Assembly (NCBI GenBank): GCA_029981435.1
Contig: JARRBB010000013.1
Location: 1 to 37,866, forward strand
Length of the DNA: 37,866 bases
Source of the DNA: Thermotogaceae bacterium
Lineage (GTDB): Bacteria; Thermotogota; Thermotogae; B21-G9; HyVt-16
Reading direction: 5' to 3'
The notes beneath the pieces are model-generated. The model was not told the origin of the DNA, searched no databases, and saw only the letters and a program-made list of their open reading frames with translations. Shown in pieces: positions 1-37,866 of the stretch; position 1 is the first letter of the stretch, and every line of letters begins with the position of its first letter. A program made the translations under genes and the position numbers.

Positions 1-313
1 AATCTACAAAAAGCTTTGTTTAGTTGGTTCAATAAAGAATTTTGAAGACTTGGATGAAATCCTTGATTTTGGTTTTGATTTGCTTATGAACAGATACAGA
101 AATATTCTGGCCGATTATGCATCGATCGGTGAAAAAGAGATCGAAGATTTGCAGTATCAACAGTTTTTGGAAAAGTTCGCTGAAAAAAGGAGATTCCTGA
201 AAAAAGGTGGAATTTTGGATTTGGAGAGGGCAAAGCAAACTTTCATGAAAGATCTGGTTGATGGAAAAATAGGAAGAGTTATTTATGAATTACCGGAGGA
301 TGTGATAGGTTGA
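1..313 (+). CDS. rbgA: Ribosome biogenesis GTPase A (YlqF/RbgA), C-terminal fragment
   Basis: The reading frame is open from the first complete codon (position 2) to the TGA at 311-313, so this is the 3' end of a gene that starts outside the window; about 103 residues are visible. The G domain is missing. What remains resembles the C-terminal helical domain of RbgA/YlqF, including a GGILDLERAKQTFMKDLVDG stretch and a GKIGRVIYELPED ending that parallel the 'GG..D...A...FL.DFR.GKLGR...E.P' tail of the Bacillus protein. RbgA is a GTPase needed for late assembly of the 50S subunit. The stop codon overlaps the TTG start of tsaB by four bases, so the two are probably translationally coupled. The assignment rests on the tail only. 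Confidence 0.8.
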   Translation, partial: IYKKLCLVGSIKNFEDLDEILDFGFDLLMNRYRNILADYASIGEKEIEDLQYQQFLEKFAEKRRFLKKGGILDLERAKQTFMKDLVDGKIGRVIYELPEDVIG

Positions 314-1029
314 AAATACTTTCCATAGACACTTCAACGGATAGAATCGTCTTTGGTTACAAGGATGAGCTTCAGGATGCAGAATATTCTTTCTGTGGCG
401 ATTTAAGACATTCAAGGACTTTGATGATCAAACTGGATGACTTTTTGAAGAGTTTGAAGGTTGATATAAATGAGATAGACTTATTTGGTTGTGGAATAGG
501 GCCCGGTTCTTTCACGGGCCTGAGAATAGGTATTGCATCGGTGAAGGCTCTTGCCTATGTAGAGAACAGAAAAATCGTTGGTATCCCATCGCTCGATCTT
601 TTCGCGTTGAACGTCCCAGCCAGTGGTTATGTCCTTGTGTTGAAACATGCAAGGGATACAAATTACTATGGAGCACTGTATTTCAAAGATAGGGGTAATC
701 TTACACTTCAAATACCTCATTTTTTCGAAGAGAAAACTTCTATTTTTGAAAAATTATATGAACTTGAAGATCTTGATGAACTCTTTTTGATTGGTGACGG
801 TGCAGCAGATTTTAGAGAACTTCGAGAAAACTTCAAGGTTTTTGAATGTTTCGATAAACAGTACAGTGAGATAAGGGGTCTATATCTGGTTAACGAAACT
901 GAAAAACGTTTTGCGTTGAACATCGATGTTTACGATTCCAGATCTCTGCTACCACTATATCTGCAAAGACCTCTTGCGGAAATAAACTGGGAAAAAAGAC
1001 ATGGCAACAAGGGGGATGAAAATGGCTGA
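310..1029 (+). CDS. tsaB: tRNA threonylcarbamoyladenosine biosynthesis protein TsaB
   Basis: 239 residues. TsaB (YeaZ) is the partner of TsaD in the complex that installs t6A at position 37 of ANN-decoding tRNAs in the cytoplasm. The N-terminus MKILSIDTSTDRIVFGY is the ASKHA-fold beta-hairpin start, and GIGPGSFTGLRIGIASVKAL (about residues 62-81) is the family signature. Length matches bacterial TsaB, which lacks the longer TsaD catalytic C-terminus. The start is TTG at 310 inside the rbgA stop, an unusual start but the only one that keeps the complete first strand. The 3' end overlaps the first codons of xpt, so the two are coupled. There is no sign of damage. Confidence 0.93.
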   Translation: MKILSIDTSTDRIVFGYKDELQDAEYSFCGDLRHSRTLMIKLDDFLKSLKVDINEIDLFGCGIGPGSFTGLRIGIASVKALAYVENRKIVGIPSLDLFALNVPASGYVLVLKHARDTNYYGALYFKDRGNLTLQIPHFFEEKTSIFEKLYELEDLDELFLIGDGAADFRELRENFKVFECFDKQYSEIRGLYLVNETEKRFALNIDVYDSRSLLPLYLQRPLAEINWEKRHGNKGDENG

Positions 1030-1609
1030 AAAGATCGAATTGAAAAATATACTTGAAAAACTTCAAGAACGCGCCGAATATCTCGGTAATGGAATAGTGA
1101 AAGTTGACTTCTTTTTGAATCATCTTGTGGATACCTCAGCTATGGATACAATAGGTGAGGAGATAGCAAATTTTTTTAAAGACTATTCTCCGAACAAGAT
1201 ACTCACCGTTGAAAGTTCGGGAATAATTCCAGCTTTTGCAACGGCATTAAAGTTTAGGATCCCGTTGCTTTTTGCGAAGAAAAAGGGTGCTTTAACCATG
1301 AAAGACGCCCTGGTGGAAAAGGCTGAATCTCGAACACGCGGAAGCGAAGTGGAACTTCATGTATCGAAAGAATTTTTGAACGAAGATGATAAAGTGATCA
1401 TCGTGGATGATTTTCTTGCAAGCGGTAAAACAATAGAAGCTCTGATGAAAATAGTAAAAAGGTCTGGTGCCGATCTTGTTGGAATAGCAGCGGTTATGGA
1501 AAAAGAATTCGAAGAAGGCAGGAAACACCTTGAAAAACTGACAGATGTTCCTATTTATACAGTTTTTAAAATATCTCTTGAAGGTGATAAACCGGTGTTC
1601 AAAATCTAA
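1022..1609 (+). CDS. xpt: Xanthine phosphoribosyltransferase
   Basis: 195 residues from the ATG at 1022. I chose this over the in-frame ATGs at 1001 and 1016 because the AGGGGG at 1010-1015 sits six bases before it. The enzyme joins xanthine to PRPP to give XMP for purine salvage. It aligns by eye along the whole Bacillus Xpt: FLNHLVDTSAMDTIGEE near the N-terminus, a TVESSGIIPA base-binding segment, a LLFAKKK stretch, and the type I PRTase PRPP loop VIIVDDFLASGKT around residues 123-135. No purine riboswitch is possible here because the gene has no leader: it overlaps the end of tsaB by eight bases. Adenine PRTase is the main alternative, but the Xpt-specific N-terminus argues against it. Confidence 0.88.
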   Translation: MAEKIELKNILEKLQERAEYLGNGIVKVDFFLNHLVDTSAMDTIGEEIANFFKDYSPNKILTVESSGIIPAFATALKFRIPLLFAKKKGALTMKDALVEKAESRTRGSEVELHVSKEFLNEDDKVIIVDDFLASGKTIEALMKIVKRSGADLVGIAAVMEKEFEEGRKHLEKLTDVPIYTVFKISLEGDKPVFKI

Positions 1610-1632
1610 TTTAGAATCAGAGTGCAAACAGG

Positions 1633-2259
1633 ATGGTGGCGTTTTTGAAGATAGAGAAATACGTTGTTCTCTTGTTGATGATCATTATTTCACTTGGTAT
1701 AGGTTTTCAATTCATGGATATCAACCGTGATAGAAAAGAATCTTTTGAAATCCAAGAAAGTTTTTCTAAACAGATGAGTGGAAGTCAAACCGAAGACTCC
1801 AGAATAGATTTGAACAAGGCAACTATGTCCCAGCTTATAAAACTTCCGGGCATAGGTCCTTCAAAGGCAAGAGCTATTGTAGAGTACAGGGAAAAGATTG
1901 GAAAATTCACAGATTTAGAACAATTAATGGAAGTTCCTGGTATAGGTGAAAAGACATTTGAAAGATTGAAAGACTACCTATTTGTTGAGGAGAAAGTTTA
2001 TAAACAAACGGATTTGAAGATAATCGAGGTGGATAATTCAAAAAGCCAAAAGATCTCTCAGGATTTTCCGATAAATGTAAATAGTGCCGATTTAAAAACC
2101 CTTCAAAAACTTCCCGGTATAGGCGAAGTCAAGGCAAAGGCGATAATTGAATATCGAGAGAAAAATGGTGGATTTAGGACGATAGATGAACTGAAGAATG
2201 TGAAAGGCATTGGTGAGAAAACATTTGAGAAGATAAAAGAACTTGTGGTCGTTTTCTAA
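1633..2259 (+). CDS. ComEA-like membrane-anchored protein with two (HhH)2 domains
   Basis: 208 residues. An N-terminal transmembrane anchor (about residues 8-27) is followed by a short linker and two homologous helix-hairpin-helix pairs. The first (about 58-116) begins IDLNKATMSQLIKLPGIGP and the second (about 146-205) begins INVNSADLKTLQKLPGIGE; each ends in a second GIGEKTFE hairpin. ComEA proteins bind incoming double-stranded DNA at the cell surface during natural transformation. Usual ComEA has one such (HhH)2 unit, so the tandem copy is unusual. The start is uncertain: the ATG at 1633 has only a weak upstream AGG, and GTG 1636 or TTG 1645 are possible. It lies 23 bp after xpt and 16 bp before the glycosyl transferase, in the same operon. 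Confidence 0.82.
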   Translation: MVAFLKIEKYVVLLLMIIISLGIGFQFMDINRDRKESFEIQESFSKQMSGSQTEDSRIDLNKATMSQLIKLPGIGPSKARAIVEYREKIGKFTDLEQLMEVPGIGEKTFERLKDYLFVEEKVYKQTDLKIIEVDNSKSQKISQDFPINVNSADLKTLQKLPGIGEVKAKAIIEYREKNGGFRTIDELKNVKGIGEKTFEKIKELVVVF

Positions 2260-2275
2260 GGGGCTGATTGATAAG

Positions 2276-2866
2276 ATGAGTTTTCAAAGGTTTTTAAAGA
2301 GATTATTTGATATCTTTTTTGCCCTAATAGGGATAGTAATTTTATCACCTTTCATGCTTTTAATAGCGATCATCATAAAAGTTGATTCCAAAGGTTCTGT
2401 GATATACAAACAGGAAAGACTTGGAAAAAATGGGAAAGTTTTCAAGATATATAAATTCAGGACGATGATTGAAAACGCAGAAAAGATCGGTAGCGGTCTA
2501 TTCACGCATGAAAACGATCCAAGAATAACGAGAGTTGGAAAATTTCTGAGAAAAACGAGTATCGATGAACTCCCGCAGCTGTTCAACATTCTAAAAGGTG
2601 ATATGAGCTTTGTCGGTCCAAGACCACCTGTTCCTTATTATCCAAAAAAGTGGGAAGAGTACACCGAAGAAGAAAAGAAGCGCTTTTCTGTGAGACCTGG
2701 TATAACTGGATGGGCACAGGTAAATGGGAGAAATGAGATCGACTGGCCCGAAAGAATAAAGCTGGATGTATGGTATGTAGAAAACTGGTCGTTGGCTCTG
2801 GATTTTAAAATAATCCTTAAATCTTTTAAGGTGGTTTTGAAAAAAGAGGGAGTGTACAAAGATTGA
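2276..2866 (+). CDS. Polyprenyl-phosphate phosphoglycosyl transferase (PglC/WcaJ-type bacterial sugar transferase)
   Basis: 196 residues from the ATG at 2276, preceded by AAGGGG at 2258-2263; an in-frame TTG at 2243 would overlap the previous gene and is less likely. Enzymes of this family move a sugar-1-phosphate from a UDP-sugar to undecaprenyl phosphate on the cytoplasmic face, the first membrane step of surface glycan assembly. A re-entrant hydrophobic helix (about residues 9-35) is followed by the family motifs KFRTM (60-64), the catalytic Asp-Glu pair in SIDELPQ (97-98), FVGPRPP and RPGITGWAQVNGRN. The length is that of minimal PglC-like enzymes rather than large WbaP types. Its last codon overlaps the start of the PglD-like gene, suggesting the two act on the same sugar. 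The sugar specificity cannot be read from sequence. Confidence 0.92.
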   Translation: MSFQRFLKRLFDIFFALIGIVILSPFMLLIAIIIKVDSKGSVIYKQERLGKNGKVFKIYKFRTMIENAEKIGSGLFTHENDPRITRVGKFLRKTSIDELPQLFNILKGDMSFVGPRPPVPYYPKKWEEYTEEEKKRFSVRPGITGWAQVNGRNEIDWPERIKLDVWYVENWSLALDFKIILKSFKVVLKKEGVYKD

Positions 2867-3504
2867 AGAAATTGTTGATTTTTGGTGCTGGGGGTCATTC
2901 GAAAGTTTGTATTGAAACTGCTTTATCAGCTGGATACACGATAGAGGCTATCTTCGATGATGATAACAGCAAGGAAGGAGAAACTTTTCTCGATATTCCA
3001 ATTGTTGGTGGTACGGAGAAATTGTTGAAAGAATATCCACCAGATTCATATGAGTTGTTTATAGCCATAGGAAACAACCGAATGAGAATGGAGAAGTATG
3101 AATTTTTAAAGGATAGAGGCTACAGTTTTGCGAAGTTGATACATCCTTTTTCCTTTATATCTAAAACCGCTGAAATAGGAGATAATGTTTTGATAATGCC
3201 GGGGGTTGTGGTGAATTCCATGACGGTAATATCGGCCAATGTTATACTGAACACAGGATGTACCGTTGATCATGAATGTAAAATAATGCCTCATGTTCAC
3301 ATTGCACCCGGTGTAAATCTTGCTGGAAATGTTTTTGTTGGTACTGGAAGTTTTCTTGGAATAGGTTCGAAAGTTATACAGGAAAAAAAGATAGGTATCT
3401 GGAATATAATAGGTGCTGGAGCCGTAATCGTAAAGGATACAGAAGATTTTGGAGTTTATGTTGGAGTTCCTGCAAAGCTGATGAAGAAGCTGGAAAAAAT
3501 TTAA
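2863..3504 (+). CDS. NeuD/PglD-family sugar O-/N-acyltransferase
   Basis: 213 residues, starting at a TTG that overlaps the TGA of the phosphoglycosyl transferase. The N-terminal domain is a small Rossmann-like nucleotide-sugar-binding fold (MKKLLIFGAGGHSKV), and residues from about 90 form a left-handed beta-helix of hexapeptide repeats. The catalytic His-Glu pair of PglD appears in GCTVDHECKI (His137, Glu138), followed by HIAPGV. PglD uses acetyl-CoA to N-acetylate a UDP-4-amino sugar in the UDP-diNAc-bacillosamine route; NeuD relatives O-acetylate sialic acid. The pairing with a PglC-type transferase favours the PglD-like role, and a DegT aminotransferase lies elsewhere in the window (23967-25133). 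The exact substrate is inferred. Confidence 0.85.
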   Translation: MKKLLIFGAGGHSKVCIETALSAGYTIEAIFDDDNSKEGETFLDIPIVGGTEKLLKEYPPDSYELFIAIGNNRMRMEKYEFLKDRGYSFAKLIHPFSFISKTAEIGDNVLIMPGVVVNSMTVISANVILNTGCTVDHECKIMPHVHIAPGVNLAGNVFVGTGSFLGIGSKVIQEKKIGIWNIIGAGAVIVKDTEDFGVYVGVPAKLMKKLEKI

Positions 3505-3525
3505 TCCAGAATGGGGGTATTTCAC

Positions 3526-6500
3526 ATGACCAGCTCTAAGAACGATCTGAGTTTTTTCGAATCGCTCTTGATTTATATTTCGGTTTTGATAGTGCCTGTG
3601 CTGGCACTTCCTGGAATAACCTACGAATTTGCGACTCAGAAGTTTGCAGTCTTTGCCTTCTTATTTCTCCTTCTTTTCGTTGGTGAAGGTCTCAGAACAC
3701 TGAGAAAGAAAAAAGAGATATCCGTTTATGTTTCACTTCCGCATATAGGCTTTTTCGTTTTTGCTCTTGCAAGTGTACTTTCTGCGTTCAATCTCTTGAG
3801 ATATAATCCTTATTACTTCAGATATTCTCTTGAAATAGGACTTTATGTTTTTTACATGTTCATAATCTCACTGTATCTTTCCAACAGGATAGCGAAAAAA
3901 GAAACCATAACAAGGATTTTGTTTTTAATGCTTTTAAGCGGTGTTTTTGTGGGAATAAACGCTCTGATAAATTTCTACACCGGTTACGATATCCTGCTTG
4001 GGAAAATCGGAAGTCCTTACTCAAGGGCTACGATGAAATCAACCATCGGTAATCCAAACTTCGTTTCGAGCTATCTCGGAATGCTTCTACCCATAGCCCT
4101 GTATTTTATAAGCAGCCTTGATTTTGGCTGGGAGCTCGATAGAGAAAAGGAAAAATCTTTTTTCTGGAAGGTTTTTCTGATGAAGATCTTTGCCACTTTT
4201 TCTTTTGTTTTATTCTTAGTTGTTGTGTTGATTGCTCAGACAAGATCCGTGTATGGCAGTTTGATAGCAGCCTTTTTGTTTCTTACAATTGCTTATGGCC
4301 TTTACAAATTTTTGAGAAAACGAAAAAGTGAAGATTTCCAGAAGCTATCTAAAATAGATGATAAGTTCGCTAAAAAAATTCAAAATCTTAATTACAACTT
4401 CATAGCACTTATAATTATTCTTTCGGCCGTGTTCATCGTGGTTTATTCGACCGATAATCCACTCACAGGTGGTGGAAAGATCAGTGTTGCAGAAAGAGTC
4501 ACACAGTTCAGATCAAACGCAAGCTGGGAGAACAGGTTTTTAGCGTGGTATTCATCGATCTATCAGTGGAAAGATTATCCAGTGATTGGTACTGGTATAG
4601 GAACTTATCAAGTGTTAACTATAAAATATCTTGCCGATGTTATGAAAGACAAACCCGAATGGATTTATGCCTGGAACAATTTCAAAAGAACACACAACGA
4701 TTATCTTCAGGTACTCGGCGAGACCGGAATTGTTGGATTGATAGGGATTTTGCTCCTGATATTTGGTCTTCTGATACTCTACATATTGATGATGAAAAAG
4801 CAGGATGATCCTGACGACGCACTTTTACTAACTTTGATCGCAGCTGGTGTTCTCGTTGTAATAGGCGATTCTGCTTTGAGTTTCCCGCTTCACCTCATGC
4901 CAAACGCAATGGCAACTATTTTCTTTGCTTCAATAGGTGCTGGGAAGTATTTCAACAAATCGAATTCGCTTGCTTGGAATATCAATGTTAAAAGAACTTT
5001 GATGATTATCGGTTTTGTGATTTTAATCGCTGTAGCAGTTCTTGCAACATGGTTGAAATGGGGAGGCTTGCTCAGCGAAATAATGTTCAAATGGGGAAAC
5101 ACATATTACAGGCAGATGCTTGCATATGAAAACGGTATCCGTAATGGGCAATACAAACTTCAAGAGCTGAACCAACTGGTGGAAGATTTGAAAAAAACAG
5201 AGGGAAGATATTCATATCTGGAGCAGAACACGTATGTAAACACGAAACTTCGTGAAGCGCTGTCAAAAAATCCTAATTTGTCGAACGATCAAATTGAGAT
5301 GTTGAAACTGAAATTTTTGAAAGATAGAGAAAACGAAGTGCAGAATATTGATAGAAAACTCCACGAAGATATAGGAAAGGTCAAACAGGCAATATCAGAA
5401 TATACAAGAATAACAGATGAACTTTATTTCAAGTCGAGATGGTTTTTCCTGAAATCATTGGATTACAACAAGACCTTTGGACGTTCTATGTTTTATCTGG
5501 CGATTTTGTCTACAAAAGACCAGAGAAAACTTGAATTATTGAAAAGGTTTGAGAATACCAAAACGGATGCTGAAAAGCTTGAAATTTTGAAGCAGATCTT
5601 TACTTCAAAGGACGATTTTACAAAATATATAGTTGATGATTACAAGGATTATCCATTGAAAGATCTCTACATTCTGATAGAGGATATTTACAAATCTGGC
5701 AGAAAACTTGATGAAATAATTAAAAATTTCGATATTGTCAATCTTCTCAACATAGAAATAACTCAGGATGGTATAGACTATCTTGAAACGTCTTTCCTTT
5801 GTTTCAACGAGAAAAATTCTTACAGAATTCTTGGGAAACTGAACGTTAATATGAGATCTTACTTTCTGTCTTTGAAAAACAAGTTAACTTCGCTTGAAAA
5901 AGAGTATCCGGAGTTTTCTGATAGGTTCAAAGCACTTGAGTCACTTGCAACGCAGAAATTTGTAAAGGCATACGAGGATTTCAAATACTGGTATGATAAA
6001 ACAATAGAGATACTTCCCGGAACATGGAACAGATTCTCAGATTGGGAAAAACTCTACTATGAATATCTTGATCTGCTTGTCAAGTTATCGGTTATGAATC
6101 AGGAAACTTATTTGAAGATGAAAGAAATTATAGACAAACAGATATGGGTCTGCAGTTATATGAAAGACACTTCGTGGGGAATACCTGATGATACCTTTAA
6201 GTTTATGAGCGGTATAGCCCAGGCTTTCATAGACAAAAAGATGTATCAGGAAGCCTTAACGGTTATGGAAGATATAGTTGAAATTTACAGACCTGCTTAC
6301 GAATGGAACAAAGAACTTCTTCCAGTATGGAAAGAGAAAGCTAATTCTAAAAACGCCAGTCAAAAGACAAAGGAGATATACAGCAGAATGGAAAACTTCG
6401 TCAAAAATTATGAAGAATTTTCAAGCAAAAAGGATAGTTTCATCCAAGAGCTGATCAGAGTTTACGAAAATGTTGTAAGGCTCGATGATCAGAATACTCG

Positions 6501-6606
6501 AAAAATTTACGAAGAAGACTGGAGTACCAATATATTAACAGGCGAAAACGAACAGATAAACTTGGAAGAAGTTATTGAAAGGCTCAAAAAGAAAATCAGC
6601 GGTTGA
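3526..6606 (+). CDS. Wzy/WaaL/O-oligosaccharyltransferase-like polytopic membrane protein with long C-terminal domain
   Basis: 1026 residues from the ATG at 3526, seven bases after GGGGGT; an upstream in-frame ATG at 3511 lacks a good Shine-Dalgarno. The first ~510 residues carry about a dozen hydrophobic segments with marks of the Wzy_C superfamily: GNPNFVSSYLGMLLPIAL, an AQTRSVYGS segment, YPVIGTGIGTYQ, and the periplasmic-loop motif THNDYLQVLGETGIVGL with the candidate catalytic His390. Members ligate or polymerise undecaprenyl-linked glycans onto lipid, glycan or protein. After the last helix (about 493-515) come about 510 mostly helical, charged residues without clear TPR repeats, probably outside the cytoplasmic membrane. 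Whether it is a polymerase, ligase or protein O-OTase is undecidable from sequence. It is the last gene of its operon and is followed by a terminator. Confidence 0.85.
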   Translation: MTSSKNDLSFFESLLIYISVLIVPVLALPGITYEFATQKFAVFAFLFLLLFVGEGLRTLRKKKEISVYVSLPHIGFFVFALASVLSAFNLLRYNPYYFRYSLEIGLYVFYMFIISLYLSNRIAKKETITRILFLMLLSGVFVGINALINFYTGYDILLGKIGSPYSRATMKSTIGNPNFVSSYLGMLLPIALYFISSLDFGWELDREKEKSFFWKVFLMKIFATFSFVLFLVVVLIAQTRSVYGSLIAAFLFLTIAYGLYKFLRKRKSEDFQKLSKIDDKFAKKIQNLNYNFIALIIILSAVFIVVYSTDNPLTGGGKISVAERVTQFRSNASWENRFLAWYSSIYQWKDYPVIGTGIGTYQVLTIKYLADVMKDKPEWIYAWNNFKRTHNDYLQVLGETGIVGLIGILLLIFGLLILYILMMKKQDDPDDALLLTLIAAGVLVVIGDSALSFPLHLMPNAMATIFFASIGAGKYFNKSNSLAWNINVKRTLMIIGFVILIAVAVLATWLKWGGLLSEIMFKWGNTYYRQMLAYENGIRNGQYKLQELNQLVEDLKKTEGRYSYLEQNTYVNTKLREALSKNPNLSNDQIEMLKLKFLKDRENEVQNIDRKLHEDIGKVKQAISEYTRITDELYFKSRWFFLKSLDYNKTFGRSMFYLAILSTKDQRKLELLKRFENTKTDAEKLEILKQIFTSKDDFTKYIVDDYKDYPLKDLYILIEDIYKSGRKLDEIIKNFDIVNLLNIEITQDGIDYLETSFLCFNEKNSYRILGKLNVNMRSYFLSLKNKLTSLEKEYPEFSDRFKALESLATQKFVKAYEDFKYWYDKTIEILPGTWNRFSDWEKLYYEYLDLLVKLSVMNQETYLKMKEIIDKQIWVCSYMKDTSWGIPDDTFKFMSGIAQAFIDKKMYQEALTVMEDIVEIYRPAYEWNKELLPVWKEKANSKNASQKTKEIYSRMENFVKNYEEFSSKKDSFIQELIRVYENVVRLDDQNTRKIYEEDWSTNILTGENEQINLEEVIERLKKKISG

Positions 6607-6610
6607 TTTT

Positions 6611-6639
6611 AAAAACCCACCGTTCTGGTGGGTTTTTTT
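6611..6639 (+). terminator. Rho-independent terminator, probably bidirectional
   Basis: Arms AAAAACCCACC (6611-6621) and GGTGGGTTTTTTT (6627-6639) flank a five-base loop. It starts a few bases after the stop of the Wzy-like gene, and its A-rich left arm would give a T-run for transcription arriving from the convergent recombinase gene that ends at 6644. Confidence 0.9.
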
Positions 6640-6643
6640 CTTT

Positions 6644-7516
6644 TCATATGTCTATTTCTTCCACTGTTTTTCTCAAATCATCTTCAACAACGTGTAGGTA
6701 TCTTTCTGTTGTTGACAGTTGTTTGTGATTCATCAATCTTTTTATTTTGTATATTGAAACGTTGCTCTTCATTAGTATTGTTGCAAAGGTGTGCCTCAAA
6801 ACATGTGGTCCCATCTTCTTTTTTTCTATTCCTGCCTTGAAAAAAATGTTCTTCACGAGTCTATAAACGTTACTTCTATCGAGGGGTCTGTAGTTTTTGG
6901 ATATGAAAAGGTAATTGTGTGAAAGTGACATCTTTTTTCTGAGGTTCAGATATTTTGCAAGATCTTGAGTAGTTTTTTTGTTCACGTAAACGTAGTCCAT
7001 TTCCTGGCCCTTTCTTCTTACTTCCAGAACCGCTCCAGAATCGTCGAGATTCACGTCTTCAACCTTTAAGTTAACCAGTTCGCTTACCCTTAGACCGGTT
7101 GAAACAAAAAGTTTCACTATGGTTTTATTTCTCAGGCCAATCAGATCATCTTTTTCTGCTTCAAGAACTTTTCTTAACTTCGTCAGTTCTTCATCGGTCA
7201 AAAAAACGGGATTCTTGGTTCTTACTTTCGCAAATTCAACCTGTTTAGCAGGGTTTTCGGTAATATACCCGCGATCTTGAAGAAACTTACAGAAAGATCT
7301 TATGACAGAGAGGGCCCTGTTCTGTGTTCTATCCGCTATATTAAGGTCAAAGATGTATTCTTCTACATCGAACCTGTCCATTTCTTTAAAGTCTTTTCCA
7401 AGTTTTTTAAGGTAATCAATGAATCTGTGGAGTTCTCTTTCATATTCACTTATGGTAGCTTTAGAATAATTTTTTCTTTGAAGATTCTTGATGAAAAGTT
7501 CCACCATTCTTTCCAT
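6644..7516 (-). CDS. xer: Xer-family tyrosine recombinase
   Basis: 290 residues, starting at the ATG at 7516 with AAGGAG nine bases upstream. The N-terminal SAM-like core-binding domain (about 1-95) is followed by the catalytic domain with the full active-site set: Arg143 in STGLRVSEL, Lys169 in RRKGQ, His238 and Arg241 in HVLRHTFAT, His264 in MNHKQLS and the nucleophile Tyr273 in ERYLHV. Length and architecture match XerC/XerD/XerA/XerH proteins that resolve chromosome dimers at dif. No integrase-type extra domains, attachment sites or phage genes are nearby, so a housekeeping role is more likely than a mobile one. It lies 22 bp after the HD-GYP gene in the same direction and is probably cotranscribed with it. 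Confidence 0.9.
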   Translation of the reverse strand: MERMVELFIKNLQRKNYSKATISEYERELHRFIDYLKKLGKDFKEMDRFDVEEYIFDLNIADRTQNRALSVIRSFCKFLQDRGYITENPAKQVEFAKVRTKNPVFLTDEELTKLRKVLEAEKDDLIGLRNKTIVKLFVSTGLRVSELVNLKVEDVNLDDSGAVLEVRRKGQEMDYVYVNKKTTQDLAKYLNLRKKMSLSHNYLFISKNYRPLDRSNVYRLVKNIFFKAGIEKKKMGPHVLRHTFATILMKSNVSIYKIKRLMNHKQLSTTERYLHVVEDDLRKTVEEIDI

Positions 7517-7538
7517 TTTTTGTTACTCCTTGTAGTCT

Positions 7539-8891
7539 TTAAGAATTGTTTTCTCCACTCTTTTCAAAGTTGAAGAGATCCAAAAGGGCCTTCACCACTT
7601 TTGGATCAAATTGCGTACCGGAATTCATATATATTTCTTTTAAAGCCTCTTCAACGCTTCTTGCGCTTCGATAGCTTCTATCGCTCGTCATGGCATCGAA
7701 GGCATCCGCAACCGCTAAAATTCTTGACAGAAGTGGTATTTGTTCACCTTTTAAACCATCTGGATAACCTGTTCCGTTCCATCTTTCATGGTGATGTCTG
7801 ATAACTTGAGAAAATTCCTTCAAGTACATCATCTGATTTATCACCTGCTCACCCAGTATCGGGTGTCTTTTTATTATTTCGTACTCTTCATCCGTCAGTC
7901 TTTCAGGCTTGTTCAAAATTTCGTCTGGTATTCCAACTTTCCCTATATCATGAATAATTCCAGCCCAGTAAACCTTCTCTATTTCACCATCACTCAACCC
8001 TAATTTTTCTGCTATCTTCACTGAAAATTCAGCAACTCTTTCCGAATGACCTCTTGTGTACTTATCTTTAAGTTCTATGATTCTTATCATCGCTTTTATA
8101 ACTTCTTCTTGGAAAAGTGTCTTTTTATCGTAGTCTTTTTTCAATGAAATGAATATGGATGAAATCTTCAATATAGAGTTCAGTATTTCGAGCGTCTCAT
8201 ACGGAATATTCACATCGTCCTCCATGAAATCTACGGTTATGAACCCGAGTATCTCTCTTTCATGTTTTAAAACACAGAAAATAGACTTTTTAGGTGTTTG
8301 CTTCAACTTCGATTTAATTATTTTTCTTACATGCTCTGGAATCCTTGGGCTTTCAACGATATTTTCTATAATCTTGATGTTTGTGTTCTCTTCTTTCAAG
8401 TGTTCGAACCAGTTTTCTTTAAAATACAGTTCTTTTAAACTGTGAGAATCGTAGCCTTTAAAACTTATGAATTTCCAGCTACTGTCATCTACACTCGTGC
8501 AAACCGTTCCAAATTTTGCGTCTGGAATTATCTCCATTATTGCATCAAGGACTCTGTTTGCAAAGGACTCAAGTTCACTGCTTGTAGGCATATCGGAGAT
8601 GAAATCGAGGATCTTCTGATATCTTTTGTTCAAATTTTTAAAAAACAGCACTTCGTTGTTGAGGTCATTTATTATCTTTTCGGTTGCCAGATTTCTTCTT
8701 TCGTATTTTTGAAATCTGTTCTTGGATTTTAAAGTTGAACTAACAGAAAAAACCCCCATCGTTATGAAGCCAGAAATGAGAATGTTTAAAGAGATTTTTG
8801 AATCTATGAAATAATCTGAAAAATCTAACTTTATTAATATCAAAAAAACAGAAAAAAATATCACGGATAAAATCAGGAAATTTTTCAACAT
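7539..8891 (-). CDS. Membrane-anchored GAF-like/HD-GYP domain protein (c-di-GMP phosphodiesterase candidate)
   Basis: 450 residues from the ATG at 8891. Two N-terminal transmembrane helices (about 3-22 and 33-52) and a short coiled-coil lead to a GAF-like sensory region (about 95-250), then an HD-GYP domain with RGHSERVAEFS, the metal-binding His314-Asp315 in GIIHDIGKVGIP, HPILGE, and the HHHERWNGTGYPDG motif (GYP at 375-377). Intact HD-GYP domains usually hydrolyse c-di-GMP. The start is uncertain: the best Shine-Dalgarno (GGAGG, 8908-8912) is 17 bases from this ATG but eight bases from an in-frame CTG at 8898-8900, which would add three residues. The gene has its own promoter and is followed by the Xer recombinase. 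Confidence 0.92.
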   Translation of the reverse strand: MLKNFLILSVIFFSVFLILIKLDFSDYFIDSKISLNILISGFITMGVFSVSSTLKSKNRFQKYERRNLATEKIINDLNNEVLFFKNLNKRYQKILDFISDMPTSSELESFANRVLDAIMEIIPDAKFGTVCTSVDDSSWKFISFKGYDSHSLKELYFKENWFEHLKEENTNIKIIENIVESPRIPEHVRKIIKSKLKQTPKKSIFCVLKHEREILGFITVDFMEDDVNIPYETLEILNSILKISSIFISLKKDYDKKTLFQEEVIKAMIRIIELKDKYTRGHSERVAEFSVKIAEKLGLSDGEIEKVYWAGIIHDIGKVGIPDEILNKPERLTDEEYEIIKRHPILGEQVINQMMYLKEFSQVIRHHHERWNGTGYPDGLKGEQIPLLSRILAVADAFDAMTSDRSYRSARSVEEALKEIYMNSGTQFDPKVVKALLDLFNFEKSGENNS

Positions 8892-8939
8892 CCTTTTCAG
8901 TATCTTAACCTCCGAATTTTATTGTGTGTTATCAAATTA

Positions 8940-8968
8940 ATTATATATTATCAAAGCTGTGTTGACAA
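8940..8968 (-). promoter_or_regulatory. Sigma-A-type promoter for the HD-GYP/Xer operon
   Basis: On the minus strand TTGTCA (8968-8963) and TATAAT (8945-8940) are separated by exactly 17 bp. Transcription would start near 8932, giving a leader of about 30-40 bases that contains GGAGG. The match is strong against the consensus. Confidence 0.7.
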
Positions 8969-9038
8969 TTAATGAAAGTTTAAAAAGAATTCTATTTTTT
9001 GTTTTTTTGGATAAATCATGTGTGAACTTTTTGTAAAA

Positions 9039-9067
9039 TCCCCCATTCCAGTTTATGGAATGGGGGA
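9039..9067 (-). terminator. Stem-loop terminator after the binding-protein gene
   Basis: A 12 bp perfect stem (TCCCCCATTCCA at 9039-9050 with its complement at 9056-9067) around a five-base loop lies about 20 bases past the stop of the minus-strand gene. Read on the minus strand it is followed only by ATTTTAC, so the T-tract is short. Confidence 0.75.
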
Positions 9068-9083
9068 AATAAGATTTTTTGGT

Positions 9084-10826
9084 CTATTTTGTATCTTTCC
9101 AGACTTTATAAACATTCCAAGTCAGGCCACCGAATGGTGAAGGTTCCAGATTATGAACTTCTTTCTTATAGGCGTATATGTAAACCTGCTGAACGGTGTA
9201 AACAAGTGGAAGATGCTGTGCAACTATGATTTGAAACTTGTTGAACAATTCTTTTCGCTTTTGCGGGTCAATCTCCGTTACTTCTTTTACATATATATCG
9301 TGAACCTCTTTTTCCCAATCTTCAACATGGTAATCTTCAGGATCCACGAATTTTTTCCTTTTCGGACTGAAATTCCACAATCTTAACCCACCGTCTAACA
9401 TCCATACGTTTGCCCTGTAATGTGGATCAACGTCTCCAAGTAATCCAAGGACAACAGCCTCCCAATCACCTGTTGTTACAACCTTTTGGACAACGGCGTT
9501 GAAATCGAGAGGTGTGAAGATAACATCCATACCCAGTTTTTTCAGTGAATCTACAAGTATGTTTGCGACTTCAACCCTTATCGTGTTGTCAACATTTGTA
9601 GTAAGAATGAATTTAACCTGATTGCCCTCTGAATCTATCAATTTTCCATTTTCATCCCAGCTGAACCCTGCTTTTTTGAGTTCTTGTTTTGCGAGTGTCA
9701 AGCTGTACGGATAGGAGTACTTTTCAACTTCGGGATTGTAAAAAGGTGATGCAGCACTTACAGGACCATATTGAGGAGTTCCAAGCCCGTTGAAAACAGT
9801 TTCTACGATTTTTACTTTGTCGAGAGCATGGGCAACGGCTTTTCTGAAATGTTCGTTCCTGAACCAGTTTCTTTTTACCGGATCAGGACAGTTCCAATTG
9901 AATGCAACGAATTCTGTTCCAAAGTTAGGACCGTCGATTTCCACTACCCAATTCTTTTCTCTTGCCATCGCTTTTATATCAGGATAATCGTAAGGCCTTG
10001 GATTGAAAGCGTCAAGTTCACCAGCTTCGAATCTGAGTCTCATGGTGTTCTGATCGGGACAGATCAGATAGACCAGTTGATCTAAATAAGGTAACTGTTT
10101 GCCGTCTTTATCCACTCTGTAATAGTAAGGATTCCTCTTTAAAACAACTTTCACATCAGGAATATGTTCCACCGGAATGAATGGTCCCATGCCAACGAGT
10201 TTGCCAATATCCGCAATAGACCATGTTTCAAGCCACTTGCCATTTTTGACAGCCTCTTCAAGGACATGTTTGGGAAGAACAGGTGCACTGCCTATGGTTC
10301 TTAAACCTGGTGCAAATGGTTTAGAATAGGTTATTTTTACTGTGTATTCGTCCAATAATTCAACCTTCGGTGGATTTCTATCCTGATCCACGATCTTGTC
10401 ATACCAATCTCCAGCGTTCGTTTCATCCGTCCAGATGTATTTCCAACACCAGTAAACATCTTCTCCGGTGAAGGGATAACCATCTGACCACTTCAGACCT
10501 TTCCTTATGTGAAACACTATGGATTTTCCGCCATCAGTAAATTCCCAGCTCTTTGCCAGAGCACCTCCTCTTATTTCACCTTGCTTATCAAAATCAAGCA
10601 ATCCTTCTGAAAATCTGTAGATAACTTCATCTGCGGTTCTTTGCTGTGAAACGACTATGTTGTAGGTGCTCGGATCTATCGCCAGAGGCAGATAAAGAGT
10701 TCCACCGTACGAACCTGTGGTATCTTCGACAAGATATTCAGGTTGTTCAGCTGAATCGGCGAAAACTACAGAAAAGATGGTCAGTAAGAAAGAAAAAACT
10801 AAAATGACACGTAGAAATTTACGCAC
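9084..10826 (-). CDS. Family-5 (OppA/DppA-type) extracellular solute-binding protein
   Basis: 580 residues from the GTG at 10826, which follows a GGGGGTG Shine-Dalgarno by six bases, the same arrangement as in the divergent gene. An in-frame TTG at 10841 lies upstream of that site and is unlikely. A signal peptide (RKFLRVILVFSFLLTIFSVVFA) precedes the mature protein. Family marks include YGGTLYLPLAIDPSTYN, a GGALAKSWEFTDGGKSIVFHIRKGLKWSDG segment with the usual DGxPFTGEDV, and a late VAQHLPLVYTVQQ stretch. In Thermotogota this family binds oligosaccharides as often as peptides, so the ligand is open. No permease or ATPase gene is adjacent. It shares a regulatory region with the next gene, and a stem-loop follows its stop. 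Confidence 0.9.
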   Translation of the reverse strand: MRKFLRVILVFSFLLTIFSVVFADSAEQPEYLVEDTTGSYGGTLYLPLAIDPSTYNIVVSQQRTADEVIYRFSEGLLDFDKQGEIRGGALAKSWEFTDGGKSIVFHIRKGLKWSDGYPFTGEDVYWCWKYIWTDETNAGDWYDKIVDQDRNPPKVELLDEYTVKITYSKPFAPGLRTIGSAPVLPKHVLEEAVKNGKWLETWSIADIGKLVGMGPFIPVEHIPDVKVVLKRNPYYYRVDKDGKQLPYLDQLVYLICPDQNTMRLRFEAGELDAFNPRPYDYPDIKAMAREKNWVVEIDGPNFGTEFVAFNWNCPDPVKRNWFRNEHFRKAVAHALDKVKIVETVFNGLGTPQYGPVSAASPFYNPEVEKYSYPYSLTLAKQELKKAGFSWDENGKLIDSEGNQVKFILTTNVDNTIRVEVANILVDSLKKLGMDVIFTPLDFNAVVQKVVTTGDWEAVVLGLLGDVDPHYRANVWMLDGGLRLWNFSPKRKKFVDPEDYHVEDWEKEVHDIYVKEVTEIDPQKRKELFNKFQIIVAQHLPLVYTVQQVYIYAYKKEVHNLEPSPFGGLTWNVYKVWKDTK

Positions 10827-10859
10827 TTTCACCACCCCCAACAGAATTTAATTGTCAAA

Positions 10860-10887
10860 ATAATACAAGATTAATTTGAAATGCAAA
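10860..10887 (-). promoter_or_regulatory. Promoter for the minus-strand binding-protein gene
   Basis: On the minus strand TTTGCA (10887-10882) and TATTAT (10865-10860) are 16 bp apart, predicting a start near 10853 and a leader of about 27 bases. The -10 box is good and the -35 is fair. It faces away from the promoter at 10895-10923. Confidence 0.5.
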
Positions 10888-10899
10888 CAAAGATTTGTT
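10886..10899. promoter_or_regulatory. Inverted repeat bridging two divergent -35 boxes, candidate operator
   Basis: AACAAA-GA-TTTGTT is a perfect 6+6 inverted repeat. It overlaps the -35 region of both divergent promoters, a position from which a single protein could affect both genes. The composition is AT-rich, so chance occurrence is possible. Confidence 0.3.
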
Positions 10900-10923
10900 G
10901 ACGATTAGATTAATTGTTATAAT
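10895..10923 (+). promoter_or_regulatory. Promoter for the plus-strand binding-protein gene
   Basis: TTGTTG (10895-10900) and a consensus TATAAT (10918-10923) are 17 bp apart. Transcription would start near 10930, 26 bases before the ATG, and the leader carries a GGGGGTG Shine-Dalgarno. Confidence 0.65.
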
Positions 10924-10955
10924 AAAAACGATCATCATCAAAAGGGGGTGCTTTT

Positions 10956-12518
10956 ATGCGCAAGATTTTTTGGATTATCTTTGTGATTCTTCTTTTGTCT
11001 ACTCTGTTTTTTGCAAAGACTCCAAAGGATACACTCGTGATAGCTGCAAACACGGACATATTGATAACTCTTGATCCCGGAGCAGTTTATGAGGTGCTTG
11101 GTGGTGTTATCGTAGATGCATGTTATGACAAACTCGTTGATCTTGAGGTTGTCAATGGTGTGCTCACTCCTTCACCTGAGGTGGCAGAGAGCTGGGATAT
11201 ATCTGAAGATGGTAGAACTTACACATTTCATATCAGGAAAGGAATAAAATTCATAAGTGGCAGAGAACTAACAGCTGACGACGTTGTGTTCACTCTTAAA
11301 AGGCATCTGAAAATGGAGAAACCGTCATCCTGGATGCTCCCAAGTTTGGGTATAAACAAAGAAAACATGGAAGATACTATCAGAAAACTGGATGATTATA
11401 CGGTTCAACTCACTTTCGAAAAACCCTATTCACCGAACATGGTACTTGGAATTCTTACGTTTGATTTCACCGGTGTTGTTGATAAAGAAGAAGTTTTGAA
11501 ACATGAAGTCGATGGTGACCTTGGAGAAGCCTGGCTAACAGATCACAGTGCTGGTTCTGGACCATTCTACCTTGAATCTTGGGAAAGAAACGCACACGTT
11601 ATCTTAAGGGTTAACAAAAATTACTGGGGTGAAAAGCCAAAACTCAATGCGGTCATATTCAGAGATGTTCCAGAAAGTACGACACAGAGATTGTTACTTG
11701 AAAAAGGCGATGTTGATGTTGCATGGAATTTGCTTCCTGAGAATATAGAAGAATTGAAGACAAAAGAAGGAATAAAGATAGTGAGTTTCCCAGGACATGA
11801 AGTAAGATACGTTGCTATGAACTGTGGCTGGGGTCCATTCAAAGATCCAAAGGTGCGCCTCGCTGTAAAATATGCCATCGATTACGAAGGACTTATCAAA
11901 GAAATCAAAAAGGGTTATGCAACGAAAGTTCAAGGCTTCATAATGAAGGGCTATTTTGGTTTTGTCGAAGATACTCCTTTTGAACAGAATATCGAAAAGG
12001 CAAAACAACTCCTTGCAGAGGCAGGCTATCCAGATGGGTTTGAAGTTGAGTTTCTCACAGGTACAGAATGGCAGGAAGATGCTGTTAAAATACAAGCTGA
12101 TCTTGCAAAGATAGGAATAAAAGCCAACCTGGTCGTCATGCAGAGGTCTCAGATGTACGCAAAATATAGGCAACAGGGACATCAAATGGTTCTTGCAAGG
12201 TGGGGTTCAGATTATCCTGACCCAGATGCTCTTGCCAAACCTTTCGCAGACTACACGACCAAGAGCCTTGCCTGGAGGAACATGTGGTACGATGAATATG
12301 CATCCCAACTAACTAAGAAAGCAGCATTTGAGAAAAATCCTGATAAGCGTGCCCAGATATATGAAGATTTAACCGAATACTGGTTCTTGAACGGTCCTTT
12401 CGCTATTTTGTATCAGGTAGTCAGTTACTGGGCCATTAGGGATAATGTAAAAGGCTTTGAAGAGGCAGCAGAGGGCTTTTCGTTGCGATTTGACTTTACA
12501 AAGATCTATAAAGAATAA
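10956..12518 (+). CDS. Family-5 (OppA/DppA-type) extracellular solute-binding protein
   Basis: 520 residues with a clear signal peptide (RKIFWIIFVILLLSTLFFA). The ATG follows GGGGGTG by five bases. The mature part has the SBP_bac_5 layout: DTLVIAANTDILITLDPG, VAESWDISEDGRTYTFHIRKG, SGRELTADDVVFTLKR, a GSGPFYLESW segment, DPKVRLAVKYAIDYEGL, and PDPDALAKPF in the ligand-contacting C-lobe. It is shorter and clearly different from the divergent neighbour, so the two are not a recent duplication and probably bind different ligands (peptides, opines or oligosaccharides). It is monocistronic: promoter before it, strong terminator behind it. It must borrow membrane components encoded elsewhere. Confidence 0.9.
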   Translation: MRKIFWIIFVILLLSTLFFAKTPKDTLVIAANTDILITLDPGAVYEVLGGVIVDACYDKLVDLEVVNGVLTPSPEVAESWDISEDGRTYTFHIRKGIKFISGRELTADDVVFTLKRHLKMEKPSSWMLPSLGINKENMEDTIRKLDDYTVQLTFEKPYSPNMVLGILTFDFTGVVDKEEVLKHEVDGDLGEAWLTDHSAGSGPFYLESWERNAHVILRVNKNYWGEKPKLNAVIFRDVPESTTQRLLLEKGDVDVAWNLLPENIEELKTKEGIKIVSFPGHEVRYVAMNCGWGPFKDPKVRLAVKYAIDYEGLIKEIKKGYATKVQGFIMKGYFGFVEDTPFEQNIEKAKQLLAEAGYPDGFEVEFLTGTEWQEDAVKIQADLAKIGIKANLVVMQRSQMYAKYRQQGHQMVLARWGSDYPDPDALAKPFADYTTKSLAWRNMWYDEYASQLTKKAAFEKNPDKRAQIYEDLTEYWFLNGPFAILYQVVSYWAIRDNVKGFEEAAEGFSLRFDFTKIYKE

Positions 12519-12530
12519 TTCAAGATTAAA

Positions 12531-12558
12531 ATCCCCGCGAGAGTCGCGGGGATTTTTT
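12531..12558 (+). terminator. Rho-independent terminator, convergent
   Basis: A 10 bp perfect stem, ATCCCCGCGA (12531-12540) and TCGCGGGGAT (12544-12553), with a three-base loop and a following T-run. It ends the plus-strand binding-protein gene and lies at the end of the long minus-strand array as well. Confidence 0.93.
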
Positions 12559-13904
12559 TAAATATGGATCGAAAGAGGACCTTCGAACGCTCCGAGTAAA
12601 GTCTCCGTGAGTGTTGGATGTGGATGTATCGATTCAGCGATTTGATGCGATGTCATTTTGTATTTAACTGCTATGACTCCCTCCATTATCAAATCTGTCG
12701 CGCTGGGTGAAATCAGAGTCACTCCCAATACCTGTTTTGTTTGTTTATCTTCTATTACCTTTGCGAACCCAGTCTTTTCCTCCATCGTTCTTGCACGTCC
12801 ATTTGCTGAGAGCGGGAATTTCCAGATGTTCACTTTTTCTTTGTCAGCGTCTTTTTCTTTTAAACCAACCGACGATATTTCGGGATTTGAAAAAATTATA
12901 GACGGTACAGCGTTGTAATCAGCTTCTTTTTCTTCTCCAGCAATGTTGTGTGCGGCAACTATTCCATCATACATTGCCACATGTGCAAGCATGGTTTGAC
13001 CTCTAACATCACCAACGGCGAATATGTTTTCGATACTCGTTCTCAAATGACTATCGGTTACCACTCCTTTTTCGATCTTTATCCCTAAGTTTTTTATATC
13101 CTCTGTTATGTTTGGTCTTCTACCAACGGCAAGCAGCACTTTTTCAGTTTTCAGAGTTACATCTCTTATTTTGGTGATATAAACTTCATCTTCTTTTTTT
13201 ATTTCATCGATCTTCGCATTTTCGTATATATTCACTTTCATTTTTTTCAGTTCTTTTTTTATCTCATCCGCCACATCGCTGTCTTCGTATGGAAGTATGT
13301 GTTCCGCTATTTCCACAAGATGAACATCAACACCGAAGGTTGAAAAGAAGGTGGCAAATTCCACACCTATGACTCCTCCACCAACTATCAATATGCTTTC
13401 AGGAAGTTGTTGCATTTTGAATACATCATCGCTCGTCCATATTCCTGGAATTTCATCAAAAGGAGGAAATACTATCGCTTTTGATCCATTCGCAAGGACA
13501 ATGTTTCTGGCTTTTATTTCCTCTCCATTAACTGTCACAGTTTCTCTGTCTTTCAATCTTCCTTCACCTTTTATGATGTCAACATTGTTTTTATTTAAAA
13601 GGTATTCAATTCCCTTTCTTGAAAGAGTCACAGATTTTTTTACATGTTTCATGATTCCTGATAGTTCGTAAGTTAAATTGTCCACCTTTATGCCAAATTT
13701 AGAAGCTTTTTCATTTATTTCTCTATAAAGATGGGCAGCAGTTAACATTGCCTTGGTTGGAATGCAACCCCAATTTGTACACGTTCCACCGAATTCTTCT
13801 TTTTCTATTATCACCGTTTTTTTACCGAGCTGAGACAGTCTTATCGCAGCCACATAACCGCCGGGTCCTCCACCTATTACCGCCGCATCGTAAGATTTAC
13901 TCAT
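12558..13904 (-). CDS. lpd: Dihydrolipoamide dehydrogenase (E3)
   Basis: 448 residues from the ATG at 13904, with GGAGGTG about seven bases upstream; an upstream in-frame start lies inside the previous gene and is discarded. The flavoenzyme reoxidises dihydrolipoamide with NAD. FAD-binding GGGPGG is at residues 11-16, the redox disulfide is Cys42-Cys47 in GGTCTNWGCIPTK, the NAD-binding GGGVIGVEFATFF loop ends in an acidic residue (VDVHLVE) as expected for NAD rather than NADP, and the C-terminal His-Glu dyad appears in HPHPTLTETL. No E1, E2 or glycine-cleavage genes are adjacent, so its partner complex is unknown; the glycine cleavage system is a reasonable guess. It is the last gene of the 15-gene array. 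Confidence 0.87.
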   Translation of the reverse strand: MSKSYDAAVIGGGPGGYVAAIRLSQLGKKTVIIEKEEFGGTCTNWGCIPTKAMLTAAHLYREINEKASKFGIKVDNLTYELSGIMKHVKKSVTLSRKGIEYLLNKNNVDIIKGEGRLKDRETVTVNGEEIKARNIVLANGSKAIVFPPFDEIPGIWTSDDVFKMQQLPESILIVGGGVIGVEFATFFSTFGVDVHLVEIAEHILPYEDSDVADEIKKELKKMKVNIYENAKIDEIKKEDEVYITKIRDVTLKTEKVLLAVGRRPNITEDIKNLGIKIEKGVVTDSHLRTSIENIFAVGDVRGQTMLAHVAMYDGIVAAHNIAGEEKEADYNAVPSIIFSNPEISSVGLKEKDADKEKVNIWKFPLSANGRARTMEEKTGFAKVIEDKQTKQVLGVTLISPSATDLIMEGVIAVKYKMTSHQIAESIHPHPTLTETLLGAFEGPLSIHI

Positions 13905-13911
13905 TCTTTTT

Positions 13912-14838
13912 TCACCTCCGTTTTGCTCTAATTTCGTAGATAGAAAAAAGCAAAGCCACCACAAATCCAGATAAAAACGGCAGAATGTTTCTATAAGAAG
14001 CGATAAAGGTTTTCAATTTGTTATCTGGTAAAAATATGGCTGCAGCTATCATCGTTCCGAAGAAGAAACCCAGGATAGAATCTCTATGCCTGGAAAAGAT
14101 GAACTTTAGGAATTTTGCAAACAATACTATCCCTAAAATTGCACCAGAGCCAAATAGGAGTAAAATCTTAATATCAATGACATTTACAGCATTGATCACC
14201 TTTTCATATTGTCCTAATAGAACGAGAACAAACGCACCGCTAACACCGGGTAGGATCATCGCACACATCGCGAGTGCACCTGATAAGAACAAAAACAACA
14301 GACTATCGTTGAAAGAAGCCGCGTTATGATAATTTTTTTCAATCAAATTGACTGTAAAAACGAACAGAAAACCTACAAAAGAGTAAGACAATCTGGATTT
14401 TTTGCCGATGTTCGAATAAATTATTGGAAGTGAACCGAGTATGAGTCCCGAAAAAAACAGCAAAGTTAAAACAGGGAATTTTTCGAGTAGAAAACTCATA
14501 GGTTTTGATAGAACAATGATTGATAGAACAGCACCGGAAACAAGAATCAGAAGGAAATCATAACCATTTTCTTTAAATCCTTTTGCGAAGCCCTTCTTAG
14601 TAAAAAGTTTCAGAACATTTTTAAAAGACAGATTTGCCAGTGAACTCACCAATTTTTCAAATATTCCGGTCATAAAAGCGACCGTTCCACCACTTACACC
14701 TGGCACAAGGTTTGCAATCCCCATGAAAAAGCCTATGAGAAAAGTTGAAATAAAGTTTCTAAAAATGTAAAGGGAGGGTTTCCCCTCCCCAGAATTGTTG
14801 GCAGGACTTCTTTTTTTTACTGTTCTGGCTCTGTCCAT
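13912..14838 (-). CDS. DUF368 family membrane protein (PopT-type undecaprenyl-phosphate translocase candidate)
   Basis: 308 residues with about eight to ten hydrophobic segments. The two inverted-topology signatures of DUF368 are present: ANLVPGVSGGTVAFMTGIFEKLVSSL near residues 42-67, and MILPGVSGAFVLVLLGQYEKV near the middle. DUF368 proteins, recently named PopT, recycle undecaprenyl phosphate across the cytoplasmic membrane for envelope glycan synthesis. The ATG at 14838 is supported by GGAG seven bases upstream, although it lies 22 bp inside the end of the 5'-nucleotidase gene. The first ~28 residues are polar, and their coding DNA includes a terminator-like hairpin (14772-14789). Function is from family knowledge. 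Confidence 0.85.
   Translation of the reverse strand: MDRARTVKKRSPANNSGEGKPSLYIFRNFISTFLIGFFMGIANLVPGVSGGTVAFMTGIFEKLVSSLANLSFKNVLKLFTKKGFAKGFKENGYDFLLILVSGAVLSIIVLSKPMSFLLEKFPVLTLLFFSGLILGSLPIIYSNIGKKSRLSYSFVGFLFVFTVNLIEKNYHNAASFNDSLLFLFLSGALAMCAMILPGVSGAFVLVLLGQYEKVINAVNVIDIKILLLFGSGAILGIVLFAKFLKFIFSRHRDSILGFFFGTMIAAAIFLPDNKLKTFIASYRNILPFLSGFVVALLFSIYEIRAKRR
14772..14789 (-). promoter_or_regulatory. GAAA-tetraloop hairpin within the start of the DUF368 gene
   Basis: On the minus strand GGGAGGG and CCCTCCC form a 7 bp stem closed by a GAAA (GNRA-type) loop, followed by TTTACATTTTTAG. It lies about 50-66 bases inside the DUF368 gene and could be an attenuator for the two distal genes or an mRNA-stability element. 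Confidence 0.4.
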
Positions 14839-16391
14839 CTCACTTCTCCATCGTAACTTTCTATCGTTCCAAGACTCTGTATGTATTCTTTAACCACATC
14901 GGCGAGGACGTATCCTGTATCGTATCTACTTGAAACCTCTTTGAGCATTGAGTATCCATCTCCACCGTTTGCCATGTAATCGTTGGTGGCAACTTTGTAA
15001 ACTTTATTTGGATCTATTGGCTCACCGTTTACTTTCACATCACTCACAACTCCATCTTCCTTTTCCACCCAGCTGAGACCTGCCACTTGTAACTTTGCAC
15101 CGTTTCCATCGGGAATTTTAGCAGCGTATTCGAGCACTTTTAGAATTTGTTCGCCTGTCATTTCAAGAACGACAACGGTGTTTCCAAACGGTAACACTGT
15201 GAGTATATCCCTGTATGTTATGACACCTGGATTTATGGCTGCTCTTATTCCACCACCGTTTTGCAGTACTATATCTGCACCGGTTTTCCATTTAACGGCA
15301 TCGGTTATGAGATGTGCAAGGATGTTGTCTTTTGCTCTGACATATTTGTTGTCGAAAAGTATCTTGGTTTCTCCAACAGGTTCATTGAGTTTTTCGGAAC
15401 CTTTTTCTTTGTATTTATCAAGGACTTCTTTTATCTCAGGTTTTTCGGGGATTTCTCTCCAAACAAATTCATATTTGGCTTTACCATTTTCATCATTTCC
15501 GAGGTATTTCTTGAGATTTACAGGAAGTGGTTTGAATTCTGCATAGCTTATCCTGCCGTCCTTGATTATCAAATCGAGTCTTCCAAGGTATTTACCCCAA
15601 TCACCTGCTTGAACTATCAGTGTGTTGTTAACCACCAGAGGTTTTTCAAGCAGTGTGTGGGTATGGCCATCAACTATGACGTCTATACCATCCACCGATT
15701 TTGCAAGACTAACACTTCCACCGTATGGATCGTTTGGTTTGTCGCCTTCGTATATTCCAAGATGAGCAAGCACTATGACAAAATCTGCTTTTTCTTTGAG
15801 GATCGGCACATAGAATTTAGCAACCGATATTGGGTCGAGAAATTCAAATCCCTGTATGTATTTTGGATTTCCTATCGTTTCGGTTTTCTTGGTTATCAAT
15901 CCGAGTATAGCAACTTTGAAGCCATCAAGGTCTTTTATGACATACGGCTGGAAGAGTGGCATACCGTTGTCTGGAAAGACAATGTTAGCACACAGGAATG
16001 GGAAATCAGCCTTTGCCATCTGTTCAAGCAACACTTCTGTTGGATTGTCGAACTCATGATTACCAACCGCCATCGCATCGAGTCCCATCATATTGAGAGC
16101 AACGATATCGGGTTCGGCGTCAAGTAAATCGGATTCTGGTACTCCTGTATTGAGATCACCAGCGTGCAAAAACAGCACATGTCCACCTTTGTCAGCTACT
16201 TCTTTGCGTATTTCATCGATTAAGGTTGCTATTGCAGCGAACCCACCTATCGAAGGATTGCGCCATTCATTGAATGGCCATGCATGTCCGTGAGTATCGT
16301 TCAGATGAAGAATTGTCAACTCGACAGTTTGAGTAAAGGCTAAAACACTTATCAAAGAGACTATGAACAATAACACAAAAAATCTTTTCAT
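14817..16391 (-). CDS. Secreted 5'-nucleotidase / UshA-family metallophosphoesterase
   Basis: 524 residues with a signal peptide (KRFFVLLFIVSLISVLAFT), so the enzyme is exported. The N-terminal metallophosphatase domain has the dinuclear metal motifs ILHLNDTHGH, HAGDLNTG, GNHEFDNP, VLAHLGIYEGD and VDGHTHTLL. The C-terminal 5'-nucleotidase domain has LQNGGGIRAAI and the substrate-stacking segment NDYMANGGDGYSML. Enzymes of this type hydrolyse nucleotides and sometimes UDP-sugars outside the cytoplasmic membrane to feed nucleoside uptake. The ATG at 16391 follows GGGAGGGATGAAAG closely. It starts three bases after prmA and overlaps the DUF368 gene. Confidence 0.9.
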   Translation of the reverse strand: MKRFFVLLFIVSLISVLAFTQTVELTILHLNDTHGHAWPFNEWRNPSIGGFAAIATLIDEIRKEVADKGGHVLFLHAGDLNTGVPESDLLDAEPDIVALNMMGLDAMAVGNHEFDNPTEVLLEQMAKADFPFLCANIVFPDNGMPLFQPYVIKDLDGFKVAILGLITKKTETIGNPKYIQGFEFLDPISVAKFYVPILKEKADFVIVLAHLGIYEGDKPNDPYGGSVSLAKSVDGIDVIVDGHTHTLLEKPLVVNNTLIVQAGDWGKYLGRLDLIIKDGRISYAEFKPLPVNLKKYLGNDENGKAKYEFVWREIPEKPEIKEVLDKYKEKGSEKLNEPVGETKILFDNKYVRAKDNILAHLITDAVKWKTGADIVLQNGGGIRAAINPGVITYRDILTVLPFGNTVVVLEMTGEQILKVLEYAAKIPDGNGAKLQVAGLSWVEKEDGVVSDVKVNGEPIDPNKVYKVATNDYMANGGDGYSMLKEVSSRYDTGYVLADVVKEYIQSLGTIESYDGEVRWTEPEQ

Positions 16392-16394
16392 CTT

Positions 16395-17282
16395 TCATCC
16401 CTCCCTTGATTTTTTTAACACGCAACCGTACCAATCGCTTGTTTTAAGTTCTTCTATCAACTCATAATTATTATACAAAGCAATTTTTAAAAATTCATCA
16501 ACTTTTTTTAGAGTTATTCCTGATAGAACAAGTTTTCCATTTTCTTTCAGAAATTCTTTTGCATCTTTCAATACGTTCACCAACACCTCGAAGATTATAT
16601 TTGAAACTATGATGTCATATTTATCATTCACGTTTTCAAAGAGATCCGATACAAATACTTCTGCTTCTATTCCATTTATTTCGAAAGTTTCTTCTGCCTT
16701 TTTGACTGCCAGAGGATCATTATCAACCGCAGTTACCCTTTTTGCACCAGATTTTGCCGCAATTACGGATAAAATACCACTTCCACAACCAACATCCAGA
16801 ACCTCTGCTTCTGGAAAAAGGTATTTTCTCAGAAGTCTTGCAGCTATTTTTGTGGTTTCGTGGAGTCCGGTTCCAAACGCCATTCCTGGAATAAGTTTGA
16901 TCAGTATTGCGCTGTCCTTCATTTCAATATTTTTACCGTCTTCTTCAATGCCTTTTAAAGGAAGTATCCATATATCTTCGATCATTTCAAAAGGCTGAAA
17001 GCTTTTCCTGAATGAATCCAGCCAGTCATCTTCGGTGATCTTCTTCCATGTACCTTCGGCTTTCAATTCGATCTCTGGATTCATCTGCAAATTTTTCAGG
17101 ATTTTTTCCATTTCGTGGATATCTTTGAAGTAGAAAGTTATGAAATTTTCGTTCTCTTTCTGTTCTATGGAATATCTGTTGAAGTTATCACTTAATAACA
17201 GTTCTTCCAAAGATTCAATTTGATCTTCTGAAATTTTGAACTTTGCTTCTATGAGTTCAATTTTGTTCTGCTCGTTTTTCAA
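16395..17282 (-). CDS. prmA: Ribosomal protein L11 methyltransferase
   Basis: 295 residues from a TTG at 17282, ten bases after AAGGAGG; it overlaps the end of the RND gene by 26 bp. PrmA trimethylates ribosomal protein L11 with S-adenosylmethionine. The N-terminal L11-recognition domain (about 1-90) includes the conserved EDDWLDSFRKSFQPF, followed by PGMAFGTGLHETTKIAA, the SAM motif VLDVGCGSGILSVIAAKSGA, the acidic ribose contact AVDNDPLAV and the catalytic-pocket motif SNIIFEVL in place of the usual NILA. This is a full-length protein of normal family size. Confidence 0.92.
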   Translation of the reverse strand: MKNEQNKIELIEAKFKISEDQIESLEELLLSDNFNRYSIEQKENENFITFYFKDIHEMEKILKNLQMNPEIELKAEGTWKKITEDDWLDSFRKSFQPFEMIEDIWILPLKGIEEDGKNIEMKDSAILIKLIPGMAFGTGLHETTKIAARLLRKYLFPEAEVLDVGCGSGILSVIAAKSGAKRVTAVDNDPLAVKKAEETFEINGIEAEVFVSDLFENVNDKYDIIVSNIIFEVLVNVLKDAKEFLKENGKLVLSGITLKKVDEFLKIALYNNYELIEELKTSDWYGCVLKKSREG

Positions 17283-20200
17283 ATCTTTTAAACCTCCTTG
17301 AGAATCTGTCGAAGAAATCGTACAACGATGGTATAAAAAACAGTGTGAAGAACAGCCCTATCAGCATCCCGCCTATTATGGTCCATGCTATTGGCTTATC
17401 CAGATTCGCACCTTCTCCTTTTGAAATAGCCGTTGGAAAGAGTGCTATAACGGTTGTCAGCGTTGTCATAAGAATTGGACGCAATCTTTCAACGGCTCCT
17501 TCAACTATCGCTTTAGACTTTTCCACACCGCTTTCTCTGAGCTGATTTATTCTGTTTATCATAACTATACTGTTGTTAACGACAACCCCGATGAGTGTCA
17601 TGGCTCCTAACAGAACGGGAACACTTATGGGCATGTTCAAAACATACACCATGAAAGTAACACCTATCAAGCTCATTGGGATGATCGAAAATATCACAAG
17701 CGGCTGTATCAGTGATTCAAATAGAGCGGCTATCAGCATGTACATGAGAATTACTCCCACCACAAGTGCGAATATGAATCTATCGAGTGTTTCTGAGAGG
17801 AGCTGTTGTTGACCACCGAAATAATAGCTGTAACCGGCTGGAAATTTGATACTTTCAAGTTTCTTATTTATTTCGTTTGTTACTTCGCTCAGAGACCTGC
17901 CACTGACAGAAGCGTTCACATAAGCTACACGGTTTCCGTTTTCATGTGGAATACTGGATGCGATGCTTTCTTTTTCTATCTTTGATATTGCGCCAAGGTA
18001 AACCTTTGAACCAAACAAGGAGCTCAATTCTATCTTCTTGAGATCTTCAAGCATTAAATTGTCGGTGTTTTCTATTCTTAAATAAGCCTTCAGCGCTTTT
18101 TCATCTATCACAAAATCTCCAATTTCCTGACCCGTAAGATATGGCTGTAGCTGTCCTATCGCTTGCAGTGGTATGATGCCGCTTAAAAGGGACAAGTTTC
18201 TGTCTATATCAACCACGTAAGAATATTTTTTGTCATCAAAGCTGGTTGTTATATCCACAGTTCCTGGAGTGTTTTTAACTATTTCTTTGACTTTGTTTGA
18301 AATTTCTTCAAGTTTATCCAGATTCTTTCCAACTAAAACCACCTGAATCGGACTTCCAAATATAGACTCGAGCTCCATTGTGTTAACCGATAAAGATACA
18401 GAAGCATTGTATTTTTTGGCGATTTTCTCGATGTCTTCGCGTACTTTTTCGACCACCTGTTGAGAGGTTAATTTTCTTTCTCGCTTTGGTTTGAGTGCCA
18501 CCTGTATGGTTGCGGAGTTTTCACTTCCCTGTGTCAACATTTGAAGCATTCCTTGCCCTTGGCCAATGTTCGAATAAATCATTTCAATTTTGAGATCTTC
18601 TCTTTTATCCCAGAGAAAATTCTCAATTTCTGAAGCGCACGCCGCTGTTTTTAAGTAAGATGATTGCGGTGGAAGCTTGAGCGTTAAATTCACCATTCCG
18701 GTGTCCATATCGGGAAGAAATATTAGCCCCTTTTGTAATAACAAGATAACAGAGATTATAAAGACAATTATAGTTATCGTTGAGTAAAGCGCTTTTCTTT
18801 TCAGAAAACCCCTGAGAAGGACTCTGTATCTTTTTGCAAGCCTGAATCCATTATTGGTTTTTGGTGATTTTGAAATAAAGGTGGTTGATGCCGCTGGTAT
18901 CATTACAAGTGCTACCAGTAAGCTTGCAAAAAGTGCGAAACTTAAAGACAGTGCGAAAAATTTGAAAATTTCAGCTATAAAACCACCTGTGAAAGCAAGA
19001 GGAACGAATATCACAATCGTGGTCGCTGTCGATGCAAATATTGCTCCTCCCACTTCGGCTGCACCAATTTCAGAGGCCTCTAAAGGTGTTCTTTTTCTCT
19101 CAAGGTATCTGAATATACTTTCCAGAACTACAATACTGTTATCAACGAGCATTCCTATAGCCATGGTGAGACCACCGAGAGTCATCAAATCAAGTCCCAT
19201 CTTGCTGAAGTACATGAAAACGAGGGCTATGGTTATTGACAAAGGCATCGAGAAAGATATTATGAGCGTTGCTCCTATACTTCTTAAAAACAGATACATG
19301 ATGATTGTTGCAACCACTGCACCGATTATCAAATTTTGAAACAGTGATTTTATAGATCTTACAGTGAAAAGAGACTGGTCCATTATTTCTGTAACTTTAA
19401 CGTCTTTTCTGATATTCTGCCAATCTTTAAGAGCTTTTTTTATGTTTCTCACAACTTCAACGGTGTTGGAACCACCGCGCTTTTGAACAGATAAGACAGC
19501 AGCTTCTTTTCCATTCACTCTTATTATTCCTCTTGTTTCTTCGTTTTCTATTTTAACCTCGGCTATTTGATTCAGTTTTATTGGAATGATAGGTGTTTTT
19601 AGAATCGACGGATTCAAAAGATTTCCAAGTTGGAACGATCCCTGAGAATTTTCACCAGAAAGTCCAAGAGCCGAGAGGCCTGAAAGCATTTTTTTCATGT
19701 CTTTGAACCCAACTATCGTATTTTCAAATTCTTTTAAATCTCTGTATTTTGCATCAACGCTTAAAGAATAAACATCTCCGTTTTCTGTAATCATTCCCAT
19801 GGGGTATTTAACGTTGCCACCAATTATAGTAGGGATAAGAGAGAATTCCAGACCATACTTTTCTATTTTTTCTGGTGATAAAAATATATTCAAAACTTCC
19901 TGAGGCATACCGAAAATATCAACATTCGCAACACCAGAGGCTCTTGAAACGACGGTTTTTGCATCTTCCATGAGCGTTCTCAGATCCTCTTTTCCACTCA
20001 CACTGAAAATGTAAACAGGCAATAAAGAAGGATTGAACTCCACAACCATAGGTTTAACACCAGAGGGGAGCTGAGTTGTTATTGTGTCTATCATTGTTCT
20101 GACCCTTGAAACTGCGGCATTTAGTTGTGTACCCCATTCGAACTCTATTATTATCATGGAGAAACTATCGGAAGATGTTGAAGTTATCTTTTTTACCCCG

Positions 20201-20427
20201 CTGACCATTTTTATTGCACTTTCTATTGGATTGGTAATTAGAAGTTCGACTTCTTCTGCACCAGCTCCAGGATATATAGTAGCCACAACTGCGTATGGAA
20301 TATTTAGATTGGGTAAAAGATCAAGTTTTAAATTCGTGACGGCTATATACCCAAGTATCAACAAAGTTATTAAGAGCATGAACACAGCAACAGGTTTTCT
20401 TGCAGCACCACCAGTGAGCCATCTCAT
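17257..20427 (-). CDS. RND-family (HAE-1/AcrB-like) efflux transporter
   Basis: 1056 residues, typical of the family, with 12 expected transmembrane helices (one at the N-terminus, five after residue ~340, and the repeat) and two large extracytoplasmic loops. Signatures include LKLDLLPNLNIPYAVV, YPGAGAEEVE, a TM4 motif GMLVDNSIVVLES and a TM10 motif GVVVNNSIVMINR. Relative to AcrB, Asp407 is kept, Asp408 is Asn, and Lys940 is Asn, a pattern that also occurs in non-proteobacterial members. No membrane-fusion protein or outer-membrane channel is adjacent. It begins three bases after a small membrane protein of unknown function and is part of the 15-gene array. Substrates are unknown; drugs, lipids or fatty acids are possible. 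Confidence 0.92.
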   Translation of the reverse strand: MRWLTGGAARKPVAVFMLLITLLILGYIAVTNLKLDLLPNLNIPYAVVATIYPGAGAEEVELLITNPIESAIKMVSGVKKITSTSSDSFSMIIIEFEWGTQLNAAVSRVRTMIDTITTQLPSGVKPMVVEFNPSLLPVYIFSVSGKEDLRTLMEDAKTVVSRASGVANVDIFGMPQEVLNIFLSPEKIEKYGLEFSLIPTIIGGNVKYPMGMITENGDVYSLSVDAKYRDLKEFENTIVGFKDMKKMLSGLSALGLSGENSQGSFQLGNLLNPSILKTPIIPIKLNQIAEVKIENEETRGIIRVNGKEAAVLSVQKRGGSNTVEVVRNIKKALKDWQNIRKDVKVTEIMDQSLFTVRSIKSLFQNLIIGAVVATIIMYLFLRSIGATLIISFSMPLSITIALVFMYFSKMGLDLMTLGGLTMAIGMLVDNSIVVLESIFRYLERKRTPLEASEIGAAEVGGAIFASTATTIVIFVPLAFTGGFIAEIFKFFALSLSFALFASLLVALVMIPAASTTFISKSPKTNNGFRLAKRYRVLLRGFLKRKALYSTITIIVFIISVILLLQKGLIFLPDMDTGMVNLTLKLPPQSSYLKTAACASEIENFLWDKREDLKIEMIYSNIGQGQGMLQMLTQGSENSATIQVALKPKRERKLTSQQVVEKVREDIEKIAKKYNASVSLSVNTMELESIFGSPIQVVLVGKNLDKLEEISNKVKEIVKNTPGTVDITTSFDDKKYSYVVDIDRNLSLLSGIIPLQAIGQLQPYLTGQEIGDFVIDEKALKAYLRIENTDNLMLEDLKKIELSSLFGSKVYLGAISKIEKESIASSIPHENGNRVAYVNASVSGRSLSEVTNEINKKLESIKFPAGYSYYFGGQQQLLSETLDRFIFALVVGVILMYMLIAALFESLIQPLVIFSIIPMSLIGVTFMVYVLNMPISVPVLLGAMTLIGVVVNNSIVMINRINQLRESGVEKSKAIVEGAVERLRPILMTTLTTVIALFPTAISKGEGANLDKPIAWTIIGGMLIGLFFTLFFIPSLYDFFDRFSRRFKRFEKRAEQN

Positions 20428-20430
20428 CGC

Positions 20431-20868
20431 CTATTCCTCCCGAGTTTTCAAGTCTCTGAAACCAATTAATATCACTATCAGAAATCCAAGGACAAAAAGA
20501 TATGGGTTTTTGAATCTCAAGTAAAAAATGTCTCCCACCACATACCCAACAGGGAGCCAGAATACAAATCTAAGAAACTTTCTCTTTGTGATAACATATA
20601 AAACCCTGAGATAACTTGAAGAGGAGAGTAAATATATATATAAATTCAATCTGTTAAATTCTTGCCATTTCAAGCTCATGAATACAGCGAGAATATATGC
20701 AAAGATTTGATTGAGAAATATCGAGTTGAGTTCTTTTGACTTTCTGGAGTTAGCATAAATCAAAAAAGGGACCAAAGATAGTATTAAAATCAGTGATATG
20801 ATGTTGACTTTCAGATACAGAAATCCAATCACAGAGAATAAAACAGTGAATGCTAGAAAATATATCAT
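20431..20868 (-). CDS. Small polytopic membrane protein of unknown function
   Basis: 145 residues, very hydrophobic, with about five to six predicted transmembrane segments (roughly 2-18, 22-40, 51-68, 76-94, 100-118 and 122-138) and a charged C-terminal tail ending DLKTREE. I recognise no family or motif. It sits two bases after the RNA methyltransferase and three bases before the RND exporter, so it is certainly cotranscribed; an accessory role for the exporter is a guess from position only. Codon use is like that of its neighbours. Confidence 0.65.
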   Translation of the reverse strand: MIYFLAFTVLFSVIGFLYLKVNIISLILILSLVPFLIYANSRKSKELNSIFLNQIFAYILAVFMSLKWQEFNRLNLYIYLLSSSSYLRVLYVITKRKFLRFVFWLPVGYVVGDIFYLRFKNPYLFVLGFLIVILIGFRDLKTREE

Positions 20869-20870
20869 AT

Positions 20871-22211
20871 CTACACTCCTTTATCAGGTACGGGATTTTT
20901 GCGTATTATACACAGTGTTTCAACATGATAGGTATGAGGAAACATGTCAAAAGGAATCACGGATTCTACAGTGTAGTTATTATTATCTTTCAAAAAATAT
21001 TTTAGATCTCGTGCGAGTGTGGAAGGATTGCAGGATATATAGGCTATTTTTTCTGGTTCGAGTTTTTTCAGAAGTTCCATACCTTCTTTACCCATACCAC
21101 TTCTTGGAGGATCCAGGATTATTTTTTCGAACTTTTCGAGTTTTTCAGTTCGTTTTTTGAGAAAATTGATAACATCTCCAGCGAGAAAAAAAGAATTCTT
21201 TATATTATTTATCCTAGTATTTGAGCGTGCGGCTTTAATGGCTTTCGTGTCGCTTTCAACCCCAATAACCTCTTTCACCAAGGGAGAGAAATATATTCCG
21301 AACGTTCCAACACCACAGAAAAGATCGAGTAATCTATCCTTTTTCTGAAAATCCATCCATTCTTTGATCATGTTCAGCATTTTTTTCAAAATTGAGATAT
21401 TAACTTGAAAAAATGAAGTTGCCGGTATCTGATATGTGAACCAGTCTATTTCCTCGTACATAACAGGTTCACCGATCAGGATCTTTTGTTTACCAAGTAA
21501 GGCAAATTTAGAACGCCTGTTTTCTACATGCAACAGACTGATACCCGGCAAGTTTCTTTTAAAAAGTTTGATAAAATCTCTCTCCAGTGGAATCATAGGT
21601 GTTTTCGTTGCAACAATTACGATCGGTTCACTTTTTGACGTTTTTCGTATGACAATATGTGTGAAAACTCTTCTGGTGATTTCAAGACTGTTTATTATCT
21701 TCTCAACAATTGCTTTCAAATATTCGAATTCCTTTGGAACTATTGAACAATCATCTATGTAAACAATTTTTTCGGCATCAACGGAATGATAGCCAAACTT
21801 GATGCCGTTTTCGGCCTTCATTGCTTCGTACTCCACTTTGTTTCTGTATCTATATATTTCATCACTTTCAACCGTATCTTCTACTTTAGCTTCAATACTG
21901 GCGAGTCTTTTTATCTGTTCTTCAACTATCTGCTTTTTAGCTTTCAGTTGACTCTCATACTTCAAGTCCATCCACTGACAACCACCACAACTGCCAAAAT
22001 AACGACATCGAGGTTTTGTTCTATCCTCTGATCTAACGAGATACTCCTTTACCGCGGCAAAGGAATATCCTTTCTTTTTCTCAACTATCTCAACATTCAC
22101 AAGTTCGCCTGGATAGGCATTTTTAACGAATATGACTTCTCCATCTGGTGAATAGGCCAAACCGTATCCACCGTATACGAGTTTGTCTATGACAAGATTT
22201 TCTATAATCAT
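20871..22211 (-). CDS. rlmD: 23S rRNA (uracil-5-)-methyltransferase, RlmD/RumA family
   Basis: 446 residues. The protein has an N-terminal TRAM domain (about 1-60, KLVYGGYGLAYSPDGEVIFV), an iron-sulfur cluster site CRYFGSCGGC with a fourth cysteine likely in IDDCSIVPKEF, and a Rossmann methyltransferase domain with LDLFCGVGTFGIYF, the LDPPRSGMG motif and the nucleophilic cysteine in YISCNPSTLARD. These enzymes place m5U in 23S rRNA (U1939 and/or U747) or, in relatives, in tRNA; with one gene visible, the target is inferred from the TRAM and Fe-S features. It begins one base after the DUF6485 gene. Confidence 0.87.
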   Translation of the reverse strand: MIIENLVIDKLVYGGYGLAYSPDGEVIFVKNAYPGELVNVEIVEKKKGYSFAAVKEYLVRSEDRTKPRCRYFGSCGGCQWMDLKYESQLKAKKQIVEEQIKRLASIEAKVEDTVESDEIYRYRNKVEYEAMKAENGIKFGYHSVDAEKIVYIDDCSIVPKEFEYLKAIVEKIINSLEITRRVFTHIVIRKTSKSEPIVIVATKTPMIPLERDFIKLFKRNLPGISLLHVENRRSKFALLGKQKILIGEPVMYEEIDWFTYQIPATSFFQVNISILKKMLNMIKEWMDFQKKDRLLDLFCGVGTFGIYFSPLVKEVIGVESDTKAIKAARSNTRINNIKNSFFLAGDVINFLKKRTEKLEKFEKIILDPPRSGMGKEGMELLKKLEPEKIAYISCNPSTLARDLKYFLKDNNNYTVESVIPFDMFPHTYHVETLCIIRKNPVPDKGV

Positions 22212-22212
22212 C

Positions 22213-22407
22213 TTAGTTCAAACTCTTGAAATACGATATCGACCTGTTGTAAGTCCTTTCAGCATCGTCTGGGAAATAGCATGCAGGGAGCTCACCATGC
22301 GACCGATGATAGCTCAAACACTCACAGCATATTCCTTTTCTTGGACAGCCAGGATAGGAACAATTACAGTTTCTAAGGTTTTTCTCTCGATTGACACAGT
22401 TTGTCAT
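22213..22407 (-). CDS. Cysteine-rich small protein (DUF6485-like)
   Basis: 64 residues with eight cysteines: 4, 14, 16, 21, 27, 28, 30 and 43. The core [19 protein letters not shown] followed by HGELPACYF is what I recall for the DUF6485 family, whose function is unknown. The cysteine spacing suggests a zinc site or Fe-S cluster. The ATG overlaps the lnt stop and has AGGAGG about ten bases upstream. The next gene, one base downstream, encodes an Fe-S rRNA methyltransferase, so a role in cluster delivery is conceivable but not shown. Confidence 0.78.
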
Positions 22408-23951
22408 CTAAAGCGCCACCTCCTGAGAATAGGAATGAAGATCAAAGATACCACAGCAAGAACGATTATCCAGTCACCGTATTTATTATAAAACGTGGTA
22501 CATTCATTTTCGTACATTTCGAAAACTGAGAAACTTTCTTTTTTTACAGGAAGATTCTTAATAATTCTACCATATGGATCCACAAGACCTGTTATTCCGG
22601 TGTTCGAAACCTGTAAAACATACCTTCTGTTTTCAACTGCTCTGAACACACTCTTTGAAAAATGCTGAACCAGCGCCACTTTTTCTTTGAACCAGCCATC
22701 GTTGGTGGCAACTATCAGGAGGTTAGCACCATTTTTCACAAGACTTCTGCTTATTTCTGAAAAAAACGATTCGAAACATATCTGGACGGAGAATTTACGA
22801 TCTTTCAACTCGAATACATGAAAATTAGGACCTGGATCGTAGTAATCAACAAGTTTTAAAAAAGAAAAACGTCCGAAGATCTTCGGATAAGGTAACATTT
22901 CAACGAACGGTGTCAGTTTCATCTTTGCGTAGAATTCTTCTGTAAAACCTTCATCAGGTTTCACAAGATGAACTTGGTTGTATTTTTTTTCTCCTATCTT
23001 TGGATATCCAATTATCATAGGTTTCCCAAGTTCATTTACAAAATTCTCTATCTTTTTTTTCAATGATGGTATATCTTCAACATCCACTATGAAAGCCGCT
23101 TCAGGAAAAACGTAAAGATCAGCTGATCGTTCGGATTTCTCAGCCTGTTTAGCAAGTGAAAGTAAAGAATTCGCAAGTTTGTTGTAGTCTATGAAATATT
23201 TCTCTTCCTGGGGAAAATTCGTTTGAATGCCCATAACCCTGAGAGGTTTTCCTGTGTTTTCAGTGATGTATGGAACAAAAAAACCGGACATCAGAGAATT
23301 TAAAATGTAAATTATTCCTATTACTGAAACAATTTTTATCAACTTATTTTTTTTGTTTCCAGAATAGATTTTGTAAATCAGTGAGTTAACGAAAACTATT
23401 AAAAACACAAGACCGAGTGTTCCTGTGAAAGGTAAAACCTGAAGAAGGCCTACATCTTTATAAAGGGCATCGGATAATCTGCCACCTGTGAAGCCAAAAG
23501 GCCCTATACTTCTTAAATACTCGATTATTGTGTATAATGAAGCTGTGAAAATGGAATAGGAGATTGTATCGCTTTCGAATTTTCCTTTCAGAAGGCCATA
23601 CAAAAATCCAAACAACGCGTAAGCTGGTGCTCCGAGCAGAGTAACTTCAAGAACAAAGGCAAAAAATCCAACCCAGCTTGAAAATCTCCCAGTGGCTTGT
23701 GGTAATTCTCTCACAAGTGTCGTGAGTTGCCAGAAAAAAGCGGTGGACAGAAAGAAAATTCCAAAAAGATATGAAAAAAGGATTTTTCCTAAAAGCTTTC
23801 TTCTCTCAAGAGCCTTCAATAGAAAGACCAGAGAGAACCACACGAAAATACCCGACAGAAAGCCGGGCATCGATAGGGTTGTTAAAATCGCAGAGATCAA
23901 AACAAGTAGAAATGCTGATACTTTTTTATTGGATTTGTGAAGTATGAGCAT
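22404..23951 (-). CDS. lnt: Apolipoprotein N-acyltransferase
   Basis: 515 residues from the ATG at 23951, nine bases after GGAG; an in-frame TTG at 23966 is too close to that site. The N-terminal ~220 residues hold six to seven membrane helices, followed by a nitrilase-type domain with the catalytic triad Glu284 (YVFPEAAF), Lys343 ([17 protein letters not shown]) and Cys392 (VQICFESFF). A final membrane helix closes the protein (ending RRWRFR). Lnt adds the third acyl chain to the N-terminal cysteine of lipoproteins, normally in bacteria with an outer membrane, which fits the toga-bearing Thermotogota. It lies 15 bp after the DegT aminotransferase gene and overlaps the DUF6485 gene by four bases. 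Confidence 0.92.
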
Positions 23952-23966
23952 TTTAAGCATCTCCAA

Positions 23967-25133
23967 CTATTTTCCAAATATTTCTAATGCCTTTTTGAGG
24001 TTTTCTACAACATATTCCTGTTCTTCAAAGGTTATGTTGTTGTAAAATGGGATAGCAAGTGTTCTGTTCGAGATTTCTTCAGTTATAGGGAGGAAACCTT
24101 CTGTGTATCCAAAGATTTCCCTGTAAAATTTTTGAAGGTGTATAGCAGAAAAATAAGGACGCGTCTGTATTCCTTTTTCTTCAAGATATTTCATAACTTT
24201 ATCTCTATCAATATTTTTATCGAGTTTTACTACGTAAACAAACCAGCTCATCTTGGTTGTGCTCGGAGCTATGTATGGAACATCAATCCCATCGATGTTT
24301 TTAAGTAACTCGTTGTAGATGTTTGCGACTTTCTCTCTTTTTTCAAGAAACTTTTCAAGTTTCCTGATTTGAGATACTCCAAGCGCTGCAGACATTTCAT
24401 CTAAGCGATAATTGTAGCCAAGTCTTGAATGAGTCAGCCAGTCGTCTCCTTCACCTCTGCCCTGATTTCTCATGCTTTTCGAAAGTATGTAGATTCTCTC
24501 ATCATCGGTTACAATTATTCCTCCTTCGCCTGTTGTCATCTGTTTGTTGGGATAAAATGCAAAAGCACCCGCACTTCCAAAGGTTCCTGCCTTTCTTCCT
24601 TTGTACTCTGCTCCGATCGCTTCACAGGAATCCTCGATGAGTTTAAGTTCATTCTCTCTGGCTATTTCTTCAAATTCTTCCCAATCTGCCGGTTGGCCAA
24701 AAACATCTACAACAAGAAGCGCCTTCAGTTTTGAAAAATCTAAATTCACATTGCCTACTTTCATTTTTTTGTTTTTCAAATTTTCGATGGTTTCTCTCAC
24801 TGACTCGGGAGAAAGGTTCAAAGTTTTTGGATCTATATCGGCAAAAACAGGTAAGGCCCTCTCAAAGAGCATGACGTTGGCAGAGGCGATGAAGCTGAAA
24901 GGAGTTGTAATAACAAGATCACCTTCACCTATTCCAAGAGATCTTATTATGAGATGTAAAGCACTTGTTCCACTGTTGACCGCCACCGCGTACTTTACAC
25001 CAGTGTATTCAGCGACAAGTCTTTCGAATTCTTCTATCTTCGGCCCTATGCTGAGCCTTCCACTTTTTAAAACTCCAAGCACTTCTTCGATATCGTCCTG
25101 AGATATCTCAGGTGATGAAAGTGGTACTCTCAT
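23967..25133 (-). CDS. DegT/DnrJ/EryC1/StrS (PglE-like) sugar aminotransferase
   Basis: 388 residues. The enzyme uses PLP and an amino donor to convert a keto-sugar nucleotide to an amino sugar. Marks: VPLSSPEISQDDIEEVLGVLKSG at the N-terminus, VAVNSGTSALHLIIRSLGI, TTPFSFIASANVML, the PLP-ring segment LIEDSCEAIGAEYKG, the Schiff-base Lys197 in FYPNKQMTTGEGG, and RLGYNYRLDEMSAALG. These match the family that makes 4-amino-4,6-dideoxy or 3-amino sugars. A NeuD/PglD-like acyltransferase and a PglC-like transferase at 2276-3504 would be the next steps of a bacillosamine-type route. It begins two bases after the HAD phosphatase gene and precedes lnt. Confidence 0.9.
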   Translation of the reverse strand: MRVPLSSPEISQDDIEEVLGVLKSGRLSIGPKIEEFERLVAEYTGVKYAVAVNSGTSALHLIIRSLGIGEGDLVITTPFSFIASANVMLFERALPVFADIDPKTLNLSPESVRETIENLKNKKMKVGNVNLDFSKLKALLVVDVFGQPADWEEFEEIARENELKLIEDSCEAIGAEYKGRKAGTFGSAGAFAFYPNKQMTTGEGGIIVTDDERIYILSKSMRNQGRGEGDDWLTHSRLGYNYRLDEMSAALGVSQIRKLEKFLEKREKVANIYNELLKNIDGIDVPYIAPSTTKMSWFVYVVKLDKNIDRDKVMKYLEEKGIQTRPYFSAIHLQKFYREIFGYTEGFLPITEEISNRTLAIPFYNNITFEEQEYVVENLKKALEIFGK

Positions 25134-25135
25134 TT

Positions 25136-25960
25136 TTACACCTCTCCGTTCATTATTTTTCTAAGGGCTACAGCCACTCCATTTTCTTCGTTGCTTGGAA
25201 CAACAAGTTTAGCATGTTTTTTTACATCATCTGGCGCATTGGCCATTGCAATTGATAATCCAACTTTTTTCATCACTTCAAGATCGTTGTAGTTATCACC
25301 AATGAAAACAATATCAGATAACTCCAGATCGTAGTAATTTGCCAAGAATTCAATCGCTTTTTCTTTCGCAACTTCTACATTGAAAAGTTCACAAAAAACC
25401 CAGTTGTCAAGGACTCCGCTTATTATCTTCGATGTTTTTTTGAAAACTTCTTTTGAATTCAGGACTTTTTCAACTTCTGATTTTTCACCCATCACGGTTA
25501 TCTCCACTACTTCATCATCTACGATATCTTTCAAACTTTCAACCTTCTTCATCCTCCAAAGATTGTTTTGGAAATAAGGGGAAAAAGGATTTTTCAAAGA
25601 TAAATCCTCAAAGAAAATATCCGGGACCTTTGAAAAGCTTTTGAACAAAAGTAAATCAAATTTATCTGTGAGTTCATTCAGAATTTCAAGCGCCAGCTCT
25701 TTTGGTAAAACTTTCTGTATTAGAACATCTTTTCCGTGATTTTTAACTATCAGGGCACCGTTTTGGAGAATAACAGGTATGTCCTCTGGGATTTTTGAAA
25801 GGTAATCTTTCGCAGATTGAAATGCCCTCCCGGTACATATGGTCACTTTGTAACCAGCATTAAGGGCATCTTCTATGGCTTTTTCGTTTGTGTCAGAGAT
25901 CTGTTTTTTATCGTTCAACAACGTACCATCTAAATCTATCGCTATCAACCTGTACTTCAA
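25136..25960 (-). CDS. HAD-superfamily Cof-type (IIB) phosphatase
   Basis: 274 residues from a TTG at 25960, nine bases after AAGGAGG; the longer frame to 26023 lacks a Shine-Dalgarno. Motif I is YRLIAIDLDGTLLND, motif II is TICTGR, and motif IV is VFIGDNYNDLEVMKKVGLSIAMANA, with a large C2 cap between them. Cof-type phosphatases dephosphorylate sugar phosphates, FMN, pyridoxal phosphate and similar small molecules. The start lies inside the ribF reading frame (53 bp overlap, different frame), so motif I is encoded by shared DNA. Being next to ribF raises the possibility of a flavin-pathway phosphatase (the ArfP step of riboflavin synthesis), but this is only context. Confidence 0.85.
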   Translation of the reverse strand: MKYRLIAIDLDGTLLNDKKQISDTNEKAIEDALNAGYKVTICTGRAFQSAKDYLSKIPEDIPVILQNGALIVKNHGKDVLIQKVLPKELALEILNELTDKFDLLLFKSFSKVPDIFFEDLSLKNPFSPYFQNNLWRMKKVESLKDIVDDEVVEITVMGEKSEVEKVLNSKEVFKKTSKIISGVLDNWVFCELFNVEVAKEKAIEFLANYYDLELSDIVFIGDNYNDLEVMKKVGLSIAMANAPDDVKKHAKLVVPSNEENGVAVALRKIMNGEV

Positions 25961-26885
25961 TTTCTCTATCCTCCTTGACTGTCTGAAGGTTATGGTTGAA
26001 AAACCGTCTGGCTCTTTCGACATCCTCCCGTATTTTTTCTTTCAGTTCTTCAATGTTCTTAAACTTCTCTTCGCCCCGTAAAAAATCGAGGAGCTGAACC
26101 TTAACTTTTTTGTTGTAAAGATCTCCTGAGAAGTCTATTATATATACTTCGTACTTCAAATTTTGATCGTCAGAAACAGTTGGATTCAAACCGATGTTCA
26201 TAACACCGGGGAAGTAGTCACCATCTATGTAAACTCTCACAACATAAACACCATTTTTTGGTACGACGAGTCTTTCATTTGGCCTTCGAATGTTTATGGT
26301 TGGAAATCCAAGCTTTCTTCCCAAGCGTTTTCCTTCAACAACAACTCCACTTATATGATAAGGTTCCCCAAGGAACTCATTGGCTTCATCGATTCTGCCA
26401 TCACTTATGAGTTCTCTTATGAATGTACTGCTTATTCTTTTGTTTTTGTGAAATATAGGAGGGACCTCGCAAACTGAGAAACCGTATTTGTTTCCCAGAA
26501 ATCTGAGAAAATTCACATCACCTTTTCTGTCTCTTCCAAATTTGAAATCGTGTCCAACGATAACTTTTACGGTATTTGCAAGTTTTAAAAGTATGTCCTT
26601 CACAAATTCTTCTGGAGACAGGTTTTTTATTTCTACAAGATCCAGAAAGGTTACCGAATCAACCCCTAAATTTTCTATCTTTTCAAGCCTTTCAGCGGGG
26701 GTGATTATCAACCCCTTGAAGTTTTTTTTGTAATAGTCGAAAGGATATATTATAGAAAGAACATGTGTGTTCAATCCGTACTGTTTTGCTTCTTCCTGTG
26801 CCTTTTTTATTATTATCCTGTGCCCCATGTGGACACCATCGAAAACTCCAACGGTCACTATGGAACCTTTTTTGTTCAATTTCAA
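25908..26885 (-). CDS. ribF: Bifunctional riboflavin kinase / FAD synthetase
   Basis: 325 residues. The N-terminal adenylyltransferase domain has VTVGVFDGVHMGHRIII, a VIVGHDFKFGRDRKGD segment and RISSTFIRELISDG. The C-terminal riboflavin kinase domain has KRLGRKLGFPTINI and GVMNIGLNPTV. The enzyme makes FMN and then FAD. The TTG at 26885 overlaps the truB stop; a second TTG at 26879 has better Shine-Dalgarno spacing (AAGGTGG, six bases) and may be the true start. The last ~27 residues after ARRFFNHNL extend past the usual end of the family and overlap the HAD gene. Confidence 0.93.
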   Translation of the reverse strand: MKLNKKGSIVTVGVFDGVHMGHRIIIKKAQEEAKQYGLNTHVLSIIYPFDYYKKNFKGLIITPAERLEKIENLGVDSVTFLDLVEIKNLSPEEFVKDILLKLANTVKVIVGHDFKFGRDRKGDVNFLRFLGNKYGFSVCEVPPIFHKNKRISSTFIRELISDGRIDEANEFLGEPYHISGVVVEGKRLGRKLGFPTINIRRPNERLVVPKNGVYVVRVYIDGDYFPGVMNIGLNPTVSDDQNLKYEVYIIDFSGDLYNKKVKVQLLDFLRGEEKFKNIEELKEKIREDVERARRFFNHNLQTVKEDREIEVQVDSDRFRWYVVER

Positions 26886-27862
26886 CCACCTTCACTTCCA
26901 AAAACTTTGTAAAGTTTTGCAACTCTCTCTTTGATACCTTTTTCAATCAGTGTCCCTACAAATTTCTTTTTCCTTTCAGAGATGGCTATCGCTATTAATC
27001 TACCTTTTCCATCTATTATTCTCACGTATTCATCTTTTTCGAAAGTTCCTAATATCTTTTCCACATTTTTCGAGTAAATCTGTACCCCATTTAGAACTTT
27101 TTCAACGTAATCTTCTTTGATTACTATTGCAGGTAGAAAATCCAGAGCCTTCTCTATTGGAATTATACTTTTGATGATCTCTTCATCGGTAGAATTTTCC
27201 AGGCTCACTGCATCTTCTATCCTGAATCTACCAGACTTTATTCTTTTCAATTCGACTAAGGTTGCACCACATCCAAGTTTGTATCCGATGTCCATCGCCA
27301 AAGATCTTATGTAAGTGCCGGCAGAAACCTCTGTCGAAAAATTGACTATTTTTTCTTCCATATCAACTTTTTCAATTTTCAACCATTTTATTTCAACTAC
27401 TTTCGGTGGAAGTCTTATTATGACTCCCTGCCGTGCCAGTTCGTAGAGTTTTTTTCCTTTGTATTTCCTTGCGGAATAAGCAGGTGGAACCTGCTTATAT
27501 GTACCTATGAAGGATTCAAAGGCTTCTATTATCTCTTCTTTTGTTGCATTGCATTGATTTTCTTCTCTAATTTCACCTGTTATATCAAAAGTTTCGGTTA
27601 TAAGACCAAGTTTAGCCTTTGCTCTGTAAATCTTCGTATCGTTCTTGAAAAACTCGAGAATTCTTGTACCTTTGTTTATACCTATTATGAGCAATCCTTC
27701 AGCGAAGGGATCGAGTGTCCCGGCATGTCCAACTTTTTTGAATTTGAATCTTTCCCTTATGCTTTCTACTATGTCATGGGAAGTTGGACCTACTGGTTTG
27801 TTTACAAGCAATATACCGGACGTTTTATCATCAGGATTATCCAGCTTCTTCGCTTTCATCAT
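26882..27862 (-). CDS. truB: tRNA pseudouridine(55) synthase
   Basis: 326 residues. TruB converts U55 of the T-loop to pseudouridine. The N-terminal GILLVNKPVGPTSHDIV and the catalytic segment KVGHAGTLDPFAEGLL (Asp51) are diagnostic; SAGTYIRSLAMDIG is the second conserved block. A PUA-like C-terminal region (about 245-326) is present. The ATG at 27862 (or the adjacent 27859) follows AGGGAG and overlaps rbfA by 26 bp. The order rbfA-truB-ribF is a classic translation-gene cluster seen in many bacteria. Confidence 0.95.
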   Translation of the reverse strand: MMKAKKLDNPDDKTSGILLVNKPVGPTSHDIVESIRERFKFKKVGHAGTLDPFAEGLLIIGINKGTRILEFFKNDTKIYRAKAKLGLITETFDITGEIREENQCNATKEEIIEAFESFIGTYKQVPPAYSARKYKGKKLYELARQGVIIRLPPKVVEIKWLKIEKVDMEEKIVNFSTEVSAGTYIRSLAMDIGYKLGCGATLVELKRIKSGRFRIEDAVSLENSTDEEIIKSIIPIEKALDFLPAIVIKEDYVEKVLNGVQIYSKNVEKILGTFEKDEYVRIIDGKGRLIAIAISERKKKFVGTLIEKGIKERVAKLYKVFGSEGG

Positions 27863-28211
27863 TTTCTCCCTTTTTTATGGTTTCCAATATCTGTTGAATT
27901 TTTATGCTTTGTTCTATTCCCCTGTCTTTTTTGAACCTCAGCTCCGGAACAGTGTAAAGCCTCATATTTTTTCCAATGTAGCCTTTGAAGAATCCCTTTG
28001 CTTTTTCAAGAACATTGAGGATTTCAGTGATGTTTGATTCATCGCCCAAAACACTCACGAAGACATCGGCGTATCTTTTATCGTTTGATAATATAACGCG
28101 CGTAAAACTTATTCTTTCTTTTTTCACACGTGGATCTTTCATCTCAGACAGTGCTTCTGAGAGCAATTTAAGCATTTCAGATTCAAGCATCTCTTTTCTA
28201 TATACACTCAT
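27837..28211 (-). CDS. rbfA: 30S ribosome-binding factor A
   Basis: 124 residues from the ATG at 28211, eight bases after a GAGG; an in-frame GTG at 28220 overlaps the preceding stop and is less likely. RbfA is a KH-like factor needed for 30S maturation and processing of the 16S rRNA 5' end. Family features visible are the basic helix at the N-terminus (VYRKEMLESEMLKLLSEAL), DPRV, the RYADVFVSVLG strand and VPELRFKKDRGIEQSIKI near the end. Position directly before truB supports the call. Confidence 0.93.
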   Translation of the reverse strand: MSVYRKEMLESEMLKLLSEALSEMKDPRVKKERISFTRVILSNDKRYADVFVSVLGDESNITEILNVLEKAKGFFKGYIGKNMRLYTVPELRFKKDRGIEQSIKIQQILETIKKGENDESEEAG

Positions 28212-28216
28212 CTTCC

Positions 28217-29188
28217 TCACCTCATTATTTGAGTTATTTTCTCAGCTTGAGCAAAAAGTCCAAAAGTCCCTCCTGTGTGAATGAATATAACTTTTTTTCC
28301 AGAATTTTTAAAAGTTTCTATCGTGCCCCTGAGGGCTTTCGATGTGTATACGGGATCGAGAATGAGCGTTTCAAGTTCTGCAACATGTTTTATCAATTCC
28401 AGATCTTCGAATGTCGGAACTGCATATGCGGGACCAGAGAAATCATCTATAACTTCCATTCTTACTTTTTCTAATTTCAAATCAACATCGAACTCACTCA
28501 TACCATTTAGAAGTTTGAAAATCTTTTCTGTAAACTCATCTTTATCGGTTTTTGTAACGTTGAAACCTATAACCCTGCAAGGTTTATCTACTAAATTCAA
28601 TCCAGCGATCAGTCCTGCAACCGTTCCACCGCTACCGAGTGCACAGCACACAGCATCGAACTGATCCAGATCCACCTGCTTGTCAAGCTCAAAAACTGCA
28701 TTGACGTATCCAAGGGCACCAAGTGAGTTTGAGCCACCTTCTGGAATTATATAAACTTTTTTACCTTCCGACTCGTATTTTTTACTGTATTCTTTGAATA
28801 TCTCATCTATATTTTTATACTGTTCAGGTGTTACATATACAATTTCAGAACCAATCAGCATGTCTATGAGAAGATTACCGTTGAATATCTCAGGTTTTGA
28901 GCCTCTTAAAAACAGAACTGGTTGCATGCCAAGAGACTTTGAAAGAACCGCGGTTGCGCGACAGTGATTTGACTGTACCCCACCGCATGTGAAGACTATA
29001 TCGGAATTTTTATCCTTCGCATCTTTCAATAAGTACTCAAGTTTTCTGATTTTGTTTCCACTTGCAAGAAAATGCGTCAAATCGTCCATTTTAACGTACA
29101 GGTCAAAACCGTACTCTTTGCTAAGGTTTTCAAGTTTTCTGATAGGTGTCGGTAGGATCGCAAGGCTCAACTTTTCATTCAAGTTCAT
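28217..29188 (-). CDS. PLP-dependent D-cysteine desulfhydrase / ACC deaminase family enzyme
   Basis: 323 residues with a fold-type II PLP enzyme pattern: LPTPIRKLENLSKEYG, YVKMDDLTHFLASGNKIRKLEYLL (Schiff-base lysine in GNKIRKLE), FTCGGVQSNHCRATA and the phosphate-binding ALGSGGTVAGLIAGL. Relatives break down D-cysteine to pyruvate, sulfide and ammonia (DcyD) or deaminate 1-aminocyclopropane-1-carboxylate; in bacteria D-cysteine desulfhydrase is the commoner role, and the two cannot be separated by eye. The ATG at 29188 follows GGGGAGGAATTTTAA. It is the first gene of the 15-gene array and has its own promoter. Confidence 0.87.
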   Translation of the reverse strand: MNLNEKLSLAILPTPIRKLENLSKEYGFDLYVKMDDLTHFLASGNKIRKLEYLLKDAKDKNSDIVFTCGGVQSNHCRATAVLSKSLGMQPVLFLRGSKPEIFNGNLLIDMLIGSEIVYVTPEQYKNIDEIFKEYSKKYESEGKKVYIIPEGGSNSLGALGYVNAVFELDKQVDLDQFDAVCCALGSGGTVAGLIAGLNLVDKPCRVIGFNVTKTDKDEFTEKIFKLLNGMSEFDVDLKLEKVRMEVIDDFSGPAYAVPTFEDLELIKHVAELETLILDPVYTSKALRGTIETFKNSGKKVIFIHTGGTFGLFAQAEKITQIMR

Positions 29189-29226
29189 TTAAAATTCCTC
29201 CCCGTTTTCAAATGTCCACAAATAAT

Positions 29227-29255
29227 ATTATGCCACAGCACAGAGAAAATGGAAA
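29227..29255 (-). promoter_or_regulatory. Promoter of the 15-gene array
   Basis: On the minus strand TTTCCA (29255-29250) and CATAAT (29232-29227) are 17 bp apart, and the -10 is extended by an upstream TGG. The site overlaps the footprint of the divergent promoter at 29261-29269. This is the only convincing promoter position before dcyD. Confidence 0.5.
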
Positions 29256-29260
29256 TTTTT

Positions 29261-29269
29261 TGGTATAAT
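29261..29269 (+). promoter_or_regulatory. Extended -10 promoter of the GGDEF gene
   Basis: TGGTATAAT is a perfect TGnTATAAT extended -10 element. No good -35 lies 17 bp upstream (CAGAGA), consistent with an extended -10 promoter. The start would be near 29276, about 20 bases before the ATG, whose Shine-Dalgarno is GGGGG at 29286-29290. Confidence 0.65.
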
Positions 29270-29296
29270 GTTAATATCATTTTATGGGGGAAAAAT

Positions 29297-30556
29297 ATGA
29301 ATTCCAAAATCAAAAGAATATTTTATAGTCTTCTGCTTCCTTTGAGCATTCTCGTGATGTTGTTTTTATTATCCAGGCGAAATTATCTTCTTTATCACAG
29401 CATCATAGAATTTTTTGCTATTTTCACCGGTTTTGCAATTGCTTTGATTGCCTTTTCAACCCGAAAGTTGTTGCGTGATGAGAACACCATTTTCTTGAAA
29501 CTTGGTATCATATATTTTTATGTTCCTATTATCGATTTTTTGCATACGATTTCTTACAAGGGAATGGGCGTCTTTTCACAGTGGACAGCGAATCAACCGA
29601 CACAGTTTTGGATAGCCGGAAGAACACTTGAGGTGTTAGGCTTTGTGATGATATTTTTCTTTCCAAAATTGAAAGAAAAATATCTTTCTCTGATATTAGG
29701 TTTGCTCACGTCTTTTTCTATTTTTTCTATTTTCTCGGGTTTCTTTCCACCTTGCTTTTTTGAAGGAAAAGGATTGACTGCATTCAAAGTGTTCATGGAA
29801 TATCTGCTTGTGATAGCGCTGGCACTTACGATTCTCAAGGTTTTTGAGCACAAAACTCTTAGTAGATCTGTTAAGAAAACGCTGCTTTTGAGTATTGTTT
29901 TAACAATTGCTGGTGAGCTTTCTTTCACACTTTACAGCGATGTTTTTGGCTTTTTCAACTTTCTTGGACATGTTTTTCGTTTTCTATCCTATTTTGTGAT
30001 ATTCAGAGGAGTGGTCGTTGAATGCCTTACTAATCCAATGAATACATTGATGTCAGAACTGGAAAAAAGCAGAAAAAAACTCGAGGACCTGGCATATTAC
30101 GATAAACTGACAGGGCTTTACAACAGAAACTTCTTCGAAGAATTTGTGAAAAAACAGCTTATGCTTTTAGAACGTGAGAACATTGCCTCTGAGATAATAG
30201 TCATTGACATCGATGATTTCAAACATATCAACGACTCTTACGGACATCATATAGGAGATGAGGTTTTGAAATTAGTCGCTGAGAGCATAAAAGAGAGCAC
30301 TCGTTCATCTGATATTGCAGTTAGATACGGTGGAGATGAGTTTTTAATAATATTAACTGGTTCAGATGATGGTGCTCGTGATGTTGTAAAGAGGATAGAA
30401 ACCAAACTGAAAGAGAAGAACAGATTCGATTTTCCAATAAGCATAAGTTACGGAACTTCGAAATTTTTAACAGCTTCAGAATATAAGTCGGCTTTTGTTG
30501 AAGCTGACAGTAAAATGTACAAGATGAAAGATGAACGTAAAATGACAATTAAATAG
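29297..30556 (+). CDS. MASE3-GGDEF diguanylate cyclase
   Basis: 419 residues from the ATG at 29297, six bases after GGGGG; an upstream in-frame ATG at 29249 would precede the promoter and is rejected. The N-terminal ~240 residues contain about seven to eight membrane helices with features of the MASE3 sensor domain (VPIIDFLHTISYKGMGVF, and NQPTQFWIAGRTLEVLGF). A short coiled-coil leads to the GGDEF domain: DKLTGLYNRNFFEE, IDIDDFKHINDSYGHHIGDE, and YGGDEFL (345-349). An RSSD inhibitory site (336-339) lies the canonical five residues before it. It should synthesise c-di-GMP with product inhibition. It is monocistronic and convergent with the oxidoreductase gene; the two stop codons abut. Confidence 0.92.
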   Translation: MNSKIKRIFYSLLLPLSILVMLFLLSRRNYLLYHSIIEFFAIFTGFAIALIAFSTRKLLRDENTIFLKLGIIYFYVPIIDFLHTISYKGMGVFSQWTANQPTQFWIAGRTLEVLGFVMIFFFPKLKEKYLSLILGLLTSFSIFSIFSGFFPPCFFEGKGLTAFKVFMEYLLVIALALTILKVFEHKTLSRSVKKTLLLSIVLTIAGELSFTLYSDVFGFFNFLGHVFRFLSYFVIFRGVVVECLTNPMNTLMSELEKSRKKLEDLAYYDKLTGLYNRNFFEEFVKKQLMLLERENIASEIIVIDIDDFKHINDSYGHHIGDEVLKLVAESIKESTRSSDIAVRYGGDEFLIILTGSDDGARDVVKRIETKLKEKNRFDFPISISYGTSKFLTASEYKSAFVEADSKMYKMKDERKMTIK

Positions 30557-31588
30557 TCAATCCAGTATATTCACGAATTTTTTGTTCGAAGAAGATTCCA
30601 GAATCTTTTCTATGATTTTTATCGCTATATACCCGTCTTCAGGTTCAACGATAGGCTTTTCATATCTAAGACAGACCTTCGCAAAATGATCTATCACAGG
30701 CATTTTCCAGTACGAATCTTTGTTCGTGAACAATGGAGCCAGAGTAATTTCACCGTGGAATTCAACCGGCTTACTTAAAAATATGTCTATCTTTGATGGG
30801 GTTGTTTGACCGATTTTCATCGTACCGTATTCTCCATAAACGACAAAATAGTTTTCTTCCAGTCCTTTGGTTATCCAGTTGGAATCAAGGGTTGCTATCG
30901 CGCCGTTCGAAAGTTTTAAAATCACGCTTGCCACATCTTCAACATCCGCATTTTTTTCGAGTGTATCTGTTATCGCCACACATTCTGTTATTTCAAGCCC
31001 TGTAAGATATCTTATCAGGTCTATCTTGTGCACACCAAGATCCCCAAGTGCTCCAAAATTTGCGGTATCCTTCTTAAAAAACCAGCCGGCACTCGAAGAC
31101 CAGTTTTCTGGGCCTGAATGACCGAACATGGTCTTGACGAGCCTTATTTCTCCAAGAAGACCAGAATTTAACATTTCCCGAGCTTTTTGATGGTGTGGGA
31201 AGAATCTCTGAGAATGATTCACCATCAAAATTCTGTGATTTCTTCTCATGGTCTCTATCATTTTTTCTGCATCACTGGATTTGGTTGCCATTGGCTTTTC
31301 AACTAGAACATGTTTTCCATTGTTCAAAGCATCTACAGTAACCTCAGAATGAAGAAAATTCGGAACAGATACCACCACTGCATCCAAATCTTCACGTTTT
31401 AAAAGCTCATGATAATCATCATAGTAATCTACATTTTTTAATCCAAACCTGTCTTTTATTTCTTCCACTCTTCTTCTGTCTTTATCTGTGATGCATTTTA
31501 ATTCAGCATATTTGGAAAACAGTATATTTGGTATATGAAGAACCTGTGAAATCTTTCCTGCACCAATTACTCCCATTCTTATTTTCAT
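30557..31588 (-). CDS. Gfo/Idh/MocA-family oxidoreductase
   Basis: 343 residues. The N-terminal Rossmann domain begins MGVIGAGKISQVLHIPNIL, followed by VVVSVPNFLHSEVTV and the family lysine motif HVLVEKPMATKSSDA. The C-terminal domain has GALGDLGVHKIDLIRYLTG with the catalytic Asp/His. Family members oxidise or reduce sugars, inositols and their derivatives with NAD(P). As the last gene of the sugar operon it probably carries out a step on the imported compound; a dehydrogenase acting on a sugar or inositol is plausible. Direction and substrate are unknown. It starts three bases after the PIG-L gene. Confidence 0.9.
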   Translation of the reverse strand: MKIRMGVIGAGKISQVLHIPNILFSKYAELKCITDKDRRRVEEIKDRFGLKNVDYYDDYHELLKREDLDAVVVSVPNFLHSEVTVDALNNGKHVLVEKPMATKSSDAEKMIETMRRNHRILMVNHSQRFFPHHQKAREMLNSGLLGEIRLVKTMFGHSGPENWSSSAGWFFKKDTANFGALGDLGVHKIDLIRYLTGLEITECVAITDTLEKNADVEDVASVILKLSNGAIATLDSNWITKGLEENYFVVYGEYGTMKIGQTTPSKIDIFLSKPVEFHGEITLAPLFTNKDSYWKMPVIDHFAKVCLRYEKPIVEPEDGYIAIKIIEKILESSSNKKFVNILD

Positions 31589-31591
31589 ACC

Positions 31592-32227
31592 TCAATCACC
31601 CCTGAAGAGATTTTTGAAATCGATCTTTTTGATTTTGTAAGGTGCCAGAGGAAATCTTGAACCGCAGTGTTTGAAAACTTCTGCAAATTTGCAACCGACC
31701 TGTATGCCCCTGAAACCTGAAGTGTATAAAATCGAAGGATATATCTCTTCTTCGAATATTTTTGATTCAAAAGCCTTTCTCATAGTTTCTATGGCTTCCA
31801 CTTTCGATTCATATGAATCACTTATGTCGACTGCGAAGTCGAATTCAAACCCTATGCTCGATGCAGGTATTTCGAACATGAAAATTTCTTTTTCAAGCCT
31901 TCTGCTTGTTTCCAGGGATATTTTTGAAACTATTTCATGATCATATAAGATCTCATTACTCCAATGAGTAAAAATGAAATCAAACGATTTAATAAAATCC
32001 TCAAGATATTCTTTCAGTTTTGACTCATCTATATTCCCGTATGAAAAATTAAGATGAATAGGCCGTGCATTCAAAGATTTTATCGCTTCTTCAAAACCGT
32101 TTATTCTATCACCACATACACTCATAACCGTTACATCGTAACCAAAAGAGGATAAATTCATTATCGTTCCACCCATACCTATTATTGGATCATCACTGTG
32201 AGCGGCGATCACCAACACCTTAGACAC
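31592..32227 (-). CDS. PIG-L/LmbE-family N-acetyl-sugar deacetylase
   Basis: 211 residues. The N-terminal VLVIAAHSDDPIIGMGGTIMNL is a variant of the AHPDDExxG motif: the zinc-binding His and the two Asp residues are present, but the proline is Ser and the following Glu is absent. The third metal ligand is probably in HWSNEILYDHEIVS. PIG-L enzymes deacetylate GlcNAc-containing compounds (GlcNAc-PI, mycothiol and bacillithiol precursors, chitobiose), and some act on other acyl sugars. Within this operon it most likely removes an acetyl group from the imported compound. The start overlaps the end of the LacI gene by eight bases. Activity is inferred because the motif is altered. Confidence 0.83.
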   Translation of the reverse strand: MSKVLVIAAHSDDPIIGMGGTIMNLSSFGYDVTVMSVCGDRINGFEEAIKSLNARPIHLNFSYGNIDESKLKEYLEDFIKSFDFIFTHWSNEILYDHEIVSKISLETSRRLEKEIFMFEIPASSIGFEFDFAVDISDSYESKVEAIETMRKAFESKIFEEEIYPSILYTSGFRGIQVGCKFAEVFKHCGSRFPLAPYKIKKIDFKNLFRGD

Positions 32228-33227
32228 TATATTCCCCCCTGTTTCTTATGCTCGATTCTCTTATGACAAGGCGAGGAGAGAAAACATATTTTTTTATTTT
32301 GGAATCTCCGTTTTCAATCAAATTTATCAAGGATCTGGCCGCTATTTCTCCCATTTCTTCGACTGGTTGATGGATGGATGTCAAAGAAGGAGTGATTATT
32401 TCGCACAGCTCCTCATCATTGTCGAATCCTACTATCGATACATCTTCAGGTATTCTCATATTATTTTCTTTTAAAGCCTTGATGGCACCTATTGCAACCA
32501 GATCATTCACGCAAAAAACACCATCAAATTTTTCATTTTTGCTCAACAGTTCTTTCATTTTCTTATATCCACTTTTTTCGTCATAACCAGTTAAATAAAC
32601 CTTCGGTTCAAGGTTGTTTTCTTTCATTGCAAGTGTGTACCCTTCTATTCTCTGAACGGAGACGTATAATTCTGAGGTTCCCGATAGGTGAACTATTTTC
32701 CTGCAACCGTTTTTTATCAGATGTGTGGTTGCAAGTCTCGCACCGTGCTTGTTATCTAAAATTATGGAAACGGTATTTTTCAATTCGTAGTCTTTATCAA
32801 AGACAACGATCGGAATGTATCTGGAAATTTCTAAAACAAGATCATCGTTCACCCTTGAATTTCCTATTATTAAACCATCTATACCACGAAATCTTGCGTT
32901 TTTTATGAGTTTTTCTTCACGATCAAGGTTTCTGAAAGAATCCATCAATATTACCAAAACGTTTTCACCACAAGTCTTCTCAATACCTCTCGTTAATGTT
33001 GAAAAAAAGGGATTGGATATATCCGGTACAATTAGACCAATTGTTAAGATCTTCGATTTTTCGACCATTCTTCTGGCATGATAATTCGGAGTGTATCCAA
33101 TTTCTTTTGCAACTTTCAGAATTTTTCTCCTTTTGCTTTCACCCACTCTTCCTTTTCCATTCAGAACTTTTGAAACGGTTGAGACAGATACATTGCAAAG
33201 TCGAGCTATTTCTTTCAGTGTTGCCAA
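32220..33227 (-). CDS. LacI-family transcriptional regulator
   Basis: 335 residues. The N-terminal helix-turn-helix and hinge are unmistakable: ATLKEIARLCNVSVSTVSKVLNGKGRVGESKRRKILKVAKEIGYTPNYHARRM. The rest is a type I periplasmic-binding-protein effector domain with TIGLIVPDISNPFFSTLTRGIE, GVFCVNDLVAIGAIKAL and VSIVGFDND. It most likely represses the sugar operon in which it lies and releases DNA on binding the sugar or a metabolite. The gene is the fifth of seven, an internal position that would give autoregulation. No clear LacI-type palindrome is visible in the short leader before the first gene. Confidence 0.93.
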   Translation of the reverse strand: MATLKEIARLCNVSVSTVSKVLNGKGRVGESKRRKILKVAKEIGYTPNYHARRMVEKSKILTIGLIVPDISNPFFSTLTRGIEKTCGENVLVILMDSFRNLDREEKLIKNARFRGIDGLIIGNSRVNDDLVLEISRYIPIVVFDKDYELKNTVSIILDNKHGARLATTHLIKNGCRKIVHLSGTSELYVSVQRIEGYTLAMKENNLEPKVYLTGYDEKSGYKKMKELLSKNEKFDGVFCVNDLVAIGAIKALKENNMRIPEDVSIVGFDNDEELCEIITPSLTSIHQPVEEMGEIAARSLINLIENGDSKIKKYVFSPRLVIRESSIRNRGEYSV

Positions 33228-33245
33228 TTGTTGAACCTCCTTGAT

Positions 33246-34115
33246 TTAAAATTCTTCTTCTATATTTAGTTCTTTTAGAGTTTTTCTGAGCCATTCGATA
33301 GACTTTTCAAGTAGTATACCACCATTTCCTTCACATTCTATACTCAAAGTTCCGTTATAACCTGAGTCTCTTAGAATTTCCAGGACCTTTTTAATATTTT
33401 CAGCATTTACACCTTCACCAACTGCGCAGTGACTTATCCCTATACCTGTTTCCTTTCCTCTTAACTTGGCAGCTAAACTTTCTGAAACGTCTTTTATATG
33501 AACGTGCTTTATTCTGTCTATGAATTCTCTACAAAATTCAACAGGATCCTGACCAGCTATGAAAGTGTTCCCAGTATCAAGGTTCAATCCAAGTTTTTCA
33601 CTATCAACGAAATCAAGCATTTTCCTTAGGAATTCTGGCTTGGTGGTAAAATATCCATGCACCTCTATATTGATGTTTATATCGTAAAGTTCAGCTGTTT
33701 CAACGATCTTTGAAAAAGCTATCTTCATTAATTCCATAGCCCTTTCATCTGAAAGTCCTTCTGGCTTATTTAAACCATCTGTAACCGCAATATTTGGACA
33801 ATCAGTTAATTTTGCCCATGGTAGTGTTTTTAAAACATACTGTATTCCAATAGATAATCCTTCCAATCCTGACAGTGGAAAGGCTGCATCAAGTTGTGAA
33901 AATCTTATATCGCGAGATAACATTTTGTTTTTAATACTCAAGGGATCATCTAAAAGAGATATGTGTGGAAAATATCCCAATCCGTGGATCCAGGAACTTC
34001 CATCTATTACCCCACATTCGATATAATGTATATTATGCTTGTGAGCCCAATCCAGTGCTTTTTCAAAGCTGAATACGGCTGAATTAAAAGCATCGGTATG
34101 AAACCCTATTCTCAT
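33246..34115 (-). CDS. Sugar phosphate isomerase/epimerase-like TIM-barrel protein
   Basis: 289 residues of the xylose isomerase-like TIM-barrel (AP-endonuclease 2) superfamily. It starts RIGFHTDAFNSAVFSFEKAL, and metal-binding positions are visible as Glu in NINIEVHGYF, Asp in LGLNLDTGNTF, His in IKHVHIKDV and Glu in LSIECEGNG. Members include hydroxypyruvate isomerase, tagatose epimerase, inosose dehydratase and various sugar epimerases. In this operon it may epimerise or dehydrate the imported sugar or its oxidised product. Specificity cannot be assigned. It lies 13 bp after the permease gene. Confidence 0.82.
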   Translation of the reverse strand: MRIGFHTDAFNSAVFSFEKALDWAHKHNIHYIECGVIDGSSWIHGLGYFPHISLLDDPLSIKNKMLSRDIRFSQLDAAFPLSGLEGLSIGIQYVLKTLPWAKLTDCPNIAVTDGLNKPEGLSDERAMELMKIAFSKIVETAELYDININIEVHGYFTTKPEFLRKMLDFVDSEKLGLNLDTGNTFIAGQDPVEFCREFIDRIKHVHIKDVSESLAAKLRGKETGIGISHCAVGEGVNAENIKKVLEILRDSGYNGTLSIECEGNGGILLEKSIEWLRKTLKELNIEEEF

Positions 34116-34128
34116 AGTATCCCCTCCG

Positions 34129-35127
34129 TTAAGATTTCAAAAGCTTCTTTTTAAAAGTTCCCTTGTACGAGCTGAACGCACTTACGGCAAGTGCTGCAAC
34201 TATGAATAATCCAAAAACGACCTCTTGAAAATAAGGATTTACTCTCAACATATTCAAGGTGTTTGAAATCATACCCATGAGCAACACACCCAGAAAGGTT
34301 CCAAATATATTCCCCTTTCCTCCGGAAAGAGGCGTTCCACCAATTACTACCGCACCTATCGCTTTTAATTCCATTCCAGTACCGGTTGTCGGTTGAGCGG
34401 CTCCGATTCTCGATAAAAGAATCATAGAGGCGATACCAATCAGAAAGCCGTTTAACAGAAAAGCGTACAGTTTGGTTTTAACAACTGATATACCTGATAG
34501 ATAAGCAGCGGTTGAATTACTACCGACGGCGTAAATGTGCCTTCCAAGACGGGTGTATTTAAGTATAAAGTGGATAGCGAAGTATATGATGATACCTATC
34601 AAAAACCCCAGAGGTAATAAGCCACCAATACGTGTCAGTCCAAGTGCTTCAAATTTTCCATAAATGGTTTGAAAAACACCCTTTGTTATAGCATAAGCAG
34701 TTCCTCTGAAGATACTTAGAAACCCCAGTGAAACGATGAAAGAAGGAGCTTTGAAAGCTATTGAAGAAGCTCCAACAAGGAAACTATTAAATGAAGACAG
34801 GAGAATCGCGATAATAACGACCCAGAGATAACTTATGTCGTTCTTAATCATCATTGCAATCACACAGGTTACCAGTCCAACATTCGCACCAACAGATATG
34901 TCTATTTCACCTGAGATTATCAAAGCAGTCATACCTGATGCGAGTATTCCAAGAACAGCTATCTGTTCAAGTATGTTTGTAAGATTGCTCAAGGTGAAAA
35001 ACCGCGAATTGATTACACCAGTTATTATCGCCAGAACAACCTCTGCAAGAAGTAAAAAGAACCATTGATTTTTAAAGATGGATTTTTTGCCTTTTGGAAG
35101 TATTTCATTTGATAATGAATTCAACAT
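34129..35127 (-). CDS. Sugar ABC transporter permease (RbsC family)
   Basis: 332 residues from the ATG at 35127, which follows GGGAGGG by eight bases; the longer frame to 35154 overlaps the ATPase gene. About nine to ten membrane helices are visible. The ribose/xylose/inositol permease family signatures ISGEIDISVGANVGLV and IGGTPLSGGKGNIFGTFLGVLLMG are present. It forms the homodimeric membrane channel with the ATPase encoded just upstream and the binding protein two genes upstream. A single permease gene, rather than two, is normal for RbsC-type systems. Confidence 0.93.
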   Translation of the reverse strand: MLNSLSNEILPKGKKSIFKNQWFFLLLAEVVLAIITGVINSRFFTLSNLTNILEQIAVLGILASGMTALIISGEIDISVGANVGLVTCVIAMMIKNDISYLWVVIIAILLSSFNSFLVGASSIAFKAPSFIVSLGFLSIFRGTAYAITKGVFQTIYGKFEALGLTRIGGLLPLGFLIGIIIYFAIHFILKYTRLGRHIYAVGSNSTAAYLSGISVVKTKLYAFLLNGFLIGIASMILLSRIGAAQPTTGTGMELKAIGAVVIGGTPLSGGKGNIFGTFLGVLLMGMISNTLNMLRVNPYFQEVVFGLFIVAALAVSAFSSYKGTFKKKLLKS

Positions 35128-35146
35128 TTTACAACCCTCCCAGGAT

Positions 35147-36643
35147 TTAGACACCTATGAAAAGTTTAATTAATTCTTCTTCTTTTATGTTTTTGTTTTC
35201 AAGGATTTCTATCATCCTGCCATTTCTCATTACTCCTATACGGTCGCTCATTGAAATAAGTTCAGGCATATCTGATGAAACCATGATAATGCTCTTTCCC
35301 TTTTCAGCAAGCTCCGTCATCAATTCGTAAATTTGTTCTCTGGCACCTATGTCCACACCTTTGGTTGGTTCATCGAATATATAAAGAATTGCATCCTCAT
35401 CAAACAACCATCTTCCCAGAATGACCTTTTGCTGATTCCCGCCAGAAAGTTCCTCTATCAGCTGATCTCTGTTACTGACGGCGACGGAAAGTCTTTTTAC
35501 CATGGAAGAGCACAGATTCAACTCCTGCTTTAAATTCAGGAGGTTGTTTTGTTGAATTTCATGATAAATAATCGTGGAATTTTCGACAACGTTTCTTCCA
35601 AGAAGCATCGCATATTTTTTACGATCTTCTGGGACAAAGCATATTCCATTTCTTATGGCGTCTATGGGTGAATTTATTTTCAATTTCTTTCCCTTTATTC
35701 TTACTTCACCTTTGTCGGGTTTCATAATTCCGAATATCATGCTTACCAATTCCGTTCTTCCAGAACCGACAAGGCCTCCGATACCAAAAATTTCTCCTTT
35801 TCTTACACTAAAACTAACATCGTGGATGATTCCTTCTTTTGAAAGATTCTTAATCTCGACCTGTTCTTCTCCTATATTCACTTTACGTTTTTTGAAAAAC
35901 AGTGACGTGTCTCTCCCAACCATCTTGTTGGTTATGGTACTTATATCGACAGCTTTTACTTCGTATGTTCCCATGTTTTCGCCGTCTTTGAGTATCGTGA
36001 CTCTGTCACCTAATTCGAAGATTTCACTTAAATAATGAGAGATGTAGATAATACCAATGCCTTTTTCTTTAAGGTTTCTAACCAGATTCATCAAATTTTT
36101 TGTCTCTTCAAGTCCAAGTGAACTTGTAGGTTCATCAAAAATGATGACCTTGGCATTTCTGTGAAGTGCTTTCGCGATTTGAACCATTTGTTTTTGCGCG
36201 GTTGACAGTTCACCAACCAAAGTATCAGGTGAAATTTCTATACCGAGAGCTTCCAAAATGTTTCTGCTCTGCTCATTCTGATGATTTCTATCTACAAGAA
36301 ATCCTGAATTCTTTGTTTTTTCTTCCCCAAGAAATATGTTCTCTGCTACAGTTAGTGAATCAACAAGTTCGGTATCCTGATAAACAGTGGAAATACCTAA
36401 TTTAACAGCGAGTCTTGGTGTCATATTTTTAATCAATTTGCCGGATATATAAATTTCTCCAGAATCAGGCGAAACAGCACCCGATAAAATCTTTATCAAA
36501 GTCGATTTACCGGCACCATTTTCACCTATCAGGCAATGAATTTCCCCTTCTTTTAACTCAAACGAGACTTTCTTCAAGACAACATGTTCACCATATATTT
36601 TCACAATATCTTTGAGTTCAACTATGGTTTTACTATTTTTCAT
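35147..36643 (-). CDS. Sugar ABC transporter double ATPase (RbsA/MglA family)
   Basis: 498 residues with two ATP-binding cassettes fused in one chain. Domain 1 (about 1-240) has Walker A GENGAGKSTLIK, signature GELSTAQKQMVQ and Walker B VIIFDEPTSSL. Domain 2 (about 255-498) has the degenerate P-loop GLVGSGRTELVSM, signature EELSGGNQQKVILGRWL and Walker B DAILYIFDEPTKGVDIG. This arrangement is typical of carbohydrate importers for ribose, xylose, galactose or inositol. The ATG at 36643 has GGGGG upstream. A 66 bp gap with a stem-loop separates it from the binding-protein gene. Confidence 0.95.
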   Translation of the reverse strand: MKNSKTIVELKDIVKIYGEHVVLKKVSFELKEGEIHCLIGENGAGKSTLIKILSGAVSPDSGEIYISGKLIKNMTPRLAVKLGISTVYQDTELVDSLTVAENIFLGEEKTKNSGFLVDRNHQNEQSRNILEALGIEISPDTLVGELSTAQKQMVQIAKALHRNAKVIIFDEPTSSLGLEETKNLMNLVRNLKEKGIGIIYISHYLSEIFELGDRVTILKDGENMGTYEVKAVDISTITNKMVGRDTSLFFKKRKVNIGEEQVEIKNLSKEGIIHDVSFSVRKGEIFGIGGLVGSGRTELVSMIFGIMKPDKGEVRIKGKKLKINSPIDAIRNGICFVPEDRKKYAMLLGRNVVENSTIIYHEIQQNNLLNLKQELNLCSSMVKRLSVAVSNRDQLIEELSGGNQQKVILGRWLFDEDAILYIFDEPTKGVDIGAREQIYELMTELAEKGKSIIMVSSDMPELISMSDRIGVMRNGRMIEILENKNIKEEELIKLFIGV

Positions 36644-36665
36644 CTGGTTTCATCCCCCAATATAC

Positions 36666-36698
36666 AACTACCGGAGGAATGATCATCCTCCGGTAGTT
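36666..36698 (-). promoter_or_regulatory. Intergenic 13 bp stem-loop between binding protein and ATPase genes
   Basis: A perfect 13 bp stem (36666-36678 with 36686-36698) around a seven-base loop. In the direction of transcription it has no T-run after it, so it is more likely an mRNA-stabilising or processing element, or a leaky attenuator, than a full terminator. It would favour a higher level of binding protein than of transporter. Confidence 0.7.
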
Positions 36699-36709
36699 TA
36701 TAAAAAATC

Positions 36710-37726
36710 TTAATTTAAAACATCCAACAAACCTTTATATTCCGGGAAGTACTCTTTTGTCAGATCGATCCACACTGGATCAATATCCCATGGTACAACT
36801 TTAGTTTTGTCATCTATGGTTTCTGGAGTTATAGGAGTGATTGGCAGGAAAATCCACTGTCTTAAAGCCTTTATTTTCCCGGTTACATAAGCATGCAGAG
36901 CGAGGAATGAAACAAAGCCTTCCCAACCTGGAGAACTTGAAATTGAATACTGTATACTTCCTTCTTTTATGAGTTCAATTCCATATGGAGCACCGTTAGT
37001 TGTGATAACCTTTATAGGATTATTGAGAAGATTTCTTGCCTTCAACATACGAACGACTGCTGCACCCATTTCTTCGTTGAATACGAACAGTATCGAGAAA
37101 TCGTAACCCGATTCAATTAAATCCTGAGCCTGTTTAACTGCTTCATCTGGTATGTATTTTCCATCCCTTATTGCGACGATTTTATTCTTTCCCAACTTTT
37201 TCACTTCAGGTTCAAAGGACTTTAAAAACATCTGGACTGGAACATGTTCCAACCTTCCCATTATCACTGCTATATTTTCTCCCGGATAATTTTTGGCGAT
37301 ATAATTTGCTATGTCTTTTCCCATTGCATCCCAGTTGAAATCGATACATGCTACGACAGGATCCTGTGATTTCAAAACTTCACCAACGTTATCCGTAACA
37401 ACAAGTGGGATACCCGCTCTTGCACATTCTCTGGCTGCAATGAAAGCCCCGTTAGGATTGAATGAGAATATACACATTCCATCTACTCCCATGTTAACGA
37501 GGGTTTGAATGTTAGCTATTTCTTTTTCCACATCGTAATCGGAATTAAGGACCACTACTTCCACACCTGCCAGTTTTGCTGCATACTGAAATCCTTCGAC
37601 ATCCTTTCTGTACCATGTGTCAGGTCCAGGTGTCACATAGCCGTAGACTAATTTTTTAGCGACCCCCACGCTGAACAAAACTCCCAAAATTAAAAGCATC
37701 AGAACTAATACTCTCAAATGTTTCAT
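36710..37726 (-). CDS. Sugar ABC transporter substrate-binding protein (RbsB-like)
   Basis: 338 residues from the ATG at 37726, preceded by AGGAGGTGTATTCCAA; a longer frame to 37780 would run into the transposon end and is rejected. A signal peptide (KHLRVLVLMLLILGVLFSVGVA) precedes a type I periplasmic-binding-protein fold of the Peripla_BP_4 class: GYVTPGPDTWYRKDVEGFQYAA, IANIQTLVNMGVDGMCIF, AGIPLVVTDN, GENIAVIMG and FNEEMGAAVVRML. The C-terminal WIFLPITPITPETID is typical of ligand-closing segments. It is first in the seven-gene operon. The ligand is unknown: ribose, xylose, inositol and amino-sugar binders all share this scaffold. Confidence 0.92.
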   Translation of the reverse strand: MKHLRVLVLMLLILGVLFSVGVAKKLVYGYVTPGPDTWYRKDVEGFQYAAKLAGVEVVVLNSDYDVEKEIANIQTLVNMGVDGMCIFSFNPNGAFIAARECARAGIPLVVTDNVGEVLKSQDPVVACIDFNWDAMGKDIANYIAKNYPGENIAVIMGRLEHVPVQMFLKSFEPEVKKLGKNKIVAIRDGKYIPDEAVKQAQDLIESGYDFSILFVFNEEMGAAVVRMLKARNLLNNPIKVITTNGAPYGIELIKEGSIQYSISSSPGWEGFVSFLALHAYVTGKIKALRQWIFLPITPITPETIDDKTKVVPWDIDPVWIDLTKEYFPEYKGLLDVLN

Positions 37727-37776
37727 TTGGAATACACCTCCTATTTTAAGGTAGAGTAACTCCAGCTGGTGAACTA

Positions 37777-37798
37777 CCATGACTTCTAGAAGTCATGG
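37777..37798. repeat. Perfect 22 bp palindrome at the transposon end
   Basis: The half site CCATGACTTCT is followed directly by its reverse complement; as single-stranded DNA it could fold into a stem with a short loop. The minus-strand TAG stop of the TnpB-like frame is at its centre (37788-37786). Confidence 0.85.
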
Positions 37799-37866
37799 CT
37801 TCCCGCTTCAACCCGTGATGACTCGTAGACCAGAAGAGTTTTCCTTCCGTTCCGCCGCCAGAGCAC
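37786..37866 (-). CDS. tnpB: TnpB-like RNA-guided nuclease, C-terminal fragment
   Basis: Only the last 26 codons are in the window, ending RVEAGSHDF then TAG at 37788-37786; the start is beyond the right edge. The EAGSxxx ending and its position against a subterminal palindrome are what I recall for many thermophile and archaeal TnpB (formerly OrfB/IS1341-type) proteins. TnpB is an RNA-guided nuclease ancestral to Cas12; its guide RNA (omega RNA) overlaps the 3' end of the gene and the right end of the element. The call depends on a short tail and could be wrong if the frame is spurious. Confidence 0.55.
   Translation of the reverse strand: MLWRRNGRKTLLVYESSRVEAGSHDF

Follow-up and report, generated by a model that had tools for sequence, protein, structure and literature searches.

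Related Systems

Among described systems, the closest to the element considered here is ISDra2, an IS200/IS605 element with both tnpA and tnpB, for which the available part of the published account (PMC8612924) reports reRNAs of about 150 nt, which correspond to the tnpB 3' end plus the right end and extend about 16 nt into the flanking sequence. The locus described below shares with ISDra2 a tnpB 3' end that overlaps the right-end region, subterminal hairpins at both ends and, as judged from sibling copies, insertion after a fixed short motif without duplication, and RNA is likewise expected to enter the flank. It differs in its TAM (TTTAT rather than TTGAT), and in that many siblings are truncated or have no complete tnpB. 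Insertions of IS elements that alter the promoter or expression of a neighboring gene are well known (PMC9208149, in the portion available). Here too an element lies less than 50 nt from a start codon and the native promoter has very probably been displaced; the difference is that a probable displaced promoter and operator can be named, and that an outward promoter in the element is hypothetical. PATE-like short IS605 sequences have also been described already (PMC7290912, available in part); compared with these, nine short siblings in the present genome keep both ends and a tnpB 3' stub, and some add a -10-like motif and an extra hairpin between the left end and the stub. Finally, TldRs are nuclease-dead TnpB repressors that, in the accessible part of PMC13418256, occur beside flagellin genes; the present locus similarly has a TnpB-type gene beside a non-transposon gene, but the high copy number, intact ends and unrelated neighbors of its family point to a mobile element rather than an exapted regulator. 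A limited literature search returned nothing on this operon, or on an IS605/TnpB insertion re-driving a neighboring gene.

Right End of the Element and the Operon Leader

The window, i.e., the whole stretch of 37,866 nt that was analyzed, is contig C3 (G000:C3) of a genome of 97 contigs and 1.96 Mb, and it terminates inside an IS200/IS605 element. Its end is an IS200/IS605-family right end with a TnpB gene upstream, both on the reverse strand, as are all features given below for the window. The gene is represented by its last 18 codons plus the stop codon at 37808-37810 (37808..37866), and runs off the window; the frame of the last 56 bases continues the TnpB C-terminus encoded on contig C23, which ends in RALTAERKENSSGLRVITG before the stop, and longer sibling copies with the same C-terminus match PF07282 and PF01385 (OrfB_IS605 and TNB zinc finger domains). 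The TnpB gene predicted upstream by the sequence-only reading is thus present, and the opposite outcome, that no TnpB lies upstream, is excluded by the tnpB tail within the window. Below the stop codon are 39 nt of non-coding right end (37769..37807) ending in GGTAGTTCAC. The outer edge was placed at 37769, since the 33 genome copies share the sequence up to and including GGTAGTTCAC and diverge after it; the element start had previously been put at 37771, 2 nt inside this edge. Within the right end is a 9 bp hairpin, CCATGACTTCTAGAAGTCATGG (37777..37798), which covaries. In an alignment of 18 distinct right ends it is formed in 95.1% of 162 cells, two-sided changes occur at three of its nine pairs, and its covariation score was reached by none of 500 shuffles, a figure that, given the relatedness of the copies, should not be read as a probability. 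No Rfam match to an omega-RNA family was obtained, and the 98-nt tail folds no better than its shuffles (z -1.26). The Y1 transposase TnpA (PF01797) has a single, partial match in the genome, at the left end on contig C4.

Between the edge of the element and the operon is a leader of 42 nt (37727..37768), close to the 45 bp or so first estimated between the right end and the start of the binding-protein gene. If an omega RNA/reRNA is produced, the first 16 nt or so of this leader would serve as its guide (guide length from the available part of PMC8612924). The leader also carries a Shine-Dalgarno sequence, AGGAGG, at 37737..37742. The reading frame of the binding protein is open through the entire leader; the ATG at 37726 was kept as the start because it is preceded by the Shine-Dalgarno sequence and opens an N-terminus that resembles a signal peptide, like those of the orthologues. 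A scan of both strands of 37400-37866 found neither promoter nor terminator, and a search of the whole window with the operator pattern described below, allowing up to three mismatches, gave three matches against 3.03 expected by chance, none of them near the leader. A leader with a ribosome-binding site and without promoter or LacI operator, as originally noted, is therefore what remains.

The first operon gene encodes a sugar-type substrate-binding protein (36710..37726, PF13407), the named relatives of which are encoded mostly by loci of Thermotogota, including Pseudothermotoga and Mesotoga. It is followed by genes for an ABC transporter ATPase (35147..36643, PF00005), an ABC permease (34129..35154, PF02653), a xylose-isomerase-like TIM barrel enzyme (33246..34115, PF01261), a LacI-family regulator (32220..33227, PF00356/PF13377), a PIG-L type deacetylase (31592..32227, PF02585) and a Gfo/Idh/MocA oxidoreductase (30557..31588, PF01408), the last gene common to the relatives. 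The LacI-family regulator is likely the local repressor, having orthologues of 66-68% identity within the same operon in relatives.

Copies of the Element and the Assembly Break

A genome search with the right end gave 36 matches. In three of them the palindrome had matched itself on the opposite strand; the remaining 33 are copies, and for a genome of 1.96 Mb their number is far above chance. Fourteen of these, that of the window included, are 96-100% identical, and none of the 14 is more than 91 bases from the end of a contig. It is thus at the repeat that the assembly breaks, and the copy in the window cannot be read past 37866. An uninterrupted insertion site is absent from the assembly, where the joined 20-mer matches solely the right-end junction itself, with two mismatches.

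The gene neighborhoods of 32 right-end flanks were inspected, and a co-directional gene start was found within about 130 nt in ten (C3, C23, C90 left, C85 (44561), C18, C6, C31, C33, C61 and C51), given here as a raw count; C30, C76 and C52 also have nearby starts listed but were dropped as interrupted genes. The right end on C31 (L037) lies 62 nt before glyQ and that on C18 (L035) 100 nt before the gene for ribosomal protein L21, both co-directional with the gene. The glyQ and L21 genes are normally essential. Right ends before these two genes and before another binding-protein gene indicate that such positions are tolerated, even ahead of normally essential genes. On C23 (L146:213-1319) a right end of the window's family is found 23 nt before a CRISPR-associated gene (PF09651, Cas_APE2256). 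On C71 (L056:101-1597, reverse strand) a 499 aa frame with matches to RNA polymerase Rpb1 domains (PF04998, PF00623) appears to be interrupted, since at the edge of the contig it meets a right end.

Nine short elements of 108-281 bp have a left and a right end and no complete tnpB (L043, L051, L035, L044, L042, L052, L038, L046 and L053, on C61, C96, C18, C75, C85, C91, C65, C44 and C11, respectively); that on C91 has partly lost its right end. In those on C61, C96 and C18 the motif TGCTATA(A/G)T follows the left-end hairpin, and is followed in turn by a small hairpin and the tnpB 3' stub, so that by their sequence they resemble guide-RNA units equipped with promoters of their own. A degenerate element on C51 (L048, about 2540-2790, reverse strand) has no left-end hairpin and a mutated right end, GGTAGTCCAT; it carries a 12-of-12 match to the sigma-70 pattern, TTGACA-18-TATAAT, stands 40 nt ahead of a second binding-protein gene (SBP_bac_1), and looks like an element turned into a promoter and leader. 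The tnpB copies on C69 (L102) and C97 (L073) are truncated from their 5' side, the former beginning at about RuvC-I and the latter keeping only the C-terminal zinc-finger part. Judged from such copies, the family is heavily decayed.

Left Ends and Rejoined Flanks

The search for left ends started from the TnpA start on C4 and gave 22 rows of matches, among which eight junctions formed one class (C4, C58, C14, C60, C43, C83, C10 and C42). All eight are preceded by TTTAT and begin C[G/A]TTTTTTGCAAA[G/A]AAG, and the left ends carry the palindrome CTCCATCTTCTGTAAGATGGAG, so that subterminal imperfect palindromes are present at both ends of the element, the right-end hairpin being the one that covaries. 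Open reading frames by themselves proved too permissive a basis for pairing left with right ends, as many combinations remained open, and only two pairs with continuity of a Pfam domain were used. When the left flank of C4, up to TTTAT, is joined to the right flank of C52, a GGDEF domain is matched over profile positions 2-160 with 156.4 bits, compared to 18-160 and 134.9 bits for the right half alone. Joining C43 to C16 gives DUF6512 at 38.9 bits, above the cut-off of 26, the halves scoring 22.5 and 19.7. Both pairs rejoin exactly and without target duplication, which fixes the boundaries and shows, for the two tested cases, that this left-end class goes with the right-end class of the window. 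From the eight left ends and two pairs, the siblings are seen as inserted 3' of the fixed motif TTTAT without duplication. Three other pairs were set aside: C34 with C74 was CheW-like by eye but without a Pfam match in the halves or joined, C10 with C30 was in frame only, and in C83 with C71 the match of the C71 half is to Rpb1 domains of RNA polymerase and not to GGDEF. Compared to the 14 right-end junctions of the same class there are eight left-end junctions, so at least six right ends are without a left partner among those found.

Orthologous Operons in Relatives

The upstream DNA of 12 distinct orthologous loci was compared (L010 and L076 are the same contig, and L080 and L085 were left out as they begin at a contig end). 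In L071 (G008) the same gene types are grouped as in the window, except that a single additional gene separates the isomerase-like enzyme from LacI. In three of the twelve (L011, L076 and L075) the promoter TTGACT-17-TATTTT is followed by the operator GTCAA[A/G]CGATTGAC, and each of these genomes has a complete LacI orthologue in the operon, with 66-68% identity. L077 has a partial LacI orthologue and a different palindrome, GCAAACGTTTGC. The arrangement of this promoter and operator is absent from nine of the twelve loci, and an end of the element, read by eye, was found in the upstream DNA of none. Recent horizontal transfer of the operon was considered but is not supported, as identity to Pseudothermotoga is about 90% for the binding protein alone and 52-81% for the other genes.

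A Candidate Displaced Promoter on Contig C42

A copy of the relatives' promoter is found in the genome at C42:170-198(-), directed into one of the eight left ends; the first base of the element is C42:92, 77 nt from the -10 box. As in L011, there is a TG one base before the -10 box (TGA before -10). After the promoter comes an operator-like palindrome (C42:148-164) that reads TTGGTAAAACGTTTTCC on the other strand, its half-sites being TTGGTAAAACG against TTGGTCAAACG in the relatives. It has three mismatches to the relatives' pattern, a level at which the genome has 51 hits and the control 40, i.e., chance, and among these 51 the C42 site is distinctive only together with the promoter and left end. 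The relatives' pattern has no exact match in the whole genome, and no second genome site occurs within two mismatches of TTGGTAAAACGTTTTCC, a pattern derived from C42 itself. The promoter motif, TTGACT-N17-TATTTT, occurs three times in the genome, and reversed-pattern controls twice; by arithmetic, the number of element-directed promoters to be expected no farther than 200 bp from one or other of the eight left ends is about 0.001. At seven of the eight junctions there is an open frame of at least 45 aa, and at C42 alone there is none, a weak criterion, as in four of the seven the frames on the reading strand are only 46-75 aa long. When C42 is joined to the window, the -10 box is 119 nt from the ATG. 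Taken together, these features make C42 very probably the flank on the opposite side of the window's copy.

The suggestion that the insertion cut the operon from its native promoter is, from this indirect but good support, very probably right: three element-free orthologous operons, which also include LacI, have a promoter and LacI-type operator upstream, and the same promoter with a similar operator lies beside the C42 left end. A strong promoter and operator of the host beyond the palindrome had been named as a finding that would refute the reading. They probably do exist, on C42, but past the whole element, where they support the separation instead. In addition, a promoter-like TTGACA/TATAAA on C32 (L136, bases up to about 7199) is oriented towards a left end of a second element class, read by eye, and may be a second displaced promoter. 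C32 was set aside as the far flank of the window's copy since the tip of its left end is not the same as in the two tested pairs, a line of reasoning rather than a test.

Proposed Mechanism and Alternatives

The best explanation, to which we give a probability of roughly 0.75, is that an IS200/IS605 insertion separated a LacI-controlled sugar operon from the native promoter and operator now found on C42. The element, probably with tnpA and tnpB, would have entered the operon leader after a TTTAT motif, with tnpB in the same direction as the operon. The native promoter (TTGACT-17-TATTTT) and operator (TTGGTAAAACGTTTTCC, other strand) would thereby have been moved one element length from the coding sequence, leaving the operon with its 42 nt leader and ribosome-binding site. 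It would then probably be fed by RNA crossing the right end, either tnpB/omega-RNA transcripts, read-through from the displaced promoter, or both, and its control by LacI would be loosened. We infer the flanking of one copy by C42 and C3, the gene content of the window's copy, and all of the transcription proposed here. The extension of ISDra2 reRNAs into the flank implies that RNA crosses right ends of this kind, and by analogy omega-RNA/reRNA transcription is expected across that of the window.

How the operon is now transcribed could be answered in two ways. There is about an even chance that promoters of tnpA, tnpB or the omega RNA at or near the left end drive it constitutively, which is compatible with the last step of the insertion scenario and would fit the other suggestion of the sequence-only reading, that transcription may be supplied from within the element; that suggestion is plausible. 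No terminator was found at the right end, the ISDra2 reRNA runs about 16 nt into the flank (PMC8612924, part available), genes behind right ends are evidently expressed, as with glyQ and the L21 gene at 62 and 100 nt from sibling right ends, and the full sigma-70 match (18-nt spacer) of the degenerate C51 sibling precedes an omega-RNA-like part and a binding-protein gene. However, in C4 the left-end region gives a single weak promoter match (9 of 12), against a shuffle mean of 1.9, a weak terminator-like hairpin faces inward, and glyQ and L21 could use promoters in their own leaders or read-through from upstream genes. Somewhat less probable is that the displaced native promoter reads across the element and keeps the operon under LacI control. 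The common direction of tnpB and the operon, and the lack of a detected right-end terminator, would permit this, but more than 1 kb of element, with the inward hairpin and possible internal terminators, would lie between promoter and operon.

It is unlikely, but deserves weight, that the element interrupts the leader as proposed while the C42 promoter comes from another operon, the far flank of the window's copy not being in the assembly. The surplus of right-end over left-end junctions (14 against 8) means the true partner could be missing, and other right ends also face gene starts (C23 at 23 nt, C90 left at 124 nt and C85 at 119 nt). The best explanation is further weakened in that the promoter motif alone is at chance frequency, the C42 operator differs from those of the relatives, most orthologous loci do not have the arrangement, and the C42 neighbor genes were not found beside the operon in relatives, except for an HD-GYP domain shared with L079. 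Against an origin of the C42 promoter in another operon, C42 matches the promoter of the orthologous operon and has a LacI-type palindrome, and C23, which opens with a CRISPR-associated gene, is an unlikely LacI target.

An artefactual, chimeric contig end is very improbable: the contig does end exactly at a repeat present 14 times at 96-100% identity, but its boundary coincides to the base with that of the other copies, intact domains are recovered when two other pairs are rejoined, and the assembly holds no uninterrupted version of the site. TldRs are also found at ABC transporter loci. Regulation of the sugar operon by an exapted, nuclease-dead TnpB of that kind, which a TnpB-type gene beside a transporter operon resembles, is nevertheless hardly credible for a copy from a high-copy, near-identical family with intact ends and unrelated neighbors elsewhere, and with no element end at any of the 12 orthologous loci (by eye) to suggest a stable association.

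Implications

The separation of the sugar operon from its promoter is very probably an ordinary transposon insertion, a new example of a known event by which the switch of one operon was rewired; the short siblings without tnpB that stand before essential genes and another transporter gene are a more interesting by-product. A far-reaching and improbable interpretation of the IS605-type elements in this genome, above all of the short copies with a promoter-like motif, an omega-RNA-like body and no complete tnpB, is that they are mobile leaders, in which one transcript would serve as both TnpB guide RNA and mRNA 5' end, and loading or processing by TnpB would tune neighboring operons, the sugar operon included. 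With a likely displaced promoter and repressor site identified, this natural case makes it possible to measure directly what a TnpB element does to the operon next to it. If RNA crossing the right end is indeed both guide RNA and operon mRNA, insertions of this kind would give TnpB elements a general means of rewiring genes.
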